DNA of 33,470 bases from an uncultured Erysipelotrichaceae bacterium (lineage in GTDB: Bacteria > Bacillota_I > Bacilli_A > RF39 > UBA660). Made by a program: the position numbers and the translations under genes. Numbering within the stretch: position 1 is the first letter of the stretch; each line of letters starts with the position of its first letter. The DNA is taken from contig CADCFX010000014.1 in assembly GCA_902800945.1 (NCBI GenBank), positions 1 to 33,470 on the forward strand, in the 5' to 3' direction. Below the pieces are notes generated by a model that worked only from the letters and a program-made list of their open reading frames with translations, did not search any database and was not told the DNA's origin. Shown here piece after piece: positions 1 to 33,470 of this stretch.

Positions 1-3000
1 CACAAGCATATGTATAATAAGAGAATTCAACTGATGGAGTAGTAATAGAAGTAATCTTAGGACATGATAAATGGCCATCACAATTACCAGAAGTATCCCA
101 ACTAATACATTTTCCTTCTACCTCTTCTTCACCAAATGATAAGTTGTCTAATAACCCAGCATCAGTATCAAGAATTGCACTATCACCAATGTTTCCAGCA
201 TTATCTGAATTAAATGCTGCAATCATTCTTTGTGAAACATTACATACATTTTTACTCCATTCATCTATATCAATTCTAGAAGTAACACATGTTCTCTTTC
301 CTAATGTATTAACAGTATCTCTACCTAATACAAAATATTGACCAGCAATAACAGCATTAGGCCCCAGTAAATTCTTAAGACTAGGTAAAGTAAAATCCCA
401 ATCCTCTTTACAAGATATAGTACATACTCCATTATCTTTCATTTCTGCAACTGCATAATCATTACCAGCAGCATCCTTCTTTTGTTTAGTTCTATATATC
501 CTTGTTGAAGTAGCTGCATCCTCATCATTATTAATAACACATGCGTAATTTTCGTCTCCTCCAACCCAAGATTTAGAAGCTTCATGAATCTTTAGTACTT
601 CCTTATTTGCATTTGGATCGTCTTCAATTTCTCTACTTTTGCTCTCGGTTTTACATACTGGAGAATAAGTAGACTGCGTACATCTATTACTACAATATGT
701 TTTATAAACATGAGCACTATTATCTAATACTTGCGCACAACATCCAGCACCTACAAATAATACAGGATTAAATATATTAGTATCACAATGGTCCTTATCA
801 GGACAATGCGCTTTATAATTATAAACATCTTTACTTAAATCACAAGCAGGTAAGAAAGAACCAATATCAGTAGTAGTATAATCTATAATCTTATTTCCAG
901 GATTCTCTCCAGCTGTATATTTAATTCTTACTGAAGGAGCAGCGGATATATCAAAATTATTATTCCATCCACAATTGGCCATATGACCTTCATCACATAC
1001 TACACTAGGATTACCATCGGTTGAAGCACTAGTACCATCTATTCTATGGAATATCTCCATTCTTTGGAAATTGGCACTAGCTTTTGGATTAGCTTGTCCA
1101 GTATTTAAAATATACTCTTCACCATCTATACCAACAGAAGTAGCAATTCTAAATTTAGCAGCCGTCTGTCTAGCTCCAACAGCATCATTAACATCATCCC
1201 TTGTACTATTAGATATTTGACCGACATTTCCACTTATAGTATATTCAAACCACATTGAGCCATCTTCATTATATAGAGTTTTATCTGCATAATCAGGATA
1301 TGGATTAGATTTAAAATCACCATATTTAACAGATAAGGCATTCATCTTTTCATCAAAATTCACAAGATGTTGTAAATCTCTACCAATTTTAAATTCAACA
1401 TTAACATGATATTTTTCACAAGTTTCACAAGTAGGTCTTACACTCATAAAATGTTTAGTGAAAACATCAGTAGGAATACCAGTAAACTTTCCTTGAATAG
1501 TCTTAACATAATTCCCATTTGTTCTAATATCAGTATTTTCGTTAGCAACATAAGCATTTACAGTTATTTTATCTTTTTTATCATCAATTTTATAAGCAGT
1601 TCTAATTAGTTTAAGTGCCATTTTTAATGCATTAGGACTTTCTAAATCAGCCTGAGAACAACTAGTATAGTTTTTCCCACAGAACATTTTCCCAACAACA
1701 TTGGCATCATTAAGATTTCCTTTGCTACTATTCTTAGCCCAATCACTGCCCCAATCACTCTTTTTAATATTAGCAACCATTTGACTATAAGCAGCATATT
1801 GATCTTGTAATGCAGAATTAGAATCATTAGCACCAGAACTAGAATAAATAGTTAGTAAACGATAAGCAAGAGTAGCAGCAGCCATATGTTCCTTATGACT
1901 TTTTGTAATATCACTCTTATTACCTAATGCAACAGTATTAATGGCACCTCTATAATGAGTATCATTATAAATAGCAATTGTTAATTTATCTAATATTGAG
2001 CCGTCCGCCTTAGTTGAGTGATCTAAAGTATAGTTAGTATTATCACCAGGATCAGAAGGTTCTTGTCTAGAAGGGTCTAAACAAACTGCTGCAATTTTGG
2101 TTGTTTTTCCATCACATTCAATTTCACCTGTATAAATATTATCATTAATAGGTTGAGTAATAGTCTGGCCATTTCTTTGGAATTTGAAAGCTTTGATAAC
2201 TGAAAACAAATTCTGTTTTTCTATAGCAGTTGTATAAAGAGGCTTAATTGCATAATTAGTACATTTCTTATCTGTTTCAACACCATTAGTTAAGAATCCA
2301 GTAACTCTATATAACTGACCAGAATAAGCAGTAAGAATTTCTCCCTCGCCACCTTCTTTACCATCAACAACAACTATAGTAGTTTTAACAGTTAATTTCT
2401 TTCCTTCCGGAGTAGTTCCTTCAACATTTACTATTACACCCTTAGTAACTTTACTAGCAGTAACAGTACAAGTCTTTTTATCAGGATTATAACTTGCATT
2501 AACAAAAGAATTATCTTCAGAAGTACAAGCAGAAATACTCTCCAGATAATTAGCTGGATTCAAGAAATCAGTAGATCCAACAATCATTTCTTTTTTCATA
2601 TCTACTGTTTCTTCAGTAACAACAACATCTTTAGTACTAAATTGTAATGAATATGAACCAGCAGGAGCTTCTTGACCTTGTTTATAACAAGTATTAGTAT
2701 CTCCCTCCCTAATCCAACATTGAAATTCATGTCTTGAATCGGTAAATTTAACACTAGGAAGAGCTGCAGTACCATTTGTAACTTCTTTTATATATTGTTT
2801 AGAGAACTTTTCCATTTGGGTATATCCAGAGCCATCAACAAGTTGCCCACTGGATCCATCTAAAGAAACAGTAATCGTATCTTTCTTTTCAAAACAAGTA
2901 AATATACTTCTATTATACTGATCGTTTTGTTCAATATCGTCGTAGTTAATAGAACCCCTCATAGCTCTATTAACACATACATCACTTGGCAAATTAACAT

Positions 3001-3928
3001 TACCATCTTTAGTACGATCATGAACAAACCAGCCTTTAAATTCGTATTTTAAAGCTTCATTTCCACCATAGGTACATTCAGGAACTGAAAAAGCAGAACC
3101 AGTATACGCATACACCCATTTATTATCCTTATTAGGTATTTCATCATCCTGCGCAAGCTCAGCTACATCTGTAAGCTTCTTCCACTCAGGTCCAAAATTA
3201 CAAGTATGTCCACCAATATCAGCAATAATAATTGCACTATTTCTAATTTCTACATGAGCTCTAATCGTAGCTGTTTCATTAGTAGACTTTTTCAAATATG
3301 TAACTGTTGCATTAGCATTCTTAACAGAATCTAGCACAAGATTATCAACAAGTTGTATTACCACCCCACTACCGGTTGTACTATTAGTACATGTTATAAG
3401 AGATTTAGAATCATCATCAACAGCACATCCCTTAAACTCGAAATCATCTCCAGTATATGCAAATGGCGTACCTGTACCGGTTATTCTTTTAGATTTGTTT
3501 GAAATAGTATTTAAACTAAAAGAATAATCATGATCGGCAATAACTTTATTAAAATGAAGTTTAATCGTTAAAGCACCAGGACCAGCATTACCTTCCTTAG
3601 TCATATAATAAGGAGCATAATCATATGTACAATTAATAGTAAGATCAGTTCCTTCTGTTTGACCTTTAGTCTTTAACATATATTCTCCACCAGATATAAT
3701 CATTGTAATGCCTGAAGCGCTAGGATAAACCGCTTGTTCAGAAGTCGAGTTTATACGGTTTCCATTACACACAAGTCCTTGAATACTTCCACTAATAAGT
3801 CTAGCTCCCCCATCAGCCATTATTGAAATACTAGTCTCAATAGAAGTTGCATTGTCTGCATTAACAATCCCCACAATAGAGAAAGACAATAATATTATAA
3901 ATAGTAAATTATAAATTTTCTTCTTCAT
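1..3928 (-). CDS. Giant secreted Cys-rich surface protein, C-terminus off the left edge (at least 1309 residues)
   Basis: The frame is open from an ATG at 3928 to base 2, with no stop inside the window. The start follows AAAGGAG at a normal distance and lies 2 bases after the stop of the upstream gene. Residues 1-24 form a Sec signal peptide (MKKKIYNLLF, hydrophobic core, VNA cut). The exported part is Ser/Thr/Asn-rich beta-type sequence with many Cys, including CC at 1063-1064 and nearby C-x3-C spacings. Segments such as EFKGWFVHD and EFQCWIREG resemble InlB/Listeria-Bacteroides repeats. A CLDP motif (C616) recalls the Cys side of thioester adhesin domains, but I do not find the partner Gln. 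No enzyme motif was recognised. Role is inferred to be a surface adhesin or cell-envelope structural protein; the missing C-terminus would show how it is anchored. Confidence 0.85.
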   Translation of the reverse strand, partial: MKKKIYNLLFIILLSFSIVGIVNADNATSIETSISIMADGGARLISGSIQGLVCNGNRINSTSEQAVYPSASGITMIISGGEYMLKTKGQTEGTDLTINCTYDYAPYYMTKEGNAGPGALTIKLHFNKVIADHDYSFSLNTISNKSKRITGTGTPFAYTGDDFEFKGCAVDDDSKSLITCTNSTTGSGVVIQLVDNLVLDSVKNANATVTYLKKSTNETATIRAHVEIRNSAIIIADIGGHTCNFGPEWKKLTDVAELAQDDEIPNKDNKWVYAYTGSAFSVPECTYGGNEALKYEFKGWFVHDRTKDGNVNLPSDVCVNRAMRGSINYDDIEQNDQYNRSIFTCFEKKDTITVSLDGSSGQLVDGSGYTQMEKFSKQYIKEVTNGTAALPSVKFTDSRHEFQCWIREGDTNTCYKQGQEAPAGSYSLQFSTKDVVVTEETVDMKKEMIVGSTDFLNPANYLESISACTSEDNSFVNASYNPDKKTCTVTASKVTKGVIVNVEGTTPEGKKLTVKTTIVVVDGKEGGEGEILTAYSGQLYRVTGFLTNGVETDKKCTNYAIKPLYTTAIEKQNLFSVIKAFKFQRNGQTITQPINDNIYTGEIECDGKTTKIAAVCLDPSRQEPSDPGDNTNYTLDHSTKADGSILDKLTIAIYNDTHYRGAINTVALGNKSDITKSHKEHMAAATLAYRLLTIYSSSGANDSNSALQDQYAAYSQMVANIKKSDWGSDWAKNSSKGNLNDANVVGKMFCGKNYTSCSQADLESPNALKMALKLIRTAYKIDDKKDKITVNAYVANENTDIRTNGNYVKTIQGKFTGIPTDVFTKHFMSVRPTCETCEKYHVNVEFKIGRDLQHLVNFDEKMNALSVKYGDFKSNPYPDYADKTLYNEDGSMWFEYTISGNVGQISNSTRDDVNDAVGARQTAAKFRIATSVGIDGEEYILNTGQANPKASANFQRMEIFHRIDGTSASTDGNPSVVCDEGHMANCGWNNNFDISAAPSVRIKYTAGENPGNKIIDYTTTDIGSFLPACDLSKDVYNYKAHCPDKDHCDTNIFNPVLFVGAGCCAQVLDNSAHVYKTYCSNRCTQSTYSPVCKTESKSREIEDDPNANKEVLKIHEASKSWVGGDENYACVINNDEDAATSTRIYRTKQKKDAAGNDYAVAEMKDNGVCTISCKEDWDFTLPSLKNLLGPNAVIAGQYFVLGRDTVNTLGKRTCVTSRIDIDEWSKNVCNVSQRMIAAFNSDNAGNIGDSAILDTDAGLLDNLSFGEEEVEGKCISWDTSGNCDGHLSCPKITSITTPSVEFSYYTYAC

Positions 3929-3930
3929 AA

Positions 3931-4947
3931 TTAATCTTCTCTCCTTTTCTTTATTAAGAAATATGTAACCACACAACCTACAACTAAAACTATTGCTAAC
4001 ACAACCCATTTATTATCAGATACTTTCTTAATAGCTTTAGTTATTCCACCTTTACTAGCCACAGTGCCATCTTCTTTTTCTTTAATTCCTTGCTTTGCTA
4101 ACTTTTCTTTATATTCTTGTATTTCTTTTACATAATCTCCAGTTTCAAAATCATAACTAACAAACTCTTGGCATTTATAGAAACCAGGCACTTCTCTACA
4201 AGCTTCTCTATTAGATAAATGATTATATCTAGGAGTTGATAATTTAATATTTCTAATGCTTCCATTTTCACAAGATCCTGTTCTAGAATAAATAGCAAAA
4301 GAATAATTCTTTATAGTACCTACATTATCATCTCTTAAAACAACATAACCATCAGCAGTATTATTACTTACATCTAAAGTATAAGAAGTCCCACCTTCTG
4401 GCTGTACAATTACTCTTATATCTTTTGTAATATTGTATACTTTTATATCTAAAGCATATATCAATACAGAATAATTAGTGGAATTTGGATCATCATAACC
4501 ATCCGCTTTTAATACAACCGGTTCATATTTAACATCAACAGCGGCTGCAGCTTTCTGTAACCTAACCAACTCATTAACTCCACAATAATTCTGTGCAGCA
4601 TCATTACAGTTTTCTAATTCCTCACCTGAGAAATTCTGTGAACAACACTTCATCCTTTGTAGGGTACCACTGCCATTCATACACACATCGTATAAAGACT
4701 TCTTACATTCGTACCTTCCACTAGCAGAAGTATCTTGATTACAGCAATTAATCCTTTCATCTTTGTTTGTATACTTTTTACAAGCAGAAGAATAATCAGG
4801 CGTATCATCAGCCTTTTCCCCATTCTTGTCAGGTTCAAAAATCGAAAAGTCATATCTTCCCGGATCGTCTTCCTCTGCACTTACAGTTCCCAAAAAAAGA
4901 ACCAAACTACATAATAAAAACAATAAATTTAAGAACTTATTCTTCAT
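3931..4947 (-). CDS. Membrane-anchored extracellular protein with tandem CC repeats
   Basis: 338 residues. Signal peptide 1-24 (cut after TVSA), extracellular part 25-312, membrane helix about 313-332, short basic tail KKRRED. Residues 56-122 hold an exact tandem cysteine pattern, C-x11-CC-x11-C-x7-C-x11-CC-x11-C-x7-C (C56, C68/69, C81, C89, C101/102, C114, C122), a 33-residue period. A beta-rich part with four more Cys (226, 250, 259 and neighbours) follows. The even spacing suggests disulfide-stabilised modules. The gene is first in a unit with the giant protein (2-base gap), so the two are probably made together and may be partners. No family recognised. Start ATG is preceded by AAGG; promoter at 4977-5005. 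Confidence 0.85.
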   Translation of the reverse strand: MKNKFLNLLFLLCSLVLFLGTVSAEEDDPGRYDFSIFEPDKNGEKADDTPDYSSACKKYTNKDERINCCNQDTSASGRYECKKSLYDVCMNGSGTLQRMKCCSQNFSGEELENCNDAAQNYCGVNELVRLQKAAAAVDVKYEPVVLKADGYDDPNSTNYSVLIYALDIKVYNITKDIRVIVQPEGGTSYTLDVSNNTADGYVVLRDDNVGTIKNYSFAIYSRTGSCENGSIRNIKLSTPRYNHLSNREACREVPGFYKCQEFVSYDFETGDYVKEIQEYKEKLAKQGIKEKEDGTVASKGGITKAIKKVSDNKWVVLAIVLVVGCVVTYFLIKKRRED

Positions 4948-4976
4948 ATTAACACCAACCTTATTTTCTACTTATA

Positions 4977-5005
4977 ATTTTACCATCAGTTAATCAAAAT
5001 AACAA
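4977..5005 (-). promoter_or_regulatory. Promoter of the Cys-rich surface protein unit
   Basis: -35 TTGTTA (5000-5005), 17-base spacer, -10 TAAAAT (4977-4982) with an extended TG one base upstream. It lies back to back with the promoter at 5013-5041; the two -35 boxes are only 7 bases apart, so both units could respond to one regulator. Confidence 0.6.
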
Positions 5006-5012
5006 CAATAAA

Positions 5013-5041
5013 TTGCACTAAAAAATAGATTATGATATATT
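5013..5041 (+). promoter_or_regulatory. Promoter of the thioredoxin-like gene cluster
   Basis: -35 TTGCAC (5013-5018), 17-base spacer, -10 TATATT (5036-5041) preceded by TGA as an extended -10. An AGGTGAT-type ribosome binding site (GGTGAT at 5048-5053) follows just before the ATG at 5059. Confidence 0.55.
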
Positions 5042-5058
5042 ATTTATGGTGATTTTAT

Positions 5059-5526
5059 ATGGAAAAAAATAGAAAAAATAACAAAATAGCAATAATAATA
5101 ATTTCAATAATAAGCATCCTCTCAATCGGCGGATTAATATATGCTTCTATAGTACTAAACAAGAAAGAACAAGATCTAAGTAAGTATCTTGTAGAACTAT
5201 CATACAAAGAACTAAAGAATAAAATCGATAAAAAAGACTCATTCATTTTGGTTATAACCAGAACGGATTGTTCTCATTGTGCAGTATTTAAACCAAAATT
5301 AAAAGAAGTTCTTAGTCAAAACAATATTATTGCTTACGAAATAGCTACAGACAAACTATCAACTAATGAAAAAGCTGAATTTAATGATATTGCCAACATA
5401 TCTGGTACACCAACAACAATCTTTATTGTAGACGGTGAAGAAGCAACAACTACAAACAGATTAATTGGCGATGTAACAACAGAAAAAATAATAAACAAAC
5501 TAAAATCTCAAGGATATATAAAATAA
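5059..5526 (+). CDS. Membrane-anchored thioredoxin-fold protein (CSHC)
   Basis: 155 residues. One N-terminal helix (about 10-33) with a basic start puts the C-terminal domain outside the cell. The domain has the thioredoxin active-site motif C71-S-H-C74 after a beta strand, and a GTPT segment supplying the cis-proline (P118), then a closing helix. The His between the cysteines is typical of more oxidising members (DsbA has CPHC), but redox direction cannot be read from sequence. Such proteins make or reduce disulfides in exported proteins, or act in bacteriocin/stress functions. It is divergent from two Cys-rich exported proteins, which fit as substrates by inference. First gene of a plus-strand cluster; the next start is 14 bases after its stop. 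Confidence 0.85.
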   Translation: MEKNRKNNKIAIIIISIISILSIGGLIYASIVLNKKEQDLSKYLVELSYKELKNKIDKKDSFILVITRTDCSHCAVFKPKLKEVLSQNNIIAYEIATDKLSTNEKAEFNDIANISGTPTTIFIVDGEEATTTNRLIGDVTTEKIINKLKSQGYIK

Positions 5527-5539
5527 GGAATTGATAAAT

Positions 5540-6241
5540 ATGAAAGATAAAAAATTTTCATTTAAGGGTTTTGGAATAGGATTATTAACAATAATATTCT
5601 ATTTTCTTTTTTCTAATTTTTTAATGACTCTGCTCATTAAAAAATATCCTGGAAATAATAAAACCTTTTCCGTTTATTACTTAATTGTAAGTATTGCTAC
5701 ACTACTAGTAGTTTTCTCAGTTTATAGAATACAAATCATTAAATACTATAATGATTTTAAGAAACACTATAAAGAATATATTAAAACTGCATTCGGTTAT
5801 TGGATAAAAGGCTTTTTTATAATGATAGTAAGCAACTATATCCTAACTATAATCTTAAAAATAGGCCAAAGCACCAACGAACTAGAAAACATTGCTTTAC
5901 TAAAAAATAGCATAATAGCTCATTCTATTAATATATTGTTAGTTGCACCCTTTTTAGAAGAGATAGTATTTCGTTTATCATTCAATAAAATGAGCCAAAA
6001 CAAACATATTTTTAGTTTTATTACAGGTATTATATTTGGTTTTATACATATAATTACTTCACTAAGTCTTAAAAACCCATTAAATATTCTCATACTTATA
6101 CCTTACTCAGCTATGGGAGTTGCTTTAGGCTATGCTTATAAAGAAACCGATAACATCTTCTCCTCCTTGTTTATGCATATACTTCATAATTCCATAAGCT
6201 TATTTATTATAATAATAAGTATTATAGGAGGCCTTATATAA
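5540..6241 (+). CDS. CPBP-family intramembrane metalloprotease
   Basis: 233 residues, about seven to eight membrane helices. The CPBP (CAAX protease and bacteriocin-processing, Abi) signature is complete: E140-E141-x3-R145, FGFIH with H170, and HILHN with H213, H216 and N217. These residues hold the metal or catalytic water in the family. Bacterial members cleave within membranes or confer bacteriocin self-immunity; the substrate here is unknown. An upstream TTG at 5531 sits one base from the AAGGA site, too close, while the ATG at 5540 has 10 bases of spacing and is chosen. The stop overlaps the next ATG by one base (TAATG), so it is translationally coupled to the metallophosphoesterase gene. 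Confidence 0.85.
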   Translation: MKDKKFSFKGFGIGLLTIIFYFLFSNFLMTLLIKKYPGNNKTFSVYYLIVSIATLLVVFSVYRIQIIKYYNDFKKHYKEYIKTAFGYWIKGFFIMIVSNYILTIILKIGQSTNELENIALLKNSIIAHSINILLVAPFLEEIVFRLSFNKMSQNKHIFSFITGIIFGFIHIITSLSLKNPLNILILIPYSAMGVALGYAYKETDNIFSSLFMHILHNSISLFIIIISIIGGLI

Positions 6242-7203
6242 TGCGTGAAGAACGAAGAAGAGAACAAGCTAAACGCTTAAACCTATTAAAAGGTATAGAA
6301 GAAGAAAACGAAGAAATAGATGAAAAAGATGAAAAAGAAGAATTAGAAGAGAAAGAAGAAAAAAAATCTCATAAATTCTTAATAATAACTATATTAATAA
6401 TCTTACTATTAGCTGCTTATTCTACCTATATTGAGCCCAAATATTTATTTAAAGTTAACGAGTATATGGTTAATACCAAAAAAATTGACAAAAATATGCA
6501 CGGCTTAAAAATAGTTGTTTTTTCAGATATTCACTATGGCATAACCACAGGTGAAAAAGAACTAAAAAATTATGTCGAAAAGATTAATGCTTTAAAACCC
6601 GATATCATCTTCTTTACCGGCGATTTATTCGACAAAAATATCAACGTCCAAGAAAATAGCATAAATATCATAAAAGAAGAATTAAAAAAATTAGATGCTT
6701 CACTATATAAATATGCAATTTTTGGAGACCAAGACTACTCTAACAAAGAACAATATCTAGATGTCTTAAACGCCAGTAATTTTATTCTAATTGATAATGA
6801 ATCAAAATTATTATACAACGAAAGCAACACACCAATAGTTATAACAGGAATTAATAAATATGATAAAAAAGATAACTCTTTCATAACTAATCCAATAGAA
6901 GAAATAGATACTTCTAACTATCTTCGAATAATTCTTGACCATGAACCAGATAATATAGATAGTTATATTAATACCCATCCAGATTTAATATTCAATGCTC
7001 ATTCATTAGGTGGGCTAATAAAAATACCTAAAATCGGAGGAATAATAAATAATAAAGGATCCAAAAAACATAATAAAACATACGAAAAAATTAATAATAC
7101 TTTAGTATATAACTCTTCTGGTCTAGGAACATCTAATATTAGAATTCGTCTTAATAATCCCCCATCAATCAACCTATTTCGACTATATCTAGACAAAAAA
7201 TAA
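6241..7203 (+). CDS. Membrane-tethered metallophosphoesterase with altered active site
   Basis: 320 residues. A very charged cytoplasmic start (residues 1-43, Glu/Lys/Arg, probably coiled) is followed by one helix (45-66) and an exported calcineurin-like phosphoesterase domain (about 88-310), the YkuE-type arrangement. SDIH (D96, H98), TGD (D128) and DHEP (H234) are present. The block that should read GNHD is GDQD (162-165), and the usual GHTHGGQ is NAHSLGG (252-258), so the catalytic His and one metal His are missing. The fold is clear, but activity may be lost or changed. Family members hydrolyse phosphomonoesters or diesters, often of lipids. The ATG overlaps the CPBP stop by one base. Confidence 0.85.
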   Translation: MREERRREQAKRLNLLKGIEEENEEIDEKDEKEELEEKEEKKSHKFLIITILIILLLAAYSTYIEPKYLFKVNEYMVNTKKIDKNMHGLKIVVFSDIHYGITTGEKELKNYVEKINALKPDIIFFTGDLFDKNINVQENSINIIKEELKKLDASLYKYAIFGDQDYSNKEQYLDVLNASNFILIDNESKLLYNESNTPIVITGINKYDKKDNSFITNPIEEIDTSNYLRIILDHEPDNIDSYINTHPDLIFNAHSLGGLIKIPKIGGIINNKGSKKHNKTYEKINNTLVYNSSGLGTSNIRIRLNNPPSINLFRLYLDKK

Positions 7204-7218
7204 AATATATAGTACAAT
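7190..7218 (+). promoter_or_regulatory. Possible internal promoter of the EIIB-like gene
   Basis: TAGACA (7190-7195), 17 bases, TACAAT (7213-7218). The -35 lies within the end of the preceding gene. An AGGTGAT ribosome binding site follows at about 7225. It would allow separate expression of the EIIB-like gene. Confidence 0.4.
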
Positions 7219-7235
7219 GTACATCAGGTGATTTT

Positions 7236-7553
7236 ATGGAATGGTATCATTATTTAATAATACTAGCTGTATTAGTATTAATATCATTAATAGTAATAAA
7301 GATTAATAGAAAAGACTTTAGTTCAGACATTAATAAATTATTAAAATATCTAGGCGGAAAAGAAAACATTATTAATGCTGAATGCAACATGTCTCGATTT
7401 AAAGTAATAATCAAAGACATGACCAAAGTAGACAAAGACAGCATTCAAAAACTAGGAGCAAAAGGTATCGTAGAAATAGACAATCAATTAAAAATAATAT
7501 TTGATAAAGATGCTAAACAATTAAAAGAATGCATTAAAGGCATAATAAAATAA
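7236..7553 (+). CDS. Membrane-tethered PTS EIIB-like domain protein
   Basis: 105 residues: one N-terminal helix (about 5-22), then a short domain matching the glucose-type PTS EIIB fold. Visible marks are LLKYLGGKENI at 35-45, the phosphorylation-site segment AECNMSRFKV with C50 (family: C-x-T/S-R-L/F), KVDKDSIQKLGAKGI and a final QLKIIFDKDAKQL strand-helix. No EIIA or EIIC gene is nearby, so this is not a complete sugar transporter. With its single helix the domain is expected in the cytoplasm or just outside it depending on topology; the short neutral N-terminus and basic KINRK after the helix favour the cytoplasm. Possible roles are a phosphate relay, a sugar sensor or a diverged subunit. 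Ends at a bidirectional terminator. Confidence 0.75.
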   Translation: MEWYHYLIILAVLVLISLIVIKINRKDFSSDINKLLKYLGGKENIINAECNMSRFKVIIKDMTKVDKDSIQKLGAKGIVEIDNQLKIIFDKDAKQLKECIKGIIK

Positions 7554-7577
7554 GGACTTTAGAGTCCTTATTTTTTT
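7552..7577. terminator. Bidirectional terminator between convergent genes
   Basis: Seven-base stem AAGGACT/AGTCCTT (7552-7558, 7563-7569) with loop TTAG and seven T after ATT on the plus strand; the minus strand reads ATTTTATTAT after the stem. Both flanking stop codons lie in the hairpin. Confidence 0.85.
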
Positions 7578-8440
7578 GTTAATTTTTTTAAAATCAAGCC
7601 TCCTGGTTGTGAAGAAGCTGACATTGAATATTTTTCAGTTATTCTCTTTAAATCATCAGCTAAAAAAGCTCCTGGCTGATCATCACTAAGATTATTAACA
7701 ACTTTACGAAAGAAGATTTCATCTTCAATACCAAGGTTTAAAAGTATAATACGTATAAACATAGCCAAAGAATAAAATGATATCAATTCAGGCCTTTTTC
7801 TTACATTTATATCTAGATTAAAAACCCACCTAAACAACAATAGAGTTAAACTCAATTTATCTAATTCAGTAGTATACGATCCCAACCCATTAGAAAACTT
7901 AGTAAGAACATCATACATACGATAATCACCAAGATTATCTGCAAAAGATAAAGATATATCATTTTTCCCTATTTGCATACCATCATAATCTAATAACTTA
8001 ATATCATCATCATTTGTTATTATTACATCTTGAAAAGTACATAAATCAGGAATAACAATACCAGCTTTATTCGCACTAGCTACAATCTCTTCAAGTTTAC
8101 AATATAAATCACAATACCTTGAAAGATTTGTAGCTCTGCTTAAATCAGGACTATGTGCATCTTCTATTAAATTATATCCATATACTGGTTCAGCAGTATA
8201 TCCAGTACATATATCCCGCTCATATACAGCTTTTAATGGTGTTGCAATCCCCTTAACATCTTTCGCTCCAGTATATAATATCTTATCTTCATAAGAAATT
8301 CCATTCTGTAGACAATAAACAATAAGAGGCCCTTTGATTCTTTTTACAACATTACCATCATCTAACCTCTCAACAATTGAAAAAGAAGACTCACTTATGG
8401 ATTTAACTACTCTTAATTCGCTATAATTCACTCTATCCAT
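7568..8440 (-). CDS. Protein-kinase-like protein, degenerate catalytic loop
   Basis: 290 residues from the ATG at 8440; an in-frame GTG at 8449 belongs to the GGGGTGAT ribosome binding site and is not used as start. The protein looks like a small kinase fold. VVKRIKG (K33) matches the ATP-binding lysine strand. IPDLCTFQDVI (D132) stands at the catalytic-loop position with the usual Asn replaced. LLDYDGMQIG (D151) matches the DFG metal site in the DYDGM form seen in YegI-type kinases. The helical C-terminal lobe (about 170-260) has no recognisable partner domain. It could be an active atypical kinase or a pseudokinase. It is a single-gene unit between two terminators with its own strong promoter (8468-8496). 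Target unknown. Confidence 0.6.
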   Translation of the reverse strand: MDRVNYSELRVVKSISESSFSIVERLDDGNVVKRIKGPLIVYCLQNGISYEDKILYTGAKDVKGIATPLKAVYERDICTGYTAEPVYGYNLIEDAHSPDLSRATNLSRYCDLYCKLEEIVASANKAGIVIPDLCTFQDVIITNDDDIKLLDYDGMQIGKNDISLSFADNLGDYRMYDVLTKFSNGLGSYTTELDKLSLTLLLFRWVFNLDINVRKRPELISFYSLAMFIRIILLNLGIEDEIFFRKVVNNLSDDQPGAFLADDLKRITEKYSMSASSQPGGLILKKLTKK

Positions 8441-8467
8441 AATAATCACCCCAATTAATGATAGAAT

Positions 8468-8496
8468 ATTTTAAAAAAAATAGCATAAATTGTCAA
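8468..8496 (-). promoter_or_regulatory. Promoter of the kinase-like gene, inside the tyrS terminator
   Basis: Perfect -35 TTGACA (8491-8496), 17-base spacer, -10 TAAAAT (8468-8473). The -35 box occupies the loop of the tyrS terminator hairpin and the spacer covers its distal arm and T-tract. Confidence 0.7.
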
Positions 8497-8509
8497 AATT
8501 TACGCTATT
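8473..8509 (-). terminator. tyrS terminator
   Basis: Thirteen-base arms (8497-8509 and 8479-8491, one G.T pair) around a five-base loop, followed by eight T on the minus strand. The tyrS stop codon TAG lies in the first arm. Confidence 0.85.
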
Positions 8510-9746
8510 CATATATTCCTATATATTGTTTCTTCTTACCTTTTCTAATAATAATAACTTTCTTATCTATAGCAATATCCCTATTAATCACTTCATTTTC
8601 ATCTGAATGTTTTATATTATTCAAAGATATTGCATTAGCAGCTAGCAACTCTCTTGCTTCTCTTTTACTAGAACATATATTATTATCTACTAATAAATCT
8701 ATTAATTTTATATTATCTTCTAACTTAATACTTGAAACTTGTTTCATTCCCATCATTATATCATCGCTATTTAATCCCTCTAAATCTCCACCAAATAACG
8801 CTTCGCTAATCTTCACAGCTTTTTCGTACTCTTCTTCACCATGTAAACCAATTATAATATCTTTAGCCAAAGCTTTATGAGCAATTCTTAAATGAGGAGC
8901 TTCATTATGCTCTTTTTCTATCTCCATTATCTCATCAGGTGTTAAGAAAGTTAACTTCTTCAAATAATCTATTATCATAGAATCTTCTAGGTTTATTAAA
9001 TATTGATATAGTTCATAACTAGATGTTTTATTCTTATCAAGCCATAATGCATTACCTTCTGTTTTACCAAACTTTTTGCCAGTAGAATCTGTAACAAGAG
9101 GCATTACCATACCATAAGCTTCTTTACCAATTTTTTTCTTAATTAATTCGATTCCAGAAGTAATATTCCCCCATTGATCACTACCCGCTACTTGTAATAC
9201 ACAATTTCTATTTTCATATAAATATAGGAAATCTAAAGCTTGTAATATCATATAACTAAATTCAGCATAAGTAATACCAGACTCCAGTCTACTCCTAACT
9301 TTATCTTTAGCTAACATGTAACCAACATTAAAATACTTACCATAATCTCTCAAGAAATCTATTACATTAATATCTTTAGTCCAATCCCAGTTATTAACTA
9401 CTTCAAAGCCAAAAATGTCTTCTGCTTGCTTTTTTAACCCTTGAAAATTATGTTCAACCTCTTCTTTAGTAATCATAGGTCTTTCAGCATCTGGTTTAGG
9501 ATCTCCAATTAACCCAGTAGCACCACCAACCAATAAAAGTGGATGATGACCATGTTGAGCCAATCTTTTACTAATTAAGAAAGAACTATAATGTCCAATA
9601 TGCATTGAGTCAGCAGTCGGATCAGTACCAATATAAAAAGTCAATCCACCTTCGTTTAATTTATCAATTAATTCAGGTGAACTAATATCCTGAACCAAAC
9701 CTCTCCACACTAACTCTTCATAAAAAGTCATTTTTTTCTTTACCAT
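8505..9746 (-). CDS. tyrS: Tyrosyl-tRNA synthetase
   Basis: 413 residues, normal length. Class I synthetase that joins tyrosine to tRNA-Tyr in the cytoplasm. Visible: FYIGTDPTADSMHIGH with the HIGH motif at 49-52, QVAGSDQWGNI in the tyrosine/ATP pocket, KFGKTEGNA as the KMSKS-type loop, and a C-terminal S4 RNA-binding domain (about 350-410). The ATG at 9746 is preceded by AAGGA at good spacing. Expression is controlled by the T-box leader directly upstream (9763-9895) and ends at the hairpin overlapping its stop codon. Confidence 0.97.
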   Translation of the reverse strand: MVKKKMTFYEELVWRGLVQDISSPELIDKLNEGGLTFYIGTDPTADSMHIGHYSSFLISKRLAQHGHHPLLLVGGATGLIGDPKPDAERPMITKEEVEHNFQGLKKQAEDIFGFEVVNNWDWTKDINVIDFLRDYGKYFNVGYMLAKDKVRSRLESGITYAEFSYMILQALDFLYLYENRNCVLQVAGSDQWGNITSGIELIKKKIGKEAYGMVMPLVTDSTGKKFGKTEGNALWLDKNKTSSYELYQYLINLEDSMIIDYLKKLTFLTPDEIMEIEKEHNEAPHLRIAHKALAKDIIIGLHGEEEYEKAVKISEALFGGDLEGLNSDDIMMGMKQVSSIKLEDNIKLIDLLVDNNICSSKREARELLAANAISLNNIKHSDENEVINRDIAIDKKVIIIRKGKKKQYIGIYE

Positions 9747-9762
9747 TAAAATCCTTCTTTCT

Positions 9763-9895
9763 AAAAAAAAAGTTCCATAAATCTAAGGACTACTATTGTA
9801 GCGGTACCACCTTAGTTTATGAAACCCATCATACACTTATTCTCTTAACGCGAGTAACGCTTTAGCTCCAGAGTCGTAAATTCTTTCATCGCTAA
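9763..9895 (-). promoter_or_regulatory. T-box riboswitch leader of tyrS
   Basis: The minus strand holds the T-box core AAGGTGGTACCGC (about 9798-9810). Its TGGT matches the ACCA end of tRNA-Tyr. A long terminator hairpin (TTTCATAAA-CTAAGG pairing with CCTTAG-A-TTTATGGAA, 9824 to 9773) is followed by nine T (9771-9763). The 5' arm of this hairpin carries part of the T-box sequence, giving the usual terminator/antiterminator choice. Stem I can be drawn from TTAGCG (9895-9890) to CGTTAA (9850-9845), about 51 nt, which is short. A UAC (9878-9876) inside it is the likely tyrosine specifier codon. A further hairpin, TATGA/TCATA, precedes the T-box. Uncharged tRNA-Tyr would stabilise the antiterminator and switch tyrS on. 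Confidence 0.9.
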
Positions 9896-9904
9896 TTGAC
9901 TTTA

Positions 9905-9932
9905 ATTATAACATAAGTTTGTTATCTGTCAA
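9905..9932 (-). promoter_or_regulatory. Promoter of the tyrS T-box transcript
   Basis: Perfect -35 TTGACA (9927-9932), 16-base spacer, perfect -10 TATAAT (9905-9910) with extended TG. The -35 overlaps the last codons of the upstream surface protein gene, whose stop codon is at 9922-9924. Confidence 0.85.
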
Positions 9933-11940
9933 ACATTCTTCTAAAACTTTCTCCTATACCTCTAAAGAAAGCACCTATCATCGCAAAATTGAAATATATT
10001 TTATATCCCAACAACCTTAATACCAAGTATATCAATAAAGCAACAATTATTATAACAATAAGTATTACCAAAAATACATTAGCGCTCTTTTGCTTTTTAA
10101 CAGCAATTCTATACGTTTCATTCGAAACCCCATCTTGAGCTACACAATTTAAAGTAATTATACCTGGGTTAGTAAACTTTCTATTAACACTATCATTCGT
10201 ACAAGTTGTCGTCTGCATCTCAGGAACAGCATTTACAACAACTTTAGTTTCGTTCTTTTTCAAAGTAATAGAATAATTATTAACATTCTTACTAAATTTT
10301 AATTCTGGGTGATTCTGAACGCTTAAACCTGAAAGCAATGGATTACTATCTAAAGATTGTTTATCCAATAGAGTAACCAACAAAGTATACTCCTTAACAA
10401 CACTTGGACATTCCCTACTAGTAACTTTAATAACAATCGTTCTCTCCGTATTCTCCTTCAAAGCAAAATCCTGTAGTTCCGCAACATCTCCTTCGACTTC
10501 TGTTGCGAATTCTACTTTAAATCCTGTTTTGGCATTATAAGGGATTTCTATCCCAGTATAAGTTAGTTGATCAGGATTAAAATCAATTGCTGGCATATTA
10601 ATAGTTTTATCTTTTGTAGTCAAATATAATTTCTTTAACCTAGCTTTTGTAGCGGCTTCTAAAGTACATTGATCTACACCTTTCCTAGTAACAACCACAG
10701 TATAGATATTAGCATCTCCACTCTCACTCATTGTTTTAATCTGAATAGGATTAGCTCCTTCAACAAGTTCAACATCTCTTGGTCCAAACCCTTCAACGAA
10801 TTGAGCTTTTCCATCATTTAAAGTTGCCGCAACATTAATAGTAGTTACACTGTTCTCTACTTCAACATTATATGTATTAACAGCTGGATCAAAAGCCGGA
10901 GTCAATTCTCCATTATTAAGAACTAAAGAACTAAGTGAATTATCTTTACTCTTATTTTGTTCCCTAGTTACAGTAACATAATACTCTACTGCCGCAGCAT
11001 TATTTGCAATCTTAATAACAAAGGTTTGACTACCATAAGATAGATTTTTAGTACCAGTACCAGTAATAGTACCAGCCGCATTTCCTTTAGAACCTACAGC
11101 ATTAATCGTTATCTTATCAACATTACCATTTACAACCACATTATAATTAGTATTTTTAGTAGTGAAAGAAGGACTTAATTCCCCAGCACTAACAGATAAA
11201 CCTATTAAATAAGGAGTAGTAGCACAAGAATTAGTACATGCACAACCAGAACAAGATGATTTACAGCCAGGCCCATTTGGATTAGTAGTACAATTATCTG
11301 CTGGAGCAGGAGTTGCATTCTTTGAAACACAACTATAAGCAAATGTTACCTTACAATATCTCTTGCTTAATGTTTGTCCGCCAACTACTAAAGACAAATT
11401 ACTACAATTATTTGAACTAACTTTTAAAGATTCAAGTTTATACCCATCTGCTGGAGTAACCAATGTGCCAGACTTTTCAGGTACAACACTCTTACCACCA
11501 GTATATACATAACATCTTTCAATTGTTCCACTTCCAGAACAGTTTTTAACACTTTGATTAGTACAAGAAGAACTTACTCTAACACCACTAGAATACATAA
11601 CGGCATTTACATTACCAGTAGATACGCCAGTTCCTGCTACCCAAAAGTAATAAACACCATTCTTTACGGCAGCATAATAAGTATTTGAATTAGTACTTGT
11701 ATATGTCGCAGCATTTAAATTTGGCGATGTACCATAATAGTAGCCAGCAACACTTCCGGTCGATTTCACTGTTACTAAATCATTATTAGCCGTAATAGAA
11801 GTAATCCTAGGCTGACTAACATTTGCTAATCTTTGAATCATATATCCATTATCTACAACATCTACTTTAGCAAATGCTATAGTATAAATACAAAAACTAA
11901 GTATCAAAAATAATATGTAATTACTAAAATTCTTTCTCAT
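9922..11940 (-). CDS. Secreted membrane-anchored protein with cadherin-like beta-sandwich domains
   Basis: 672 residues. Signal peptide 1-24; an N-terminal beta domain (about 44-124); a Cys-containing part with a tight cluster at 217-239 (C217, C226, C230, C233, C235, C239); then four repeats of the cadherin-like beta-sandwich type (Pfam Cadherin-like, PF12733) at about 245-326, 336-419, 430-524 and 536-615. Each has the pattern L-x-x-L...F...YxVxV...YxVxVxR. A membrane helix (622-645) and a short amphipathic basic tail end the protein. It is a surface protein of unknown function. The same domain type occurs in the glucosaminidase and cohesin-like proteins further along. ATG start with AAGGA. 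No terminator separates it from the tyrS T-box, so the T-box terminator is the first one its transcript meets. Confidence 0.85.
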   Translation of the reverse strand: MRKNFSNYILFLILSFCIYTIAFAKVDVVDNGYMIQRLANVSQPRITSITANNDLVTVKSTGSVAGYYYGTSPNLNAATYTSTNSNTYYAAVKNGVYYFWVAGTGVSTGNVNAVMYSSGVRVSSSCTNQSVKNCSGSGTIERCYVYTGGKSVVPEKSGTLVTPADGYKLESLKVSSNNCSNLSLVVGGQTLSKRYCKVTFAYSCVSKNATPAPADNCTTNPNGPGCKSSCSGCACTNSCATTPYLIGLSVSAGELSPSFTTKNTNYNVVVNGNVDKITINAVGSKGNAAGTITGTGTKNLSYGSQTFVIKIANNAAAVEYYVTVTREQNKSKDNSLSSLVLNNGELTPAFDPAVNTYNVEVENSVTTINVAATLNDGKAQFVEGFGPRDVELVEGANPIQIKTMSESGDANIYTVVVTRKGVDQCTLEAATKARLKKLYLTTKDKTINMPAIDFNPDQLTYTGIEIPYNAKTGFKVEFATEVEGDVAELQDFALKENTERTIVIKVTSRECPSVVKEYTLLVTLLDKQSLDSNPLLSGLSVQNHPELKFSKNVNNYSITLKKNETKVVVNAVPEMQTTTCTNDSVNRKFTNPGIITLNCVAQDGVSNETYRIAVKKQKSANVFLVILIVIIIVALLIYLVLRLLGYKIYFNFAMIGAFFRGIGESFRRMFDR

Positions 11941-11997
11941 ATATACCGTTCCTTACTATGATAATAATATCATTATAGCTATATTTTATCAATAATA

Positions 11998-12026
11998 ATT
12001 ATAACCTTTTTTTACTTCTACCACAA
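11998..12026 (-). promoter_or_regulatory. Likely promoter of the cadherin-like surface protein gene
   Basis: TTGTGG (12021-12026), 17 bases, TATAAT (11998-12003). A second TATAAT lies at 11972-11977. Just upstream, after the nifJ stop, AAAAGACTTTT followed by T-rich sequence may be a weak terminator. Confidence 0.45.
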
Positions 12027-12064
12027 TAATTTTCTACAAGAAAAAAGAGAAAAAAGTCTTTTTA

Positions 12065-15000
12065 TTATTTACTACTTAATTCTCTATAATACTCATATCT
12101 TTTTTTAGCCTCTTCTTTATTTAATTCTAATAATTCTTTAGCTAAATCCTTATTCTTCTTAAATAAAGAACTATATCTTACTTCATTTTTTAACAATTCT
12201 TCAAACTTGTCAAAATCAGGTTCTCTACTATCAAGATATAACTTATCTTCCAAAGGATTATATCTCATTAAACTAATATAACCAGCATCAACAACTAACT
12301 TTTCTTCACTAATAGAATTACTCATACCATCTTTAATACCATGCTCTATACAAGGTGAATATGCAATTACAATTGCTGGGCCATCATGTTCATCAGCTTC
12401 TTTAAAAGCCTTAATGGCCTGAATATAATTAGCCCCCAATGATATGTTGGCAACATAACAATTTGGATAACTCATTGCAATTCTAAATAAGTCTTTCTTT
12501 GCAGTATCTTTACCGCCAGAAGCAAACTGAGCAACCTGTCCAATTCTAGAAGATTTACTAGCTTGTCCCCCAGTATTAGAATAAACCTCTGTATCAAGAA
12601 CCAATATTTTTATATTCTTATTACTTGATAAAACATGATCTATACCACCAAAACCAATATCATAAGCCCAACCATCTCCACCTATACACCAAACACTACG
12701 AGCTGGAACATAGTTAATCAAAGTTTTTAAATCATTTGGTATTTCCATATCAATCAGTTTACTAGCTATATCATAAGTAATATTGAAATCATCCTTATTA
12801 TCTAACCATTTATTAAATAATACTTTTTCTTCTTCTTTAACACTATCAATAGAATGCTTCATTATTTCTTCAATTCTATTTCTATTCTTCTCATAACTCA
12901 ATAACATTCCATATCCAAATTCTGCATTATCCTCAAACAAACTATTAGCCCAAGGAATAGAATAAGGAGTTGAAGGAGTACTTCCCCCATATATAGATGA
13001 ACAACCAGTAGCATTAGCTATAACTAATTTATTTCCTAACAACTGTGTTAATAGCTTAATATAAGGCGTTTCTCCACATCCCGCACAAGCTCCACTAAAT
13101 TCAAAACATGGTTTGTTAAACTCCAAACCTTTTGGTGTAGTAATAGGAAATAATCCTTCAGGATTTTTATAACTATCAAAATACTTATTTACTCTTTCTT
13201 GTTTACTATCATCTATACCACCAAAAGTTAAAGCTTTATTACCATTCTTACCTAAACAAGCATTAATACATAATCCACAACTAGTACAATCATAATCTGA
13301 AATCATCAGTTCATAATTATAATCTTTATTACCTATCATAGGTGCCCCCATTCCCTTTTCTTTATGAGCAAAAGGTCTTATTACACCATGAGGACATACC
13401 ATAGCACAATGATTACATTGTAAACAATTCTCACTATTCCATTTAGGTACCAAATTACTAACTTTTCTTTTTTCTTCTTTGGTTAAAGCACCAGGATATG
13501 TTCCATCTCTATAAGGTATTAATTCTGATACTTTTAACTTATCCCCTTCTCTTCTCCTAATTTTTTCAAAAATGTCCAAAGATTCCTTCTCTTCGTCTTC
13601 TATTTTAAAATCACTTACAACCTCATTAAGTCTATCCAAAGTCATATTTAAAGCCTCTATATTAGCTTTAACAATATTTTCTCCTTTATTAGCAAACTGC
13701 TTCTCAATTGAACTAACTATAGTTTCTTTAGCATTTTTAACACCTAATAAAGTAAGAATAACCAATTCCATTATCTTACTAATTTTACCCTTAATATTAC
13801 ACTTTAATGCAATATCATAAGCATCAATCGTATATAATTTTAATCCTTTATCTTTAATAATTCTTTTTACATTATTAGGTAAATAACTATCCAAATCTTC
13901 TCTATCAGTATTTATTAATAAATAAGCGTTATCTTTAATACCATCCAACATATTTAATTTAAATAAATACTCATCTTTAGTTATAACTATCATATCTGGA
14001 TTAGTAACATAATAAGGCGCATTTATCTTCTTATCACCTATTCTCAAATGAGCAATAGTTACTCCACCACTCTTTTTACTATCATATTCATTATAACTTT
14101 GAACATACTTATTATTATCATTACCTATTATTTTTAATATATCTTTAGAAGCTGATACCATTCCATCACTTCCAAAACCATATATCTTTAATTCTTTACA
14201 TCCTAAATCTATTTTATAATCACTAATAGGTAAACTTAAATTAGTTACATCGTCATCTATTCCTATAGTAAAACTATTCTTTAATTCCCCTTCTAGCATT
14301 TTATAAACACTATATATTTGCGCAGGATCAGTATTCTTAGAAGCCAATCCATATCTTCCACCAACAATTTCTATTTCTTTATCTTTTAAAGTACTAACAA
14401 CATCTAAATATAAAGGTTCTCCTATACTTCCAGGTTCCTTTGTTCTATCTAACACTGCTATTCTTCTTACACTACTAGGCAAAACTTCTTCTAAATATTT
14501 CTTACTAAAAGGTCTATATAAATGAACTTCAATTAAACCTACCTTTTCTCCGTTACTATTTAAATCATCTACTACTAGCTTAATAGTATCACAAACACTT
14601 CCCATAGCAATTATAATCCTAGTAGCTTTCTCATCCCCATAATAATTAAAAGGTTTATATTGCGTATTTAAGAAATAATTAATCTTTTTCATATTAGAAT
14701 TAACTATGTCTGGCATTTGATCATATAATTCATTTCTGGCTTCTACTGATTGAAAATAAATATCTTCATTTTGAGCCATTCCTTTTTGAATACGACTATT
14801 CACATTAACCATTCTTTTTTTAAATTCTTCTATCTTATTAAAATCTATTAAAGATATCATATCCAAGTCATCAGCTAAATTAACAGTATTATTCTCATGA
14901 CTAGTTCTAAAACCATCAAAGAAATGTAGAAATGGCAAACTACCATCTATGGCGCTTAAATGAGCTACTGAAGCCATATGATTAGCTTGTTCAACATTGG

Positions 15001-15421
15001 TTGAAGCAAGCATACAAAAACCAGTACTACGAGTAGCATAAATGTCAGAATGATCCCCAAATATGGACAAAGCATGAGTAGCGACAGTTCTTGCCGCAAC
15101 ATGTATTACCCCCGGCAAACATTCTCCAGCCATTTTATACATATTAGGAATCATTAAAAGCAAGCCTTGAGAAGCTGTAAATGTTGTTGCTAAACTACCA
15201 GTTATTAAAGCACCATGCATTGCCCCTGCTGCCCCAGCCTCACTTTGCATTTCCACAACTTTTACCTTATCATTAAATAGATTTTTTTTATTACTGCCAG
15301 ATAGTTCATCTACTTCTTTAGCCATAGGGCTACTAGGCGTAATAGGATAAATAGCAGCAATTTCCGAAAACAAATATGCAGCTTCAGCACACGCTTTATT
15401 TCCATCAACAACCTTTTTCAT
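12065..15421 (-). CDS. nifJ: Pyruvate:ferredoxin (flavodoxin) oxidoreductase
   Basis: 1118 residues in one chain, slightly shorter than the usual 1170 or so. It converts pyruvate and CoA to acetyl-CoA and CO2 and reduces ferredoxin, in the cytoplasm of anaerobes. Visible: the N-terminal pyruvate/TPP domain starting YPITPSSPMAKEVDEL; the ferredoxin-like insert with two 4Fe-4S sites (C666, C669, C672, C676 and C712, C715, C718, C722); CAGCGETPY near 775 for the proximal cluster; and GGDGWAYDIGFGGIDH near 915 for TPP/Mg binding, followed by the YSNTGGQASKSS motif. The start has an excellent AGGAGG site and lies 8 bases after the previous stop, so it is the last gene of the 22515-12065 unit although its function is unrelated to the wall genes before it. 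Confidence 0.97.
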   Translation of the reverse strand: MKKVVDGNKACAEAAYLFSEIAAIYPITPSSPMAKEVDELSGSNKKNLFNDKVKVVEMQSEAGAAGAMHGALITGSLATTFTASQGLLLMIPNMYKMAGECLPGVIHVAARTVATHALSIFGDHSDIYATRSTGFCMLASTNVEQANHMASVAHLSAIDGSLPFLHFFDGFRTSHENNTVNLADDLDMISLIDFNKIEEFKKRMVNVNSRIQKGMAQNEDIYFQSVEARNELYDQMPDIVNSNMKKINYFLNTQYKPFNYYGDEKATRIIIAMGSVCDTIKLVVDDLNSNGEKVGLIEVHLYRPFSKKYLEEVLPSSVRRIAVLDRTKEPGSIGEPLYLDVVSTLKDKEIEIVGGRYGLASKNTDPAQIYSVYKMLEGELKNSFTIGIDDDVTNLSLPISDYKIDLGCKELKIYGFGSDGMVSASKDILKIIGNDNNKYVQSYNEYDSKKSGGVTIAHLRIGDKKINAPYYVTNPDMIVITKDEYLFKLNMLDGIKDNAYLLINTDREDLDSYLPNNVKRIIKDKGLKLYTIDAYDIALKCNIKGKISKIMELVILTLLGVKNAKETIVSSIEKQFANKGENIVKANIEALNMTLDRLNEVVSDFKIEDEEKESLDIFEKIRRREGDKLKVSELIPYRDGTYPGALTKEEKRKVSNLVPKWNSENCLQCNHCAMVCPHGVIRPFAHKEKGMGAPMIGNKDYNYELMISDYDCTSCGLCINACLGKNGNKALTFGGIDDSKQERVNKYFDSYKNPEGLFPITTPKGLEFNKPCFEFSGACAGCGETPYIKLLTQLLGNKLVIANATGCSSIYGGSTPSTPYSIPWANSLFEDNAEFGYGMLLSYEKNRNRIEEIMKHSIDSVKEEEKVLFNKWLDNKDDFNITYDIASKLIDMEIPNDLKTLINYVPARSVWCIGGDGWAYDIGFGGIDHVLSSNKNIKILVLDTEVYSNTGGQASKSSRIGQVAQFASGGKDTAKKDLFRIAMSYPNCYVANISLGANYIQAIKAFKEADEHDGPAIVIAYSPCIEHGIKDGMSNSISEEKLVVDAGYISLMRYNPLEDKLYLDSREPDFDKFEELLKNEVRYSSLFKKNKDLAKELLELNKEEAKKRYEYYRELSSK

Positions 15422-15429
15422 AATACCTC

Positions 15430-16449
15430 CTAAAAATGATGTGTAATCTCTTTAGTCCTATCAAACGGATTATCACTACGATATTCTTCATAAAAATTCA
15501 CAATATTCTCAACCCAACATTCATTACCATTATTTACTCCTTCCTCTACAGGACAATGAATAGTTCCCATTTGAGCAATTATTTCAGGAGTAACCTCATC
15601 TCTTGAACAACCTATTTCAGGATAATAATGCCAAGCAATTTCCGCACATAATTCTATCATTCCTTGATCCAAATTAGCAAACTTCCAGAACCCGTCATCA
15701 GAATCTTTATCTATAAGACCCGCTGGATTATTATGAGTTCTTAACAAGTCACTATCAAACCCAGTTTCTTGTCTAAAAATCGCTAAAACCAAACAAGGGT
15801 CTATATGAAATATATTGGAATACTTCTCTATTAGTTGAAAATAGTCATCTTTTGTTTCATACCCAGTATCAACATATAACTTATCAATATCCAAGCCATA
15901 ATCCTCAAAGCCATCAGGAATTTGTTTTATATTTCTCACAGCAAGAAGAAGCAATTCCTCTAAAGATTCAGCTTCAACATCACGCTGCTTACACACAATG
16001 CCAGGAATTCTAAGTTCATAAAAATCAGCACTGGTAAAATTATCAGTCATATGAGCCAAAACTTGATACACTTCATGAGGATTGACTCCATATATTAAGG
16101 AGTATTCTGTAATCAAATTAAGAATATTCCTTATCTCATCCGCCCCTTCCAATACATTGTCATCATCATAAAGAGACAACGTATTCGCTTGACCCGACAT
16201 ATCTTCTAAAGATTTCATATACGCATAATCATTTTTATCTACTCTGTTTAACACCCCAAGAAGTCCTTGTCTTAGTATAACTGTCCCAATTATAATAATA
16301 GTAATTTGTGGCGAATGCTTTTTAAACCATCTCTTTATTCGTCTTCCAACGCGTTTCTTTCTTTTTAACCCAGTCTTCTTTTTAGGCCTATTATATACAG
16401 TAAGTTGACCACTAGTATAAGATTCCCTATTATCTCTATTTTGTTCCAT
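15430..16449 (-). CDS. Membrane-anchored glucosaminidase-like peptidoglycan hydrolase
   Basis: 339 residues from ATG 16449; the in-frame GTG codons upstream are part of the AGGTGGTG ribosome binding site. A basic cytoplasmic stretch (about 21-46) precedes one helix (49-66); the rest is outside. The C-terminal part (about 205-335) resembles the lysozyme-like glucosaminidase fold: VLAIFRQETGFDSDLL with probable catalytic E228, then HNNPAGL, the family's NN-x-G signature. Enzymes of this type cut the glycan strands of peptidoglycan. The middle region (100-200) is helical and unassigned. It sits between an HAD-GtrA gene and nifJ in the wall-gene unit, consistent with envelope remodelling. Confidence 0.7.
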   Translation of the reverse strand: MEQNRDNRESYTSGQLTVYNRPKKKTGLKRKKRVGRRIKRWFKKHSPQITIIIIGTVILRQGLLGVLNRVDKNDYAYMKSLEDMSGQANTLSLYDDDNVLEGADEIRNILNLITEYSLIYGVNPHEVYQVLAHMTDNFTSADFYELRIPGIVCKQRDVEAESLEELLLLAVRNIKQIPDGFEDYGLDIDKLYVDTGYETKDDYFQLIEKYSNIFHIDPCLVLAIFRQETGFDSDLLRTHNNPAGLIDKDSDDGFWKFANLDQGMIELCAEIAWHYYPEIGCSRDEVTPEIIAQMGTIHCPVEEGVNNGNECWVENIVNFYEEYRSDNPFDRTKEITHHF

Positions 16450-16465
16450 ATAATACACCACCTAA

Positions 16466-17491
16466 TTACTTCTTTTTAAAAACAAACAACTTACTCAAAA
16501 TATAATTGAATATTATTATCAATATCTGACATACTAAAGTCCAAGTTATTACCCATAATTTAGTATTCAATTTAAAATGAGTAACAAATAACCACATTAT
16601 AAACATTTCCATCAATAATGTTAAAATTCTACTACCAACAAAACTAATAAACTCTTTAAATATTTGTTTGCTCTTGCTTTTAAACACATAAAATCTATTA
16701 GTAACATAAGCAAATAGAACAGCACATATCCAAGATATAATAATTGCCAATTGTAATTCCAACTTCTTCTTAGCATCCAATATAGTAAACAGTAAGCCCC
16801 ATTTAACAACAACTGAAACAACAGTAGTTAAAAAGCCTACTACCATATATGACCAAAATTCTTCATTCTTATGATATATACCCCATCCCCAACGCCAAAA
16901 TCTTACTAATGGATTAGGTTTATAATCATAATAATTATATATTTTATTCTTTTTTACTAAAAATCCCTCTCTAGCTTCTTCAATCAATGGTAAGTCATTA
17001 ATTGAATCAGTATACATCTTATCAACTATTCCTTTTGGATATTCAGAATAAAACAATCTTACTTTTTCCGCCTTATGACAGTTTTTACCAATTACTTCTC
17101 CAGTATTTAAGTCCATCTCTGTTGCAATAAGACCATGTACCTTATAAGCCTTTTGAATGTAAGAAAGCCAAAAAGTACACGAAGCAGAAATAATAACGTC
17201 CCTACTATGAGTTTTTTTATTTACCCAAAAATCTTTCAACTTTTTTTCATGCTTTTCCCAAAATTCATTAACAAAAGAATCTATATCATCAATTCTCTTT
17301 ACAAAAGAAAACACTACTTTTTTAAAGTCTTCTATTTTTATAATTTTTAATAATTTTAATATAGCAAACCAAATTATTTTAGGAAAACTAAGTATTATAC
17401 TTGGATATTTTTTTACAGCAAACAAAAAAATATCAATACCTGAGTCTCCATCATATATTGTGCCATCAAAATCATACACATCATATTTCAT
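16466..17491 (-). CDS. HAD-family phosphatase fused to a GtrA-like membrane domain
   Basis: 341 residues from ATG 17491 (upstream TTG/GTG codons are in the GGTGG binding site). Residues 1-200 are a SerB/HAD-IB-like phosphatase with all four motifs: DFDGT (D7, D9), SASCTFW (S102/S104), K143 and DSINDLP (D162, D166). Residues 213-341 carry four helices of the GtrA family, with TNRFYVFKS and NYILSKLFVFKK repeats typical of it. GtrA-like proteins act with polyprenyl-phosphate sugars in wall glycosylation. The fusion suggests dephosphorylation of a lipid-linked or related substrate at the membrane during polymer synthesis; the substrate is not readable from sequence. It follows tagO in the same unit. 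Confidence 0.85.
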   Translation of the reverse strand: MKYDVYDFDGTIYDGDSGIDIFLFAVKKYPSIILSFPKIIWFAILKLLKIIKIEDFKKVVFSFVKRIDDIDSFVNEFWEKHEKKLKDFWVNKKTHSRDVIISASCTFWLSYIQKAYKVHGLIATEMDLNTGEVIGKNCHKAEKVRLFYSEYPKGIVDKMYTDSINDLPLIEEAREGFLVKKNKIYNYYDYKPNPLVRFWRWGWGIYHKNEEFWSYMVVGFLTTVVSVVVKWGLLFTILDAKKKLELQLAIIISWICAVLFAYVTNRFYVFKSKSKQIFKEFISFVGSRILTLLMEMFIMWLFVTHFKLNTKLWVITWTLVCQILIIIFNYILSKLFVFKKK

Positions 17492-17525
17492 GAATACCAC
17501 CAACTTGTATTGATATTATCATATT

Positions 17526-18599
17526 TTATGCTTTTTTTCCACGTTTCTCATTCTTTTTGTCCTTTTTATGTTCAAACAAAATATCAGTTTTTACCACTAA
17601 GAACAATAATAACACCATTAGAGCAACATATACACCAATAGCTAACTTCTTATCCCCCAATACATAAAATATTGAAACAGAAGCAAATAATATGTTTATT
17701 CCATAAATAATTAACACAGAGGCTGGTATACTAAACCTCATCTTAAGTAATTGAAAATGGAAATGTTCTTTATCAGGAGTTCCAATTCCCTGCCCCTTTA
17801 AAGCTCTTCTTAAAATAGCTAATCCTGTATCAAAAATAGGAATTGCTAATATTACCACTGGAATAATTAAAGTAGTCAAAGTAGGTCCTTTATATCCTAA
17901 TAAAGCGATAATACTAATTATAAATCCTAAAAAATAACTACCACTATCACCTATATATATTTTAGCAGGATAAAAGTTATATACTAAAAATCCTAAAGTA
18001 GCTCCAAGAGTAATTAAAGATAACATAGTATCCAAACCTTCAGCCCTATTTAGAATAAAGCCAATAATAGCAATCGTCAAAAAATATATAGAAGAAATTC
18101 CCGATGATAATCCATCTAAACCATCAATCAAATTAATAGCATTAGTAATAGCCACTATAAAGAATATCGTAATAATATAATTAAGAGGTACTGGGAAATT
18201 AATACTAAAGCCAAAAAGATCCACATAATCAATTACTATTTTTCCATAAAAAACTATAACACACGCAGCAATTATATGCACAATAAATTTTGGCAAAGCT
18301 CCAACAGATTTAATATCATCTATCATTCCAATAAATACTATTATAAATCCACCTATCAGTATTGAAATCATTTGATAAGAAGATCTAGCAAATAACATAT
18401 AACCTACCAGAAAAGCTCCAAAAACACCTAACCCCCCCATTCTTGGTACAGGCTCTTTTTGAATTTTTCTAGCATTAGGCATATCCATTGCCCCCGTATG
18501 AATAGCACATTTTTTAGCTAATGGTACTAAAACAACACTAACCAAAAAAGTAATAAATACAACAATTAAAGCATTATGTCCATTAACACTTAGATTCAT
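17526..18599 (-). CDS. tagO: Undecaprenyl-phosphate GlcNAc-1-phosphate transferase (TagO/WecA type)
   Basis: 357 residues from ATG 18599; the GTG at 18608 belongs to the GGGTGAT ribosome binding site. About ten or eleven helices. Family motifs: PNARKIQKEPVPRMGGLG in the first cytoplasmic loop, GMIDDIK (Mg-binding DD), NAINLIDGLDGLSSG, YIGDSGS and the cytoplasmic HFHFQLL region, a variant of the usual H-x-HH. Lack of the MraY-specific peptide-binding segment and the PNxRK...GG form favour the TagO/WecA group, which puts the first sugar phosphate on undecaprenyl phosphate for teichoic acid or wall polysaccharide. A C-terminal Lys-rich tail is cytoplasmic. Its neighbourhood of wall enzymes and a divergent LCP ligase supports the assignment. 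Confidence 0.9.
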   Translation of the reverse strand: MNLSVNGHNALIVVFITFLVSVVLVPLAKKCAIHTGAMDMPNARKIQKEPVPRMGGLGVFGAFLVGYMLFARSSYQMISILIGGFIIVFIGMIDDIKSVGALPKFIVHIIAACVIVFYGKIVIDYVDLFGFSINFPVPLNYIITIFFIVAITNAINLIDGLDGLSSGISSIYFLTIAIIGFILNRAEGLDTMLSLITLGATLGFLVYNFYPAKIYIGDSGSYFLGFIISIIALLGYKGPTLTTLIIPVVILAIPIFDTGLAILRRALKGQGIGTPDKEHFHFQLLKMRFSIPASVLIIYGINILFASVSIFYVLGDKKLAIGVYVALMVLLLFLVVKTDILFEHKKDKKNEKRGKKA

Positions 18600-18643
18600 A
18601 TCAATCACCCAATAACATATTATATACTATTTTTAGTATAAAT

Positions 18644-20503
18644 CTATGCTTTTTTTCTTCCTTTAGTTTTAGATTTAGTTCTTGCTTTCTTTTTAACAAC
18701 AGGTAATACTTCAGTCTCATCTCTTTCATATAAATCAAAAGCACTCTCTTCAAAGACTTCATCGTTTAAGAATTCTCTCTGAGCTTTTTTCTCTAAAGCC
18801 TTTTTCTTTTTCTTTAACATCTTTTCTTCTTTCTTTGTTTTAGGCTCTTCATCATCTTCAAAACTCTTAGCATTAGCTTTAGCTATATTTCTAAGTATAT
18901 CAGTATCTGATATTAAAGTAGGATTCTTATCTTTCTTTTTAGGTTCTTCAGCATAATCATCTTCATCTAAATCAATAATATCTTCATTTCTAAATAGAAT
19001 AGTCTTATCATCAATTGTATCTTCTTCTACTACTTCTTCCTCTTCTATTTCTTCTTCAGCCACAGGTTCTTCTTGCACAACTTGTTCTTCTTCAGAAATA
19101 GTATCTATATCAGCTTTTTCATTCGCTTCTTCCTCATCAGCATACTCACTATCTCTATGCTTTTTTATTCTTTTTTCCATATAATTATATAATTCTTCAT
19201 TTTTTCTTCTTAATCTTATAACATATAATACTAAGATAATAACAAGTAACAAAGCTAATCCAGATAAACAAACAAACACTAAAGATATTAACTTGTAATC
19301 CATATCACTTTTCTTACTAACTGGTACTTCTTCCGTAACAGTCCCTATTTCTGTATATTTTAATATAGTCCCTTCTTTAATATCGTAATAATACCAAGAC
19401 TCTTCTCCATTAATAGTATTAATGCCATAGATTAATACTAAATTATCCTTTTCATCTTTACAATAAACCGTTAAATTCTTCTCAGCAACAGTTATATCTC
19501 TAGTTTTTTCATACCCTTTTATAGTGTTTTTAGGTTTTATAGGAACAATAGTAATAGAACTACTACTAATTTGTTCATATAAAGTATATTCCCCATCTTT
19601 ATACATAAAATAGTTCATATTAGAATCTTGATCTTTTAATACAACTACTATAATACCAGTTTGTTCATTCTTATAAGCTACAACATCTTTATCATCAATT
19701 TTAATAGTAGTTGAAGTATACCCTGCAGGTATTTCTAAAGCTCCCTCTTTAGTTACCACTTTATATTCTTTTCCATCGACTTTAACAATTATTGGATTAG
19801 CCTCTGCTCTAGTAATTGTAATAGTATAAGTTTTCTTTTTACCATTTTGAGCAGTTACGGTTACACTAAACTTATTAGCTCCCTCATTTAAATCCACAAA
19901 ATCAATTGGTGTTATTGTCGCCGTCTTATCCTCTAAAAACGCATTAATTTGAACTTTTTCAACATCTCCAGGAACATCTAATGAATACTCTGTTACATCT
20001 TTGCTAAATTGAGGCGTAATAGTATAATCCGTTACTTCTAATAATCTTAAGTTATTATTTCCACTCAAATTAGTATTATCATTAATTTGTTTAGTTGCAT
20101 CTTTAAAATCAGCATTTACTTTAACAGATCCTTTAGATACCTCCATTGGCTGCTCAGTCTCATAATCATATAATAATACTCCATTTAAACCAATAGTATT
20201 CTGTGCCACATTATTAGCTTTAAATGTATACTTACTTGTAGTTGAATCCCCTACCGTACCAGAAGAACAAGGACTACTAGGACTAGTTAAAGTTAAATTA
20301 GTACTATTATAATCAACACAATACTGCCATGACCCAACCTGTCCTGCACTCTGTCCGACATTTCCAACAGTTACCGTAACAGTAAAAGTATTACCAACGA
20401 TAACATTGCCAGTACTTGCTGACATTGAAATAGAAGCTGCATTAACCTTTCCCAACCCCAGTAAGAATACTAAAATTGTAATTATAAACACTCTTTTTTT
20501 CAT
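18644..20503 (-). CDS. Membrane protein with extracellular cohesin-like and cadherin-like domains and a long charged cytoplasmic tail
   Basis: 619 residues. Signal peptide 1-22. Residues 24-132 look like a cohesin-type jelly roll (SMSASTGNVIVGNTFTVTV, then a conserved-looking VDYN strand and ILLYDYE-like late strand). Residues 149-232 are a cadherin-like beta sandwich. Residues 237-400 are unassigned beta sequence. One helix spans 406-429. The last 190 residues are cytoplasmic: an acidic stretch (about 455-520) followed by Lys-rich segments ending in KGRKKA. The cohesin reading is by pattern, not by search. The start site AGGAGG contains the stop TAG of the upstream dockerin-bearing glucosaminidase gene, so translation is probably coupled and the proteins made in proportion. 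Likely role: anchoring that or other dockerin proteins at the surface. Confidence 0.7.
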   Translation of the reverse strand: MKKRVFIITILVFLLGLGKVNAASISMSASTGNVIVGNTFTVTVTVGNVGQSAGQVGSWQYCVDYNSTNLTLTSPSSPCSSGTVGDSTTSKYTFKANNVAQNTIGLNGVLLYDYETEQPMEVSKGSVKVNADFKDATKQINDNTNLSGNNNLRLLEVTDYTITPQFSKDVTEYSLDVPGDVEKVQINAFLEDKTATITPIDFVDLNEGANKFSVTVTAQNGKKKTYTITITRAEANPIIVKVDGKEYKVVTKEGALEIPAGYTSTTIKIDDKDVVAYKNEQTGIIVVVLKDQDSNMNYFMYKDGEYTLYEQISSSSITIVPIKPKNTIKGYEKTRDITVAEKNLTVYCKDEKDNLVLIYGINTINGEESWYYYDIKEGTILKYTEIGTVTEEVPVSKKSDMDYKLISLVFVCLSGLALLLVIILVLYVIRLRRKNEELYNYMEKRIKKHRDSEYADEEEANEKADIDTISEEEQVVQEEPVAEEEIEEEEVVEEDTIDDKTILFRNEDIIDLDEDDYAEEPKKKDKNPTLISDTDILRNIAKANAKSFEDDEEPKTKKEEKMLKKKKKALEKKAQREFLNDEVFEESAFDLYERDETEVLPVVKKKARTKSKTKGRKKA

Positions 20504-20514
20504 ATTATATCCTC

Positions 20515-22515
20515 CTATAATTTACTACTACCAATTATGTGTTTCTTTATCTTTAATAAATCCAAAGCATTTATTTCATTATCAAAACTCGTATCACCCG
20601 CAAAAAATTGTGCTCCTTCTAATTTATATACACCTAGTATATGCTTTTTACACTTTAATAAATCTAAAGCTGATATTTCTCCATCTCCATCAATATCACC
20701 TCTAACAGCTATATTATAAGTTTTAGATTCTCTACTCCCCGTAATTATAGCCTTATCTAATGTATTCATTTTACCAGAACTCTTATTATCATTATTTGCA
20801 GAATTAATAACTGCTTTAGCTCCTTGGTCATTAGCTTTATTAATTATAAAACTAACATCTGTCCCTGGTGAAAAACCAAACATAATATCACCGTTAGTCT
20901 TTACTTCCATACCATTAATTACATTATCCACCTTAATCTCGGGACCAACTATGCTATTTCCACCTTCATCTATAACTGTTTCTCTTTCAACAGTAACAAC
21001 ATATGTCTTTTGCGTTCCACTTGGTGCAGTAACTATAATCTTAGCTGTAGCCCTGTTCTCTACAAGTTTTAATACACCAGCTCCACTAACAGTAGCACCA
21101 GGATCTTCAGTAACAACTGTTACATTTACATCATCGCTTACAAATGGTGCTTTATAATAATACTCTGTTACATCCCTATCAAAGCCATTAATTAATACAT
21201 CGTTAACTTTTATTTCTTTAAGATTATTATTATAACTTAAGTCACTAGCACTACTTCCGTTATTACTTGCTCCGCTATCAGTATAAACCGGTATTAAAAA
21301 AACAAAATTACTAGCTAATAAACCAGCCTTTGAATAAGCCGAATATATATTCTTTGCTTCTTGAATCGGCGCATAAATATTAGTCATATATTGATGAGAA
21401 TACTTAGAATAAGTATTATTAGGACCAACATTAAACTTTTCATAGTACAAAGTATTTTGACCACGACTAACATATTGTTCTTTTAAAAACTCCGCCCCTC
21501 CCGCTATAGCAAGTTGAGGAGTTGTCCATGGTCTTCCGTAAGACGTCCCTCCAATAAATCCGGCAGCATAAGCAAGTCCTCTTCCAATAGCACCCAAATT
21601 CATCGAAGGTAAGGGATAAGCTCCAATATTATAAAAATTATAATATCCATCCAAACTATTTCCTTCATAAGTAGAACTTGTAGTTACAGAAGGATCATTA
21701 TTTAACTCCGTAGTATAAGTGCCAGTAACTGCTCTATAACGAGGATTAGAAGCACCCTCTTGCTTACTTCTTGCTAACAAATGCAAAGCATTATATCCAT
21801 ACTTATCAGCTGCAGCCTTAAAATCATTCTTATAATTAGCCAAATTCCCTGTAGCAACAGCATTAATAGCTGTATCATTAATAATCGATTTACTACTTTC
21901 CAAATCCATATACTGAAAAATCAAGTTTTCAAACAAACCATTTTTAGCATCTAAAAACATTTTAACAACATCTGCATTTACATAATAATAATCAGCTTCT
22001 AGAGCAGTTCCGTTTAAATAATAATTACTATTAGAAGTTTGTAATGCACTTAACCACTTTTCTTTTTCGGCCGCCTCTCCCAGGCTAACCCCAGTATTTT
22101 CAGCTCTAAATCCCCAAGCAGGATACCTATTATGCAAATAAAATAAATAAGGGCAATAACTTTCAGGGAAGCCATTATTTTTTAAAGAATCGCAATAACT
22201 ATTATATCCCTCTCCTTGACTCATGCTTGCATCTACATTAATAACTTGTGATTTTGCCACATATCCTATTGAAGAACCATATTCAATCTTATAAACAGTT
22301 CCCTGTACTCCAAGCACTTTAACCTTAGTTCCAAAGGCAATTTCTGTTACTTGCGAATTTGACAAAACATTAGGAGCATTATGAACACCTAAAGCATCCG
22401 CCATAATCATTCCATTAAAAGGATAATTTTCTGCATAAACATCCTTTACCCCACAAAATAAAGACAATAAGAAAGAAAGTGTAAATAAAGTGACTACATA
22501 AAGCTTTTTTTTCAT
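20515..22515 (-). CDS. Secreted glucosaminidase with SH3, cadherin-like and dockerin domains
   Basis: 666 residues from ATG 22515 (AAGGAGG 9 bases upstream; the ATG at 22524 abuts the site and is too close). Signal peptide 1-28; SH3-like domain about 32-95; glucosaminidase catalytic domain about 105-400 with LLARSKQEG (probable catalytic E253) and YNFYNIGAYP; cadherin-like domain about 425-512; a spacer beta domain 526-600; and a dockerin at 606-664. Both dockerin calcium loops are recognisable: D607-x-D609-x-D611-G...D618 and D641-x-S-x-D645-N...D652, each followed by LDLLK-x-KKHI. Such enzymes cut peptidoglycan glycans at N-acetylglucosamine. The dockerin would bind a cohesin; the next gene encodes a cohesin-like membrane protein. 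First gene of the six-gene unit. Confidence 0.9.
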   Translation of the reverse strand: MKKKLYVVTLFTLSFLLSLFCGVKDVYAENYPFNGMIMADALGVHNAPNVLSNSQVTEIAFGTKVKVLGVQGTVYKIEYGSSIGYVAKSQVINVDASMSQGEGYNSYCDSLKNNGFPESYCPYLFYLHNRYPAWGFRAENTGVSLGEAAEKEKWLSALQTSNSNYYLNGTALEADYYYVNADVVKMFLDAKNGLFENLIFQYMDLESSKSIINDTAINAVATGNLANYKNDFKAAADKYGYNALHLLARSKQEGASNPRYRAVTGTYTTELNNDPSVTTSSTYEGNSLDGYYNFYNIGAYPLPSMNLGAIGRGLAYAAGFIGGTSYGRPWTTPQLAIAGGAEFLKEQYVSRGQNTLYYEKFNVGPNNTYSKYSHQYMTNIYAPIQEAKNIYSAYSKAGLLASNFVFLIPVYTDSGASNNGSSASDLSYNNNLKEIKVNDVLINGFDRDVTEYYYKAPFVSDDVNVTVVTEDPGATVSGAGVLKLVENRATAKIIVTAPSGTQKTYVVTVERETVIDEGGNSIVGPEIKVDNVINGMEVKTNGDIMFGFSPGTDVSFIINKANDQGAKAVINSANNDNKSSGKMNTLDKAIITGSRESKTYNIAVRGDIDGDGEISALDLLKCKKHILGVYKLEGAQFFAGDTSFDNEINALDLLKIKKHIIGSSKL

Positions 22516-22547
22516 CAATCCCATCCTCCTTTAGTCTATACTAATTA

Positions 22548-22576
22548 ATTATAACACATCAAAGAGCCTATAACAA
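22548..22576 (-). promoter_or_regulatory. Promoter of the six-gene wall/nifJ unit
   Basis: -35 TTGTTA (22571-22576), 17-base spacer, -10 TATAAT (22548-22553) with extended TG. It is divergent from the LCP promoter at 22602-22630 with 25 bases between the -35 boxes. Confidence 0.75.
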
Positions 22577-22601
22577 TATTGACAAAAAACGAAGTGTAAA
22601 A

Positions 22602-22630
22602 TTGTTTCACCCAACTATTTATGATATAAT
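22602..22630 (+). promoter_or_regulatory. Promoter of the LCP-PASTA gene
   Basis: -35 TTGTTT (22602-22607), 17-base spacer, -10 TATAAT (22625-22630) with extended TG. A TTGACA at 22579-22584 has no -10 at the right distance. Confidence 0.7.
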
Positions 22631-22656
22631 TGGAACGAATATTAAGGAGTATTAAT

Positions 22657-24684
22657 ATGGGAACATTATCAAAAAAGCTTAAAAAAGCTAACAAAATACA
22701 AAGATTTTTTTATCATTTCACAATGATAACCTATCTAGCTTGTTTCGGTTATTTCATTTATGGATTACTACAACTAGCAAGAATTGAAACGTTAATAAGA
22801 ATTATAGTTATTGCCTTTTTTGCAATTTGGTTTTTTATATATATTCTAGCAGGAGCAATAACAATAATAAGTAAAAAGAAGAAAACATTCATATTCTTAA
22901 CTATTTTTAGTTTATTACTATGCCCATTATTTGTATTATCTTCATTTTATATTAATAAAGTATTCAGCTCAATAAGTATAATGAATCGTAATACCGTAAC
23001 ATATACAACTAATTTAATTAGCCTTAAAGATAGTAAAATAACTAAAAATGGCATAATCGGTATGATCAAATCTAAAGAAGACATCGAAGGAAACCTACTA
23101 GCCAAAAAACTTATAGAAAAAGAGAAATTAAATAACAAAATTGAATACTACGATGAATATACAAAAATGTTACAAGACCTATACAACGGAGAAATTGAAG
23201 GATGCTTTGTCTCAAGTAACTATGCTATTATTTTTGGAAACACAGATGATTTTGCTAATATAGAAGATGAAGTAAAAGTTCAATATTCATATAGCGAAGA
23301 TATGAAAAACGCTGACAATAAAACTACAAATAATAAGGGGAAAGACTTAACAGAACCATTTACTATTTTACTAATGGGTGTTGATTCAGAAAAAGACGGG
23401 TTAAAAGCTAACCAAGCCTTCAATGGAGATACTCTAATCCTAGTTACTTTTAATCCTAAAACTCTAAATGCGACTATGTTTAGTATTCCAAGAGATACAT
23501 GGGTACCAATAGCTTGTAACAACAATCGAGAAAATAAAATTAATTCCTCAGCCGCCTATGGATCAAGCTGTGTAATTAAAACTATTCAAAATTTAACAGG
23601 AATAAATATTGATTATTATGCCAAAGTAAACTTCAAAGGCGTTGTAGATTTAGTTGATTCTCTTGGTGGTGTAACAGTCGAAGTTGAAAGACCAGATTTC
23701 TGGTATATAGAAAATGGTAAAGTATACCAAAACAAAGTATGTGAACAGGATTCTAATCGTCGCTTCGGAAAAGATATAGTTTGTATGGATTTGGGCTTAC
23801 AAACACTTACAGGAGAACAAGCACTAGCCTATGCCCGCTGCCGTCATCTATATGCAATATCAGACATTGCTCGTAACCAACATCAACAACAAATCATTGA
23901 AGCTATTGTTAAGAAAATAAAAGAACTTAAGAATGTCTCTGATTTTGAAAAAATACTAAACGCTGTATCACGAAATATTGAAACTAATATAAAAACAAAT
24001 CAAATGTTGTCACTATACAACGTCGCCAAAAATATGCTATCTGACAAAACAGGAACCAAAAACCTATCAATTCAAAAAACATATTTAGCTTACTACAACT
24101 TAGGATTATCATATACTTCAGCATTAGGTTACTATAAAGAGTCACTAAATGAAATTGTTAAAGCAATGAAAGTAAACCTAGAATTAGAAAAACCAGAGAT
24201 TATTAAAACATTTGAAATATCATATAGCGAAAATTATACTACCCCATTAATTGGTTATGGTATAACTGGTAATAAAAAGCAAGTAGTACCTAATTATATA
24301 GGTTATGATAGTAACTATGTTAGTAACTGGTGCCAGAACAATGGTATATCTTGTTACTTCAATAGAGTCGATAGTGCTGCCCAAAATGGTCAAATACTAA
24401 CCCAATCAGTATCAGGAGTACTATTAGACAGCATTAGTTCAATATCTTTTAGTGTAAGTAATGGTTCAGAATCTAATCCCGAACCAATTGCGGAAAAAGA
24501 AAACAAAGTAATTCCTAAAAAAGAAGAACCAAAAGAAGAACCAAAAGAAGAGCAAAAAAAGGAAGAACCAGAACCAATTGTTGAACCAGAAAAAAAAGAA
24601 GAAAAAGAACCAGAAACTCCTTCATCTAATGAGGAGCAAAAGAAAAAAGAAGAAGAAACTACAGAAGAAATAATAACAGATTAA
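22657..24684 (+). CDS. LCP-family wall polymer ligase with C-terminal PASTA domain
   Basis: 675 residues from ATG 22657, with AAGGAG at correct spacing; the in-frame TTG at 22630 is within the -10 box. Three helices (about 22-42, 47-70, 79-98), an extracellular accessory region (100-230), the LytR-CpsA-Psr domain (about 234-420), a PASTA-like domain (544-605, VPNYIGYDS...SVSNG, with a likely Cys pair) and a Pro/Glu/Lys-rich tail. LCP motifs seen: FTILLMGVDS, GDTLILVTFNP, SIPRD (R279, D280), INSSAAYG, ALAYARCRH (R394) and DIARNQHQQQ. LCP enzymes move teichoic acid or polysaccharide from undecaprenyl carriers to peptidoglycan, and PASTA domains bind peptidoglycan. Divergent from the tagO-containing unit, fitting a shared pathway. 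Confidence 0.9.
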   Translation: MGTLSKKLKKANKIQRFFYHFTMITYLACFGYFIYGLLQLARIETLIRIIVIAFFAIWFFIYILAGAITIISKKKKTFIFLTIFSLLLCPLFVLSSFYINKVFSSISIMNRNTVTYTTNLISLKDSKITKNGIIGMIKSKEDIEGNLLAKKLIEKEKLNNKIEYYDEYTKMLQDLYNGEIEGCFVSSNYAIIFGNTDDFANIEDEVKVQYSYSEDMKNADNKTTNNKGKDLTEPFTILLMGVDSEKDGLKANQAFNGDTLILVTFNPKTLNATMFSIPRDTWVPIACNNNRENKINSSAAYGSSCVIKTIQNLTGINIDYYAKVNFKGVVDLVDSLGGVTVEVERPDFWYIENGKVYQNKVCEQDSNRRFGKDIVCMDLGLQTLTGEQALAYARCRHLYAISDIARNQHQQQIIEAIVKKIKELKNVSDFEKILNAVSRNIETNIKTNQMLSLYNVAKNMLSDKTGTKNLSIQKTYLAYYNLGLSYTSALGYYKESLNEIVKAMKVNLELEKPEIIKTFEISYSENYTTPLIGYGITGNKKQVVPNYIGYDSNYVSNWCQNNGISCYFNRVDSAAQNGQILTQSVSGVLLDSISSISFSVSNGSESNPEPIAEKENKVIPKKEEPKEEPKEEQKKEEPEPIVEPEKKEEKEPETPSSNEEQKKKEEETTEEIITD

Positions 24685-24708
24685 AAGTACCATAGGTACT
24701 TTTAATTT
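24683..24708 (+). terminator. Terminator after the LCP-PASTA gene
   Basis: Nine-base stem AAAAGTACC/GGTACTTTT (24683-24691, 24695-24703), loop ATA, then AATTTTT. It starts within the stop codon. Confidence 0.8.
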
Positions 24709-24730
24709 TTCAAAAAAAGAAGTGAATAAT

Positions 24731-25576
24731 ATGAAAATAGAAATATTTAAAACAGAAAAAGACATCAATAATACAAAGATAGCTATATTAGCAGATATTC
24801 ATTATTGCCATAATTATAAAAAAGTGATCCTAGGCAATATTGAAAAACAATTATCGCACGAAAAACCCCAATACCTGATTATAGCTGGAGACATATTAGA
24901 CAAATCTAATTACGAATACCAAGAATTAATAGAGTTCTTCAAAAGAATTAGCGAGAAAATAACCATCATAGCTATACTGGGAAATCATGACTTCTATTAT
25001 CAAAAAAACAAAAAAGAAAAGATTTGTCAATTAAACGAGAAATTTATAAAAAGCCTAAAAAATATAAAAAACACATATTTATTAAGAGATGAAAAAATAA
25101 TTATTAATAATATCTGTTTTTATGGCTTCGATTTATCCTATAATCATTATGAAAAAGACAAAGAATCCTACTCTAGCTTCTGCCAAGAAATATCCAAGCT
25201 AAAAACTAGTTTGGATGATAATTATTACAATATAACAATTATTCATAGTCCTGTTAATATTTATAGATATATTAGGAACAATCCAACTTCACACTTATCC
25301 AAAAGTGACTTAATAATATCTGGCCATACTCACAACGGAATACTTCCCTACTGGTTTACTAACATTACAAACAAACTATTTAAAAGCAATCGCTCTTTAA
25401 TATCACCATACAGATTAGTATTCCCTAAATACGCTCAAGGAAGAGTCTATAAACCAATAGATGGGATAATCTATGAAGGCTTAATAAAACTAAGTAAATC
25501 ATCTAATTTTTTTTCAAACTTCGACTTTTTGTTTCATAAAACAATTCAAATCATTGAAATAAAAAAAGAACCTTAA
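24731..25576 (+). CDS. Metallophosphoesterase with complete active site
   Basis: 281 residues from ATG 24731; an upstream GTG (24722) is in the AAGTGA binding site. A soluble calcineurin-like phosphoesterase with every metal motif: ADIHY (D22, H24), AGD (D54), LGNHD (N85, H86), IHSP (H172) and SGHTHNG (H199, H201). No signal peptide or clear membrane helix, so cytoplasmic. Family substrates range over phosphomonoesters, cyclic nucleotides and UDP- or lipid-linked diphosphates; none can be chosen here. Useful as the intact counterpart of the altered enzyme at 6241-7203. It follows the LCP terminator by about 23 bases, with no clear promoter of its own, so read-through may supply it. Confidence 0.85.
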   Translation: MKIEIFKTEKDINNTKIAILADIHYCHNYKKVILGNIEKQLSHEKPQYLIIAGDILDKSNYEYQELIEFFKRISEKITIIAILGNHDFYYQKNKKEKICQLNEKFIKSLKNIKNTYLLRDEKIIINNICFYGFDLSYNHYEKDKESYSSFCQEISKLKTSLDDNYYNITIIHSPVNIYRYIRNNPTSHLSKSDLIISGHTHNGILPYWFTNITNKLFKSNRSLISPYRLVFPKYAQGRVYKPIDGIIYEGLIKLSKSSNFFSNFDFLFHKTIQIIEIKKEP

Positions 25577-25587
25577 TTCAAGGTTCT
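25561..25587. terminator. Shared terminator of convergent genes
   Basis: Stem AGAACCTT/AAGGTTCT (25567-25574, 25580-25587) with loop AATTC. On the minus strand it is followed by seven T (25567-25561). On the plus strand only ATTTAAA follows, so it is stronger for the minus unit. Confidence 0.75.
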
Positions 25588-26347
25588 ATTTAAATGCATC
25601 TAATTTAGGTTGATATTCAACAATACTCCACCTATTACCATCTTCTTTAGCTACAACAACACTACCTTCATTATCGTAGCCCATATCATTTTCATAAGTC
25701 CACACCATGTTTACAACATATACCTTATCAACATCTTTAACACACTTATTACTAGCTGTTTTACTTACCACAAATCCTTCTCTACAAGATCTAGCATTCG
25801 TAGTCTCATCTACCGTTATATCTTCAATAAATGTATATACATCTTCATTAGTATCCTTAACCTCAATTGCCTTTACTGTCGGTAAATCTTGTTTTCTATC
25901 TCCATATGTATCATCTTGTACATTAGAATACAAAGTATCCATTACCTTTAAATCATACATATCAACCTTAGTATTATAAAAGAATTCTCTTCCACCAACA
26001 TCATACTTATTAACTTTAGAACTAAGAGTATAAAGATCTATTATAAATAATTTAGCAACTTGTTCAGCATAACCTTTTTCATCTATCTCTTCTTTATTAA
26101 GAATCTTTTTCAAAGCCTCGTATTCTTTTTTAAACAACTCACTATCTCTATCGCTTATACTATATCCATAATTATCAATAGTATCTAAAACTTTTACATC
26201 TATTTTCTTTTTGCCATGTAATGATAAATAATATCTATATCCAAAGTATCCGCCTGTTCCCAATAAAACTAACACAATCAAAACAATTATTATTATCTTA
26301 GCTTTATTACTCTTCTTTGTTTTAATCTTTCTTAATTTCTTACTCAT
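25586..26347 (-). CDS. Small membrane-anchored protein downstream of ltaS
   Basis: 253 residues from ATG 26347, chosen because TAGGA lies 8 bases upstream; an in-frame TTG at 26368 would overlap ltaS and has no good site. A very basic cytoplasmic N-terminus (KKLRKIKTKKSNKAK) and one helix (17-38) are followed by an extracellular domain with a helical first half (about 60-120) and beta second half (130-253). Two Cys (in NARSC and NKCV) could pair. I do not recognise the family; the end resembles small NTF2-like or lipoprotein domains in general shape only. It shares the ltaS transcript (10-base gap), suggesting a helper in envelope polymer synthesis, by inference. Confidence 0.75.
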   Translation of the reverse strand: MSKKLRKIKTKKSNKAKIIIIVLIVLVLLGTGGYFGYRYYLSLHGKKKIDVKVLDTIDNYGYSISDRDSELFKKEYEALKKILNKEEIDEKGYAEQVAKLFIIDLYTLSSKVNKYDVGGREFFYNTKVDMYDLKVMDTLYSNVQDDTYGDRKQDLPTVKAIEVKDTNEDVYTFIEDITVDETTNARSCREGFVVSKTASNKCVKDVDKVYVVNMVWTYENDMGYDNEGSVVVAKEDGNRWSIVEYQPKLDAFK

Positions 26348-26357
26348 CTTATCATTC

Positions 26358-28433
26358 CTATTCTTCAACTATATTGATATTATCTCCTTCTTTTTTTATC
26401 AAATCATGAACAATAATATCATTAGAAACAGACAATATATCCTCTGCTTGCTCCTTTATATTTTCCAAATAATCCTCTTCTATTATAACATTTTCTTTTA
26501 GAATTAAATAGTTATTAGCACTACTACTATAATAAACACTATTAGTAACAAAATTACCATTTGGAAAAACGACAAAATTATTATCTTTTACATCATATAT
26601 ATCATGACCAAGAGCATATTTATTAGAGAATCCCATCATATTACCCAAAGTAGGCATTACATCATACATACCCATAGTATTCTCATTAACCCTTTTAATC
26701 TTTCTTGCTACTCCCTTATTCTTTGTCCAGAATACTAGCGGAGTCCTCCTATTAATCTCATGTCTAAAATTATTATAATCATAATATCCTTCATCGCCCT
26801 CTTCATAAACTTCTCCAGTTTTAACATCATAATTATAATAATAAACATATTCATTCTTATTTAATCTAGCATCATGATCCCCATACAATACAAAAACAGT
26901 ATTATTATAGTATTCACTATTATTAACATAATCAATAAAAGTTCCTAAAGCCATATCAGCATAATGAGCACTAATTAAATAGTTACCAAGTTTAGTCCCC
27001 TCTAAATAATCATCTTTCTTAGTAGTCTTCTCACCCGTTTTTTCATCTATTACCTCGTAAGTATTAGTTAAATCTAATTTACCAAAATAATCATATAACT
27101 CAGGATTATAATCCGTAGCGGCAAACGGAGAATGATTAGACAATTGAATTAAAGTCCCCATGTATTTTTCATGACTATTCTCAATCTCTTCTAATTTTGG
27201 CTGCATTTGAGCAAAGAAGTCAACATCATTTAGCCCAAGTCCCAACCATCTAGGATCGGTTTTATCACCAACATCAAACTGGTCTTTAAAAATCATTTCT
27301 TCATATCCTAAACTAGGATGCATATTATTTCTATTCCACATCGTAGAACTATTAGCATGAGCACTAAAAGTATAATACCCCTTATCTTTAAGTAGTTTTT
27401 GTATAGTAACATAATCTCTATTATAATAGCTAACAAATACAGTACCACTACTAGCAGGCATTAAAGAGGTTCCCCAAGTAAATTCAGTATCAGAACTAGT
27501 GCCAACACTAATCTGAGGATAAAAATTATTAAAGTACATTCCCTCTTTAACTAATTTATTTAAAGTAGGAGTAATTTCCTGATTATTAATCTTCAAATCA
27601 ACTAAATAGTTTTGAATACTCTCTAAATGAACAAAAATAACATTCATTCCTTCAAATACATTAGTATATTTATTATTCTTTTTATTTTCAACTTCTTTAA
27701 ATCTATTAGCATAATACTCTTTAAACTCTCTAGCTGCCTCATCATATCCGAATAAAGAACTAATTTTTGGCGTCAAACTTTGAACCAAATCATTCCCCTG
27801 ATACAATACTATACCAAACCTCTGAACTATCAATTCTCTATTCCATTGTTTAACAAGCCTAGATGCGTCAGCCGAAGTAATACTAACCAGTGTAAAACAA
27901 AGAACAATCACACCAGCAAGTATTGTAGAAGAAAAAGATTTTTTACCCTTTTCTATTTTAGATACATAAAAATAATAATTATCATTCAAATATGACTTAT
28001 GAATAAAATGAAACAACGCGGGAAAAACAAGATAAATAAAGTCAATGATTCTAAACTTCTCTACCAAAGAGTCTCCAACAGTTTCAATCTGTGTAACTGT
28101 TGTAAGTAAACTAAAAGAAACAAAAGAAGTATAAAATATATAATATATAGAATTTATTATACAAGCAATTGTAATTATTATTAACCAATTACGATAATAT
28201 TTATATCTTTTATTGGGTTTAAACAAAAAACCAAAAGAGCCAATAATTATTATTAAGGCTAAATCACTAATAAAAGGTTTATAATCCAATACATTCTTTA
28301 TTGTATTAGCCCTTATAATAACAGTTTCTATCATTGCAAAAAGTACAAACACAATAAAGAGTTTATTTGTAGCAAAATAAGAAACCACTCTTTTGCGATT
28401 TTTCTTAATAAAAGTCGAAATCTTCTTTTTCAA
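26358..28433 (-). CDS. ltaS: Lipoteichoic acid synthase-type sulfatase-fold enzyme
   Basis: 691 residues. Five N-terminal helices (first 190 residues) and an extracellular sulfatase-fold domain. Catalytic features by comparison with LtaS: E271 in HLES, nucleophile T312 in VGTSSDTEF, H434 in SNHSPF, and D519-H520 in YGDHD. These enzymes transfer glycerol phosphate from phosphatidylglycerol to grow lipoteichoic acid. An insert-like acidic/Tyr-rich loop follows YGDHD (about 525-555). The start is a TTG: AAGGGA lies 7-8 bases upstream, and no in-frame ATG occurs until residue 34. The promoter is at 28457-28485 and overlaps an inverted repeat. Product could also be another glycerophosphotransferase of the same family. 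Confidence 0.9.
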   Translation of the reverse strand: MKKKISTFIKKNRKRVVSYFATNKLFIVFVLFAMIETVIIRANTIKNVLDYKPFISDLALIIIIGSFGFLFKPNKRYKYYRNWLIIITIACIINSIYYIFYTSFVSFSLLTTVTQIETVGDSLVEKFRIIDFIYLVFPALFHFIHKSYLNDNYYFYVSKIEKGKKSFSSTILAGVIVLCFTLVSITSADASRLVKQWNRELIVQRFGIVLYQGNDLVQSLTPKISSLFGYDEAAREFKEYYANRFKEVENKKNNKYTNVFEGMNVIFVHLESIQNYLVDLKINNQEITPTLNKLVKEGMYFNNFYPQISVGTSSDTEFTWGTSLMPASSGTVFVSYYNRDYVTIQKLLKDKGYYTFSAHANSSTMWNRNNMHPSLGYEEMIFKDQFDVGDKTDPRWLGLGLNDVDFFAQMQPKLEEIENSHEKYMGTLIQLSNHSPFAATDYNPELYDYFGKLDLTNTYEVIDEKTGEKTTKKDDYLEGTKLGNYLISAHYADMALGTFIDYVNNSEYYNNTVFVLYGDHDARLNKNEYVYYYNYDVKTGEVYEEGDEGYYDYNNFRHEINRRTPLVFWTKNKGVARKIKRVNENTMGMYDVMPTLGNMMGFSNKYALGHDIYDVKDNNFVVFPNGNFVTNSVYYSSSANNYLILKENVIIEEDYLENIKEQAEDILSVSNDIIVHDLIKKEGDNINIVEE

Positions 28434-28456
28434 AACAATCCCTTCTTCGTTATCTA

Positions 28457-28485
28457 ATTATATCAAAACTATCAATATCAATCAA
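28457..28485 (-). promoter_or_regulatory. ltaS promoter
   Basis: -35 TTGATT (28480-28485), 17-base spacer, -10 TATAAT (28457-28462) with extended TG. Confidence 0.65.
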
Positions 28486-28493
28486 TATTGATA
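28470..28493. repeat. Inverted repeat over the ltaS -35 box, possible operator
   Basis: Perfect nine-base arms TATCAATAT (28470-28478) and ATATTGATA (28485-28493) separated by six bases. The palindrome covers the -35 region and spacer of the ltaS promoter, the usual place for a repressor site. No candidate regulator gene is in the window. Confidence 0.45.
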
Positions 28494-28531
28494 AATATAT
28501 ACCCAAATAGGCACTTTTTCAAACTTTTTAC

Positions 28532-28560
28532 TTGCCATTTTCCTTATTTAATGATAAAAT
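28532..28560 (+). promoter_or_regulatory. tRNA-Gly promoter
   Basis: -35 TTGCCA (28532-28537), 17-base spacer, -10 TAAAAT (28555-28560) with extended TG. The tRNA starts 10 bases downstream. Confidence 0.65.
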
Positions 28561-28570
28561 TCATCTATAC

Positions 28571-28645
28571 GCAGGTGTAGTACAACGGTTAGTATACAAC
28601 CTTGCCAAGGTCGAGATGGCGGTTCGATTCCGCTCACTTGCTCCA
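28571..28645 (+). tRNA. tRNA-Gly (anticodon GCC)
   Basis: 75 nt with encoded CCA. Acceptor GCAGGTG pairs with CACTTGC (one G.T). The anticodon loop TTGCCAA is closed by CAACC/GGTCG with one A.C mismatch in the stem. The T loop is GGTTCGATTCC. It is alone, with its own promoter and terminator. Confidence 0.95.
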
Positions 28646-28656
28646 TATGAAAGAAT

Positions 28657-28679
28657 CGTCGAAATATCGACGTTTTTTT
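28657..28679 (+). terminator. tRNA-Gly terminator
   Basis: Stem CGTCGA/TCGACG (28657-28662, 28667-28672), loop AATA, seven T. Confidence 0.85.
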
Positions 28680-28685
28680 ATTGCA

Positions 28686-30323
<1,638 letters not shown>

Positions 30324-30381
30324 TCAATTATAAAACCATATGTTCATCAATATAATTCTTAAATTGAACCAAAAAAAATGA

Positions 30382-30624
30382 TATAATTATGAAGAAGCCC
30401 CCTATAAAGGCCTTTTTTAAAAATGTAAATAAAGAGTTTTAAATAAAAAAATATAAGTTTCTTCAGTAAACGAATATGTTATTTGTCCAATAATATATGG
30501 ATTAGTATTTATCTATTTGTGCAATTGTTTGAGAAATTATTATTAAGAAGATATCTAAATTTTCAAAATAATCGTAATATTAAGATATTCCAATCTAGGT
30601 GGGAGTACAGATTCCCACTTTTTA
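30382..30624 (+). ncRNA. Possible small RNA transcript of unknown type
   Basis: A TATAAT (30382-30387) with extended TG and a poor -35 (TTAAAT) would start a transcript near 30394, ending at the hairpin 30599-30624. TGAAGAA near its 5' end can pair with TTCTTCA about 70 bases later. No long ORF with a ribosome binding site lies inside. Motifs of 6S, RNase P, SRP and tmRNA were not seen. Existence of a transcript is inferred only from these signals. Confidence 0.25.
30599..30624 (+). terminator. Terminator in the gene-poor stretch
   Basis: Stem GTGGGA/TCCCAC (30599-30604, 30613-30618), eight-base loop, then TTTTTATTTT. Confidence 0.75.
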
Positions 30625-30639
30625 TTTTAGTGACTTTTC

Positions 30640-30728
30640 TTTTGTCAAAATGTATGTTATATTTTATATAGCAATTGAGAATCTTGATTGCCTTATATAA
30701 CGTGATATTTTGCATATATATGACAAAA
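30640..30728. repeat. Long imperfect inverted repeat
   Basis: TTTTGTCA (30640-30647) is matched by TGACAAAA (30721-30728), and TATATAGCAAT (30665-30675) by ATTGC-C-TTATATA (30687-30699), around an 11-base centre. The whole can form a large hairpin. Such structures occur at ends of small mobile elements and at replication or transfer origins; which applies here is not known. Confidence 0.5.
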
Positions 30729-30750
30729 TGTCGCTCCATTTAGAAATACA

Positions 30751-30774
30751 ATTAGTCGAAAGACTAATTTTTTT
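30751..30774 (+). terminator. Terminator with GAAA tetraloop
   Basis: Stem ATTAGTC/GACTAAT (30751-30757, 30762-30768) with a GAAA loop and seven T. It lies between the inverted repeat and the small ORF at 30845. Confidence 0.8.
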
Positions 30775-30844
30775 GTGCATCGGACTCCACGTGTCAGGCT
30801 TGGAAGTCATACAAAGACTATCCTACAAAGAAAGGATGGTATTT

Positions 30845-31048
30845 ATGGTAAATATTATTAAGCAAGAAGTTGTTATTGAAGAATCATTAAAAAAGAAGTT
30901 AGAACTAATATGTGAGTTTTCTAACACTACTTTAAAAATCATAAATGGTAGTATAAGAAAAATTGATAGAACTAACTTAATTTATATTGAACCACATAGA
31001 ATAATAATTAATGGTATGGATTCAAAACTAAAAGAAAAGAAGATTTAA
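30845..31048 (+). CDS. Small hypothetical protein
   Basis: 67 residues from ATG 30845, chosen because AAAGGA lies 8 bases upstream; the frame is also open upstream to 30710, but without a site. Composition is plausible for a protein: a helical first half (QEVVIEESLKKKLELI) and a beta-like second half with IINGSIRKIDRTNLIYIE. No signal peptide or helix spanning the membrane, and no family recognised. It overlaps in position the start of the broken frame at 31012 and may belong to the same decayed element. Confidence 0.35.
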   Translation: MVNIIKQEVVIEESLKKKLELICEFSNTTLKIINGSIRKIDRTNLIYIEPHRIIINGMDSKLKEKKI

Positions 31049-31391
31049 AAAGGTTAAATTATCAGTATGAGCATAGATACAACGATTTAAATGAAAAAAC
31101 TGATTATCTTATTAATCACTTAAACAAAGTCTTTCAAAAATTACCAGGATTTATTAAAACAATAGTTGACCATTTATTTTATCATAGTGGCTTAGGTTTA
31201 AATATTTTAAACAACAATATGATCAAGAAGTTAAAAGAAAAGAACAAAGTATATTTAAAGGATTTAATTTATTTAATAAGAAAGAAATTGAAAAAGCAAC
31301 TAAACATATTAACTATGAAATGAAAGAATCGACTGAAGGTTTTTATACTGATAAAAAAGATAAAGAAAAAGACGATGTCTTTGAAAGATAA
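31012..31391 (+). pseudogene. Frameshifted C-terminal gene remnant, possibly of a mobilisation/plasmid recombination protein
   Basis: Two frames join into one protein-like sequence. From 31012 the first reads KRKEDLKRLNYQYEHRYND...LPGFIKTIVDHLFYHSGLGLNI. Near 31200-31206 the frame must shift to continue FKQQYDQEVKRKEQ... to DDVFER and a TAA at 31389-31391. There is no start codon with a ribosome binding site, and an in-frame stop lies just upstream, so both the 5' part and the frame are lost. The Lys/Glu/Asn-rich coiled end with a YNDL motif recalls the C-terminal part of MobV/Pre-type plasmid mobilisation proteins; this is a resemblance from memory, not a search result. The remnant suggests a once-mobile insertion between pyrG and the ABC exporter. 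Confidence 0.5.
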
Positions 31392-31407
31392 GCTATCGCC
31401 TTTAGTT

Positions 31408-33138
31408 TTATTTATCTTTTATTTCAGATTCATATAATTTTTTATATTGTTTGCACCTTTTTAATAGTTGATCATGTGATCCAGAATCAATTACTTTCCC
31501 GTTATCAATAAAGAAAATCTTATCGCAATTTAAAATTGTTGAAAATCTATGAGCAATGATCATAATAGTATATTCATTTTTAAGATTATCTATAGCTTCT
31601 TGAATCTGTTTTTGCGTTTCATTATCTAGCGCACTCGTTGCTTCATCGAATAAAATTATTTCAGTTTTTTGAATTAATGCTCTAGCAATAGCTAACCTCT
31701 GTTTTTGTCCACCAGATAGCATAACTCCACCTTCACCAACAACTGTATTATATTTTTGTGGTAGTGTTTCAATAAACTCATCTAAACATGCCATTTTACA
31801 GGCTTTTTTCATTTCTTCGTCAGTTAAATCTTTTTTTATTATTTTTAAGTTATCTTTGATACTCATATTAAATATGTATGGATTTTGACTTATAACCGAT
31901 ATATTACTTCTAAGAGAATCTCTATCTAATTCTCTTATATCAATATCATCGATTAATATTTTTCCATTGTAATTATCATATAATTTGCACAATAAAGAAA
32001 ATATTGTAGATTTTCCTGCACCACTTTTTCCAACGAAAGCCACTGTTTCATTAGCTTTAACCTTAAAACTCATATTATTTAAAACATTTCTTTCATTATC
32101 ATAGGAAAAAGAAATATCACGAAATTCAAAATCGCCATTAATTGCATCTAAATGCAATTTTCCAAATTTTTCTTTACTAAATTTTTTCTCATCCATTATT
32201 GAAAAAATTCTATCACAAGAAAGATTGAATCCTTTTATAGTTTTAATTAATAATCCGCTGTTTTTGATAAAATCAGTTACTTTAGCCATAGAATTGTATA
32301 ATATAATTGCAATTGCAATTTCCATCATGCCATTATATATCAATAATGCTATTAAAGAAACTAATAAGAATCTATATGTAAAGACAGAAAGCCAAAAAAT
32401 ATCTTCCCATTTTCTATTTGTGTCATCAAGTTCATATCTTTTTTGATTCAATACTTCTACTTTTGAATCTAGTATATCTTTAAAACTATCATAAGCATTT
32501 AAGATTTTAATATCTTTTGCACCTCTTACAGTTTCACTAATAAAACTAGTAGTTTTCTCATTTTCTTCTTTAAATGCCTTATCTTTAATAGAATAGTTCT
32601 TTTCTTTATACAAAGCTATTATAAATATAATTAAAGTACATATTACAAAATATAAAAAAGCAATTTTATTCAATATAAATATAGTTACAAAAATACCAAT
32701 ATCTGATAATAATTGTCCTAAAACTTGTATTAAATCTTTAAATAATGTTGCTAAACTACTTGTATCACTAGTTATTCTTTGAATGAACAAACCAGAACTA
32801 TTTTTATCTAGGCATTCTTTTTTTATTGTTAATATTTCTTCACTCAATGAGGATTGCAAACTAGTAAATAGATTTTTGTATATTTTTTGGTAACAACCTC
32901 TTAAAAAATAATAAATTGTATTATGTGATAATTCAATGGCATAAACAAGTAAAGCAGTTAAGAATAAACCTATCATATCATTGCTTGTCAATTTTATAAT
33001 TACTTTAGCACTTAATAAAATAACAGATATTCTAATAGCAACAAATAATACATTATAAATAATACATTTAAAAATTAGAAATTTATTACTTTCGGCATAT
33101 TTCCATAACTTTTTAAAATTTCTAATAAACAATTTCAT
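31408..33138 (-). CDS. ABC exporter, fused membrane and ATPase domains
   Basis: 576 residues. Six membrane helices in the first 310 residues (ABC exporter type I) and an ATPase domain from about 335: Walker A FVGKSGAGKST near 368, Q-loop VISQNPYIF, signature LSGGQKQRLAIARAL near 473, Walker B IILFDEAT near 495 and the H-loop in IIAHRFS. One half-transporter, likely a homodimer; no peptidase domain and no second half beside it. Substrate (lipid, drug or peptide) cannot be told. ATG start after AGGAAGTGATC. A TATAAT with extended TG (33162-33167) is its probable -10. It lies next to the decayed element at 30640-31391 and before the structured stretch at 33266-33400, so it may have travelled with mobile DNA, but codon use looks similar to the rest. 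Confidence 0.93.
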   Translation of the reverse strand: MKLFIRNFKKLWKYAESNKFLIFKCIIYNVLFVAIRISVILLSAKVIIKLTSNDMIGLFLTALLVYAIELSHNTIYYFLRGCYQKIYKNLFTSLQSSLSEEILTIKKECLDKNSSGLFIQRITSDTSSLATLFKDLIQVLGQLLSDIGIFVTIFILNKIAFLYFVICTLIIFIIALYKEKNYSIKDKAFKEENEKTTSFISETVRGAKDIKILNAYDSFKDILDSKVEVLNQKRYELDDTNRKWEDIFWLSVFTYRFLLVSLIALLIYNGMMEIAIAIILYNSMAKVTDFIKNSGLLIKTIKGFNLSCDRIFSIMDEKKFSKEKFGKLHLDAINGDFEFRDISFSYDNERNVLNNMSFKVKANETVAFVGKSGAGKSTIFSLLCKLYDNYNGKILIDDIDIRELDRDSLRSNISVISQNPYIFNMSIKDNLKIIKKDLTDEEMKKACKMACLDEFIETLPQKYNTVVGEGGVMLSGGQKQRLAIARALIQKTEIILFDEATSALDNETQKQIQEAIDNLKNEYTIMIIAHRFSTILNCDKIFFIDNGKVIDSGSHDQLLKRCKQYKKLYESEIKDK

Positions 33139-33161
33139 ATTGTGATCACTTCCTGTACTAA

Positions 33162-33189
33162 ATTATATCATTAAATTAATTATTTTCAT
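33162..33189 (-). promoter_or_regulatory. Probable promoter of the ABC exporter
   Basis: -10 TATAAT (33162-33167) with extended TG; a weak -35 ATGAAA (33184-33189) at 16 bases. Confidence 0.45.
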
Positions 33190-33268
33190 CACACCATTAA
33201 ATTCTTTATTCTTATCATTTATATTGACCCAAGAACTCAAACCTAATCCTAAATTACTAGAACTTATT

Positions 33269-33311
33269 AAAAAAGAGGAAAAAATTATCAAAATATTTTA
33301 ATCCTCTTTTT
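33269..33311 (-). terminator. Terminator-like hairpin upstream of the ABC exporter
   Basis: Ten-base arms AAAAAGAGGA (33270-33279) and TCCTCTTTTT (33302-33311); on the minus strand the second arm runs into a stretch of T. It would end transcription coming from a minus-strand gene beyond the right edge and insulate the exporter. It also has T on the plus strand. Confidence 0.6.
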
Positions 33312-33326
33312 ATATTTTTCATAATA

Positions 33327-33399
33327 GGGGAGTAAAAGTCGTGTCTAGCCAGCACTGAATTTATACTCCCGCATAAATTCTACTATGGGAATTCCCATA
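33327..33399. other. Structured non-coding segment with alternative hairpins and a palindrome
   Basis: GAATTTAT (33357-33364) pairs with ATAAATTC (33373-33380). Alternatively GGGAGTA (33328-33334) pairs with TACTCCC (33364-33370), enclosing GTG/CAC (33341-33343, 33353-33355). TATGGGAATTCCCATA (33384-33399) is a perfect 16-base palindrome. The first two pairings exclude each other. Possibilities are a regulatory RNA, a mobile element end (IS200/IS605 type ends are hairpins) or a 3' untranslated structure. Unassigned. Confidence 0.45.
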
Positions 33400-33403
33400 C
33401 CCT

Positions 33404-33469
33404 TTATCCTATTTTTTGTTTTCTTTTTGAAACTATATTAGTTAATATAATAAATATTATTGAGAACCC
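33404..33469 (-). CDS. Possible C-terminal end of a membrane protein, cut by the right edge
   Basis: The frame from 33469 down to a TAA at 33404-33406 is open and reads a hydrophobic segment (FSIIFIILTNIV) followed by a basic tail (SKRKQKIG), as at the end of a membrane protein. Only 21 codons are visible, so chance is not excluded. The terminator at 33269-33311 downstream on the same strand supports it. Confidence 0.25.
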   Translation of the reverse strand, partial: GFSIIFIILTNIVSKRKQKIG

Positions 33470-33470
33470 C

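Follow-up and report, generated by a model that had tools for sequence, protein, structure and literature searches.

Two adjacent genes of an uncultured Erysipelotrichaceae bacterium very likely encode a dedicated 1:1 cohesin-dockerin tether that holds a SagB-like glucosaminidase at the membrane (probability about 0.85). Such pairs have been described chiefly in cellulosomes that break down plant fibre and in some glycosidases. Among small-genome gut Bacilli, and also in records labelled Lachnospiraceae and Oscillospiraceae, the same clip is predicted to tether a peptidoglycan hydrolase to the membrane in a conserved 1:1 pairing. We computed the domains of both proteins, the cohesin fold, the coupling of the genes, the conservation of the pair, the covariation of its domains, and a predicted interface in a relative. 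A sequence-only reading of the window (the whole stretch of 33,470 nucleotides analyzed; Table 1) had proposed that a dockerin-cohesin pair holds a wall hydrolase on the membrane. Fold, covariation, adjacency, and the co-fold of a relative all support this proposal, but the system is not specific to this organism and carries other cargo too.

According to the mechanism we propose, the glucosaminidase, which has neither a membrane span nor a sorting motif, would be secreted free, and its C-terminal dockerin would then bind the cohesin at the N terminus of the co-translated membrane protein. This binding would probably involve calcium and be possible in either of two orientations. In this way, the enzyme would be kept near the outer membrane face, where it could cut nascent or inner-wall glycan strands. 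Such a tether would act like the Staphylococcus aureus SagB-SpdC complex, with a different coupling device.

TABLE 1 Features of the hydrolase/anchor pair and its neighbors in the window
Feature	Position	Strand	Basis
TagO/WecA-type glycosyltransferase, next gene on same strand	17526..18608	-	PF00953, E 1.8e-37
Anchor gene: cohesin-bearing single-span membrane protein, 619 aa	18644..20503	-	ORF, hydrophobic segments 4-26 and 401-434
Presumed cytoplasmic charged tail of anchor, res. 435-619	18647..19201	-	Composition
Transmembrane segment of anchor, res. 401-434	19202..19303	-	Kyte-Doolittle maximum 3.27
Cadherin-like domain of anchor, res. 158-232	19808..20032	-	PF12733, E 2e-10
Cohesin domain of anchor, res. 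23-137	20093..20437	-	PF00963, AF2, Foldseek, VIA-align
AGGAGG, ribosome-binding site of anchor gene, overlapping hydrolase TAG stop	20511..20516	-	Sequence
Hydrolase gene: secreted glucosaminidase with C-terminal dockerin, 669 aa	20515..22524	-	ORF, Pfam and NCBIfam matches
Dockerin type I of hydrolase, two symmetric calcium-loop/helix repeats, res. 609-665	20530..20700	-	PF00404, covariation with cohesin
Cadherin-like beta-sandwich spacer of hydrolase, res. 436-515	20980..21219	-	PF12733, E 6.9e-4, under curated cut-off
SagB/Atl-like glucosaminidase catalytic region, res. 183-407, invariant E256	21304..21978	-	phmmer, NCBIfam
SH3_3 domain of hydrolase, res. 54-92	22249..22365	-	PF08239, E 1.6e-4, under curated cut-off
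Promoter-like site 5' of pair, TTGTTA-17-TATAAT, TG-extended	22548..22576	-	10/12 consensus match
LCP (LytR-CpsA-Psr) wall-polymer ligase, divergent neighbor	22630..24684	+	PF03816, E 5.2e-43

A SagB-like glucosaminidase ends in a dockerin

The hydrolase, whose length is counted from the first ATG, has a single hydrophobic segment, at its N terminus (residues 7 to 29), and neither a membrane span nor a sorting motif was found beyond it. Its catalytic region matches the Bifunctional autolysin structure 6fxo (phmmer, E 3.3e-9), the protein matches the SagB model NF052642 (E 4.8e-11), and E256 is invariant across the 13 diverse relatives compared. With 42.4 bits against the NCBIfam cut-off of 425 for NF052642, it is, judged by its sequence, a relative of SagB and not SagB. 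The enzyme is presumably active as a glucosaminidase.

Consistent with the sequence-only reading, the enzyme ends in a two-loop dockerin, which PF00404 matches at residues 609 to 663 (47.2 bits against a curated cut-off of 22.9, E 2.5e-12). The calcium-loop aspartates named there (D607/D609/D611/D618 and D641/D645/D652) are exactly D610/612/614/621 and D644/648/655 after adding 3, because that numbering took Met4 (ATG at 22515) as the start. Calcium-loop positions 1, 3, 5, 9, and 12 are occupied by D610, D612, D614, S618, and D621 in repeat 1 and by D644, S646, D648, N652, and D655 in repeat 2. Asp is thus retained at positions 1, 5, and 12 of both repeats, with Ser in place of Asp/Asn at position 9 of the first and position 3 of the second; despite these replacements, the domain is recognizable as a two-repeat calcium-loop dockerin (Asp/Asn at 1, 3, 5, 9, and 12). 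Its recognition residues are symmetric, with A-L at positions 10 and 11 and K-K at 17 and 18 in both repeats, as expected for dual-mode binding. Ala/Leu at positions 10/11 is also the mesophilic-clostridial pattern (PMC5748583).

The two genes are closely coupled and stand among wall-polymer genes

At the junction of the two genes, the minus strand reads ...AAA TTA TAG GAGGATATAAT ATG. The AG of the hydrolase TAG stop supplies the first two bases of the AGGAGG (20516-20511), which lies 7 nt upstream of the anchor ATG at 20503, an overlap that had been noted previously and can be read directly in the sequence. We set aside a chance overlap because the short stop-to-Met gap is conserved across genera (median 11 nt, IQR 9 to 14, same strand, in 89 family pairs). 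The arrangement may provide for proportional production of hydrolase and anchor. Promoter-like sites such as that listed in Table 1 are not above chance in number in the region.

The pair was also said to stand beside tagO and an LCP ligase gene, and matches to PF00953 and PF03816 indeed flank it. In relatives, tagO is close to the pair in 20 of 67 family loci and an LCP gene in 27 of 67. These recurrent neighbors support a probable role in remodelling the cell's own wall. Alternatively, the complex may form but serve to display a lytic enzyme at the surface, for attack on other bacteria or for scavenging peptidoglycan. Dockerin-bearing cell wall hydrolases are reported from the Ruminococcus champanellensis cellulosome, and a "lyticome" was proposed (PMC6403190); many relatives come from crowded gut communities, and proteases are tethered likewise in relatives. 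We nevertheless regard this alternative as unlikely: an enzyme on a membrane anchor lies under or within the wall of the cell that makes it, this one resembles SagB, tagO and LCP genes recur beside it, and a single anchor with a single enzyme is not a multi-enzyme scaffold. Cellulosome membership was rejected, with two dockerin matches in the genome and one cohesin on the anchor, and no multi-cohesin scaffoldin was seen in the window.

Dockerin and cohesin stay together and change together

About 90 genomes of the GTDB family carry the hydrolase and anchor genes next to each other, as do 80 of 80 loci kept from a wider genome_contigs scan, which include records labelled Lachnospiraceae and Oscillospiraceae. 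Judging by these sequences, the tether system is widespread in Bacillota and not peculiar to the window organism, and the same one-cargo-one-anchor layout serves proteases and other cargo in relatives. One genome, G066, speaks against the tether: it retains the cohesin anchor, but the hydrolase there has lost its dockerin, and PF00404 had no match across that genome.

Divergence of the dockerin tracks that of the cohesin (mirror-tree r 0.635) and continues to do so after removal of catalytic- and linker-domain divergence (partial r 0.591; permutation maximum, 0.18), while other domain pairs reach r values of 0.2 to 0.3. The correlation was 0.617 (partial, 0.511) in a set of 155 pairs, and the partial value was 0.610 for the family-only pairs whose cohesin has a loose YD motif. 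It fell to 0.365 in the genome_contigs subset because the cadherin-like spacer there co-varies with both dockerin and cohesin (0.57 to 0.62). Inter-domain mutual information is highest at dockerin positions 10, 11, 13, 17, and 18 of both repeats, and 45 column pairs exceed the maximum of the control domain. Four of these positions (10, 11, 17, and 18) coincide with the published specificity positions 10, 11, 17, 18, and 22 (PMC5748583), and position 13 co-varies too. Differences between cohesin types confound the cohesin-side columns, which were therefore left out of interface mapping. Dockerin and cohesin types also swap together across different catalytic backgrounds (loci L114/L142 and L120/L123). 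The first class patterns were loose and this type-class comparison is illustrative; the argument rests on the Mantel and mutual-information results. Relatives keep the pair adjacent and the two domains change together, which makes it very probable that the enzyme stays on the membrane of its own cell.

A search of the genome for further dockerin proteins, suggested by the sequence-only reading, found one more, a papain-type protease on contig C37, bringing the dockerin matches to two. Besides the anchor, the genome encodes at least two cohesin-like membrane proteins, on contigs C15 and C5, and cross-binding is therefore possible. The hydrolase dockerin might thus serve another cohesin and the anchor another dockerin, their adjacency being incidental. 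We consider this improbable, since adjoining partners co-vary at the recognition positions and most dockerin-bearing family genomes have one dockerin match only. Moreover, the protease carries an NSADLL-type dockerin and C5 encodes an AWN-type cohesin, and these types pair with each other elsewhere; no sequence overlap joining contigs C37 and C5 was found.

The anchor domain has a predicted cohesin fold

The first domain of the anchor (residues 24 to 132) had been called cohesin-like by pattern, and both its predicted fold and profile matches agree. By PF00963, the domain alone (residues 22 to 137) scores a marginal 24.2 bits against a cut-off of 24.1, and 18.4 bits, under the cut-off, in a genome-wide six-frame search; it spans about 115 aa against the 139 positions of the Pfam profile. 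Cohesin is nonetheless its best family (4.3e-5 versus 0.039 for the next), and PF00963 recognizes 48 of the 87 homologous domains at E<=0.1, the best of them at 2.1e-10. Because a single-sequence search of the PDB gave only chance matches, we built a profile from 48 homologues, and its PDB matches are overwhelmingly cohesins.

The AlphaFold (AF2) model of the domain (pLDDT 91.8, pTM 0.84) retrieved 2vo8 with Foldseek (E 2.5e-6), and the top 16 matches were all cohesins. VIA-align likewise placed Clostridium perfringens cohesins first, with Z scores of 13.3 to 2w1n and 13.2 to 2vo8 (rmsd 2.2 over 110 residues). On this model, the domain folds as a cohesin beta-sandwich. A generic Ig-like sandwich that binds no dockerin, such as a chagasin-type I42 inhibitor or a Big domain, is highly improbable given the family ranking, the PDB profile and structural matches, and the covariation with the dockerin, even though Inhibitor_I42 has matches at E<=0.1 in 34 of the 87 homologues (best, 2.3e-8), 48 of 87 match BatD, many Ig-like folds also exceed Z 10 in VIA-align, and divergent members lack the YD motif.

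Because the two window genes differ in frame, co-folding was carried out on a close relative, G070 (locus L012), as a read-through model in which the in-frame stop between the genes was read as a residue. The single 204-aa chain of its dockerin and cohesin folded with pLDDT 91.9 and pTM 0.81, only 24 residues being of low confidence, which predicts an interface for the relative's pair rather than the window's own. Foldseek matches listed for this model were cohesin chains and other sandwiches, with no single-chain cohesin-dockerin complex among them, and therefore do not test the interface geometry. The sequence-only reading would have been contradicted by a fold unlike cohesin or by no confident interface; we found the opposite in both cases, the interface being a prediction in a relative.

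The tail of the anchor is charged (59 D/E and 41 K/R among the 189 residues from 431 onward); its relatives are mostly shorter proteins.

Comparison with known systems

In the literature on dockerins and cohesins that was searched, we found no description of this hydrolase/anchor pair. The type I cellulosomes of Clostridium thermocellum and mesophilic clostridia use the same two modules, and the symmetric Ala-Leu dockerin is that of the mesophilic species (PMC5748583). In the window, however, one cohesin sits on a single-span membrane protein with a dedicated partner in the preceding gene, and the cargo consists not of plant-wall enzymes but of a peptidoglycan glucosaminidase. The nearest solved structures to the anchor cohesin, the C. 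perfringens cohesins 2vo8, 2jh2, and 2w1n, likewise function outside a cellulosome, but there the cohesin is carried by secreted host-glycan glycosidases, whereas here it is on the membrane anchor and the dockerin is on the enzyme.

S. aureus SagB-SpdC trims nascent glycan strands and frees them from the membrane (PMC12272431). It too joins a SagB-like glucosaminidase to a membrane protein, but SpdC is integral to the membrane and belongs to the CAAX protease family, while the window partner has one span and a cohesin, and no CAAX protease family Pfam match was found in it. By analogy, the window pair is best read as working like the SagB-SpdC complex without belonging to it. We tentatively suggest, at somewhat less than even odds, a "one cargo, one anchor" code for gut Bacilli and Clostridia. 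Every secreted hydrolase or protease would bear a dockerin recognized by no cohesin except that of the membrane anchor encoded beside it, with several mutually exclusive pairs per cell and the glucosaminidase pair as a widespread functional counterpart of SagB-SpdC.

Cell wall hydrolases also bear dockerins in R. champanellensis, where they dock on a multi-cohesin scaffoldin (PMC6403190), in contrast to the dedicated membrane anchor predicted here. In Ruminococcus albus, a single anchoring cohesin is thought to keep isolated dockerin enzymes on the surface (PMC6118326); one cohesin there serves many fibre-degrading enzymes, whereas in the window one cohesin would serve one adjacent enzyme.

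Results

The sequence-only reading had called the N-terminal domain of the 619-aa membrane protein (the anchor) a cohesin by pattern. The anchor comprises an N-terminal hydrophobic segment, this domain (residues 23 to 137), a cadherin-like domain (E = 2e-10), one membrane span (residues 401 to 434), and a charged tail. Taken by itself, the domain passes the Pfam cohesin cut-off of 24.1 bits with a score of 24.2; it is short, at approximately 115 residues versus the 139 positions of the profile; among homologous domains, 48 of 87 match PF00963 (best E = 2.1e-10). A PDB sequence search with a profile of 48 homologues returned mostly cohesins and cellulosomal scaffoldins in its first 23 rows, the exceptions by name including 7urp ("Ribonucleases G and E") and a few entries labelled endoglucanase. 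Structure prediction with AlphaFold2 (pLDDT 91.8, pTM 0.84) bears out the cohesin call: Foldseek places cohesins in all of its first 16 ranks, with C. perfringens 2vo8 (E = 2.5e-6) at the top, and VIA-align gives Z scores of 13.3, 13.2, and 13.1 against C. perfringens cohesins, whereas unrelated sandwiches reach at most 11.7. Most anchor relatives are shorter than this protein, whose long tail is acidic and then basic at the C terminus.

In the 669-aa hydrolase, a glucosaminidase region and the type I dockerin noticed earlier (E = 2.5e-12) are accompanied by weak SH3 and cadherin-like matches. Its glucosaminidase region is related to the S. aureus autolysin (6fxo; E = 3.3e-9) and matches the SagB model NF052642 (E = 4.8e-11) with a score that falls far short of that model's cut-off. 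Because the sole hydrophobic segment is N-terminal (residues 7 to 29), the hydrolase lacks a membrane span. The glucosaminidase domain is circularly permuted in 10 of the 73 relatives in which both segments could be placed (L106, L108, L109, L110, L111, L112, L113, L114, L116, and L117); there, the segment matching residues 325 to 418 of the window hydrolase precedes that matching residues 113 to 322, and the dockerin is still C-terminal.

The two genes are separated by 11 nt, and the AG of the hydrolase TAG stop opens an AGGAGG, the overlap from which coupling had been proposed. No terminator-like site was found in this intergenic stretch; a promoter-like site lies upstream of the pair, with a frequency of such sites not above chance. 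Across 89 family pairs, the median stop-to-Met gap is 11 nt (interquartile range, 9 to 14).

Coordinates of the gene pair and other features (window or contig of the same genome)
Feature	Location	Strand	Description
Hydrolase gene	window 20515-22524	minus	secreted, 669 aa
Anchor gene	window 18644-20503	minus	membrane protein, 619 aa
Anchor tail (residues 435-619)	window 18647-19201		charged
Fused ORF downstream of tagO	window 16466-17503	minus	HAD-type phosphatase, GtrA/DPMS-type membrane domain
Protease (L149)	C37:3-4466		papain-type, Listeria-Bacteroides repeats, dockerin; contig end
Cohesin protein (L248)	C5:50619-51980		AWN-type cohesin, cadherin-like domain, membrane span; contig end
Cohesin-like protein	C15 (L147:5828-7717)		629 aa, cadherin-like domains, C-terminal membrane span

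Within the GTDB family, 95 of 145 genomes encode a hydrolase relative and 110 an anchor relative, the latter count including cadherin-like-only matches. For the full-length anchors examined, a dockerin gene almost always adjoins on the same strand. When one genome per species was scanned, 564 candidate stretches encoded a hydrolase relative; in the best 80 of these, an anchor relative with a cohesin-profile match follows in every case (80/80), under record labels that include Bacilli, Lachnospiraceae, Oscillospiraceae, and Eubacterium, and the named strain Pseudoflavonifractor sp. An44. One family genome (G066, locus L103) keeps the cohesin anchor beside a hydrolase without a dockerin, and PF00404 found no dockerin in that genome; the dockerin may have been lost recently, the assembly may be faulty, or the anchor may have a different ligand.

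The suggested co-folding of dockerin and anchor domain was run on the pair of a relative (G070, L012), which can be folded as one chain because both genes share one frame. The chain of 204 residues (hydrolase tail, stop read as Gln, signal peptide, and cohesin; 61 sequences) gave a mean pLDDT of 91.9 and a pTM of 0.81, with low confidence in only 24 residues. By simple arithmetic, pTM would stay at approximately 0.5 if two domains of approximately 65 and 110 residues had no defined position relative to each other; by comparison, the value obtained implies that the relative's dockerin and cohesin are confidently placed against each other in the predicted structure.

Distance matrices of cohesin and dockerin are correlated across 81 family pairs (r = 0.635), and remain so with the catalytic and cadherin-like domains regressed out (r = 0.591; maximum of 0.18 in 2000 permutations); for other domain pairs, r is 0.21 to 0.32. 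With the wider scan included (155 pairs), the values are 0.617 and 0.511 (partial); leaving out the class with most of the circularly permuted enzymes gives 0.526, and restricting the set to family pairs whose cohesin has a loose YD motif gives 0.610. When only the wider-scan subset is used, the cadherin-like spacer also co-varies and the partial value drops to 0.365. By mutual information with APC correction, dockerin residues A619, L620, L622, K626, and K627 and their second-repeat equivalents A653, L654, L656, K660, and K661 stand out, corresponding to positions 10, 11, 13, 17, and 18 of each repeat. Known specificity determinants are positions 10, 11, 17, 18, and 22 (PMC5748583; also PMC8063739), and mesophilic clostridia have Ala/Leu(Ile) at positions 10/11 (PMC5748583). 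Natural swaps also fit recognition between dockerin and cohesin: L114 (permuted catalytic domain) and L142 (normal) have a dockerin and cohesin type in common, and in L120 and L123, each with a PF01832 glucosaminidase, both types differ together.

The search for further dockerins in the source genome, also suggested earlier, found a second, on the C37 protease. It is of the NSADLL type, matching AWN-type cohesins such as that on C5; these two proteins may form a second pair, their orientations fitting direct succession across a candidate contig join. The C15 protein has a longer cohesin-like domain, and no dockerin gene was seen adjoining its gene. Beside cohesin anchors in relatives, dockerin proteins carry an M6 peptidase (L121, L122), a PF01832 glucosaminidase (L120, L123), leucine-rich repeats (L232), Ig repeats (L231), or no recognised domain (L244, L245).

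Discussion

Most likely, the hydrolase would be secreted as a free enzyme, captured by the anchor, and retained at the outer face of the membrane. Cohesin and dockerin modules are known, and both dockerin-bearing wall hydrolases, in a cellulosome, and a single anchoring cohesin are already on record. Of the 105 dockerin-bearing family genomes, 61 have a single dockerin match, unlike a cellulosome. What appears new is the putative use of these modules, as a conserved and translationally coupled pair, to tether a peptidoglycan glucosaminidase 1:1 to the membrane; the literature searched holds no account of it.

In S. aureus, SagB and the membrane protein SpdC trim nascent strands and free peptidoglycan from its lipid anchor (PMC12272431). 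A SagB-like enzyme, here putatively tethered at the membrane, with tagO near the pair in 20 of 67 family loci and an LCP gene in 27 of 67, suggests a similar task. The main rival is that the tethered enzyme has a lytic role at the surface; peptidoglycan release of the SagB-SpdC kind is the reading that we infer. Downstream of tagO in the window, a HAD-type phosphatase and a GtrA/DPMS-type membrane domain are fused in one ORF.
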